Source of the DNA: Crenarchaeota archaeon 13_1_40CM_3_52_17
Lineage (GTDB): Archaea; Thermoproteota; Bathyarchaeia; 40CM-2-53-6
Reading direction: 5' to 3'
Length of the DNA: 35,209 nt
Assembly: GCA_001918745.1 (NCBI GenBank)
Contig: MNGN01000035.1
Span: 1 to 35,209 of the forward strand
The position numbers and the translations under genes are program-made. The notes beneath the pieces are model-generated. The model was not told where the DNA came from, searched no databases, and saw nothing but the letters and a program-made list of their open reading frames with translations. Below are positions 1 to 35,209 of the stretch, piece by piece. Numbering within the stretch: position 1 is the stretch's first letter; each line of letters begins with the position of its first letter.

Positions 1-1005
1 AGCCTAGTGATCGGGCTTTCCAACAATCTTGCGCTCGTGGGCGGTGCCCACGGATTGGAAGGCTTGGCAGCAGCTATGGTAACGGTTGCCTCGTTGACGA
101 TGATCACGGATCTTACAGTTGTGACCAATCGTGGGGTTGGCATGGGTGGATTTGATCTGGCGAACCTAGGAGGGTATGGGGTTGGCATAGTCCTCGGTGT
201 CGCGTTCAGCAGCATCTTCGCCGCTGACCTCGGCGCGAGTTTCCTAGTCGTCTCTGCTATTCTCGGGGTCTCAGCTGTCGCTGTATTTCTCATCCTTCGT
301 GAACCTGCACACGTAGCGCATGAACAACGAAGTCTGAAACAGATGTATTCTAGCCTCACAAGCGATGTAGCGGCTATCCTTCCGGTATGGTTCGCTCTCA
401 CGGTGGTTCTGGGATTCTACATCTTCTTGCCTAGGCTTGCCGCGAGGATGGGAAAGACAGATCTTTCACAGGCTGCACTCCCCATTCTTCTCGGGCTCGT
501 ACTTCTCGGGGCAGGGGCTCTCTTGTTCGGGCGGTTGTCTGACAAAATCGGCCGTACCAAGACAATGGCCCTGGGTGCTTTAGGTGAAATAGGGTTCCTT
601 CTAGTTCTTCCGGAGGTTTTCGGGCCGCTGGTCAGCATTCCTCGCGGCACATCTTGGGTTGACTCCTACAACATAGTCGGACCCATCGTCATTGTTGCTG
701 GATTCTTGTTCTTTCTCGGGTCAGCATTGGTCCCTTCCATCCTTGCGTTCATCGGGGACAAGGCAGCTAAGGAATTTCGGGGTTCAGCTATGGGATTGTA
801 CAGCCTCATGCTAAGCGCAGGAATAGCCGCCGGCCTCGTACTAGCCGGAATAGCCGACGACCTAGGTGGTGTCCAGGCGGTCTTCTACTCTGCCGCCATA
901 ATTTTCTCAGGCCTAAGCCTGACTAGCGGATACCTTCTGTACCGCAACAGGCAACTTGAGAACTCAGCTAGTATCGTCAGCAAGACTCCCGGCACTTCAG
1001 GCTAG
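1..1005 (+). CDS. MFS transporter, C-terminal part (cut by window start)
   Basis: Membrane carrier of the major facilitator superfamily; substrate unknown. The reading frame is open through the left edge, so the gene begins outside the window and only about 335 C-terminal residues are seen. There are roughly nine hydrophobic segments. The family's cytoplasmic loop signature appears after the middle of the fragment as GRLSDKIGRTK, which fits the conserved D-x-x-G-R-[RK] loop between two helices. The last helix ends in YLLYRNRQLENS followed by a short polar tail, so the C-terminus is complete. The neighbouring nuclease-like gene follows on the same strand after 65 bases, and nothing links the two functionally. 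Family call firm, specificity open. Confidence 0.85.
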   Translation, partial: SLVIGLSNNLALVGGAHGLEGLAAAMVTVASLTMITDLTVVTNRGVGMGGFDLANLGGYGVGIVLGVAFSSIFAADLGASFLVVSAILGVSAVAVFLILREPAHVAHEQRSLKQMYSSLTSDVAAILPVWFALTVVLGFYIFLPRLAARMGKTDLSQAALPILLGLVLLGAGALLFGRLSDKIGRTKTMALGALGEIGFLLVLPEVFGPLVSIPRGTSWVDSYNIVGPIVIVAGFLFFLGSALVPSILAFIGDKAAKEFRGSAMGLYSLMLSAGIAAGLVLAGIADDLGGVQAVFYSAAIIFSGLSLTSGYLLYRNRQLENSASIVSKTPGTSG

Positions 1006-1070
1006 AGGGTTTCCTCGAAAGAAATCTCGTAAGAGATAAGTCTTCTAGTTTCTAATGCATTCTGGTCTTC

Positions 1071-1817
1071 TTGACAGAGTATTCCGTCCATACTACTCGC
1101 GTGGCAAGGAAGTTCGAATGGTTTGGAATGACGGTAGTCAAACGGTACTTGACGAAGGACAAAGATAGCAGGGATCTTCGGGACGTGCATTCCAACCCGG
1201 AGTTCTACGATAAGGGCATCGATCTAATTCTCAATCTGCCAAACGCCCAGAAGAAGACAATCGATCTCAAGGTTGACTCATACATTGGGTCTGATCCATC
1301 CCGTAAGATAAGAGGTCTATGCAATCCAGACAGTGGTTTCATCCTACTTGAAACTATCAGCCAGCTCCAATATGATAGATCGAGAAAGGTTTCATCAAGT
1401 GGTACTCTGCCCGTTAGACAAAAAGCAGATGTCCCCGGCTGGTTCTTTACAAGCTCTGCCGATGAGGTCTATTACTATTTCCTCGCCCTGCTCAACACAG
1501 AAACCCAGCTAAACCCACTCTACGCGGAATACGTGGAACTCGTTAAGGGCAACCAACCAACTGACGAAGTTGAAAATCGTTTACTACGAGAGCTGCGTGT
1601 AGATCGAGACTTGTTGGTTAGCTTTTCACTTTCAGAGGCAAGGGCGTGGTATGACGCGGCCCCTGAGACCGTGTTTCATGGGTACGCTCCCGCTCCTAAC
1701 CCGGGGTATCTCACCCTTAGTAAGAGAGTTAAGCGCGAGCTATTCATATCAAACGGGATTGGGAAGAGTCATGGTTCTATCTTCTCATTGGTCAAACCGA
1801 GATCGGCGTCTATCTAA
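1071..1817 (+). CDS. PD-(D/E)xK nuclease-like protein, candidate restriction endonuclease
   Basis: A 248-residue protein that I do not recognise as a named enzyme. It shows the core of a PD-(D/E)xK nuclease: D51 in KGIDLIL, then D65-L-K67 in KTIDLKVDSY, followed by E94 in FILLETISQ and a GWFFTSSADEVYYYF segment (residues 123-137). Glu/Ser and GW...AD blocks of this kind follow the DxK strand in many phage and restriction nucleases. Its stop lies 28 bases from the stop of a convergent DNA methyltransferase, which supports a restriction-modification role. Start is TTG at 1071. The nuclease fold is inferred from the motif pattern. A phage-type repair nuclease is the main alternative. Confidence 0.6.
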   Translation: MTEYSVHTTRVARKFEWFGMTVVKRYLTKDKDSRDLRDVHSNPEFYDKGIDLILNLPNAQKKTIDLKVDSYIGSDPSRKIRGLCNPDSGFILLETISQLQYDRSRKVSSSGTLPVRQKADVPGWFFTSSADEVYYYFLALLNTETQLNPLYAEYVELVKGNQPTDEVENRLLRELRVDRDLLVSFSLSEARAWYDAAPETVFHGYAPAPNPGYLTLSKRVKRELFISNGIGKSHGSIFSLVKPRSASI

Positions 1818-1845
1818 ACCGAAGACGCTATCTTTCATCGACCGA

Positions 1846-2787
1846 TTACCACCATTTCTTACTGTACTTTAGCGGCGCTGTTTTCTCGTCGAGCGCTGGT
1901 TTTCTGAATACGTAGAGATGTTCGTGGGCGATCTTGTAGAAGTCGTAACTATGTCCCCGCCATCTCTGTCGAGTCGTCATCGTCTTGTGTTGAAGCTTGA
2001 TGATGTCCTCCTTGAGGATGAAACCCACGCTCAGAAACGCCTGCAAAACTCCAAGCGAGATTGGAATGTAATGTCGTCCCTTTCGTGTATCTCCAATGAG
2101 AACTCCACAGTATCGGTTGTTTTTCAAAACTCTGTATGATTCGGCCGCGACTTTCCGCATCGCATCGATATAGGCAGGAAGCTTCAGACGCGAGAGGTCG
2201 TCCAATATCCGCTTTCCACTGTACGAGATAATTCCGGCGTAAGGCGGGTGGGTCGCAATAAGGTCGACAGTCTCCCCACCGATCAAATCTAGGTTTCGCG
2301 CATCGCCCGCATAGGTTCGGGTCTCCACGATGCGTGGTCTATCAAGGGTATTGTAGTCAAAACTCAGACGGTCTTGCACTACCATAACGGCATCCGGGTT
2401 GACATCCACTCCAATCCCGTCTCGGCCGAGGAGTTTGCTCTCAACGAGAGTGGTTCCGCTTCCACACATCTGGTCGAGAACAAGCTCTCCAGGTTTGGAG
2501 TATTTTATGATCAAGTTTCGTGGTATGTAGGGGCTCCAATTTCCCCGATAATTACCAGAATGCGTCGCCCAGTCGCCTCTACTGGGAAAGCTCCAGACAG
2601 TAAATTCTTCTGGCTTGTAATCCTTCGGGGGCCCAAACTCCTTGATTCGCCAGGGTCGACCTATCTCGACATCCACGTTTTCTATTTTCACGTGGTGCTT
2701 CTCGGCGACGAACCTACGGTAGTCATCTTCGGTTACGAGCTGCATTCCCATCAGTTTCGGAGGGGTCGCCGTTTCTTGTACTTGCAA
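1846..2787 (-). CDS. DNA methyltransferase (N4-cytosine/N6-adenine type)
   Basis: SAM-dependent amino-methyltransferase acting on DNA bases. The SAM-binding motif I is DQMCGSGTTLVE (residues 105-116), preceded by the motif-X-like segment PRNLIIKYSKPGELVLD and followed by GRDGIGVDVNPDAV. The catalytic motif IV is THPPYAGI (179-186), a variant of the usual (S/N/D)PP(Y/F) with His in the first place. The order X-I-IV is a permuted arrangement, unlike the beta-class order IV-X-I. The start is TTG at 2787; ATG codons around residues 13-15 (LMGMQLVTE) are possible alternatives. It converges on the nuclease-like gene at 1071-1817 and probably protects DNA from it. Target sequence cannot be read from the protein. 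Confidence 0.85.
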   Translation of the reverse strand: MQVQETATPPKLMGMQLVTEDDYRRFVAEKHHVKIENVDVEIGRPWRIKEFGPPKDYKPEEFTVWSFPSRGDWATHSGNYRGNWSPYIPRNLIIKYSKPGELVLDQMCGSGTTLVESKLLGRDGIGVDVNPDAVMVVQDRLSFDYNTLDRPRIVETRTYAGDARNLDLIGGETVDLIATHPPYAGIISYSGKRILDDLSRLKLPAYIDAMRKVAAESYRVLKNNRYCGVLIGDTRKGRHYIPISLGVLQAFLSVGFILKEDIIKLQHKTMTTRQRWRGHSYDFYKIAHEHLYVFRKPALDEKTAPLKYSKKWW

Positions 2788-2861
2788 AATACCAGCCCAT
2801 AGCGCGTTTACTGTGCTAGATTAAACTTGATCAAGGGAAAGGCGCGAAGGGATCCTCTTCT

Positions 2862-3365
2862 TCATTGAATAGTTTTCTTGAGGCCTGGGATGACTTCTCC
2901 TGTGACCCATTGGACCCCAGCTCCAGATAGGACATAGGACCCCTTCTCGGCAATCAGTTTGCCTTCACGTTTCAGTTCACTCGCTCGTGCCCTCACGACA
3001 GCTCCGCTGGTGGTCTTCCACGAGGATCCCAGAAGAGTGCTCAGTTCGTCGTCGCCGAATGTTTTCGGATGGGTTGAATAAAGGACTAGTGCGAGCGCTT
3101 CTTTTGCTGACAGGGAATCCGCGGGGACAGTGAGATAGGGTCGTCCCTCTCCACTAAACTGCACTATTCCTCTCAGTAGGTCCGAGGGCTCGGAGGCTTC
3201 CAGGGTCTGGACTGGTTCCGGTCTCGCTGGTACCACTCCATCTTTGAGTCGTAAGCTCTCAACTAGATTCTCGAACTTCTCTCGGACATATTCGAAGTCT
3301 CCTTCAAGCTCGATTTCCTGGTCACGGGTCCGAATTCGGAACCTAAGCCGCTTCTCTTGGGACAT
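2862..3365 (-). CDS. Conserved hypothetical protein, probable winged-helix C-terminal half
   Basis: A 167-residue protein of unknown function. The first 45 residues, beginning with RLRFRIRTRDQEIELEGDFEYVREKFENLV, look like a small beta-hairpin plus amphipathic helix. A linker rich in Pro and Glu follows. Residues 85-160 (SAKEALALVLY...DDELSTLLGSSW...VVRARASELKREGKLI) read like a winged helix: a three-helix core with an ARASELKREGKL recognition-helix pattern and a short wing ending YVLSGAG. Start is ATG at 3365. It is next to the decayed TnpB but does not look mobile. A regulatory role is only inferred. Confidence 0.7.
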   Translation of the reverse strand: MSQEKRLRFRIRTRDQEIELEGDFEYVREKFENLVESLRLKDGVVPARPEPVQTLEASEPSDLLRGIVQFSGEGRPYLTVPADSLSAKEALALVLYSTHPKTFGDDELSTLLGSSWKTTSGAVVRARASELKREGKLIAEKGSYVLSGAGVQWVTGEVIPGLKKTIQ

Positions 3366-3469
3366 GATTGCGCTTCTAAGTATGCAACTGGCGGTCTATT
3401 TCGAGCTTTCCAATCCAATGTTGAGATGGGTGAAACTAAAGCTGGCTGAATGTAGAAATTTCTTACACC

Positions 3470-3480
3470 GGTTCTGTTAA
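3470..3480 (-). other. Shared terminal sequence of TnpB element (decayed copy)
   Basis: Read on the minus strand, this is TTAACAGAACC. The same 11 bases occur at 17953-17963 at the end of the intact TnpB gene, in both cases spanning the stop codon, and similarity between the copies stops just after it. It is probably the right end of the element, where a TnpB guide RNA scaffold would end. This is inference from two copies. Confidence 0.5.
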
Positions 3481-4684
3481 CTCTTTGTTAGTTGAGTTAG
3501 CTTCGGGGCATCGACTCCAGGGATTACCGCAGGCGTCGGGTTCCCCTTCACTGCTTCAACTGCTCCGCCTTGTGCCTCGATGATGGGAGGCCGGGAACGT
3601 GCGAACCTCACCCGTCCCTGCCGAGACAGGTTAACGGCTGCTACCATGTCCCGGTCCATTACTATTCGACATTTACCACACCAGAGCTTACGTCCCAACC
3701 TCCTGTCCGATTGGAGTCTCTCCCCGCATCTCGGACAAGACACACTAGAACCTCCGGTCTCACGCCTAGACAAACGAATGACTGGGAGTCCTATCCATCT
3801 GGCCTTATACTCTAATTGTCGCTGGGCCTCGCTGAAACTCCAGCTGTTCATTCTACCTCGATATTTTCTGTTTTGACCGTTTCCCTTCCGGTAGAGACAA
3901 CGTATGCCCTGACTGTTCTCCAGAACGATTGCTTGTCTTCGCTGGGCCGCCACTGCCACAATTGTCTTCGTGGCAGAGTGGAGGAGATGACTGGTCCTAG
4001 AAGTTCTACGCTCTCCATACTTCGACGTTATGCCCGTTCTTATCCTGGTATCCTCTCGTCTCAAAGAAGCGATCGCAGTGTAGTCTTGACGATTCTCACC
4101 GTCTCTGAGAGGTCGTGGTGACGAGTCTCTTGGTCGTTTCCAACCGTAAGATTACGAAGATTACGGTCCACGCCTACGGTAGACGCGCATTCTACTGTGA
4201 CAACGTCGCGGGCGATACAGAGGCTCAATCTCTTCAGGGTTAGGGTGAAAAGAACAAACTTTGACTCCTGGTTGAAAAATGACCTCTAACGTGTGCCTGG
4301 TTAAGGGTATGCTGAAACGTTTACCTCTCGATACCGGAATATGCAGGTATCCGTTCTCTATCTTGAACCCGTAGCAGGAGACAAGCTGTGGTTTGATCGT
4401 ATAGGTTCTTTTGTGGCGAACCCTCTCTTCAGAGACTTTTTTCTGGAAGCAAGTATGCCTGCTGCTCTGCTAATAGCGCAGAGCTTGTAACAACTGGGAG
4501 AGTCATAATGGGCAAGCTGATTATATGAGAGAAGTGAGAGTTTTCTCAGCGAAGACGCATCGTTCACTAGACCAATTCGGATGGAATCGTTGACCATCGC
4601 CCTGAACATCTTCAGTAATCCTAGAGCGGCTCGTGTTGGAGCGTAGTTCTGCCAGACAGATTTGACAGCCAAAAGGGTCAACAA
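3477..4684 (-). pseudogene. tnpB: TnpB (IS200/IS605 OrfB) pseudogene with three frameshifts
   Basis: Decayed RNA-guided nuclease gene of an IS200/IS605-type element. Four pieces in different frames line up in order with the intact TnpB at 16697-17956. 4684-4405 gives the helical N-terminal part (LLKMFRAMVNDS, SYNQLAHYDSPSCYKLCAIS). About 4405-4240 gives the piece with SCYGFKIENGYLHIP. About 4240-4070 carries the RuvC-I segment STVGVDRNLRNLTVG. 4064-3477 holds RuvC-II (AIVLENSQGIR), the zinc finger CPRC...CGKC and RuvC-III (DRDMVAAVN). The shifts fall near 4405, 4240 and 4068, the last next to an in-frame stop. All catalytic positions survive, so the decay is recent or partial. No TnpA transposase is nearby. 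Confidence 0.88.
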
Positions 4685-4744
4685 CGAGAGTCGAAACCCA
4701 GTTCATAGGTTGGAGAGGTACCCGACGATAAGTTGGCCGAACCC

Positions 4745-4921
4745 TTACACCCATTTGCCGAGGATCTTCTTGCAATCTGGACAGAGTCCATGCCTTGAAA
4801 CCACCGTCATCTTACCACACCTTGCGCATCTTCGAGGGCCCCCTGCCTTTGTCCGAGGAGGCTGGTAGAATTTCCCTCTGAATCCAGGCGGTTTTACTGA
4901 GTATTTGGGTTTTCGAGGCAT
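4745..4921 (-). CDS. Small four-cysteine zinc-ribbon protein (58 residues)
   Basis: A short gene found by reading the gap between the TnpB remnant and the membrane protein. ATG at 4921 is preceded by a purine-rich stretch (GGTAGAAAGAGATTCG) that can act as a ribosome-binding site, and TAA ends at 4745. The product starts MPRKPKYSVKPPGFRGKFY, is strongly basic and Pro/Gly rich for 30 residues, then has CARCGK (C32, C35) and LCPDCKK (C47, C50), a compact CxxC-x11-CxxC zinc ribbon. It resembles ribosome- or nucleic-acid-associated archaeal zinc ribbons in composition, but I do not recognise the family. The alternative is a chance frame; the regular cysteine pattern argues against that. Confidence 0.6.
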   Translation of the reverse strand: MPRKPKYSVKPPGFRGKFYQPPRTKAGGPRRCARCGKMTVVSRHGLCPDCKKILGKWV

Positions 4922-5056
4922 CGAATCTCTTTCTACCCCCTTGGCCCGAGGTGGATAAGGCTCGAGTCGATAAAATGACCGGAATGATTATGAAAGAAAT
5001 ATTGGGGGTTGGATCTTCCAACTTCGTAGTCATGGCTTGATCTTAGCCGTGCTGAG

Positions 5057-5548
5057 CTAGAACTGGTCTTTGCTTATGGTTTGTTTGTGGGCGTTCTGGC
5101 CTTCTAGAGCGTGCACAACTGTCACTACCACTTTGACGGTCGGTATGAGAGCCATTGCGAGGAAAATCAGCGGGTATGCCCACGGTGCGCTTGCGAAGAA
5201 TCCGATGACCATTGATTGCATGACGCTGTAGAGGATGTATAGAGCCATCAGCTGGAAGACCCAAGCGAGGACCGGTGCGTAAGCCTTGTACGTCTTGTAG
5301 GTGTCCGATACGGCGTTGGCAAGTTGTGTTCCATATTTCAAGACGACCGCGGCAACTATTAGCCCGAGTGTAAAGATGACGAAGCTAGCAATGCTGAACG
5401 TTGTTCCTGGGACTAGCTGGGTGATTCCTGGGAAACCCAGGACAATGCTCTGGACCACAATGAGGACGATGATTCCCACGAGCAATCGTATGACAGAAGG
5501 CATTATGGGCCGAAAGCCGCCGAACGGGTCCTGTGTACTGGTCGGCAT
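5057..5548 (-). CDS. Small integral membrane protein, four helices
   Basis: About 163 residues if started at the ATG at 5548 (MPTSTQDPFGGFRPIMPS). An upstream in-frame start at 5587 would add 13 residues that do not look membrane-related. Four hydrophobic segments are visible: SVIRLLVGIIVLIVVQSIVL, a second around FSIASFVIFTLGLIVAAVVL, a third around YAPVLAWVFQLMALYILYSV, and a last one around WAYPLIFLAMALIPTVKVVV. A charged loop LKYGTQLANAVSDTYKTYKAY separates helices 2 and 3. The tail is cytoplasmic-like and polar. No catalytic residues stand out and I do not recognise the family. Confidence 0.75.
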   Translation of the reverse strand: MPTSTQDPFGGFRPIMPSVIRLLVGIIVLIVVQSIVLGFPGITQLVPGTTFSIASFVIFTLGLIVAAVVLKYGTQLANAVSDTYKTYKAYAPVLAWVFQLMALYILYSVMQSMVIGFFASAPWAYPLIFLAMALIPTVKVVVTVVHALEGQNAHKQTISKDQF

Positions 5549-5686
5549 CTCAAAACCACTTTTCCAAGAGATGACTAGCTTACCCACGGATTAGCCCGTG
5601 GCCTAACTCCCCGACGCCTCTCACCGTTACGCCGGGTGCATAGCCATGTCCCTTTGTCCCTATAGTGAGAAGGAGATGACTACCCG

Positions 5687-5965
5687 ATGGCCGAGCTGAA
5701 GGTATACCTGTCCGAGGAGCTGGACAAGAGATTCAGAAGGCTGGCTATGAACGTCTATGGGTATGGTAGAGGCTCCCTGAGCGAAGCTGCTGTCGATGCG
5801 CTTACGAAGTGGTGTGAGGGGCATGAGTCTGGCAAGCTGGACCAGACACCGAATGACGAGCCTTCGCATTCGAATTCGGATCCTGTCTCGCGCGCCGAAG
5901 AGCGGCCGAGCACTCCCTCATCCGAAAATCGAGAAAACTCTGGCTCTGCTCTCCCTACTAGCTAA
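5687..5965 (+). CDS. Ribbon-helix-helix (CopG/Arc-like) DNA-binding protein
   Basis: A 92-residue protein. Residues 1-45 fit a ribbon-helix-helix fold: an N-terminal beta strand (AELKVYLSEEL), helix A (DKRFRRLAMNVYG), a turn with YGRGSLSE and helix B (AAVDALTKWCE). The remaining 45 residues are a disordered Ser/Glu/Pro-rich tail. RHH proteins bind operator DNA as dimers through the strand. Start ATG at 5687 follows the purine-rich GAGAAGGAGATGACTACCCG, which contains a good Shine-Dalgarno sequence. No toxin-like partner is adjacent; the next gene is the YdeI-NUDIX fusion 87 bases downstream on the same strand. Confidence 0.75.
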   Translation: MAELKVYLSEELDKRFRRLAMNVYGYGRGSLSEAAVDALTKWCEGHESGKLDQTPNDEPSHSNSDPVSRAEERPSTPSSENRENSGSALPTS

Positions 5966-6052
5966 ACCCTATTGCCCTCCCTCTGGTTCGTCTGAGGCAT
6001 TCGGATCTCTTCCCTGGGAGATTGGACCCGCACGCCTGCCAAGAGTAAGAAA

Positions 6053-6820
6053 TTGAATTTTTCCTCGCGAGACAAGTGGCGAGCATGGCTAGCAAGGAAT
6101 CATCAAACTGCAAGAGAAATCTGGCTTCTCTACGATAAGAAACTCTCCGAAACACCACTAATTTCATACAGAGATTTCCTCGACCAAGCGGTTGAAGAGG
6201 CGATATGCTATGGCTGGATTGACAGTAGAGTCAAGCGAATCGGCCAAACAAGACTTGGTGTACGATTTACTCCGCGTAGGTCGAGAGCCAATTGGTCGAA
6301 GTACAACAAAGCGCGTGCGCTGAACCTAATTCGTGATGGTAAGATGAGAAAAGCTGGCATGGACGTTCTATGGACAGAATGGACGAACGAGAATGTGGAC
6401 AGAGACCAAAGTCATAGAAGAACGATCGCTGACTGCGTGGATGGAATCTTGGTGGAGAGGAAAAAGTTCCTCGTAGAAAAAAGGCGAGATGACGACGATG
6501 CGGATCCGGGATTGATAGAGATTCCCGGCGGTCACGTGGACCCCGGTGAGACCTTGGAGTATGCTTTGAAACGAGAGATGAAGGAAGAACTCGGAGTCGA
6601 CGTCGAGAAGGCTAAACTTGTACAGAAGAGTCTGGTCACAGCGACCAATGGCGAGAGACAGAGAATTCACTACTTCCACGTGGAGAAGTGGAATGGTAGA
6701 ATCCGGTCCACAGAGGCAGAGCGAGTGTATTGGGAATCTAAGATTTCCAATCTCAGCATTATCCCAGACAGAAGAGCCGTTCGGAAAATCCTGAGAGTTC
6801 AAGGCGACGATAGCGAATAG
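6053..6820 (+). CDS. YdeI/OmpD-associated-like domain fused to NUDIX hydrolase
   Basis: A 255-residue two-domain protein in a single open frame. Residues 5-105 match the YdeI/OmpD-associated family (often annotated bacteriocin-protection) through RAWLARNHQTAREIWLLYDKK, EEAICYGWIDSRVKRI, FTPRRSRANWSKYN and GKMRKAGM. Residues 120-250 are a NUDIX hydrolase. The Nudix box at 160-182 is complete: G160, E166, R174-E175, E178-E179 and G181 fit GX5EX7REUXEEXGU. NUDIX enzymes cleave a nucleoside diphosphate linked to another moiety; the substrate here is unknown. Start is TTG at 6053. I do not know this fusion as a standard architecture. A frameshift fusing two neighbouring genes is possible but there is no sign of one. 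Confidence 0.85.
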   Translation: MNFSSRDKWRAWLARNHQTAREIWLLYDKKLSETPLISYRDFLDQAVEEAICYGWIDSRVKRIGQTRLGVRFTPRRSRANWSKYNKARALNLIRDGKMRKAGMDVLWTEWTNENVDRDQSHRRTIADCVDGILVERKKFLVEKRRDDDDADPGLIEIPGGHVDPGETLEYALKREMKEELGVDVEKAKLVQKSLVTATNGERQRIHYFHVEKWNGRIRSTEAERVYWESKISNLSIIPDRRAVRKILRVQGDDSE

Positions 6821-6928
6821 ATAGGCTGGGCCCTTTGCCAAACAGTCAGTTGCCGGCGGCGAATCCGGAGTTCAGCGCCCTTGAGAAGCTCCAGAGTTTA
6901 CAGAGGACAGCAGTTTAGCCCGGTACTT

Positions 6929-7116
6929 GTGAACACCCATTTCGAGGCTCAGTTAGTTTATGAGGCCCGAGTCTTGAAAATTCTCTTTCCCAACGTTTCC
7001 AAGGAAGACAATGGCTAGAGGAGCTGCGATATCTGAAAAGTCAAGTCAGAGCCGAAATTCGGTACTACATCGATGCTCGCAAAGCTGAGAGATTCAAGCT
7101 CAGCCTTTTCGAGCTA
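6929..7116 (+). other. N-terminal coding region of the VTC-CYTH gene, split by a -1 frameshift
   Basis: The VTC-like gene has no ATG, GTG or TTG between an in-frame stop at 6961 and 7117, yet the same frame from 7018 encodes EELRYLKSQVRAEIRYYIDA, which carries the E-x-(R/K)-Y first strand expected of VTC domains. A GTG at 6929 in another frame encodes MNTHFEAQLVYEARVLKILF and runs into TAG at 7016-7018, exactly where the other frame becomes sensible. A one-base deletion near 7012-7016 (true, or an assembly error) would join them into one N-terminus. CTG initiation at 7024 is the alternative. Confidence 0.6.
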
Positions 7117-8319
7117 ATGAGCCTGAACAGTTTTCCCAACCCCGTCAACCAAACACTGTACTTCAACAATGAGGAGCACGAAGTCCCATTCACCTACTCG
7201 ATCAGAGGAAGGAGATACGAGCAAAAACCGTTCAAGGAACGGTTCAAACTCAAGCTGAGCGACAAATGGATTTTCGAGGTAAAGAACACCAGATCAGAAC
7301 ACGGCCGCTTCATCAGACACAAACGACGGAACGAGATGCTGCCTCTTCAAGAAATCTTGTCGAGGGTAAAGCGAATGAGCCGGCTCGGCCAAGTCGGGAT
7401 TCCACACAAACTGGGCCTCTATGCAGCCGCGAGCTATTCTAGGAATCACTTTCTGGAAAGTGATCAAGGAGCGCGGGTTACAATGGATGAAGATGTCCGG
7501 TATTTCACATTCGAGGGACTTGCAGGGACAATGCTAGGGGCCTCGAACCGAGCCATTGTTGAGCTAAAGATTCCGCCCGGCAGAACAAGTTCTCCATTGG
7601 TCAGAAAAATCCACGGTCTCCTCAGGAAAGAAAACGCGGAACAGGGCATTTCCAAGAAAGCCACGATCTTCAATCTCGTCGAAGACCGCGCTAGGAAATC
7701 GGGCGAAGCATACAAGGAACCGAGCCACAACACAGAGATCAAAGCAAAAGTTGCGCTTGACGCAGAAGACCAGGACATTTTCCCCAGGATAAGAAACGAT
7801 CTATCTGAAGGAAAAATCGAAGGGTTCAAACTCTCTGACTCTTACCCGAATGTCATGGAGACAGGTAAGCTATACCACTACGTTCAGGTACCCACGCATG
7901 AATATCTGAGATTCGAAACTAGTGGTCAAGCAAGGTCCGCGACGGTCAAGGAGAACTTTCAGGTCGTCCAAGATCCCTATCGACTGGGTAACGTGATAAA
8001 GAGGCGGGAAGTTGAGGAGCCTCTTCGGCAGGACATGTTGAAGATGCCTTACAAGATTCTCACGAGGAGGAGGAAGTACTTCATGGTTGAGCGGAACGGG
8101 GGAAACCGGGAGTACGCGGTGATGATGGATAGGAGCACGCATCGAGGCCACGAGCTGTACCAGTTGGAGGTGGAGGATGTTCTGAACTCGCCTTCTCCGA
8201 GAACTGAAACGCTGAGCATCAACGATGTGGCATCCATGGCGAACTATCTCATAGAAGAGTACTCACTGGAGCCCACGACCCTGACCAAGAACCAGTGGCT
8301 GATGAGCCTGCCGAACTAG
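7117..8319 (+). CDS. Tandem tunnel-fold protein: VTC-like polyphosphate polymerase domain plus CYTH domain
   Basis: At least 400 residues with two triphosphate-tunnel-fold modules. The first (to about residue 190) follows VTC polyphosphate polymerases: TLYFNN, the double-Arg strand IRGRRY (29-34), KWIFEVKNTR (50-59), GARVTMDEDVRYF (118-130), IVELKIPPG (147-155) and the closing GISKKATIFN. The second (about 205-375) is CYTH-like: TEIKAK (206-211) in place of ExExK, YLRFETSG, ATVKEN, VIKRREVEEPL, ILTRRRKYFMV and LYQLEVEDV. VTC domains make polyphosphate from nucleoside triphosphate; CYTH domains cleave or bind triphosphates. The first strand lies upstream of this start (see 6929-7116). It converges on CHAD 8 bases away. 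Polymerase activity is inferred. Confidence 0.72.
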   Translation: MSLNSFPNPVNQTLYFNNEEHEVPFTYSIRGRRYEQKPFKERFKLKLSDKWIFEVKNTRSEHGRFIRHKRRNEMLPLQEILSRVKRMSRLGQVGIPHKLGLYAAASYSRNHFLESDQGARVTMDEDVRYFTFEGLAGTMLGASNRAIVELKIPPGRTSSPLVRKIHGLLRKENAEQGISKKATIFNLVEDRARKSGEAYKEPSHNTEIKAKVALDAEDQDIFPRIRNDLSEGKIEGFKLSDSYPNVMETGKLYHYVQVPTHEYLRFETSGQARSATVKENFQVVQDPYRLGNVIKRREVEEPLRQDMLKMPYKILTRRRKYFMVERNGGNREYAVMMDRSTHRGHELYQLEVEDVLNSPSPRTETLSINDVASMANYLIEEYSLEPTTLTKNQWLMSLPN

Positions 8320-8326
8320 AACGATC

Positions 8327-9121
8327 TCAAGGCTTGCCAGCAAATCTAGAAATTGGATTCTCTCTCGAGGCCTCGACGAATTTTCGATAATTGTTGTTCC
8401 TACTCTCGGTTTCAGTGTTTAACGCCAATTGTATTTCCGAGGATTTGGTGAGTCCCCGAAGGTACGCGAGCATCACATCGTGGTCCCGTATCGCGCCAAG
8501 TAGATCTTGCCAAGAACGGAGCGTTACAAGCGGCTTCGGCGGCTTAGAAAATTCGCCCATTTCCAAAACATAACGGAGTTGCTTGCAATCTCTTCGGACG
8601 ATGTGTAATTCCTCTACCTTAGATTGGTCCTCTCTTACTAACGGCAGCTCGCTGGCAATCTTCGAGCTCAGTTTTCTCACAACCTTGTTGTATCTTTTCT
8701 CCAGTAATGAGTCGGAAAGGTCCGTCGTTTTTACGCGAAGTCCCGTATTTTTCTGAATAGACATTGCTAGTTCTTTCGCTTGCTCCAGATGGGACCTGCG
8801 CGATTTCCTCAGATCCTCTGTCAGTCGTTCGAATGTACGATTCTGCTTATACATTGACAATTTCGAGAGAATAATGTCTTGGTCTCTCACGCTAGCGTTT
8901 ACTTTCATCAACTTCTTGATACGAGACATGGCTTTCTGCACTTTGTTTTGGTTCCGTGTCGTCTTAGGAAGCAATGTGAAGGCGGCTTGCAGACGGCGAG
9001 TCGCGGTTCGAAGCCGGTGAACATTCTCAGCATTTGGATCTCGAAGGTAGGCCTTGACTCTCCGAGTCAGAGCTTTCACGAATTTGTCGTACTCGTTCTC
9101 GAAAGAGTCGCGAGTAATCAA
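8327..9121 (-). CDS. CHAD domain protein
   Basis: A 264-residue all-helical CHAD (conserved histidine alpha-helical domain) protein. Both internal repeats are visible: VHRLRTATRRLQAAF (H35) with ASVRDQDIIL in the first half, and LHIVRRDCKQLRYVLEM (H173) with LLGAIRDHDVMLAYL in the second. The basic helices line a groove that binds polyphosphate in characterised family members. It lies 48 bases downstream of the Ppx gene on the same strand and is the third gene of the SixA-Ppx-CHAD operon. In bacteria CHAD is often fused to CYTH; here the CYTH modules are in separate genes on either side. Domain call firm; polyphosphate targeting is inferred from the family and context. Confidence 0.9.
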   Translation of the reverse strand: MITRDSFENEYDKFVKALTRRVKAYLRDPNAENVHRLRTATRRLQAAFTLLPKTTRNQNKVQKAMSRIKKLMKVNASVRDQDIILSKLSMYKQNRTFERLTEDLRKSRRSHLEQAKELAMSIQKNTGLRVKTTDLSDSLLEKRYNKVVRKLSSKIASELPLVREDQSKVEELHIVRRDCKQLRYVLEMGEFSKPPKPLVTLRSWQDLLGAIRDHDVMLAYLRGLTKSSEIQLALNTETESRNNNYRKFVEASRENPISRFAGKP

Positions 9122-9169
9122 GGGAAGGCTGGGTTCGAGATGTGAGGCTACTTAGGTTTTCTTCGGTGG

Positions 9170-10633
9170 CTACATGGCAAGTTGGAGATTGAAGGCGCCT
9201 TCCAGGTCTTCGAGGTCTCTAAGAACATCTTTCATAAGCACTTTTGGAATAGGTTGCTTGCCTTGGGCTATGTGAAGCCGAGGGATTCCACGCTCAGAAC
9301 TAATGGACAGATGGATGTCCGTCTTCTGTTGGAGCTGAGCAAGCTGTATCAGGACCGAAATTTTCTTCACCATCTCCATGCTCTTCTTGTCGAGGAGCCG
9401 CTTGTAGCTCGCCTGAGCCCAATCTGTCCGCCTCATTCCCATCGCTCTTGCAACAGACAAGGCCATGATGAGCTGGTCCTGGTGTAACAGTACGCTATCA
9501 GCCTCCAAAACAATGTAGAACAAGGTCTCCGGATTGTAGATAGGAAGGTCGGGCAAGACGTGATCGAGAGCCTCTGAAAGGATCGCATACTCCCTCTTGG
9601 TCAGGTTTCTATGCGATAACAGCGACTTCGCCAACTTCTCCGGGGCGGAAGCTTTCGCGCGAATCAGCGTCCCTTCGCGCATCAGAACCCTGTTTACGAG
9701 TCCCTGACGGTACGAGCTTGGGCTCTCGAGGAAAGCGGAGAGCACTCCATCTCTAAGACCATGCGTGCTAACGATGAGTTTGCGAAACCCAATCTTCTCC
9801 ATCAGCAGGTGAACTACTAGAGACCCGGCTATGATTGATTGACTTCTCTCTTGGCCAATCGCAGGGTTCTTTCTTAAAGTCCTAAGGCCCATTCTGCGCA
9901 GAGAGCGGTGTACCGATTCCACGGCGTTGTTCTTCATCGAATAATTGTGTAGCTTGTTTAGAGGATACTGTCTTCGCATCTGGTCATACCGAGCGATCGC
10001 GCGGACTGAGCCTCCGACACCCACCAGGTCAAGGTTCTTTGAAGCTGGAAGATGTTTTTTCTCCGGCAGAAGTTCGAGAATCCGTTTTCTCATCCGGGCA
10101 TAGTTTTTCTTTGTGTAAGATCCGCCTGGCTTGGCGTAAAGGTCAGTTAGCCTCAGTCCTCCGAGAGGAACTGAGAGGATTTTTCTGATCGTTGGCTCCG
10201 AGTAGGTGACCATTTCCAAGCTTCCGCCTCCAAGATCGAAGAACAAGCCAGCATGAACGCTAGTGGCGCTCTTGGCTCCTTCGAACGCGTATACTGCCTC
10301 TTCCTTTTCGGATAGTACTTTGAACCTAAATCCTGTCTCTTGATACGCTGCTTTGAGAAATTCTTCTCTGTTCCCTGCTTCCCTAACCGCGCTGGTCGCG
10401 ACGGGGAGGACATGGTCTGACTCCTCGAGGTCTACAATTGCGCGGAACTGTTTCAGGGCCTTGAGAGTTCGTCGGATGGGTTTGTCTCCAAGGAAGCCTG
10501 TCTGATCGAGCCCTTCTCCAACTTTCGCGAGGACTGATTGCTGTCCATACGCGATGAATGACTTGTCCCGCCTGACTTCGTAGTTCACCAGTTTTAGCGA
10601 GTTGTAGCCTAGGTCTATCACGGAGACTTTCAA
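9170..10633 (-). CDS. ppx: Ppx/GppA family exopolyphosphatase
   Basis: A 487-residue protein of the ASKHA fold. Residues 1-300 are the Ppx/GppA catalytic part: phosphate-1 loop VIDLGYNSLKL (5-15), ATSAVREAGN (79-88), the general base region LSEKEEAVYAF (E111/E112) and phosphate-2 loop FFDLGGGSLEMV (131-142). The C-terminal 180 residues are helical with HRNLTKREYAIL and a degenerate HD-like region, as in long Ppx proteins. The enzyme removes terminal phosphate from polyphosphate or the 5' phosphate of pppGpp; its neighbours favour polyphosphate. Middle gene of SixA-Ppx-CHAD, 69 bases from SixA and 48 from CHAD. Start ATG at 10633. Confidence 0.92.
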   Translation of the reverse strand: MKVSVIDLGYNSLKLVNYEVRRDKSFIAYGQQSVLAKVGEGLDQTGFLGDKPIRRTLKALKQFRAIVDLEESDHVLPVATSAVREAGNREEFLKAAYQETGFRFKVLSEKEEAVYAFEGAKSATSVHAGLFFDLGGGSLEMVTYSEPTIRKILSVPLGGLRLTDLYAKPGGSYTKKNYARMRKRILELLPEKKHLPASKNLDLVGVGGSVRAIARYDQMRRQYPLNKLHNYSMKNNAVESVHRSLRRMGLRTLRKNPAIGQERSQSIIAGSLVVHLLMEKIGFRKLIVSTHGLRDGVLSAFLESPSSYRQGLVNRVLMREGTLIRAKASAPEKLAKSLLSHRNLTKREYAILSEALDHVLPDLPIYNPETLFYIVLEADSVLLHQDQLIMALSVARAMGMRRTDWAQASYKRLLDKKSMEMVKKISVLIQLAQLQQKTDIHLSISSERGIPRLHIAQGKQPIPKVLMKDVLRDLEDLEGAFNLQLAM

Positions 10634-10702
10634 ACTTGGCTATGGGCCGCCCGTCGTTTCCGTTTTACTTCGGCGGAGTCATTGTGATTCGTTTTGGGTT
10701 TA

Positions 10703-11320
10703 TCAAGAAATCTTAGTGATGATTTTCGGTGTTAGAAGCCAGCGGAGTTCGCCGGAGACTCTAGGGGTAAATGATGTTATTCGGACTTTTCCGACGCCTC
10801 CTTTTTTCAGAACAATTTTAGCACTCGTGGTCCCGATGATCTCTCCAATCATCGAGGTCAGGTAAGGCTCGTGTCCCACAAGGATTGGTCTGGAGTCTTG
10901 TTCGAGTCTTGCCAGTTTGCGATAGAGTGCTGCCTTACTTCCATCTGGTTTCAATTCGTCCCATTCTTCCAATGTTGGGACGTTGAGGACCCTGGCCGCA
11001 ATTTCAGCGGTCTCTTGAGCTCTTCTCAAAGGACTTGTATAGATTCGATCGGTTTGCAATCCGATTGCCTTCAATGACCTGGCAATTTTCTGCATCGCGG
11101 CCCGGCCTTCCGGTGTTAGGGGTCGTTCGGAATCTTTCTCTGCAACTGTCATTCGGTTTCCGGCTTCTCCATGCCTTAGTATGAAAATGTCGATGCTTGT
11201 CGAAGTCGCTGTCTTTGATGGGATCCGAACGGATGTTGGCGAAGTTGCCATCTTAGTCTCGACTTCTTTGTCGTCCGAGAAAGCACGTCGTTGTCTCCTT
11301 CCTCTCTTGGGCTCTGTCAA
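10703..11320 (-). CDS. sixA: SixA-like phosphohistidine phosphatase (histidine phosphatase superfamily)
   Basis: A 205-residue protein with the phosphoglycerate-mutase-like fold. The catalytic RHG motif is FILRHGEAGN with H50, Arg at TSPLRRAQETAE (95-106) and the second His in PILVGHEPYLTS (H150). Size and motif spacing fit SixA-type phosphohistidine phosphatases. It heads the minus-strand operon with Ppx and CHAD; association of SixA with CHAD genes is known in bacteria. A TATA-like CTTTATC lies at about 11352-11358, about 30 bases before the TTG at 11320, which supports this start. ATG at 11251 is the alternative and would remove a 23-residue basic tail. Confidence 0.85.
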   Translation of the reverse strand: MTEPKRGRRQRRAFSDDKEVETKMATSPTSVRIPSKTATSTSIDIFILRHGEAGNRMTVAEKDSERPLTPEGRAAMQKIARSLKAIGLQTDRIYTSPLRRAQETAEIAARVLNVPTLEEWDELKPDGSKAALYRKLARLEQDSRPILVGHEPYLTSMIGEIIGTTSAKIVLKKGGVGKVRITSFTPRVSGELRWLLTPKIITKIS

Positions 11321-11386
11321 TTGTCCCTATTGCAGGTTTGGGTGAGTCAGATAAAGTTCAGTAACCACACTTTCTCCGTTCAAACC

Positions 11387-12193
11387 ATGAGTTGGACTCG
11401 GATGGTCAAGCTACCTCAAGCTCTCGGTTTCGGCCGCGAGATCGAATCGATCCTCCTCATACTCTCAGATCATCCTGAGGAAATTGTCAGAAAGATTGCT
11501 GAAAAGAAAAGCGTCGGAGATTATCGATTGGTTGGTGAGAAGACGAAGTTTCTTGCCGACACATACTTCGACACGCCCAACCACTTTCTCTCGCACCGCA
11601 AGTTGAATCTGAGAATACGGACGGACAACCAGGATCGCTGGATTACCATGAAGACCCATCCTAGACGAACTCTCTGGGGTGGAATGGTCCGATCTGAGAT
11701 GGAAGTTCCCTGGTCACATGGAACTATTGAAAAAGTGGTTTCCGAGCTGAAAATCCCGCATCAACCTTCTAGTCCTACAGGCCAGATAACTCCTTCAGAC
11801 CCGATTGAACTATTGAAGACCAAAGGCCTCGTTCCCATTCAACATCGCGAGACACAACGGCAGGTACGTGATGTTACCCTCGGCCATGAGGGTTCTTCCG
11901 TCCTAGCAGAATTAGACATTGATTCAGTGCTTTACGACTTCGACGATCAAAAGATACGACTCTTCGAGGTGGAAGTAGAGAGTAAGTCAGAGAGAGGCCA
12001 GAACGTAGTCAAGAGTGTCACAAAGAGCCTGAAGGGAGAGTACGGCCCTATCTTACGAAGCTGGCGTCACGGAAAACTCGCGACTGGGACCGGGATCGCC
12101 AAGCTATTGAAATCGGGAGAGCTCAAACCTCTGATCGATGCTGAAAACCGGCTTCTCCCAGCTGCCTATGACAGGCTCAACCGAATACTCTGA
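11387..12193 (+). CDS. CYTH domain protein (triphosphate tunnel enzyme family)
   Basis: About 268 residues from the ATG at 11387. CYTH features are the N-terminal strand REIESILLIL (E18, E20; the usual ExExK has Ile in the Lys position), ADTYFDTPNHFL, NLRIRTDNQDRWITMKTH, RSEMEVPW, VLAELDIDSVLYDF and LFEVEVESK near residues 190-200. The last 65 residues are helical and extra to the domain. CYTH enzymes hydrolyse or bind triphosphate, ATP or thiamine triphosphate. The gene diverges from the SixA-Ppx-CHAD operon with a 66-base gap, so both could share control. The Lys to Ile change may reduce or alter activity. Domain call firm; substrate unknown. Confidence 0.85.
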   Translation: MSWTRMVKLPQALGFGREIESILLILSDHPEEIVRKIAEKKSVGDYRLVGEKTKFLADTYFDTPNHFLSHRKLNLRIRTDNQDRWITMKTHPRRTLWGGMVRSEMEVPWSHGTIEKVVSELKIPHQPSSPTGQITPSDPIELLKTKGLVPIQHRETQRQVRDVTLGHEGSSVLAELDIDSVLYDFDDQKIRLFEVEVESKSERGQNVVKSVTKSLKGEYGPILRSWRHGKLATGTGIAKLLKSGELKPLIDAENRLLPAAYDRLNRIL

Positions 12194-12235
12194 AGCTCGT
12201 ATCGTAGGAGATTTGTTTGAGAAATCTTCTTAGCA

Positions 12236-12595
12236 TTGCGTGCCTACGTCATAGTGGAGAGAGTATTGCTCCGCCCTAAGGGAGGCGAGGCCATTGGGTC
12301 CGTACTCTTAGCTTTCATGGCGACCGGCCTAATCTCCCTCTTGTACAACCTTAACCCGTTCAACAGCGGGGCCCTCTTACTCGGAGTCTGGGTGAGCTCC
12401 GAAATAGTCGCGCTCTATCTCTTTCAGAACCAGCGGAAGAATGAAAAAGAATTCCAAAAACATCCAGTCAGCTTTCCCAACCCCGAGGGAGGCGGAATTC
12501 TCGGTGAATACATGAATCGTCCTTGGCAGAGCGAGCTCGCCGAACTTGGTCGACGATATCCGAGCAAGAAGGCGAAGAAACCGAAAAAGGACTAG
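12236..12595 (+). CDS. Small two-helix membrane protein
   Basis: A 119-residue protein starting at TTG 12236. Two hydrophobic segments, around AIGSVLLAFMATGLISLLYN and ALLLGVWVSSEIVALYLF, form a hairpin. They are followed by a polar, Pro/Lys-rich cytoplasmic tail ending KKAKKPKKD. The stop codon is directly followed by the start of the next gene, so the two are almost certainly co-transcribed and perhaps translationally coupled. Family not recognised. Confidence 0.68.
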   Translation: MRAYVIVERVLLRPKGGEAIGSVLLAFMATGLISLLYNLNPFNSGALLLGVWVSSEIVALYLFQNQRKNEKEFQKHPVSFPNPEGGGILGEYMNRPWQSELAELGRRYPSKKAKKPKKD

Positions 12596-13129
12596 ATGAT
12601 GGTCTCCCACGATACCAAGAGGATACTAGGTATCTCAAGTCTCGTGCTCGTACTTCTGCTTCTTCTAGCTAGAAGCCTGCCCTTCCCTTTTCCCGGTTCA
12701 CAACAATCAGCGATTCCGCGCAACCCACGCGGCCCCAGCGGGTATGCGCCGACTCTAATCTTTAGTGACAACGCCTCATTCACCAAGGCGCCGACATTCA
12801 CTTTGACTCTGACTCAGTCCCATTCGTATATGTGGAGCTTCAATGTCACGACCGGTTCTGTAAAGGTCGATTTGACCGATCCACAGACCAGTAGTATCTT
12901 TTGGACGGTCGGACCTCGGTCAGTGGGGCAATGGCATCTGAATGTTACGAGCTTTGCGAGTTTCAACTGGACAGCGCCGGCCTCTACAGACTATTCAATG
13001 GTTCTCGAAAATCAAAATCTCTGGTCATGGTCGACGAGTTTGTCCTCGAGCACTTCTCCACTTTCCACGTGCGACATACATGTATGGGACTTGAATATCC
13101 CCGGGCCTCCACGTATCATTGTCCAGTGA
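12596..13129 (+). CDS. Secreted or membrane-anchored protein with N-terminal signal segment
   Basis: A 177-residue protein starting with ATG at 12596, immediately after the stop of the membrane-protein gene. The N-terminus has a short basic stretch (SHDTKR) and a strongly hydrophobic stretch around ILGISSLVLVLLLLLARSL, a signal peptide or anchor. The rest is Ser/Thr/Asn/Trp-rich beta-type sequence with several N-x-S/T sites (NVTTGS, NVTSFASFNWTA), as in archaeal surface proteins. It has no lipobox. Family not recognised; extracytoplasmic location is inferred from composition. Confidence 0.7.
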   Translation: MMVSHDTKRILGISSLVLVLLLLLARSLPFPFPGSQQSAIPRNPRGPSGYAPTLIFSDNASFTKAPTFTLTLTQSHSYMWSFNVTTGSVKVDLTDPQTSSIFWTVGPRSVGQWHLNVTSFASFNWTAPASTDYSMVLENQNLWSWSTSLSSSTSPLSTCDIHVWDLNIPGPPRIIVQ

Positions 13130-13192
13130 CCCACCTAGTATGTCTGATGGGCGAATAGCTCTATTAGGTGGATCAGCCATCAGGACCCTCGG

Positions 13193-13825
13193 TTGCAGTC
13201 CTTGAGCGAAGAGCTCTCTGTTGGTCGGGTGATGGATGTGCTCCGTAACTGTTACGATCCCGAGATACCAGTCAATATAGTCGATCTCGGTCTAGTCTAC
13301 GGCGTCGCCATAGACAATAACATAGTGAAGGTTCGAATGACCCTCACGGCTACGGGCTGCCCCGCCAGCGCTTACTTGAGTCATCAGGTTAAGGAACTAA
13401 TCGAGAAGATACCCGGCGTCAAGCAAGCTGATGTCGATATAGTCTGGGATCCACCTTGGACGCCTGACAAGATGAGTGCCGCAGCTCGAGAACGTCTACA
13501 ATCCAACCAGGAACCGGTGACTATCGAATTTGACCCCGCCAGTTTCAAGCCTAGAAAGAAGGGGCATATTGCCAAAAACCCTGACGGGACAATTGTCCTG
13601 ATTAACGAGGCGAATTCACGGTACCTTGGGAACGATGACATCGCCAGTCTCTGGGAGAAAAGCGATGGAAACAAGACAATCGACGAGCTAACATCAGAAC
13701 TCGCAATGGAAAAGAAAGTCTCTCCCGCCGAGATTCGGATGCAGATACTCGAAGTCGTCACTCAGCTAGTCACGATCGGATTGATAGCTCCAGAGGACGC
13801 GATGGTTCTGCCGCTGCACCCATAG
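13193..13825 (+). CDS. MIP18 (DUF59) domain fused to PqqD-like domain
   Basis: A 210-residue protein. Residues 10-95 are a MIP18/DUF59 domain as in SufT and PaaD iron-sulfur assembly factors: VLRNCYDPEIPVNIVDLGLV, TLTATGCPASAYL with the conserved Cys56, and VDIVWDPPWTPDKMS. Residues 118-200 resemble PqqD, the RiPP-leader-binding winged helix: HIAKNPDGTIVLINEANSRY, IASLWEKSDGNKTIDEL and a final helix LEVVTQLVTIGLI. PqqD-like domains deliver peptides to radical SAM enzymes, but no radical SAM gene or precursor is seen here. Start TTG at 13193. DUF59 firm, PqqD-like by pattern. Confidence 0.8.
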   Translation: MQSLSEELSVGRVMDVLRNCYDPEIPVNIVDLGLVYGVAIDNNIVKVRMTLTATGCPASAYLSHQVKELIEKIPGVKQADVDIVWDPPWTPDKMSAAARERLQSNQEPVTIEFDPASFKPRKKGHIAKNPDGTIVLINEANSRYLGNDDIASLWEKSDGNKTIDELTSELAMEKKVSPAEIRMQILEVVTQLVTIGLIAPEDAMVLPLHP

Positions 13826-13877
13826 GCAGTCTACCCAAGCCATATCTGCCACAAGCAACTTCTCTCAACATCGCCAA

Positions 13878-14576
13878 TTGTACAATCGTTCGGCAGAACT
13901 CTACGACCAGATCTACTCGTTCAAGAACTACAAGAAAGAAGCAGCAAAACTTCACCTGCTGATCCAGGAACACAAGCATTCCACCGGCAATAATCTGCTC
14001 GAAGTCGCTTGTGGAACCGGCAGCCATATTACTTATTTGAAAAACGACTATTCAGTCGAAGGACTAGATCTCAGCCCGCGAATGCTGCGACTCGCCAAGA
14101 AGAAGCATCCTAACATTTTGTTCCATCGTGGTGACATGGTTTCGTTCAAGCTCGACAAACGATTCGATGCTATCACATGTCTATTCAGCGCTATCGGCCA
14201 CGTGAAAACCAAACAGAGACTGGGTCTTGCGATTCGGAACATGTCCCGACACCTCAAGCCTGGCGGAGTCCTAATTGTAGAACCTTGGTTTACCCCTCAA
14301 CAGTGGCGGGAAGTATCGGTTCACGCTAATTTCGTAGACCGGCCCGAGCTGAAGATCGCTCGTATGAACATCAGTAAGAGAAGGGGGAGATTATCTGTAA
14401 TGGACATGCACCATCTCGTCGCCACGCCGAGACGGGTTGAGCATTTTGTTGAACGACTTGAGTTGGGGATTTTCACTCAAGACGAGTATTTTGACGCGTT
14501 TCGGAGTGCGAAGCTTGAAGCAACTTACGATCCGGAGGGGCTTATGGGCCGGGGCTTGTACATTGGAACTCGCTAG
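13878..14576 (+). CDS. SAM-dependent methyltransferase, DesVI/TylM1-like
   Basis: A 232-residue class I methyltransferase. Motif I is NNLLEVACGTGSHITYL, followed by VEGLDLSPRMLRLA, DMVSFKLDKRFDAITCLFSA and HLKPGGVLIVEPWFTPQQW. The start YNRSAELYDQIYSFKNYKKEA and the LFSAIGHVKTK block closely resemble the DesVI/TylM1 family of amino-sugar N,N-dimethyltransferases. No sugar-biosynthesis genes are nearby, so the substrate is uncertain. It starts at TTG 13878, 52 bases after the MIP18-PqqD gene on the same strand, and ends four bases before the convergent GNAT gene. Confidence 0.85.
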   Translation: MYNRSAELYDQIYSFKNYKKEAAKLHLLIQEHKHSTGNNLLEVACGTGSHITYLKNDYSVEGLDLSPRMLRLAKKKHPNILFHRGDMVSFKLDKRFDAITCLFSAIGHVKTKQRLGLAIRNMSRHLKPGGVLIVEPWFTPQQWREVSVHANFVDRPELKIARMNISKRRGRLSVMDMHHLVATPRRVEHFVERLELGIFTQDEYFDAFRSAKLEATYDPEGLMGRGLYIGTR

Positions 14577-14580
14577 CTGA

Positions 14581-15117
14581 TCATCGGAGAAGGAGGCCCA
14601 TCTCGACCTCATCATGATAGCGATTGTCTTCCCCGAAGAAAGTCTCTCTTGCAATACCCTCCTTCTTGAAGCCGACTTTCTGATAGACATTGATAGCCCT
14701 ATGATTATCCGCAACCACGCTCAGTCCAATTCTATGGAACCCTCGTTCCTTCGCCAGCTCGATCGCTTTCTTCATCATCATGGTTCCCAGCCCTAAGTTC
14801 TGAACGTCTTGGTGGATGTAAATGAAAAGTTCCGTGACGCCTTTGCGCCGTTCGTCGGGAATTCTGAATATTTGCAAGTGTCCGACAATCCTCTCCTCCA
14901 ATCGGGCGATTAGGATGATCCTGTTTGTAAGGTCGGACGTCCAGCGCTCTATCCTGGCGCGGTCGTAGGGAGGCAAGCCCCACTTGATAGCCTCAGGTGA
15001 CATGCTAGCATACATGGACACAAGTCCTTCTTTATCCTCGTCCCGGTATGTCGCGAGCCTAACCCCTCTTCCATCCTTCAGCGTCACTGGGGCGTCCGAG
15101 ATTGACACGCTTGACAA
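14581..15117 (-). CDS. GNAT N-acetyltransferase
   Basis: A 178-residue acetyl-CoA-dependent acetyltransferase. The acetyl-CoA-binding motif A is present as VTELFIYIHQDVQNLGLGTMMMKKAI (Q/R-x-x-G-x-G variant), followed by GFHRIGLSVVADNHRAINVYQKVGF, the classic motif B. This arrangement is typical of RimI/RimL-type or small-molecule GNATs; the acceptor cannot be named. Start ATG at 15117. It converges with the methyltransferase gene, with four bases between the stops. Confidence 0.88.
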   Translation of the reverse strand: MSSVSISDAPVTLKDGRGVRLATYRDEDKEGLVSMYASMSPEAIKWGLPPYDRARIERWTSDLTNRIILIARLEERIVGHLQIFRIPDERRKGVTELFIYIHQDVQNLGLGTMMMKKAIELAKERGFHRIGLSVVADNHRAINVYQKVGFKKEGIARETFFGEDNRYHDEVEMGLLLR

Positions 15118-15169
15118 TTCTAGTTAGGCTTTCGGCAGCGTCATGACGATCGCCGGTTTTGGACAGAGG

Positions 15170-15580
15170 TCAGTAGTTCGCGTGCGCTTCGGCCCGCATT
15201 GACTGTTTCACAGTTTCTGACATAGATATTTCTAGGCCGTCTGGGTCGAGGCAGACAGCGAGTTTGACTCCTTCCTGTTCTCGCATCTTTGGTTCCATGA
15301 CGAATCTCACGTTTTTCGCCTTTAGTCCCGGTACGTCTTGTCAAGATCAGAAACAGTGAAGCCTATCGTTGATGTTCTGGAAACCATCTCTCGCTGCGGG
15401 GTCGCGGAGATGATCCGAGGCTTTGACAAGTGAAGTGCTAAATGTAGTAGCCCCGGTCTGAAACTCAGTCCACTCGCTGGTCTCGTACTTCAGAGGCATG
15501 CCGAGTGTATCCTTGTAGAATCCAGCTGATTTGTCCATGTCTGATACTCCGATCATCACATAGTCAATCTGTTTGAACAT
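15170..15580 (-). pseudogene. Glyoxalase/VOC-family gene broken by two frameshifts
   Basis: Vicinal oxygen chelate fold protein. The first frame, from ATG at 15580, encodes MFKQIDYVMIGVSDMDKSAG and GFYKDTLGMPLKYE up to about 15355. A second frame continues with IGFTVSDLDKTYRD and a third with KNVRFVMEPKMREQEGVKLA and DPDGLEISMSE, ending at TGA 15170. Joined, they give one complete VOC protein of about 135 residues with the expected H/E-type strand pattern and the terminal DPDG-x-x-I block. Two single-base shifts near 15350 and 15317 separate the parts. Sequencing error is possible because the encoded sequence is otherwise well preserved. Confidence 0.75.
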
Positions 15581-15681
15581 ACAGCTCACTGTTCGTAAGA
15601 CTGGCTATGGAGTAAAAGAGTTCCTATCGCGGACATGGTTTATCCGGAACGTCACAGCCGGCTCTGTCACCAGGGCTAGCA

Positions 15682-16614
15682 TTGCCGGTGTTGACGGTGC
15701 GATTGCGAATCGCTCTTGCATTCCTCTCGATCTACACGATCTGGGGGTCCACCTACCTAGCGATTCGTTTCGCTATCGAAACATTCCCACCGTTTCTGAT
15801 GGCCTCAACTCGTTTCGTGATTGCAGGGGGAGTGCTCTACGCTTGGATCCGTTTGAGAGGAGCACAACGTCCAACATGGGCTAACTGGAAAGCCGCGATC
15901 ATTGTTGGGGGATTACTGTTGCTCGGGGGAAACGGTGGGGTGACGAAGGCCGAACAGGTGATTCCCTCCAGCTTGGCTGCGGTATTGATCACGATAGTTC
16001 CCATCTGGATGGCTCTCTTGGAGCTGTTGCGAAAGGACCGTATCGTCCCAACTCTTCACGTCGTTCTCGGCCTGGTCCTGGGCTTCGGGGGAGTTGTTCT
16101 GATGGTAGGACCTGGCGACCTCGCGGGTAGTGGCGGATTGAACTCTCTCTGGGCTGGAGTTCTGATATTCGCCTCGCTCTCTTGGGCAATTGGGTCGGTC
16201 TATTCTAGAACGGCACCTCTGCCAAAGACGCCATTGCTGGGCAGTGGAATGGAGATGTTAGCCGGTGGAGCCCTTCTCCTCGTGGTCTCAGTGGTCTCTG
16301 GAGAATGGGCTGGTTTTCAACCAGGTAACGTATCGTTCCTATCACTTGTCTCGTTCACTTATCTGATAGTATTCGGTTCCCTGATAGCCTTCTCATCCTA
16401 CGTCTGGCTTCTGACAAAGACAACGAGCGCGAGAGTGTCCACCTACGCATACGTCAATCCTGTCGTTGCCGTTCTCCTCGGATATTTCCTTGCTGGCGAA
16501 CAACTGACGATACGGACCCTTCTCGCTTCTTCAGTTATTGTAATCGCAGTAGTTGTGATCACTACCTTCAAGTCAAGACAAACTGCTCCGAACAACAAGT
16601 TATCGACGAGCTGA
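15682..16614 (+). CDS. EamA/DMT superfamily permease
   Basis: A 310-residue integral membrane transporter of the drug/metabolite transporter superfamily (EamA, YedA/RhaT-like). Two repeated EamA units with about ten helices are visible: the first opens with LRIALAFLSIYTIWGSTYLA and ATRFVIAGGVLY; the second opens with GVLIFASLSWAIGSVYSR and ends with SARVSTYAYVNPVVAVLLGY, which is the hallmark last block of the family. Metabolite or amino-acid export is typical; substrate unknown. Start TTG at 15682; TTG 15691 or GTG 15697 are possible. Upstream it is back to back with the broken glyoxalase gene. Confidence 0.9.
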   Translation: MPVLTVRLRIALAFLSIYTIWGSTYLAIRFAIETFPPFLMASTRFVIAGGVLYAWIRLRGAQRPTWANWKAAIIVGGLLLLGGNGGVTKAEQVIPSSLAAVLITIVPIWMALLELLRKDRIVPTLHVVLGLVLGFGGVVLMVGPGDLAGSGGLNSLWAGVLIFASLSWAIGSVYSRTAPLPKTPLLGSGMEMLAGGALLLVVSVVSGEWAGFQPGNVSFLSLVSFTYLIVFGSLIAFSSYVWLLTKTTSARVSTYAYVNPVVAVLLGYFLAGEQLTIRTLLASSVIVIAVVVITTFKSRQTAPNNKLSTS

Positions 16615-16696
16615 TTCCCTGTATCTCTAGGCCTTGCTAATTCTTTGTCGGATTGATGGGCTTGTCCAATCTAGTCCTGAATGAAATTGGTTCTGG

Positions 16697-17956
16697 GTGG
16701 CGGTTATGTTCGCCATCCTCTCTGTGATATTTGGCAAGAGAGCCCGTTTTCCACGTCTGGCGTGCCCTGTGCTGGCGGTGAAGACAGTCAGACAGAAACA
16801 TCAGGCTTCAAACGAACTTCTATCCCTCTTGGACAAGTTCAGACGCATGGTGAACGAATGCGTGGCTTTTGGAATAGAAGAGAATATTTCAAGTCTTATG
16901 ACTCTCTCTTTGAGATCGTATAATAGACTCAGTCCCAGTACGCTCAGCTACTACAGACTCGGGGCGATCAGCAGCGCCACCGGAATACTCCGCAACTATC
17001 GAAAGGCCAAGAGAAAGAACCCTCGTACAAGCGTTCCATACGCTGGGAAGCTTATGCTCACCACATGTTACGGGTTCAAAATCCAAAGTGATCTTCTCAG
17101 ACTGCCTCTCAACCCACGACAATACATCTATGTTAAGCTGAACAATCACACTCTCCAAGTCCTCTCCGGGCATGACGTTCGCTCGGTCACGCTGACCCCG
17201 CATTCGCTCAGCATAAGCTACTCAAAAGAAACGGTCGACATCAAACCGGAGGGATACGTTGGGATAGACCGTAATCTGGACAATGTGACGGTCGCATCAA
17301 CAGACCAGATCGTTCGAAGATTCGACATGTTAAAAGCGACCAGGATCAAATCCGATTATCGCTTTGTCAACAGCCATTTCAAGAGAAACGATTCCCGAAT
17401 AAGAAAACGAGTCCATGGCAAGTATGGAAGGAAGCAGAGGAACCGTGTCCAGCCACTAATCCACAACGTGTCCAGGAGAGTAGTTGACGAGGCTAAGAAT
17501 AGAAGATATGGTATAGTCATGGAAAGACTAACTGGGATGAGAAGGCTCTATCGAAAGGGTAACGGACAATCCAGAAGCTATCGAGCGAGAATGAACAGCT
17601 GGAGCTATGGAGAACTGCAGCGACAGATAGAGTATAAGGCGCGATGGGAAGGAGTGAGGGTAATCTACGTTCCTGCTAGGAACACGTCCAAGCGGTGCTC
17701 GGTATGCGGGTACAAGACCCTAGAGAGCACCCACCGAAGACTGTGGTGTCCACACTGTGGAGCCATCATGGACAGGGACGAGAACGCAGCTAGAAACATA
17801 GCTGCGAGAGGGCTGAGGTTCAGCCCCAACGGGCCTCTAGGTGAAGCAATGGTAGAGGAACGGGAACCGGAGAACGCGACCCTAATCCTCAAAGTCGATG
17901 GAGGCAAGTTAAGTCAACGACCCACAACTACGACAATTCGTTCAATGAAGACTTAA
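16697..17956 (+). CDS. tnpB: TnpB, RNA-guided nuclease of an IS200/IS605-type element (intact)
   Basis: A 419-residue OrfB/TnpB with all catalytic parts: RuvC-I D191 in GYVGIDRNLDNVTV, RuvC-II E276 in GIVMERLTGMRRL, the zinc finger C334/C337 (CSVCGY) and C351/C354 (CPHCGA), and RuvC-III D361 in DRDENAARNIA. TnpB is a DNA nuclease guided by an omega-RNA made from the element's 3' end. It has no TnpA partner, so it is an orphan OrfB insertion. GTG at 16697 is the longest start; GTG at 16769 or 16778 would match the usual N-terminus better and the related copy at 3477-4684. It sits between an EamA gene and a GNAT gene. Confidence 0.93.
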   Translation: MAVMFAILSVIFGKRARFPRLACPVLAVKTVRQKHQASNELLSLLDKFRRMVNECVAFGIEENISSLMTLSLRSYNRLSPSTLSYYRLGAISSATGILRNYRKAKRKNPRTSVPYAGKLMLTTCYGFKIQSDLLRLPLNPRQYIYVKLNNHTLQVLSGHDVRSVTLTPHSLSISYSKETVDIKPEGYVGIDRNLDNVTVASTDQIVRRFDMLKATRIKSDYRFVNSHFKRNDSRIRKRVHGKYGRKQRNRVQPLIHNVSRRVVDEAKNRRYGIVMERLTGMRRLYRKGNGQSRSYRARMNSWSYGELQRQIEYKARWEGVRVIYVPARNTSKRCSVCGYKTLESTHRRLWCPHCGAIMDRDENAARNIAARGLRFSPNGPLGEAMVEEREPENATLILKVDGGKLSQRPTTTTIRSMKT

Positions 17957-17963
17957 CAGAACC
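17953..17963 (+). other. Shared terminal sequence of TnpB element (intact copy)
   Basis: TTAACAGAACC, overlapping the tnpB stop codon, is identical to the end of the decayed copy (3470-3480, minus strand). It is the probable right end of the element and of the omega-RNA scaffold. The 20 bases at 17964-17983 would then be the guide. Two copies only, so tentative. Confidence 0.5.
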
Positions 17964-17983
17964 ACAAGTCCTCAAAGGCGGCC

Positions 17984-18013
17984 CTTATACTCTCTCAGAG
18001 AAACATGAGAGAG
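17984..18013 (+). promoter_or_regulatory. TATA box and 8-bp inverted repeat upstream of GNAT gene
   Basis: CTTATAC at 17984-17990 is a good archaeal TATA box about 26-30 bases before the ATG at 18016, so the transcript would be nearly leaderless. Between them are CTCTCTCA (17990-17997) and TGAGAGAG (18006-18013), a perfect inverted repeat with an 8-base spacer. Its position over the transcription start is that of a repressor operator. Confidence 0.6.
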
Positions 18014-18015
18014 AT

Positions 18016-18618
18016 ATGAGTCACACGGTGAAAGTTGAGGTTCTGGAGCTCACGCCGGGACTCCTCGACGAGTATCTCAATTTCTTTGATAAGGACGCTT
18101 TCACCGATTTTCCAGAATGGTCTGGTTGCTACTGCGGATTCTACGACACGCCCGGTGACGAGTGGGATTCGTCCGCCAAAGCCGGGCCTGCTCATCGAGC
18201 GGCACGTGCCGAACGAATCAGATCAGGCCAAGCCCACGGCTTGCTGGCCATCGCAAATCGGAGAGCGGTTGGTTGGTGTAATGCACAGGCTCGCTCTAAC
18301 TTCCTTAACATGCGGAGATATGCTACCGTCGTAGACGATCCCGCGGAGCCGATCGGCTCGATCATGTGCTTCCTAGTGGCCCCCGGTCATAGAGGAAAAG
18401 GTGTAGGCAGGGCACTTCTGAGTGCAGCTTGCGACATGTTTCGCCGAGACAGGTTAGAGATTGCGGAGGGTTATCCTACAACCAATCCCGTCAAGCGAGC
18501 CTGGGAGACTCCTTGGGCCGAAGAGAACTACAAGGGCTCGTTGAGCATGTATCTCAAAGCCGGATTCAAGGTCCATCGCCAGCTGGAACGGTTCGCAATT
18601 GTAAGGAAGGGGCTCTGA
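18016..18618 (+). CDS. GNAT acetyltransferase
   Basis: A 200-residue protein of the GNAT fold. Motif A is IMCFLVAPGHRGKGVGRALLSAACD (R-G-x-G-x-G), and the last strand-helix is YLKAGFKVHRQLERFAIVRKGL. The N-terminal half has WSGCYCGFY and an RIRSGQAHGLLAIANRRAVGWCNA block typical of a broad GNAT subfamily with unknown acceptors. Start ATG at 18016 with its own TATA box and operator-like repeat. The TnpB element ends about 50 bases upstream, just short of this promoter. It converges on another GNAT gene. Confidence 0.85.
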   Translation: MSHTVKVEVLELTPGLLDEYLNFFDKDAFTDFPEWSGCYCGFYDTPGDEWDSSAKAGPAHRAARAERIRSGQAHGLLAIANRRAVGWCNAQARSNFLNMRRYATVVDDPAEPIGSIMCFLVAPGHRGKGVGRALLSAACDMFRRDRLEIAEGYPTTNPVKRAWETPWAEENYKGSLSMYLKAGFKVHRQLERFAIVRKGL

Positions 18619-18621
18619 TCC

Positions 18622-19119
18622 TCACAATTCTCGGGCCATGACGATACTATCAATGAATTTCCGATTTCTCAGCATCTTCTTCGGTATCCTGCCTGCTTCC
18701 TTGAACCCGGTTCTCTCGTACACATGCGTAGCACGTCGGTTGCTTGCAAAGACCTCCAGCTGAACTGTCTTCAGCCCCACCCTCCGACTCTCCCGAACCA
18801 GAGTCCGCATCATCTCAAGGCCGATCCCCCGGTCTCTATGCTTCCTTGAGATGGCTATCCCGAGGAATCCATGGCGTTTGGTGTCATCATAGGACCCTCT
18901 TGTGACTGATCCGTTTCCTACCAATCGTCCCCGCACTTCTGCAACAACGCTCACAATCTTGCCCTTCTCAATCCCGGTCAACTGGGTCGCAAGCCACTCT
19001 GCCTCCTCCTCCCTCGTCTGTTTTCTATCAGCCATTATTCCGAGGTTTGGCTCACTGTCTTTTTCTCCGACCAAATCATTGATGAAAGCTACACAATCGT
19101 CGAGGTCTTCCCACTTCAA
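18622..19119 (-). CDS. GNAT acetyltransferase, RimI-like
   Basis: A 165-residue acetyltransferase: LGIAISRKHRDRGIGLEMMRTL (R-x-x-G-I-G) forms the acetyl-CoA loop and VQLEVFASNRRATHVYERTGF is the usual B motif, ending with a long strand SIVMAREL. TTG at 19119 is the only usual start in this frame, but coding similarity seems to run on upstream: the same frame gives RRFKASNGENVILRALKWED, the standard beginning of this family, up to about 19170 with no ATG, GTG or TTG. A non-standard start (ATT or similar) or a lost start codon may apply. Confidence 0.85.
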   Translation of the reverse strand: MKWEDLDDCVAFINDLVGEKDSEPNLGIMADRKQTREEEAEWLATQLTGIEKGKIVSVVAEVRGRLVGNGSVTRGSYDDTKRHGFLGIAISRKHRDRGIGLEMMRTLVRESRRVGLKTVQLEVFASNRRATHVYERTGFKEAGRIPKKMLRNRKFIDSIVMAREL

Positions 19120-19204
19120 CGCCCGGAGAATTACATTCTCACCATTGGAGGCTTTGAAACGTCGGTAAATTCTGCCGCTTCTCGTGCTCGGTTCGCGCGT
19201 TTCT

Positions 19205-20524
19205 CTAGTTCACCGTCCACGTGGATCCTTTGATGGGCTGGTGAACCTTGGCCAAGTCTTTGATGAAGAGTTCGTAGAGGTGTGGCTGTTCTGTATGGAT
19301 CGGGACAAGCGTTTTCGGACTGATCTTCGCGATGGTTTCCCGTAGTTCCGTGGGCATCATGTGTCCTGAGCTGTGAATCTGGTACATTGGGAGTCCGAAA
19401 TGGTTGAGCCAGTTGACGAATCGTTCGTGGTCGATCTCCATTTCCTCGTTGAACGGTTCCGAGCTGCTGTTGATGAACGCTCCGCCCGCACCAGGCTTGA
19501 TGTCCAAAACCTCGTTCATATCATAGGAGCTGGCGGCAAGAATCACTTTTCCCTGCATGTCCTTGACGTCTTTCGAGGTCTTTACCGTGCTATTGCTCAT
19601 GACCTCCTTCTCCCATTTGTAGTAGGTCTTCTTTGACCGCTGGTAGACGACGATGTTCGGATCAGTCGTCACATTTGGAATGGTCAAGTGTTTGTCTTTG
19701 AGCAAGGTTTGCAACAGAAATGCCTGTCTCAGAGAAACCGCTAGGACCCTATTGTTCTTCTTTGCGATCTCGTAAAACGTTTTCAGCCTGTCTACGTCTG
19801 CGGTCGAGAAGTTTGCTAGCACCAATTCCTTTGTCTTTCGAACCACATGTTCAACCTTGTCCAGTACTTCCGCTTCAGATTGCAAGTCGCCGCGGACGAG
19901 GTTCGTGCCTTCGCATAGAAATAGCTCAGGATTAGATTTCTCCGCTTTCTCCGAGAAATCCTGTGTCATGTCGGATCTTGGTCCGTGAGCTCTGAAGTCG
20001 CCGCTGTATGCGATGGCCCCGATTGACGTATGAACAATGAACCCGTACGAGCCAGGCATGCTATGGTCTACGTGAACCGGCTCCACTTCTATCCCTCCCA
20101 TTTTCACTCTGTCTCCAGTTCGGAAAGTCTTGAACTGTATCCCCTCAAGGTCGTTCTCGAAGCCTCCTGGACGAGCTATCGACATGGCCTCCAGAATCAT
20201 CTTCGTGGTCTCGCCGCAGTAAACCGGTATCTGACGGTTTAGGAGAGAGATAGACATTGAATGGTCTATGTGGGCGTGGCTAAGGAAGATAGCGTCCGCA
20301 GGTACTTCCCCTTCTCCTTTGTACAGTCCAGCGACGTCGGGAATGATTCCTAGACTGATCAGCCCACTTTCGTTCCTGGGCGACAAGAAGGGTTCCGAGA
20401 AGAACCGTCCCCTCTCTCCCAGGCTCATGCCGAAATCCAGCATGATCCTCGAGTCTCCGTCACGTACGAGGATCATGTTTCCACCGATCTCGCCGGCTCC
20501 CCCGTAGAAAGTGATCTCTACCAT
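19205..20524 (-). CDS. RNase J-like metallo-beta-lactamase/beta-CASP protein
   Basis: A 439-residue MBL-fold hydrolase of the RNase J/beta-CASP type. Residues 4-30 (ITFYGGAGEIGGNMILVRDG) form the first sheet, with metal-binding HAHIDH at 83-88, HVDHSMPGSYGFIV, and IAYSGDFRAHG. The C-terminal part has HSSGHMMPTELRETI and TLVPIHTEQP, the terminal blocks of RNase J and tRNase-like beta-CASP enzymes. Such enzymes degrade or process RNA in archaea through 5'-3' exonuclease or endonuclease activity. It is shorter than bacterial RNase J (no C-terminal extension). Start ATG at 20524. Metal ligands complete; exact RNA role uncertain. Confidence 0.88.
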   Translation of the reverse strand: MVEITFYGGAGEIGGNMILVRDGDSRIMLDFGMSLGERGRFFSEPFLSPRNESGLISLGIIPDVAGLYKGEGEVPADAIFLSHAHIDHSMSISLLNRQIPVYCGETTKMILEAMSIARPGGFENDLEGIQFKTFRTGDRVKMGGIEVEPVHVDHSMPGSYGFIVHTSIGAIAYSGDFRAHGPRSDMTQDFSEKAEKSNPELFLCEGTNLVRGDLQSEAEVLDKVEHVVRKTKELVLANFSTADVDRLKTFYEIAKKNNRVLAVSLRQAFLLQTLLKDKHLTIPNVTTDPNIVVYQRSKKTYYKWEKEVMSNSTVKTSKDVKDMQGKVILAASSYDMNEVLDIKPGAGGAFINSSSEPFNEEMEIDHERFVNWLNHFGLPMYQIHSSGHMMPTELRETIAKISPKTLVPIHTEQPHLYELFIKDLAKVHQPIKGSTWTVN

Positions 20525-20570
20525 GAACGATTCTTCTCTGACGGTTTTCTATCCTTCTGATTATACAGCT

Positions 20571-20888
20571 TCAGGTACTTCTTCGAGGATGTCTTTGGAC
20601 CTGGAGAAGAAAACGGGTTCCGCTCTTTGAATCCTTCCGAATCGTGACTCTGTCACCCGAGTTTAGCGCGTTGACCCTAACGAAAAAGTGTGAGTGGGGA
20701 AGCCCAGGCCCTCTACAGGAACAGGGATAGGATTCTACCATGGCTCTTCGCGAGCGGCCGTTCTGAAGCATCTGAAATCTCCGGCCCAATGTCGGGAAGA
20801 ACGAGAGCCGGTCTTTGAGAATAATCACGTAACCTCCCTGTTCCTCTTCTGAAGTGATTTTCTTCGAGTATACATCCTTCATCCTCAT
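20571..20888 (-). CDS. Small conserved-looking hypothetical protein
   Basis: A 105-residue protein just upstream of the RNase J-like gene on the same strand, 47 bases away, so the two may be co-transcribed. It begins MRMKDVYSKKITSEEEQGGY and has a beta-rich core with GYVIILKDRLSFFPTLG, YPCSCRGPGLPHSHFFVRV and LNSGDRVTIRKD. The Cys-x-Cys and His-x-His residues could bind a metal. The family is not recognised. Start ATG at 20888; ATG at 20882 would remove two residues. Confidence 0.6.
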   Translation of the reverse strand: MRMKDVYSKKITSEEEQGGYVIILKDRLSFFPTLGRRFQMLQNGRSRRAMVESYPCSCRGPGLPHSHFFVRVNALNSGDRVTIRKDSKSGTRFLLQVQRHPRRST

Positions 20889-21028
20889 TCTTTCACACCC
20901 TTCCAGTCACGGTTATTCGAAGAAACAATTCCGTTCAGAAGAACTTTCCTCTAGCCGGCTCGGCATGAAGGCCTGTCGCCAGATAGCTTTTCAACCCCAT
21001 CCAGATAGAGCGTGATTGATCTGGCATC

Positions 21029-21727
21029 ATGGTCGATCTGATTGGATGGGTAATCGGTTTTTTGTCCTCCCATCCTTCCGGTCTTCTTGCCACCCTTCTG
21101 TTCGTCTTTGTTGTCAGTGTTGCTGGCAATCTCATTCCGTTCTTTCCGACACCCTACTTGGTGATTGTAATCGGCGTCGTTCTGGATGAAAGCTATCTTG
21201 GAGTCATTCAGATCGCGGCCATCGCGGCGCTTGGAGCGGCCACGGGAAAGCTTGTCAGCTATGCTCTCGGCTATGGGGCTCGACGAGCGATTCGTAAACA
21301 GGAGAGGTTTGACTCTCTCAGAAAACTCTTGGGCGGAAGCACATTCCTGGTCGGAGTTCTCTTTGCAGCCTCTCCCTTAGTGGATGCGGCTTTCATTCCG
21401 ATGGGTATTATTCGATACAGCCCGCTGAAATCATACCTGGCTCTCTATACTGGAAAATTCATCTGGATTTTGTCTGTCCTCTACGTTGCGAGGCAATCGA
21501 AGCAAGTCGTCGACCAGCTATTTGGAGAGAACGTCTACGCTTCAATTGTGTCAGCGGCCCTCGTACTCTCTACCGCGTATCTCATTATCCGTGTTGACTG
21601 GGAGAAGAGATTGTTGGGACACAAGGACAGTCTTCGAAGCAGACTACTGGGAAGGCTTCGAAACCTCTTCTCAAGGGGACAAAAACCGAACACACCGAGG
21701 CCTACTCAACAGAACCCGTCGGCATAG
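21029..21727 (+). CDS. VTT (DedA/SNARE-associated) family membrane protein
   Basis: A 232-residue integral membrane protein of the VTT/DedA family, which in other organisms includes lipid scramblases. Segments GLLATLLFVFVVSVAGNLIP, YLVIVIGVVLDESYLGVIQI and AAIAALGAATGKLVSYALGYG, with an AASPLVDAAFIPMGIIRYSP block, fit the characteristic reentrant region and G-rich signature. Two more helices follow, then a basic tail rich in Arg and Pro. Start ATG at 21029. Substrate unknown; envelope lipid handling is an inference from the family. Confidence 0.8.
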   Translation: MVDLIGWVIGFLSSHPSGLLATLLFVFVVSVAGNLIPFFPTPYLVIVIGVVLDESYLGVIQIAAIAALGAATGKLVSYALGYGARRAIRKQERFDSLRKLLGGSTFLVGVLFAASPLVDAAFIPMGIIRYSPLKSYLALYTGKFIWILSVLYVARQSKQVVDQLFGENVYASIVSAALVLSTAYLIIRVDWEKRLLGHKDSLRSRLLGRLRNLFSRGQKPNTPRPTQQNPSA

Positions 21728-21741
21728 GAGTCCGAGGAACT

Positions 21742-22017
21742 TTGAATTCTTCTCGATTGTCCAAAGGGTATCGTCTTCTTCGAATCGCTTCAATACTCGT
21801 TATCATCATTCTTTCGCTACCGTGCCCTACCACTCTCAGTGCCCATGGTCAACCGTATGGTTTGAAATGTGATCTCGTTTATTCTGTTATTCCTTTTCCG
21901 GGGCGGAGCAATCTCAGTAGCTAGCAACTTCACCAACACGGTCAATTGATTGTTCGAGTAACCAGTATCTCGTTCGCGTCGGACTTCTGGTCCAACGGGA
22001 CACGTCCGACACCGTGA
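21742..22017 (+). pseudogene. Decayed secreted-protein gene (signal segment plus beta-rich start)
   Basis: A remnant. The first frame, from TTG 21742, encodes a signal-like segment (LLRIASILVIIILSLPCPTT), then HGQPYGLKCDLVYSVIPFPG and stops near 21924. After a one-base shift, frame three reads SVASNFTNTVN and stops. Another shift gives QLIVRVTSISFASDFWSNGT. Joined, they make the N-terminal part of an extracytoplasmic, Asn-Ser-Thr-rich beta protein. The rest of the gene is missing; the V4R gene begins 137 bases later. The 430-base stretch between the VTT and V4R genes holds nothing else I can support. Confidence 0.5.
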
Positions 22018-22153
22018 AGCATTGAACGATCGGCGAGGCAATCAGAGTCGAGGGCGTACGTTTTCTCGCAAGACCAATTAAGCGGGGCTGTCTCTTGCAA
22101 TCTCGGGAAATCCTCTGAGCACCACCAAGAAATCTGACCGGCTCCGCAACGTT

Positions 22154-22678
22154 ATGCAAGCATTAGACATCGACGAGGCAAAGGGAACGATCAAAGCCTA
22201 CAATGAACGCTTCCTGTTTATCCCCGTCGCTTTGATTCACTCGATAGAGGACAGGTTGACCGAGAGCTTCGGACCAATCACAGCTACTAGCTTCCAATAC
22301 AGTATCGGGAAACAAGGAGGGGCTCAATACATGAGCATGGCGAAAAAATCCGGCCTTAATATCAAGAATCCTATCCATCTTCAACAGATCGCCGAGCAAC
22401 TAGGCACGCTCGGTGGATGGGGAAAACTAACGATCGTCGATGTTGACCTCGCGAAAAAAATGGCTAGAATACGATGGACAAACGGCGTCTCGGTGAGGAA
22501 CAGAAAAGGCAAGACCCCGGTCTGCCATTTCGGCCGTGGAATTCTCACGGGTGCTATGGAGCAGACGTTCGGGAGAAAATGTGAGTCGCTAGAGGTCTCT
22601 TGTCAGGGAAAGGGTGACCGGTTCTGTGAGGCGATAATTGGCGATCCAGCCGAGATTACTCGGCACGCGGAACGCTAA
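22154..22678 (+). CDS. V4R-domain protein
   Basis: A 174-residue protein of the 4-vinyl-reductase (V4R) type, small ligand-binding domains often with a metal site. The C-terminal part has the typical block: CHFGRGILTGAMEQTFGRKCE (from C124) and SLEVSCQGKGDRFCEAII, giving C124, H125, C143, C150 and C158 as possible metal ligands. The N-terminal 80 residues form the helical part (ALIHSIEDRLTESFG, YSIGKQGGAQYMSMAKKSG). Start ATG at 22154. It converges on a PadR regulator with 14 bases between them. Ligand unknown. Confidence 0.82.
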   Translation: MQALDIDEAKGTIKAYNERFLFIPVALIHSIEDRLTESFGPITATSFQYSIGKQGGAQYMSMAKKSGLNIKNPIHLQQIAEQLGTLGGWGKLTIVDVDLAKKMARIRWTNGVSVRNRKGKTPVCHFGRGILTGAMEQTFGRKCESLEVSCQGKGDRFCEAIIGDPAEITRHAER

Positions 22679-22692
22679 AAGAGAATATCCGA

Positions 22693-23016
22693 CTAGTGGT
22701 TCGAATTCGAGAACGAGGTTCTTAGCAACCGATCTAATCCTTGGTATGACTGGTCCCGATATCTTTCGCCTTGGTCCGTAATTCGGTAGACGCGTCTGCT
22801 TCTTCGTGTTGGCGACATCCATTCGCCAGCGACCAACCTGCGTTCCTCCAACTCGTAAAGAAGCGGGTAAAGTGTGCCCGCGCCGATATGGGCGCCGGTC
22901 TTGTCTTTCAGTTCTCGCATGATCTCGTATCCGTGTTTTCCTCCGTTGTCGAGGAGAGATAGGACGAATAGGTCTAGGAAGCTCTTCACCATTCGCTCGT
23001 TGACGGCTCTTGTCAT
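22693..23016 (-). CDS. PadR-family transcriptional regulator
   Basis: A 107-residue winged-helix regulator of the PadR family: LDLFVLSLLDNGGKHGYEIM opens the helix-turn-helix, and AGTLYPLLYELEERRLVAGE and RVYRITDQGERYRDQ form the recognition helix and wing. A basic VNERMVKSF stretch precedes. It ends 14 bases after the convergent V4R gene and diverges from the threonine synthase-like gene. Two overlapping palindromes lie 15-38 bases upstream of ATG 23016, so autoregulation is likely. The effector is unknown. Confidence 0.9.
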   Translation of the reverse strand: MTRAVNERMVKSFLDLFVLSLLDNGGKHGYEIMRELKDKTGAHIGAGTLYPLLYELEERRLVAGEWMSPTRRSRRVYRITDQGERYRDQSYQGLDRLLRTSFSNSNH

Positions 23017-23030
23017 TCTTTCACTGGAAC

Positions 23031-23054
23031 TATCGAGATTCGATATTATCGAAT
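23031..23054 (-). promoter_or_regulatory. Overlapping palindromic operators upstream of PadR gene
   Basis: Two overlapping perfect palindromes: TATCGA-GAT-TCGATA at 23031-23045, and ATTCGATA-T-TATCGAAT at 23038-23054. They share the half-site TCGATA and lie 15-38 bases upstream of ATG 23016 on the minus strand, the place of an autoregulatory PadR operator. The second regulator at 24712 has operators with a related CGATAT half-site. Confidence 0.65.
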
Positions 23055-23066
23055 TTCAATACAAGC

Positions 23067-23080
23067 CCCTCTTAAGAGGG
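23067..23080. promoter_or_regulatory. 14-bp palindrome between PadR and threonine synthase-like genes
   Basis: CCCTCTTAAGAGGG is a perfect 14-base palindrome, 30 bases upstream of the threonine synthase-like TTG start at 23110 and 51 bases from the PadR start. It is unrelated in sequence to the PadR operators. It may be a second operator or a short hairpin; it has no T-run, so it is not a terminator. Confidence 0.45.
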
Positions 23081-23109
23081 TATCGCATCGTCGCATTTGC
23101 CAGGTCTAG

Positions 23110-24258
23110 TTGAGACGAGAGAATGCCTTTCAGGGGCTACAGTGCACAGAATGCCACGCCATCTATCGAAAGGGCCTGATTCTTCAGAAGTGCTCAAAGT
23201 GTAGCGGGCTATTGGATACAATAATCAATCCAGAGATTCTCAGCGAGATCTCGAGGGACGACCTCAAACCCACTCCATCGATGTGGAAGTACCGGGCCTT
23301 CTTGCCAGTCGATGAAAAGGACAAGATTGTCTCAGCCGGAGAGGGAGCCACGCCTCTGAGAAAACTCAGCTCCCTTGAAGGAAACGTGTGGGCAAAGGAT
23401 GAGACGAAAAACCCGACGGGAACGTTCAAGGACCGAGGCGCTTCTCTCGCAGTCACGGCTCTATCCGCATTAGGTGTCGAGGATATCGTCTTGTCGTCTG
23501 AGGGCAACGCAGGATGTTCTTTCGCCCTATACTCACACATTGCCGATCTATCTTGTCAAGTGTTTCTGCCTCGGCAAGCAAATCCGGCAAAAGTCGAACT
23601 TTCTCAAAAACTGGGAGCGAATGTTAGACCAGTTGATGGTACGATAGCGGACGCTGGACGTCGAGCGGAGGCTCTTTCAAGGGGTGAAGGAAGCTACAAC
23701 GCCTCGACCTTTGTTACACCCTACCGCCACGACGGCAAGGGAACAATGGCCTTGGAGATTTGCGATCAACTGGGCTGGAGGGTTCCAGACTACGTCGTAT
23801 ACCCTGTCGGGGGCGGAGTCGGACTCGTGGGAATGTGGAAGATGTTCTCCATTCTGGAGAAAATCGGTTGGGTCGATAGGAGACCTAGTTTCATCGCAGT
23901 TCAGCCTGAGGGTTGTGCGCCAATAGTCAAGGCGTACAACTCCAAGAGAGATGACGTGGACGAATGGAAGAATCCCGAAACGATCGCCTTCGGTCTAAGG
24001 ATACCTAAGCCACTGGCTGGCAAATGGATTCTTCGCTGCCTCAGAGAATCAAACGGCATCGCCTTGACAGTCACAGACGAGGAGATCCGCAAGTACATGG
24101 GTCAAGCTCTCAAGTATGAGGGTCTTCTTCTCGAGCCCTCCAGCGCGGCAACAATCGCTGCTCTGCCCCATCTCTACTGGGAGAAGATGATCGATAGGTC
24201 AGCAGAAGTCGTCGTAATAGCAACCGGGTCCGGGATCAAGACCCTAGAGCAGTTCTAA
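23110..24258 (+). CDS. thrC: Threonine synthase-like PLP enzyme with N-terminal zinc ribbon
   Basis: A 382-residue pyridoxal-phosphate enzyme of the threonine synthase family (O-phosphohomoserine to threonine). N-terminal CTECHAIYRKGLILQKCSKC (C12, C15, C28, C31) is a zinc ribbon seen in many archaeal members. The PLP lysine is K107 in NPTGTFKDRGASL, the phosphate-binding loop is VGGGVGLVGMWK, and SSEGNAGCSFALYS replaces the usual SxGN-type serine/threonine loop. FGLRIPKPLAGKW and EPSSAATIAAL complete the fold. Start TTG at 23110. The PLP fold is firm; a related threonine dehydratase or cysteate synthase is possible given the unusual loop. Confidence 0.85.
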   Translation: MRRENAFQGLQCTECHAIYRKGLILQKCSKCSGLLDTIINPEILSEISRDDLKPTPSMWKYRAFLPVDEKDKIVSAGEGATPLRKLSSLEGNVWAKDETKNPTGTFKDRGASLAVTALSALGVEDIVLSSEGNAGCSFALYSHIADLSCQVFLPRQANPAKVELSQKLGANVRPVDGTIADAGRRAEALSRGEGSYNASTFVTPYRHDGKGTMALEICDQLGWRVPDYVVYPVGGGVGLVGMWKMFSILEKIGWVDRRPSFIAVQPEGCAPIVKAYNSKRDDVDEWKNPETIAFGLRIPKPLAGKWILRCLRESNGIALTVTDEEIRKYMGQALKYEGLLLEPSSAATIAALPHLYWEKMIDRSAEVVVIATGSGIKTLEQF

Positions 24259-24292
24259 GGTGGTCGCAGATGGTGAAGATGGTCCGTGGGTG

Positions 24293-24712
24293 CTACTTGA
24301 CCAGCGTCGTGAGTCGTTCTGCTATCGTTCTTATCTTGTCCTTGTGCGACTCCAGCTTTTTACGGTCGGTTTTTGTCAGGTCTTCGAAGTAGGATATGTA
24401 GCCAGTGATCTCGTTCAGCATTGCATCGATCGACCGTGGGCCTGTGAAGTGGTGGCTGAACGGCCATTCTTCTTCCTGCTGCGCCTTGTTTGTTAGCTCG
24501 TATCTGCCGTCTTCTCTCTTCTTGATCAGTCCGTCCTGGACCATTTCTTCGAGCATTGGATAGACGGATCCTGGGGAGGGTCTCCACCATCCCTGGCTCA
24601 TGTTCTCGATCTCGTCCATTATCTCCGCCCCGTTCTTGGGTGATCTTCTCAGTATGTTGAGGACCCATGGTCTGAGTCCGCGTTTTCTGAACATTCCAAA
24701 TCCGCGAAACAT
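24293..24712 (-). CDS. PadR-family transcriptional regulator
   Basis: About 139 residues from the ATG at 24712 (MFRGFGMFRKRGLRPWVLN), with a second possible start at 24694. The winged helix is GLRPWVLNILRRSPKNGAEIM, the recognition region is WWRPSPGSVYPMLEEMVQDG and the wing is LIKKREDGRYELTNKAQ. A C-terminal helical arm (SIDAMLNEITGYISYFEDLT) gives dimerisation, typical of PadR subfamily 1. The frame is open further upstream to 25009, but that extension crosses the operator and TATA box and has unrelated composition, so I reject it. It probably represses itself. Confidence 0.88.
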   Translation of the reverse strand: MFRGFGMFRKRGLRPWVLNILRRSPKNGAEIMDEIENMSQGWWRPSPGSVYPMLEEMVQDGLIKKREDGRYELTNKAQQEEEWPFSHHFTGPRSIDAMLNEITGYISYFEDLTKTDRKKLESHKDKIRTIAERLTTLVK

Positions 24713-24713
24713 T

Positions 24714-24759
24714 CGATATCGCTTTTCCGATATTGGATATCCGATATCGAGATATAAAG
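24714..24759 (-). promoter_or_regulatory. TATA box and palindromic PadR operators
   Basis: Directly upstream of the ATG at 24712. CGATATCG (24714-24721) is a perfect palindrome next to the start. A near-perfect 22-base palindrome spans 24728-24749 with core GGATATCC (24735-24742) and flanking CGATAT half-sites. CTTTATATC (24751-24759, minus strand) is a TATA box just upstream. A regulator bound here would block transcription start, so autorepression is likely. The half-site resembles that of the first PadR gene. Confidence 0.7.
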
Positions 24760-24899
24760 ATTCCTCTCTCCATCGAGATAAAGCAGAAGAACAGCAGAAC
24801 CATCCGAACTCGCCCATAGTCAGCCCTGATCTCGAATCTGGAAGCCGTCCCCTTAATTGCATAGCAAATCGTTCTTGACGACTCATTAAAACGCCATGT

Positions 24900-24959
24900 G
24901 ATCCAAGCCAGGTCTGTGCCCTGGATCGGCTGTCTCGCCCATAACCCCTGCCAGACAGC
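24900..24959. other. Two adjacent hairpin-forming inverted repeats
   Basis: Part of the 300-base gap between the second PadR promoter and 25067. GATCCA (24900-24905) pairs with TGGATC (24922-24927); directly after, GCTGTCT (24929-24935) pairs with AGACAGC (24953-24959). They could be a structured 5' region or a small RNA. I see nothing else supportable in this gap. Confidence 0.3.
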
Positions 24960-25066
24960 AAATTTCCTCTAGGTGAGGGGGGTCTTAGCGATTGACCCTC
25001 GCGACGCAAGAGTGATGATTGGTCGAATCATGCTTAATTCCGAGTTGAAGCAGGAGTCATATTGAT

Positions 25067-25600
25067 TTGACGATCCAGATTGACGATGCCGGTGTCGGTG
25101 ACCTCCTCCACGGAGTCGTAGTCGGGGCACACCGAAAAGAGACCGGAGAATTTCATTACGACATGATTCCCGTTACATTTTTCCAGATCCCGAGCTTCGG
25201 AAAGAAGATGTACCAGAAGAAAGCTACAGAACTCGCGGTCAATCTCCTCGACGAGATGAAACTCGGAGAGAATGAGGAGATTGAGATCTGCAGTAGCTTC
25301 CTGTTCGACGAGACCAGACCCCATCTAGCCGAGAAGTACGGAAAGACGAGAGTCAAGACTGCGGTGATTACCGGGGACGCTCAGAACAACGTGGAAACAG
25401 CTTACTTGGACGAGATCAGGAACTTGGGCTACGAACCGATCGCTGAAAGAGATGAGAAGCGAGCGAGAAGTTTCTTTCACATGCTAAAGTGGGTCAAGAA
25501 TAATCCTGATCGTCTCAGATACGCCAAGACCGGCTGGCCAAGATTGAGAAGATACATCAATCTGACGCGAAGACGCGATGGTCGCGGCTCCTCACGCTAG
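25067..25600 (+). CDS. Conserved protein of unknown function starting with a DDAG motif
   Basis: A 177-residue protein starting at TTG 25067. The N-terminus MTIQIDDAGVGDLLHGVVVG and EFHYDMIPVTFFQIPSFGKK look like a conserved archaeal protein family that I cannot name. Acidic residues in IQIDDAG and EIEICSSFLFDE could be catalytic in an RNase H-like fold, but this is a guess. The C-terminus is basic (WPRLRRYINLTRRRDGRG), compatible with nucleic-acid binding. The next gene starts 56 bases later on the same strand. Confidence 0.65.
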   Translation: MTIQIDDAGVGDLLHGVVVGAHRKETGEFHYDMIPVTFFQIPSFGKKMYQKKATELAVNLLDEMKLGENEEIEICSSFLFDETRPHLAEKYGKTRVKTAVITGDAQNNVETAYLDEIRNLGYEPIAERDEKRARSFFHMLKWVKNNPDRLRYAKTGWPRLRRYINLTRRRDGRGSSR

Positions 25601-25656
25601 GATGACACCGGTTTGGAAAGAAATAAGTCCAATCACTGGAAGGGAGATTACGGGTT

Positions 25657-25971
25657 ATGAGCCTACTGGACATGATTGCGGGCGAGATGCTTCTCGTCCC
25701 AGGCGTCGAGATGAAAGACCACGGAGACGAGGAGATCGAGTTGCATGTCGGCGGCAAGTCTTTCGCGCATATCCACAGCCCAGACCGGATTGAATTACGT
25801 TTACCACCTGACCTCAAAGAGGTCATGATTGGCCAAGGCACCGTCTCTCGTTCCCCTGAGGTTCACGACCGTGAAGGATGGGTCATCCTCAAACTCGGAC
25901 CCAAACCGGATCTCCGCCGAATAATGAGAATCTTACAACAATCATACAAGTTCGCCTCTTCCACCGTGTAG
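25657..25971 (+). CDS. DUF5519/luciferase-like-domain small protein
   Basis: A 104-residue single-domain protein. It shows the pattern of the small 'luciferase domain' (DUF5519) family: LHVGGKSFAHIHSPDRIELR, LPPDLKEVMIGQG, a VSRSPEVHDREGWVIL block with His and Trp, and the final RRIMRILQQSYKFA. Family members are of unknown function; the name comes from a domain relationship and does not mean light production. Start ATG at 25657. It may be transcribed with the upstream DDAG protein. Confidence 0.65.
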   Translation: MSLLDMIAGEMLLVPGVEMKDHGDEEIELHVGGKSFAHIHSPDRIELRLPPDLKEVMIGQGTVSRSPEVHDREGWVILKLGPKPDLRRIMRILQQSYKFASSTV

Positions 25972-26025
25972 ACGTAGAGAGCTTCTCTCAACGCTTATAC
26001 CCGACCATTCTTTCAGGCGGCACTC

Positions 26026-27453
26026 ATGCCGCTCGATCGCGGAAAGGTCTTCGCCCACATCGACAAGAACCTCCTACAACACATAGCCAAGGTCCAGGAG
26101 CTAGTCCGCCAGCCGTCCATATCCCCGGAGAACAAGGGAGTGAGAGACTGCGCGAACCTCGTCCTCAGCTACCTGACGAGTCTCGGCGCCAAAGCAAGCC
26201 TGGAAGAAACTAGCGGAAACCCAGTCGTCTACGGCAACTATGACTCTGGAGCTAACAAGACGATCGTTGTCTACATGATGTACGATACGATGCCGGTTGA
26301 CGAGCCCGGCTGGCGCGTAGACCCGCTTGCTGGAACGCTGACCGACGTTCCCCCATTCGGCAGGTGCCTTGTAGCCCGAGGAGCGGTCAACACGAAGGGC
26401 GAACTACGCGGCTTCCTGAATGCCTGCGAGTCGATCAAAGCCACCCGCCAAAAATTACCGGTAAATCTAATGTTCGTTGTCGAAGGAGAGGAAGAACTCG
26501 GAAGCCGGCACCTCCCAGAATTCATCTCAAAACACGAGAAGGAACTACAACAGGCCAAGGCTGTATTCTTCCCGTTCTGTTCACAAGACCGAACTGGAAA
26601 GGTGGTAATGTATCTGGGCGTCAAGGGAATCGTGTTCTTCGAACTCGAGCTCGACGGGGCGACCTGGGGAAAAGGTCCGAAAGAGTTTGGGATTCATGGA
26701 AGCAACAAGGCGTGGGTTGACAGCCCGGTCTGGAGGATGATCCAGGCGCTGGCCACGATGACGGGTCCTGATGGCAACAAGGTGACGATCCAAGATTTCT
26801 ACCGTCACGCCCAGGTCCCGAACAAGGAGGATCGGGAGTTGCTCCCGAAGCTGGAGAAGACCTTCAACGATACGGCTGTACGAGAGGAGATGAAGGTTGA
26901 CAGGTTCATCGGCGACACCCATGGCATTGAAGCGCTGAAAAAATACCTGTTCGAACCAACCCTCAACATCAACGGCATAGCAAGCGGCTACGCGGGACCG
27001 GAGACAAAGACTCTGCTCCCCCACAAGATTACCGTCAAGATGGACGTTCGCCTAGTACCGAACATGAGAAAGGACGATGTAATACCCATGATCAGAAACC
27101 ATCTAGACGCCTACGGATTCAAAGATGTCCAAATACGAGTACTAGAAGCCGGCTATGGATCCTCACGGACAAGCTATCAAAGCCCGCCCGCCCAAGCCGT
27201 AATCAAGTCCTACAAGGAGATGGGAAAGGACCCGGAACTATGGCCCACGATCGCGGGAAGCGCACCATTCGCGATGTTCAACCGAAAACCCCTCAACCTC
27301 CCAGTGGTAATCGGAGGACTCGGCCACGGAGCCCTCGCACACTCGCCGAACGAGTACATCGTCATAGACGAAAACGGGCCGACTGGTGGATTGGCCTCGA
27401 TGGAGAAATCCTTCGTCACGATGCTTGACAATTTTGGTAAAATGGTCAGCTAG
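26026..27453 (+). CDS. M20 family peptidase-like protein with altered metal ligands
   Basis: A 475-residue protein of the M20/M25/M40 amidohydrolase family (dipeptidases, deacylases). The family's general-base glutamates are present in VVEGEEELGS (E155-E157) and the final His ligand is H439 in ALAHSPNEY. The canonical first ligand motif GHxD is MMYD (84-87), so His is replaced by Met, and the Asp bridging the two metals in RGAxDxKG is Asn122 (RGAVNTKGE). This may mark a subfamily with a changed metal site rather than a dead enzyme. Start is an ATG at 26026. No operon partners beyond the upstream DUF5519 gene are clear. Confidence 0.85.
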   Translation: MPLDRGKVFAHIDKNLLQHIAKVQELVRQPSISPENKGVRDCANLVLSYLTSLGAKASLEETSGNPVVYGNYDSGANKTIVVYMMYDTMPVDEPGWRVDPLAGTLTDVPPFGRCLVARGAVNTKGELRGFLNACESIKATRQKLPVNLMFVVEGEEELGSRHLPEFISKHEKELQQAKAVFFPFCSQDRTGKVVMYLGVKGIVFFELELDGATWGKGPKEFGIHGSNKAWVDSPVWRMIQALATMTGPDGNKVTIQDFYRHAQVPNKEDRELLPKLEKTFNDTAVREEMKVDRFIGDTHGIEALKKYLFEPTLNINGIASGYAGPETKTLLPHKITVKMDVRLVPNMRKDDVIPMIRNHLDAYGFKDVQIRVLEAGYGSSRTSYQSPPAQAVIKSYKEMGKDPELWPTIAGSAPFAMFNRKPLNLPVVIGGLGHGALAHSPNEYIVIDENGPTGGLASMEKSFVTMLDNFGKMVS

Positions 27454-27683
27454 TGCAATCGATGCGCTCGTGCGAGAGGACTCGTTCCTCTGGCTAGTGT
27501 TTGCTCGTGAAAGGATTGCTTATTTTTCGACTCGAACCAGTCCGCTTTCTAGACCTGTTCGTCCTTTTCTGTCGAGTCCTGATCCGGAACGTTCGAGACT
27601 GACGCGGCAACTTTGTTCGGTAGCCGCTCGTTGCGACTTGTATATCTACGTTGGATCTGGGTCTTGATCGGTCAGAGTCTTAG

Positions 27684-27881
27684 TCAGGCTATCTGCTGAG
27701 CTTGCTGTTCCAGCTTCGACCTGGCAGCATAATCCAAACCCGTTTTCGGTTCCTTCCATGTCGAACCGCAAACGTGACAGTTGTGAACCCTGTACTCATC
27801 TCCGTCCTCCCGACCAGAATAGATGCAGGGCCCGATTTGCCCGCAGACAGGACAGACGTGCCTGCCTCCTTGGACCGCCAT
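27684..27881 (-). CDS. Small zinc-ribbon protein
   Basis: A 65-residue protein with CPVCGQIGPC (C10, C13, C19) and NCHVCGSTW (C35, C38), a zinc-ribbon pattern, and a helical tail (ARSKLEQQAQQIA). It starts MAVQGGRHVC at ATG 27881. Zinc ribbons of this size in archaea bind nucleic acids or act as subunits of larger machines. It is divergent from the acidic protein at 28015. Real gene likely from the regular cysteine spacing. Confidence 0.6.
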   Translation of the reverse strand: MAVQGGRHVCPVCGQIGPCIYSGREDGDEYRVHNCHVCGSTWKEPKTGLDYAARSKLEQQAQQIA

Positions 27882-28014
27882 TGCGCTCTATATCGTCTTC
27901 CAGCTATTTGAACGAGGAGGCCGAAGTCTCAGTAGGACCCTAATTCCCTACTTTGCTATCAATATCATCGGTAACCTTCTTAGCTTGAACGATAAGCGGG
28001 GTAAGGAGACGAAC

Positions 28015-28410
28015 TTGGAACTAGGACCAGAAGCCGAAGAAGAAGAAATCGACGTAATATGGGACGAGAACGGAACCGCAAGGTACAGATTACTCAAGGA
28101 CCGCAGAATTGTCGACTTCGATGGCCACACAATCGCATGGGTCGACGAGGACGGATTCGTCTACGATTACAAAGGACACTACAAGGCCTTCTACGAGAGT
28201 GGTATCCTGCGTGATCAGGAAGGCGCTGTCATTGGGCAAGGTCAGGACCCTATAGGTCCCAAGCCGATTATCCCCAATAAGGGCTTGATTCCAGAGGCAA
28301 CTCGGCCAGAGAAAGCTCCTACCAAGCCTAAGGTGAAAAAAGAAAAGGATTCTCCCAAGAAACCGGAAGCTTCACTCCTCTGGTCCCAGAAAATGCTCGA
28401 AGAACTATAG
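28015..28410 (+). CDS. Acidic protein with repeated DG-x-x-Y/W units
   Basis: About 131 residues. TTG at 28015 is preceded by GGTAAGGAG, an excellent ribosome-binding site with six bases of spacing, so I choose it over longer frames from 27823. It starts with an acidic run (LGPEAEEEEIDVIWDENG), then repeated short beta units: TARYRLLKDRRIVDFDGHTI, AWVDEDGFVYDYKGHY and KAFYESGILRDQEGAVIGQG, which look like a small repeat structure. The C-terminal third is Lys/Pro/Glu-rich and disordered. Function unknown. Confidence 0.65.
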   Translation: MELGPEAEEEEIDVIWDENGTARYRLLKDRRIVDFDGHTIAWVDEDGFVYDYKGHYKAFYESGILRDQEGAVIGQGQDPIGPKPIIPNKGLIPEATRPEKAPTKPKVKKEKDSPKKPEASLLWSQKMLEEL

Positions 28411-28558
28411 GGGATAAGTCCACCGAGTGGAGCCTGGCGTACCAGGAACCTAATTCTGCATCTCTTCTACTATTCGAACAGCCTAAATTGATCAGAACTT
28501 CAGCGATTCCTCCCAAACTGTTCGGCCTCAAAGGAATCGCTTTGGACCCCTGCCCAAG

Positions 28559-29842
28559 TTGAGCCTAAACTATCTTCCAATAGCCATCTTCGCCACAGTC
28601 TACGTTCTGATAGTTCTTCGAAACCTTCGATGGTTTCGTATCCCAATCTGGACCCTTATGCTGGCGGGAGCCGTCGCAATGATCTTCTCCGGGTCAATCC
28701 CGTTGGGAGATGCTTACGCATCAATCAATCTCAACGTGATCTTCTTCCTTCTCGGCATGTTCTCAGTGGTCGCCGCAATGGATCTCTCTGGTCTACTGGA
28801 GTACGTTACCCTGAGACTGTTGCGAGTTGCAAAGTCTCCGCAGAGAGCCTTCGGATTGGTTCTCGTCGGAATAAGCACAATGTCAGCGTTCCTCGTGAAC
28901 GATACTTTGGCATTGATGGCCACACCGATAATGTTGACCGTGGCTAAGCAACTTCGTGTCCGACCAGGAGTCTTTCTCATCACTCTCGCCCTAGGCGTGA
29001 CCATCGGCAGCACGATGACAGCGATCGGTAATCCGCAGAACCTTCTGGTCGCGCTATCAACAGGAATTCCAAACCCGATGCTGAATTTTCTCTACTACCT
29101 TGCCCCTCCAACGCTGGTCGGACTCGGAATCTCATACCTGATTCTCAAGTGGTACTATCGGAAAGAATTCGCGGACTCAACAATCGCACAACTCCACGTC
29201 AATCCACTAGACGCAATCAAGGATCGAAAGCTGGCAAAGCTATCTGGCTGGACCGCGGGAATAGTTGTGCTCGGCTTCTTCCTCGTCGGAATCGCCGAGC
29301 TCTTCGGACTGCAGGGAGTCTTCAATCTTGGAACAGTCTCTCTCCTAGGCGCAACGATCGTATTCTTGGGGAGCGGAAGGCGAAAAGAAATTCTCAGATC
29401 GGTTGACTGGGGGATCATCATCTTCTTCATTTCCCTCTTCATCGTCATGCAAGCATTCTGGGAGTCAAACGCACTCCAGACTCTGATGACCTACTTGCCC
29501 GTTCTCAACAAGTCGGACCCAGGACTCTCGATCATAACGATAATTTTGACAAGCGCAATCTTCAGCCAGCTCCTGAGTAACGTTCCCTTCGTCGCGGTCT
29601 ACATCAAAGCGATGCAGGCAGCAGGCTTCACCGGAGTCGATGTCAAGGCATGGATGGCGCTTGCTGGCGCCAGCACATTGTCCGGAGGGATCAGTCTCCT
29701 AGGCGCGGCCAGTAATGTCATAGTTCTAGAACAGGCCGAGAGCCGAGGATCAGGCTTCGGGTTCGTGGAGTTCTCAAAGATCGGACTCATCGTGACAATT
29801 CCTAACCTTCTCGTCCTGTACCTATTCCTTCGAGTGTTATAG
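28559..29842 (+). CDS. ArsB/NhaD-type (SLC13-like) ion permease
   Basis: A 427-residue membrane transporter of the ArsB/NhaD/SLC13 superfamily. About eleven helices are seen, with the two re-entrant helical-hairpin regions typical of the family: FLVNDTLALMATPIML with SAFLVND, followed by the GVTIGSTMTAIGNPQNLLVA block, and SQLLSNVPFVAVYIKAM with ASTLSGGISLLGAASNVIVL. These N-P/N-x-P motifs bind substrate and ion. Possible substrates are anions, citrate, arsenite or Na+/H+; undetermined. Start TTG at 28559. The nearest neighbours are unrelated small genes. Confidence 0.88.
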   Translation: MSLNYLPIAIFATVYVLIVLRNLRWFRIPIWTLMLAGAVAMIFSGSIPLGDAYASINLNVIFFLLGMFSVVAAMDLSGLLEYVTLRLLRVAKSPQRAFGLVLVGISTMSAFLVNDTLALMATPIMLTVAKQLRVRPGVFLITLALGVTIGSTMTAIGNPQNLLVALSTGIPNPMLNFLYYLAPPTLVGLGISYLILKWYYRKEFADSTIAQLHVNPLDAIKDRKLAKLSGWTAGIVVLGFFLVGIAELFGLQGVFNLGTVSLLGATIVFLGSGRRKEILRSVDWGIIIFFISLFIVMQAFWESNALQTLMTYLPVLNKSDPGLSIITIILTSAIFSQLLSNVPFVAVYIKAMQAAGFTGVDVKAWMALAGASTLSGGISLLGAASNVIVLEQAESRGSGFGFVEFSKIGLIVTIPNLLVLYLFLRVL

Positions 29843-29994
29843 CTCGAATTTACACCCTATCAAACGGCTCAAGAACAGTTCGCAGAAACAGTGAGGGTTT
29901 GACATCTTTCTGGCTGTTCAAATCGTTGTATCATATACCCAGCCCTCTCACCTCGCGTTCAACTCCAAGAAAAGGGAGATAGGAAAAACAAAGA

Positions 29995-30507
29995 ATGGAT
30001 TCATCGACAAAACGCAAAGTGGGCGCTATCGCCCTGATCGTTGCCGGAATCGGCGCTTTCATCGTGCCCTTCCTACTACATGGTCCAGCACTACAAGCCT
30101 CAAGCAACGGCGGAGGCAACACCAACGGCAATAACAATAACGGTGGCACGACACCGACGAGCTCAACCTGCACTACGAACTGCTCAACGGACACAACACC
30201 ACCAACCTGCAGTTCTGACCCAACGACCAACAGCGACGGCAACCATAGTAACGAGGGCAAGCACCTTGCAAAAGGACACGACAAACAAGACAAGTCCGAC
30301 ACATCACTTGTGGGCAAAGCACACGGGTTCATGGCAGCTCTAGCCAAACATAACCCGCAACACGATGCAACTCACTCAACAAAAACTGACAATGACACTG
30401 CCAACACTCACGGGGCTCACTCCAACAGCCACGATACCGACGATGCTAATGAGTGCGCGGACAACAAAGATAACGAAAGCTCCGACGACCAAGGCAACGA
30501 CGACTAG
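29995..30507 (+). CDS. Low-complexity secreted or surface protein
   Basis: A 170-residue protein with one N-terminal anchor (KVGAIALIVAGIGAFIVPFL) and a long extracytoplasmic part made mostly of Asn, Thr, Ser, Asp, Gly and His. There is a Gly/Asn run, a four-Cys cluster (STCTTNCST, TCSS), and a C-terminal Asp/Asn/His-rich region. It starts ATG at 29995, preceded by AAGGGAGAT and a TATA-like ATCATATACC at about 29931-29940. The His/Asp clusters might bind metal, but this is only suggested by composition. Not a recognisable family. Confidence 0.6.
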   Translation: MDSSTKRKVGAIALIVAGIGAFIVPFLLHGPALQASSNGGGNTNGNNNNGGTTPTSSTCTTNCSTDTTPPTCSSDPTTNSDGNHSNEGKHLAKGHDKQDKSDTSLVGKAHGFMAALAKHNPQHDATHSTKTDNDTANTHGAHSNSHDTDDANECADNKDNESSDDQGNDD

Positions 30508-30651
30508 TGGGCCTAGAAACGATCCTAGGCTCCCCCAACTTTCTTTCTTAGACATCACCTGACCCCCTTCGTCCTTCGAGACCGAATCTCCTATTATGGA
30601 GCTGTAAGGTTTAGAAACATCCGCCAATTCACGGCCTGACTCGACGGTCAA

Positions 30652-31128
30652 ATGGTCAACCAGGGCGAAAAAGCTCCGAACTTTACACTCGCAGACACTG
30701 ATCGAAAACCTCGTAGCCTTAGCGAGTTTCTGAAACCCAACGGCGCAACACTACTCGCTTTTTTCCCAGGCGCCTTCACCACCGTATGTACTCGTGAAAT
30801 GTGCACCCTACGTGATAACATACAGGAGCTGAACAAGGTCAACGCCCAGGTCGTAGGAATAAGCGTCAACGATCCATTCACAAACAAGGCCTTCGCACAG
30901 AATAACAACCTCAACTTCCCAATTCTCAGCGACTACAACCGAGAGGTTGTGAAACTCTACAACGTATTCCACGAAGACTTCGGAAATCTCAAAGGATATA
31001 CAGTTGCAAAAAGATCCGTCTTCATACTAGATCGCAATGGAGTCGTTGTCTACAAATGGGTCAGCGATGACCCGACTAAGGAACCGAACTACGAAGAGCT
31101 AAAGAAAGCAGCGGCAAAAACAACTTAG
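30652..31128 (+). CDS. Peroxiredoxin (AhpC/TSA family)
   Basis: A 158-residue thiol peroxidase that reduces hydrogen peroxide and organic peroxides. The peroxidatic cysteine is C46 in FFPGAFTTVCTREMC, with a second cysteine C51 five residues later, the bacterioferritin-comigratory-protein (BCP) type. ILSDYNREVVKLYNV and GYTVAKRSVFILDRNG follow as in the family. It starts ATG at 30652. Length is normal. The neighbouring thioredoxin-like gene at 31939 could supply reductant, but they are on separate transcripts. Confidence 0.9.
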   Translation: MVNQGEKAPNFTLADTDRKPRSLSEFLKPNGATLLAFFPGAFTTVCTREMCTLRDNIQELNKVNAQVVGISVNDPFTNKAFAQNNNLNFPILSDYNREVVKLYNVFHEDFGNLKGYTVAKRSVFILDRNGVVVYKWVSDDPTKEPNYEELKKAAAKTT

Positions 31129-31163
31129 GACTCGTTCAACACCGCTGAATCAAGCGGGCTTTC

Positions 31164-31874
31164 TCAAGCCAATGATTCGAGAATCTTCAGCGCCCTAGTA
31201 GCATTATCTCCATTCTCGTCATGGCGTAGGTAGACATAGACCGACTCCCTTCCCTTACCCGTTTCCTTGATCTTCTCGATCCAGTCATCGATCATCTTCG
31301 CATCGTACGATTCTCTTCGCAGCCGGAAATAGGGCGTCTTCCCGGTTACTTTGAAGACTGGTTTCACATCCTCTGTTTCAGCGATGCAGAAGTCAGCATC
31401 GTGTTTCTCCAGAGTAGTGTAGGTGGGATCGTTCAGCCAGGATTCATGTCTGAACTCGAATACTCTTTCTCCAATCTTGGAGGTTTTCGCAAGGAAGTCT
31501 TCCAGAAGGTTCAAGTCCTGTTTCGAGTAGGGTGGAAGCTGAAACAGAACCGGCCCCCTTTTCTCTCTAAGAGAACTCAACGTCACTCCCAGCCTCTCCG
31601 AGGCTTCGACCGATCCATTCCCGAGTTTCAGAATGTGAGTTATCTGTCTCGGGGCTTTGAATGAGAACCTGAAATTGTCTCCAGTTCGGCTAGCCCATGA
31701 CTTCACCATTGCGGAACTGGGAGGGGCGTAGAAAGAACTGTTGATCTCCACGCTGTTGAGTCGTTGAGAATAATATGAAAGGAATTCCTCACTCTTCAGA
31801 TTACCGGGGTAGAAGTTTCCCTTCCATCCAGCATAGCTGAACCCCGAGACGCCTACCATGGCTTTCGTCTTCAA
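31164..31874 (-). CDS. DUF72 (YecE-like) protein
   Basis: A 236-residue TIM-barrel protein of the DUF72 family: VGVSGFSYAGWKGNFYPG, YYSQRLNSVEINSSFYAPPS, FRFSFKAPRQITHILKLG, GPVLFQLPPYSKQDLNLLED and the closing YVYLRHDENGDNATRA are typical. Function of the family is unclear, with suggested roles in sugar or nucleic-acid metabolism. Start ATG at 31874. It diverges from the thioredoxin-like gene with 64 bases between the starts. Confidence 0.9.
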   Translation of the reverse strand: MKTKAMVGVSGFSYAGWKGNFYPGNLKSEEFLSYYSQRLNSVEINSSFYAPPSSAMVKSWASRTGDNFRFSFKAPRQITHILKLGNGSVEASERLGVTLSSLREKRGPVLFQLPPYSKQDLNLLEDFLAKTSKIGERVFEFRHESWLNDPTYTTLEKHDADFCIAETEDVKPVFKVTGKTPYFRLRRESYDAKMIDDWIEKIKETGKGRESVYVYLRHDENGDNATRALKILESLA

Positions 31875-31938
31875 TTCGACCTATCTTCATGGACAAGGCT
31901 GGAAAGGTTTCTAAGGCCTTGCTCATCCTAATTCTCCT

Positions 31939-32499
31939 ATGCCTTCATCTCCCACAACCCTTGACTCAGTCGGGCTTCCGTTAGGCGCGTCCGCGGTCGA
32001 TTTTCAATTGAAAGGAGTCGATGGCAAGACTCACAGCCTGAACAAATTCTCTGACAAGAAAGCCCTGGTGGTCATTTTCAGTTGCAACCACTGCCCCTAC
32101 GTGCAGGCCTACGAAGACAGGATGGTTCAGATTCAGAAGGACTATTCAGCGAAAGGAGTTACCCTGGTGGCGATAAACAGCAACGACGACAGCGATTATC
32201 CGGAAGACAGCTATCCAAACATGATCAAGAGGGCCAAGGAACGCGGCTTCAATTTTCCCTATCTGAGAGACGACACACAGGAAATCGCCAAGAAATACGG
32301 TGCAGTCTGCACCCCACACGTTTTCGCGTTTGACCAGCAACGCCGACTTCAATACAAGGGTAGAATTGACGACAATCGAAACCCTGAATCGGTCAAGACT
32401 AAAGATCTGAGAGACGCTTTAGACGCGATGCTCGCGGGCCAAAAGCCTTCTCTTCAAGAGACAAGACCTTTCGGTTGTTCAGTCAAGTGGAAAAACTGA
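31939..32499 (+). CDS. Thioredoxin-like/AhpC-TSA redox protein
   Basis: A 186-residue thioredoxin-fold protein. The active site is CNHCPY (C49, C52) in FSCNHCPYVQAYEDRM, a CxxC motif like that of TlpA/ResA-type and other redoxin proteins. KGVTLVAINSNDDSDYPEDS, a cis-Pro-like VCTPHVFAF and YKGRIDDNR follow. A further Cys lies near the C-terminus (FGCSVKWKN). It has no signal peptide, so it is cytoplasmic. Start ATG at 31939. Likely a disulfide reductase or peroxidase partner. Confidence 0.87.
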   Translation: MPSSPTTLDSVGLPLGASAVDFQLKGVDGKTHSLNKFSDKKALVVIFSCNHCPYVQAYEDRMVQIQKDYSAKGVTLVAINSNDDSDYPEDSYPNMIKRAKERGFNFPYLRDDTQEIAKKYGAVCTPHVFAFDQQRRLQYKGRIDDNRNPESVKTKDLRDALDAMLAGQKPSLQETRPFGCSVKWKN

Positions 32500-32568
32500 A
32501 TCGTGCCGGAATTACGATCTTGACTTTTGGCCTTTAATATTACCGCCATGCCCTAGTACGATGATAAT

Positions 32569-32871
32569 ATGGGTAAACGAAAGGTCCTCAGCGAGGCCAA
32601 CCTCAGCGAGATGCTCACACCTGGTCCAGGCCAGCTCTACGGGACCGTCAAAAATCTCCTAGGCTACGATAGAGTACTGGTCGAGTGTGCTGACGGCGTC
32701 ACCCGAGTTTGCCGAATTCGCGGCAAAATGAAACGCCGCGTCTGGATCAAGATGGGCGATACAGTACTAGTCGCACCGTGGGATTTCCAGCCAGAGCGCG
32801 GTGACATCATGTTCAGGTACACTCAGGGACAGGTTGAATCTCTCCGAAGATCAGGCCAGCTTAAGGTCTAG
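32569..32871 (+). CDS. eif1A: Translation initiation factor aIF1A
   Basis: A 100-residue protein with an S1-like OB fold: GQLYGTVKNLLGYDRVLVEC, DGVTRVCRIRGKMKRRVWIK and GDTVLVAPWDFQPERGDI match archaeal aIF1A, the equivalent of bacterial IF1. It acts on the small ribosomal subunit at the A site. It is the strongest sign that the window is archaeal. The TATA-like CTTTAATAT at 32532-32540 is about 30 bases upstream of the ATG. Length is normal for the family. Confidence 0.93.
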   Translation: MGKRKVLSEANLSEMLTPGPGQLYGTVKNLLGYDRVLVECADGVTRVCRIRGKMKRRVWIKMGDTVLVAPWDFQPERGDIMFRYTQGQVESLRRSGQLKV

Positions 32872-33039
32872 AATAGGCCGAATCTCAAAAGTCCCTTATC
32901 CCATGAGCACTCTAGCAACCTACGATGAGCCCTACAATATCCGGACTCACAAGAAAAGAAGTAACAATTCGAGGGCGGTAGGACGCGGAAGTGTTCTGGA
33001 ACGTTTGGATTTTTTCTGAAGAAGGGCGGGTCGAGCGAG

Positions 33040-33354
33040 CTACATTCCGTGTTTGTCTTTGGTATGCTGGTTCAAAGCGGATTCAGAGCCGAACTTAGAG
33101 CCGCACTTCGCACAGGCGAACTGTCCTGTACCCGTGGTACCCCCGACACTGACCGTCTTCATCATAGCGCCTCCAACCGCGATAATAGCGCCCAAGACCG
33201 CCAGGCCTAAGCCCCCGAGCTGAATTGTATGGTGTATGTTCATCGAGTAGAGGTAGCCCCAGGTTCCGACACCTGCAACGAGCACCACCACTCCTACCAC
33301 CAGTATGGGCATTTTCATTTTTCGATCAGAGGGATTCGGGTTGACGTTCGGCAT
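33040..33354 (-). CDS. Membrane protein with C-terminal C2H2-like zinc finger
   Basis: A 104-residue protein with two hydrophobic segments (around MPILVVGVVVLVAGVGTWG and LGGLGLAVLGAIIAVGGAMM) and a C-terminal finger FACAKCGSKFGSESALNQH with a second His in the following TKDKHG, a CxxC...HxxxxH finger of the C2H2 type. The finger would sit on one side of the membrane. Start ATG at 33354. Archaeal C2H2 fingers are mostly small soluble proteins, so anchoring is unusual. Confidence 0.75.
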   Translation of the reverse strand: MPNVNPNPSDRKMKMPILVVGVVVLVAGVGTWGYLYSMNIHHTIQLGGLGLAVLGAIIAVGGAMMKTVSVGGTTGTGQFACAKCGSKFGSESALNQHTKDKHGM

Positions 33355-33445
33355 TTAAGCCATACCAATGACGCTATGACGTGCGCATCCTATCGTGAAG
33401 ACTTAACTAAGATCACCATGTGGTAGGTCGCGGGCGGAATAATCA

Positions 33446-33709
33446 ATGCCCAATGAAAAAAAGCGGCTTTCCAAGAAAGACGTTCAGAAGTTCGATCCAA
33501 GTCCTCTCTATCTCTACACAGCGAGGGACGCGCTGAACCGTGTCACTGTTCTGAAAGAAGCAAACAAGGACGCCTATCTCATAGCCGGCCGATACTCAGG
33601 CAACGACAACGACAACCGGCTCTACACCCCCCTCAACGAGGAAGATGGCAAGGAGATCGAGAAACTGGTCCGAATCGGCAGAAAGGACGCGACGATCAGC
33701 TTCCTCTGA
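33446..33709 (+). CDS. Small hypothetical protein
   Basis: An 87-residue, very charged protein: basic N-terminus (MPNEKKRLSKKDVQKFDPSP), central DAYLIAGRYSGNDNDNRLYT and a Lys/Glu-rich helix (GKEIEKLVRIGRKDATISFL). No motif is recognised. Start ATG at 33446 in an A-rich leader. It is followed on the same strand by another unknown gene. Confidence 0.6.
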   Translation: MPNEKKRLSKKDVQKFDPSPLYLYTARDALNRVTVLKEANKDAYLIAGRYSGNDNDNRLYTPLNEEDGKEIEKLVRIGRKDATISFL

Positions 33710-33756
33710 GCGATGCGGCATAGATATTTCTACGTGACCACAGAGTTCCGGACAAC

Positions 33757-34134
33757 ATGACACCCCTCGAAGAACTGGCGCAACTCATCTCCCAAAAAGG
33801 CCGTCGAATACTAGTTGCACATAGCCCCGTAGACCTGAAAACCCTCCAAGGCGAAAACTCGGTCTACATCCTCCAATTACCCGAAGACTCTCATGCCGCC
33901 GGAGGAAGAGCTGGCGGATTTGGTGAAAGACGTGTCGAGAAGATCTACTGTTTCCACTACCAGAACGGCACCTGTCGTAAGCTCTTCGAAGTCGAATCTC
34001 CTGAGAAGTTGGAAAGATTCGAGCTCCCCTACCACGCTGCAGGCACACCGGTAATTCTTCCCGATGGTTCTGAGAAAGTCATTTCGGGAGTAATTGACCC
34101 AGAGTTCGTCGAATCCTACAAGCAAGTAGCATAG
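33757..34134 (+). CDS. Small hypothetical protein
   Basis: A 125-residue protein, MTPLEELAQLISQKGRRILV, followed by mixed alpha/beta sequence with GRAGGFGERRVEKIYCFHYQ, YCFHYQNGTC and LPDGSEKVISGVIDPEFVES. Cys and His residues in CFHYQNGTC could be a metal site but the pattern is not diagnostic. A TATA-like stretch ATAGATATTTC (about 33721-33731) lies 25-30 bases before the ATG at 33757, so the transcript is probably leaderless. Function unknown. Confidence 0.6.
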   Translation: MTPLEELAQLISQKGRRILVAHSPVDLKTLQGENSVYILQLPEDSHAAGGRAGGFGERRVEKIYCFHYQNGTCRKLFEVESPEKLERFELPYHAAGTPVILPDGSEKVISGVIDPEFVESYKQVA

Positions 34135-34158
34135 ACTTTCTGCCTTGGATAAACATCG

Positions 34159-34884
34159 CTACAGCTGCGCGGTTCCTTCGGCTTTCGACAACATGATGTA
34201 AATCGTAGACTGCGTCGACGGACGGGTCAGTCTCTTCTCTAACGCCGCCCTCTCCTCCGGAAGCAAGTCTCGGGCAACATAGATGTCGATCATCTGATGC
34301 TCCAGTTCGGCAAGCTGTTTCAGGCGGATTTCTAGGTAGCCAACAGCAGAGCGAAAGAAGTTGTCCGAAAGTTCTGGAAGCTCGACATCCACGAGTGTAG
34401 TCGGGTCAGCTCTAGAGCGAAGCATTTCATAGAGTTCAGGAACAGCAGGTATCTCGATCTTCAAGTGCTCGTGGTGAAATTCCTCGAGGTGGAAGTTCAT
34501 TCGTCCCCATTTCTGTCTCTTCCACAGTCCCTGGTGATCATCGGGCGAGAGGCCGCTGCCAAAATCCGCATACTCCAGTGTCACGTTCGCGTTTTCTAGG
34601 TACTCTGAACAAACGACCCTTCCGCGGTGAATGTACCTGGCGGTCCCGGCAATGTCAGGCGACTTCCCAACGTTATCAGAGGGTGAAATATCGTCTGTTA
34701 TCTGATAGATTGCAACCTGGTTGCTTGCGAGATGTGGCGATATGAGAAATCGTCGGACGGCGTTCTTCTGGTCTTCGAAGATTGCGGGGTCCGCGAAGAG
34801 GCGTTTGAATCGAAGCCGGACGCTGTAGAAATCAGATTCAACGACCAAGTTTCCATCAGCCAAACGGTGTATCTTGGAAAACAA
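34159..34884 (-). CDS. Hypothetical protein of unknown family
   Basis: A 241-residue protein with a mixed alpha/beta composition, starting TTG at 34884 (MFSKIHRLADGNLVVESDFY). The middle has a helix-rich region (AVRRFLISPHLASNQVAIYQ) and the C-terminus has long acidic helices (LEIRLKQLAELEHQMIDIYV, ARDLLPEERAALEKRL). A 44-base divergent region separates it from the methyltransferase gene at the right edge. No fold is recognised. Confidence 0.55.
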   Translation of the reverse strand: MFSKIHRLADGNLVVESDFYSVRLRFKRLFADPAIFEDQKNAVRRFLISPHLASNQVAIYQITDDISPSDNVGKSPDIAGTARYIHRGRVVCSEYLENANVTLEYADFGSGLSPDDHQGLWKRQKWGRMNFHLEEFHHEHLKIEIPAVPELYEMLRSRADPTTLVDVELPELSDNFFRSAVGYLEIRLKQLAELEHQMIDIYVARDLLPEERAALEKRLTRPSTQSTIYIMLSKAEGTAQL

Positions 34885-34928
34885 CGTATACTGCGCATTC
34901 TTTAACTGATTCCAGCGGGATGGTTTAG

Positions 34929-35209
34929 ATGCCCATGTCGCGCAGAGTGCGGGATTACTTCGAACTCGTCTCTCCTCAATGGGACGTGATGAGAAAGAGC
35001 TTCTATGGCGAAGACGTACGGGAAGCTGTGTTGAACGCAGCTCGAATCAGTCCCGACGACACCGTTCTAGACGTCGGCGCCGGAACAGGGTTTCTGACGG
35101 AAGCAGCCGCTATGGTAGCCCGAAAAGTCATCGCCCTCGACTTCTCAAGGGGGATGAGTGATGAAGCAATTGCGAAACTGGGGAAAGGAAAAGTGGAATT
35201 TCGAATTGG
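34929..35209 (+). CDS. SAM-dependent methyltransferase, N-terminal part (cut by window end)
   Basis: The frame from ATG at 34929 (second ATG at 34935) is open to the window end, giving 93 residues. It begins MPMSRRVRDYFELVSPQWDV, then TVLDVGAGTGFLTEAAAMVA (motif I, DVGAGTG) and KVIALDFSRGM, a class I Rossmann methyltransferase of the UbiE/ArsM-like type. The substrate-specific part is missing. The gene diverges from the hypothetical protein on the minus strand. Confidence 0.82.
   Translation, partial: MPMSRRVRDYFELVSPQWDVMRKSFYGEDVREAVLNAARISPDDTVLDVGAGTGFLTEAAAMVARKVIALDFSRGMSDEAIAKLGKGKVEFRI

Follow-up and report, generated by a model that had tools for sequence, protein, structure and literature searches.

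How polyphosphate is made in crenarchaea without PPK is stated to be an open question in three papers (PMC6864096, PMC7831078, PMC10892726). A candidate enzyme is encoded at a locus of the 35,209 nt contig analysed here (the window), which belongs to Crenarchaeota archaeon 13_1_40CM_3_52_17, a member of the Bathyarchaeia. A preliminary description, made from the sequence alone, had proposed that five genes of polyphosphate-related families lie together at nt 6929–12193. Searches with Pfam and NCBIfam profiles recovered all five families within nt 7033–12193 (Table 1), but neither the start at 6929 nor the CYTH half ascribed to the VTC protein was retained. With a probability of roughly 0.6, we read the locus as a bathyarchaeal polyphosphate module, with PPK1 replaced by a soluble enzyme of VTC type.

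Table 1. Genes and protein domains of the locus, with supporting evidence and predicted roles.
Feature	Position	Strand	Evidence and predicted role
NUDIX-domain gene	6053..6820	+	Pfam NUDIX 5.3e-15; flank kept in close clade
VTC-like protein, 428 aa	7033..8319	+	Pfam VTC, AlphaFold2/Foldseek, family alignment A1; predicted polyphosphate polymerase
VTC-like protein, N-terminal VTC/TTM tunnel domain	residues ~1-210		
VTC-like protein, C-terminal domain	residues ~227-428		
CHAD-domain protein, 264 aa	8327..9121	-	Pfam CHAD; predicted polyphosphate binder
Ppx/GppA exopolyphosphatase, 487 aa	9170..10633	-	Pfam Ppx-GppA; Ppx-type motifs by eye
SixA-like histidine phosphatase, 205 aa	10703..11320	-	TIGR00249; motifs by eye
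CYTH/TTM protein, 268 aa from inferred start	~11387..12193	+	Pfam CYTH; predicted hydrolase-type triphosphatase or polyphosphatase

Family membership of four of the genes was observed directly. The CHAD gene (Pfam CHAD, 3.7e-20) belongs to a family whose profile matches the solved CHAD structure 6qv7 (2e-9, positions 169–223). The Ppx gene matches Pfam Ppx-GppA (1.1e-42) and TIGR03706 (2.2e-73; 247 bits, under that model's cut-off of 307), and the SixA gene scores above the cut-off of TIGR00249 (5.3e-26; 91.3 bits against 74.5) and carries the motifs RHGEAG and GHEPYL, read by eye. Matches of the CYTH gene were to Pfam CYTH (5.7e-16), to Bathyarchaeal CYTH proteins (hhalign, 7.4e-12) and, weakly, to YgiF (5a60, E = 0.056); its acidic-patch Glu residues, placed by eye, are invariant in seven aligned rows. 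The open reading frame of this gene starts at 11291, conservation across all relatives begins only at about residues 31–36, and we infer that the gene starts at the ATG at 11387. A single operon for the five genes was rejected, as the VTC gene converges on CHAD, the SixA-Ppx-CHAD genes occupy the minus strand and CYTH diverges from SixA.

The start of the VTC gene had been placed at 6929, but the GTG there belongs to another frame and runs into a stop 29 codons on. A frameshifted gene beginning at 6929 was ruled out because a family-wide NTG start accounts for the reading frame. This conserved codon, at 7033, is CTG in the window and CTG (5), TTG (3) or GTG (1) in nine other close relatives; it is TTG in L024, and L023 has an ATG one codon earlier. 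From the corrected start, the protein matches Pfam VTC (PF09359) with 27.2 bits (E = 3.6e-6; cut-off 23); from the ATG at 7117 the score is 22.6 bits, under the cut-off. Nine of the 11 members of the family alignment A1 match at E ≤ 10 (best 3.7e-8), and no match was reported at that threshold for the other two. PF09359 found nothing at E ≤ 0.001 in a six-frame scan of the organism's own genome, and searching the PDB with a profile of the whole VTC family returned one irrelevant match (E = 0.53) and not Vtc4. Canonical archaeal VTC proteins match Vtc4 by sequence at 1.6e-5, and the window family aligns with them in hhalign at E = 0.0015 over 165 columns, with a probability of only 17%. Judged from the profile match and the structure model, the N-terminal half is VTC-like, with weak sequence similarity.

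The AlphaFold2 model of the N-terminal domain is fair (of the first 20 blocks of ten residues, 17 have a mean pLDDT >60), and that of the whole protein reached 53.4 pLDDT and pTM 0.47. A Foldseek search placed Vtc4, Vtc2 or VTC-complex chains in the top seven positions, with YgiF and other tunnel enzymes below; the best match was 3g3r (E = 2.2e-8, TM 0.34 by query and 0.49 by target, rmsd 6.4). The protein shares the tunnel fold and several tunnel residues with yeast Vtc4, but it differs in having no Pfam SPX match, no hydrophobic stretch (hydropathy over 19 residues peaks at 0.75), an additional C-terminal domain and only 14% identity (Foldseek). We take the tunnel residues of Vtc4 to be R264, R266, K281, K294, R361, R373, E426, S457 and K458, the spacing of which agrees with the chain pieces. 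The Vtc4 positions queried comprised 11 in the first chain piece, plus E426, K428, S457 and K458 in the second. In the automatic alignment, five of the 11 (E279, K281, R361, R373 and D377) correspond to window E82, K84, R137, R148 and D152; in the second piece, E426 pairs with E177 and K428 with K179. All seven window residues are invariant in the 11 rows of A1. The tunnel residues expected from the preliminary description are therefore present in part: seven Vtc4 positions align identically, but R264 pairs with Lys 72, a varying position, and R266, K294, R296, K300, R371, S457 and K458 are unmatched automatically. Counterparts for R264/R266, K294 and S457/K458 were proposed by eye only. Sixteen picked residues are all invariant (hypergeometric p = 2.8e-8), a value not relied on, since the test is post hoc, R58/R60 having been preferred partly for their invariance.

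The C-terminal half, previously read as a CYTH domain, resembles one in motifs picked out by eye and in no profile or structure. The CYTH profile gave no match to it in any of the 11 members at E ≤ 10, and a PDB search at the same threshold was also negative. Alignment with Bathyarchaeal CYTH proteins by hhalign gave E = 0.33, compared with 7.4e-12 for the window CYTH gene as positive control; the test is weak, as a comparison of canonical VTC with CYTH reached only 0.1. For the C-terminal half and the CYTH family of the window the value was 0.45, and the two halves of the protein aligned with each other at 0.34, with no internal duplication seen. The structure model of the domain is unusable (mean pLDDT 38.5), and the region is poor in the whole-protein model too.

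That VTC, CHAD, Ppx and SixA are kept together in relatives was observed directly by synteny; the refutation named in the preliminary description, a lack of joint conservation, fails for these four genes. The order VTC-CHAD-Ppx-SixA-CYTH was found in 8 of 11 fetched relatives, in one of which (L022) the VTC reading frame is broken; of the remaining three, two run off the end of their contig and one lacks a CYTH gene at this place. CHAD adjoins VTC in all 12 VTC-bearing genomes, and the distant G002 (57% identity) carries SixA-Ppx-CHAD-VTC on an 8-kb contig. CYTH is in order with the others in the eight relatives, but in the two distant members it is not beside SixA. Ppx and CHAD occur without VTC in G009 and G011 and therefore do not need it; these are the two of six VTC-less genus members with two thymidylate-kinase-like (Tmk-like) genes, in the order SixA-Ppx-Tmk pair-CHAD (split over two contigs in G009). 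A contig scan with two short exact patterns returned 10 loci, all from close relatives (eight labelled Candidatus Bathyarchaeota, one Crenarchaeota and one "bacterium"). The VTC family profile matched only the organism's own genome among 300 genomes of the phylum; restriction of the family to the genus is shown inside this phylum sample only. No match to the VTC protein was found among plasmids (tblastn), and none of 74 pattern matches in viral contigs was a relative of it.

PPK1 was found in none of 18 genus genomes (52–95% complete), while the search was positive in 7 of 14 controls. All 11 CHAD-bearing Bathyarchaeia outside the genus (class sample of 151) have PPK1 next to CHAD. PPK2 was detected in 11 of 12 VTC-bearing and none of six VTC-less genus genomes (Fisher p = 3.8e-4), a correlation that is not independent of descent, because two changes suffice to explain VTC on a 17-genome RpoB tree. 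The organism's own PPK2, which fits TIGR03709, lies on another contig than the module, and the module is hence not self-contained, contrary to the first interpretation. The PPK1, PPK1-CHAD and PPK2 distributions do favour the companion proposal, a polyphosphate unit with VTC instead of PPK, in which polymerase activity is the predicted element.

All activities are predicted, above all that of a polymerase rather than a hydrolase for the VTC-like protein. This soluble protein, with its triphosphate-tunnel domain, would convert ATP to polyphosphate in place of PPK1, CHAD would hold the polymer, Ppx would free phosphate from it, and the CYTH protein would cut short chains or tripolyphosphate. PPK2, encoded elsewhere in the genome, could recharge nucleotides using polyphosphate, and SixA would be a phosphatase in the conserved framework.

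A possible, though rather unlikely, alternative is that the VTC-like protein acts as a tunnel hydrolase on tripolyphosphate or polyphosphate, and that PPK2 or another enzyme makes the polyphosphate. The frequent presence of PPK2 alongside VTC, and the TIGR03709 fit of the organism's own copy, agree with it, PPK2 being named among polyphosphate-making enzymes in PMC6864096 and PMC6537752; G002 (75% complete), however, has VTC and no PPK2 match. Hydrolases and cyclases are common among tunnel enzymes, and Vtc4 is reported to have four basic residues where AtTTM3 has Glu-2, -4, -90 and -171 (PMC4641920). By our own placement these positions are R6, E8, R95/K97 and K179 in the window protein. One acidic-patch residue, E8, is thus kept, as it is in 10 of 10 canonical archaeal VTC proteins aligned, but the other three of the four positions are basic. 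Against a hydrolase also stand the higher Foldseek rank of VTC chains than of YgiF and other hydrolases, and the presence in the module of Ppx and of a CYTH protein that is hydrolase-type by eye. The large unexplained C-terminal domain and the appearance of Vtc2, a non-catalytic tunnel homologue, among the Foldseek matches would suit a non-catalytic polyphosphate or triphosphate sensor or scaffold with the C-terminal domain as effector; this is improbable given that the residues aligned with Vtc4 K281, R361, R373 and E426 do not vary in A1. A neighbourhood with no functional link, held together only by close kinship of the genomes, is very unlikely: the close clade also keeps flanks without an evident polyphosphate role (NUDIX in 9/9 and an Fe-S assembly gene in 8/9 close relatives fetched), but the G002 contig keeps the four core genes without NUDIX, CYTH or Fe-S gene, G001, G003 and G008 have no match for VTC, PPK2, Ppx and CHAD alike, and G016 has no Ppx match, lacks SixA where its CHAD gene lies and has a CHAD that is shortened (the frame is open over 235 aa, but only 165 aa follow the first usual start codon). 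The NUDIX gene, absent from the L023 contig (synteny), is probably outside the core module.

A cluster of SixA, PPX, dTMP kinase and CHAD genes has been published for biomining archaea of the Sulfolobales (PMC10892726). The window resembles it in having SixA, Ppx and CHAD together in an archaeon without known PPK, and the VTC-less G011 and G009 share its SixA, Ppx, Tmk-like and CHAD gene names. The window differs in that the Tmk pair is missing (no Tmk-like match at E ≤ 1e-6; the genome's only one, at 29% identity, is on another contig), a VTC-like gene lies beyond CHAD on the opposite strand and CYTH adjoins SixA. The earlier remark that no described archaeal system of such composition was known must be narrowed accordingly: clustering of SixA, PPX and CHAD in archaea is known already. 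Among the matches listed from the open-licence literature (subscription papers and preprints being outside it) there was no archaeal VTC-CHAD-Ppx module and no report of polymerase activity for a prokaryotic VTC. A broader scheme, which we consider unlikely, would have a soluble two-domain archaeal VTC polymerase in the role of the Tmk-like kinases of VTC-less relatives and Sulfolobales, the Tmk-like pair being the missing crenarchaeal polyphosphate kinase, with three unrelated synthases (PPK1, VTC and Tmk-like) alternating beside CHAD and Ppx within a single archaeal phylum. Any such replacement would swap genes without sharing one site, for VTC is found beyond CHAD and the Tmk pair on its other side, between it and Ppx.

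The PPK1-CHAD modules of other Bathyarchaeia likewise have CHAD beside a polyphosphate synthase gene, but there it is PPK1, and the CHAD protein is a fusion that also includes a phosphoesterase and a region of Ppx domain III/HD type. Three of these loci, read more widely, contain CYTH (3/3) and Ppx (2/3), with no match to the window's SixA. Canonical single-domain prokaryotic VTC proteins (PF09359) are of the same superfamily as the window protein and occur in 11 of the 398 genomes of the phylum that were scanned; their open frames of 209–307 aa score 62–134 bits against the VTC profile, in contrast to 428 aa and 27 bits here. In G235, G391 and G393 canonical VTC coexists with PPK1-CHAD, and a VTC domain therefore need not replace PPK1.

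Since the VTC-like family was found only in the organism's own genome among the 300 phylum genomes, this enzyme alone does not answer the question for Sulfolobales. The protein offers a specific candidate that can be expressed and that its gene context supports, and the relatives provide a contrast, since the gene kept beside CHAD is PPK1 in some, VTC-like in others and a Tmk-like pair in others again. VTC has been described as a eukaryotic membrane complex (PMC4641920, PMC7332688); under the proposed reading, the VTC mechanism would extend to a soluble archaeal enzyme.

Profile searches of the window's ORFs (Pfam, NCBIfam) found all five gene families named in the preliminary description, VTC, CHAD, Ppx, SixA and CYTH, on this contig, number 31 of an assembly of 1.78 Mb (66 contigs, 80% complete). 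VTC and CHAD converge and are 7 bases apart. On the minus strand, SixA, Ppx and CHAD are collinear, separated by 69 and 48 bases, and CYTH is transcribed divergently from SixA; the module comprises at least three transcription units and is not a single operon. Hydropathy suggests that each of the five proteins is soluble, and all are basic (pI 9.4–10.3, computed for these five alone). Outside the module, a Cas12f1-like TNB domain occurs twice in the window, in a TnpB-like gene (2.3e-24) and in a shorter ORF (1.6e-14).

Features of the window and of loci (L) from compared genomes (G)
Location	Strand	Feature
Window 3477–4064	-	Short ORF, TNB domain
Window 7033–8319	+	VTC-like
Window 8327–9121	-	CHAD
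Window 9170–10633	-	Ppx
Window 10703–11320	-	SixA
Window 11387–12193	+	CYTH
Window 16697–17956	+	TnpB-like
L022:2963–4148 (G006)		Broken VTC frame
L061:4592–6123 (G011)		Tmk-like pair
L062:1–1127 (G009)		Tmk-like pair
L065:5329–5967 (G016)		Shortened CHAD
L066:5052–5828 (G012)		Further CHAD
L067:6185–6968 (G002)		Further CHAD
L068:7627–9948		CHAD fusion
L070:473–2818		CHAD fusion

The VTC gene had been placed from nt 6929, which is wrong, as the frame from there hits a stop after 29 codons. The mechanical ORF starts at the ATG at nt 7117 and thereby loses the first tunnel strand. An alignment of 12 loci, the window included, has a conserved NTG five codons 5' of the motif RAEIRYY. This codon is CTG in the window (nt 7033–7035), CTG, TTG or GTG and never ATG in nine other close relatives, and TTG in the distant locus L024; the distant L023 has ATG, one codon earlier. 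GAGGAG lies 5' of the start in nine of ten close-clade loci (exception, L021). The resulting protein has 428 aa, and moving the start raised its Pfam VTC score from 22.6 to 27.2 bits (cut-off 23). In one close relative (G006) the VTC frame is broken, either by decay or by assembly error.

The N-terminal domain of the VTC-like protein gave a structure model of fair confidence, and Foldseek returned Vtc4, Vtc2 and VTC-complex chains at ranks 1–7 (3g3r, E = 2.2e-8), followed by YgiF and other tunnel enzymes; Mediator head subunits, which share this fold, appear among the lower matches. For the C-terminal half of the protein, searches of Pfam and PDB, profile-to-profile alignments and structure modelling gave no family assignment. 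In an automatic alignment, E279, K281, R361, R373, D377, E426 and K428 of yeast Vtc4 correspond to E82, K84, R137, R148, D152, E177 and K179, all invariant across the 11 rows of the family alignment. The same automatic alignment sets Vtc4 R264 opposite K72, R266, K294 and R296 opposite gaps, and K300, R371, S457 and K458 opposite non-matching residues; placed by eye, R264/R266 correspond to R58/R60, K294 to R95 and S457/K458 to S207/K208. Within the family, K72 and K74 are variable and R58 and R60 invariant.

Martinez et al. (PMC4641920) describe an acidic patch (Glu-2, -4, -90 and -171) in AtTTM3 and many other tunnel enzymes, with basic residues there in Vtc4. The window protein, by eye, has R6, E8, R95/K97 and K179 at these positions. 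In the separate CYTH protein, motifs placed by eye at the patch contain E16, E18, E102, E104, E192 and E194, invariant in the seven rows aligned; the Pfam CYTH match starts only past E16/E18, and the ExExK motif has Ile instead of Lys. This contrast of basic with Glu residues suggests a polymerase-type VTC next to a putative hydrolase-type CYTH.

The module is real and conserved. The VTC-like protein was detected in 12 of 61 genomes searched (its own included), all within the genus of the window (12/18), and in none of the 43 outside it (E ≤ 0.001); among 300 genomes of the phylum, the family profile matched its own genome only. The order VTC-CHAD-Ppx-SixA-CYTH recurs in eight of 11 relatives fetched. 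Contigs L020 and L024 end just past VTC-CHAD, and L023 carries SixA-Ppx-CHAD-VTC with CYTH absent. In G012, contig L064 carries SixA and Ppx and breaks off inside CHAD, and the rest of a CHAD lies with VTC on L024, a split that fits the usual order. The CYTH matches of G009, G012 and G016 fall on separate contigs, and CYTH is therefore a late or loose partner. Further CHAD genes, about 38% identical to that of the window, occur in the two distant VTC-bearing genomes, G012 and G002, one in each, on contigs with no match to other module genes. Of 398 phylum genomes, 11 encode canonical single-domain VTC proteins (L073–L083), and three of these 11 additionally carry PPK1 next to CHAD. By module locus, the named records of close relatives are eight MAGs labelled Candidatus Bathyarchaeota, one Crenarchaeota and one bacterium; those labelled by depth are presumably of soil origin.

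PPK1 (PF02503) was found in none of the 18 genus genomes (control genomes, 7/14 positive). PPK2 (PF03976) was found in 11, comprising 11 of the 12 VTC-bearing and none of the six VTC-less genomes (Fisher p = 3.8e-4, counting genomes as independent of descent); the counter-example, G002 (75% complete), has VTC and no PPK2 match. In a 17-genome RpoB tree, which omits G001 because it yielded no RpoB, the VTC distribution amounts to two changes, and G012, with both genes, shares a clade with G003 and G008, with neither, and G002. Given this distribution, the co-occurrence represents about two independent contrasts. Ppx is present in 14/18 genus genomes and CHAD in 15/18, as well as in 11 of 133 others (class sample of 151); G001, G003 and G008 (77–80% complete) gave no match for VTC, PPK2, Ppx or CHAD.

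Outside the genus, PPK1 adjoins CHAD in all 11 CHAD-bearing Bathyarchaeia of the class sample. Three such loci, read more widely, each have a CYTH gene, PPK1 and then a CHAD protein of 770–782 aa. Ppx is present in L068 and L069; in L070 a PPK2-like stretch comes next and reaches the contig end. In the two of the three scanned by Pfam (L068, L070), the gene immediately after PPK1 encodes CHAD as a fusion with a calcineurin-type phosphoesterase and with a Ppx domain III/HD region.

Two genus members that lack VTC, G011 (L061) and G009 (split between L062 and L063), have a pair of adjacent thymidylate-kinase-like (Tmk-like) genes after SixA and Ppx, with CHAD next. The pair occurs in these 2/18 genomes only, remaining matches being 26–40% identical, and its P-loops in L061 read GSGKST and GSGRST. 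It may point to the missing polyphosphate kinase of Crenarchaeota. As the pair is flanked by Ppx and CHAD, and VTC lies on the far side of CHAD, there was no exchange at a single spot. The Figure 2 legend of PMC10892726 gives SixA, PPX, dTMP kinase and CHAD for biomining archaea, a likeness to G011 and G009 at the level of gene names. The CHAD of G016 is N-terminally shortened (open frame 235 aa, 165 aa from the first usual start), with no Ppx match in the genome and no SixA or Tmk match at the locus, possibly reflecting decay of the module.

SixA, Ppx and CHAD form an already known archaeal polyphosphate neighbourhood, and polyphosphate binding by CHAD domains, one of them archaeal, is described in PMC6537752. 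Statements in PMC6864096, PMC7831078 and PMC10892726 give the polyphosphate-making enzyme of Crenarchaeota as not known. As a whole, the locus is best read, with a probability of roughly 0.6, as a polyphosphate module with a VTC-type enzyme in place of PPK1. Within the genus, where PPK1 was not found, a VTC-like gene has been added to SixA-Ppx-CHAD and is accompanied by PPK2. The VTC-like protein is a likely candidate polyphosphate polymerase, and the simplest account is that it would supply the polymer.
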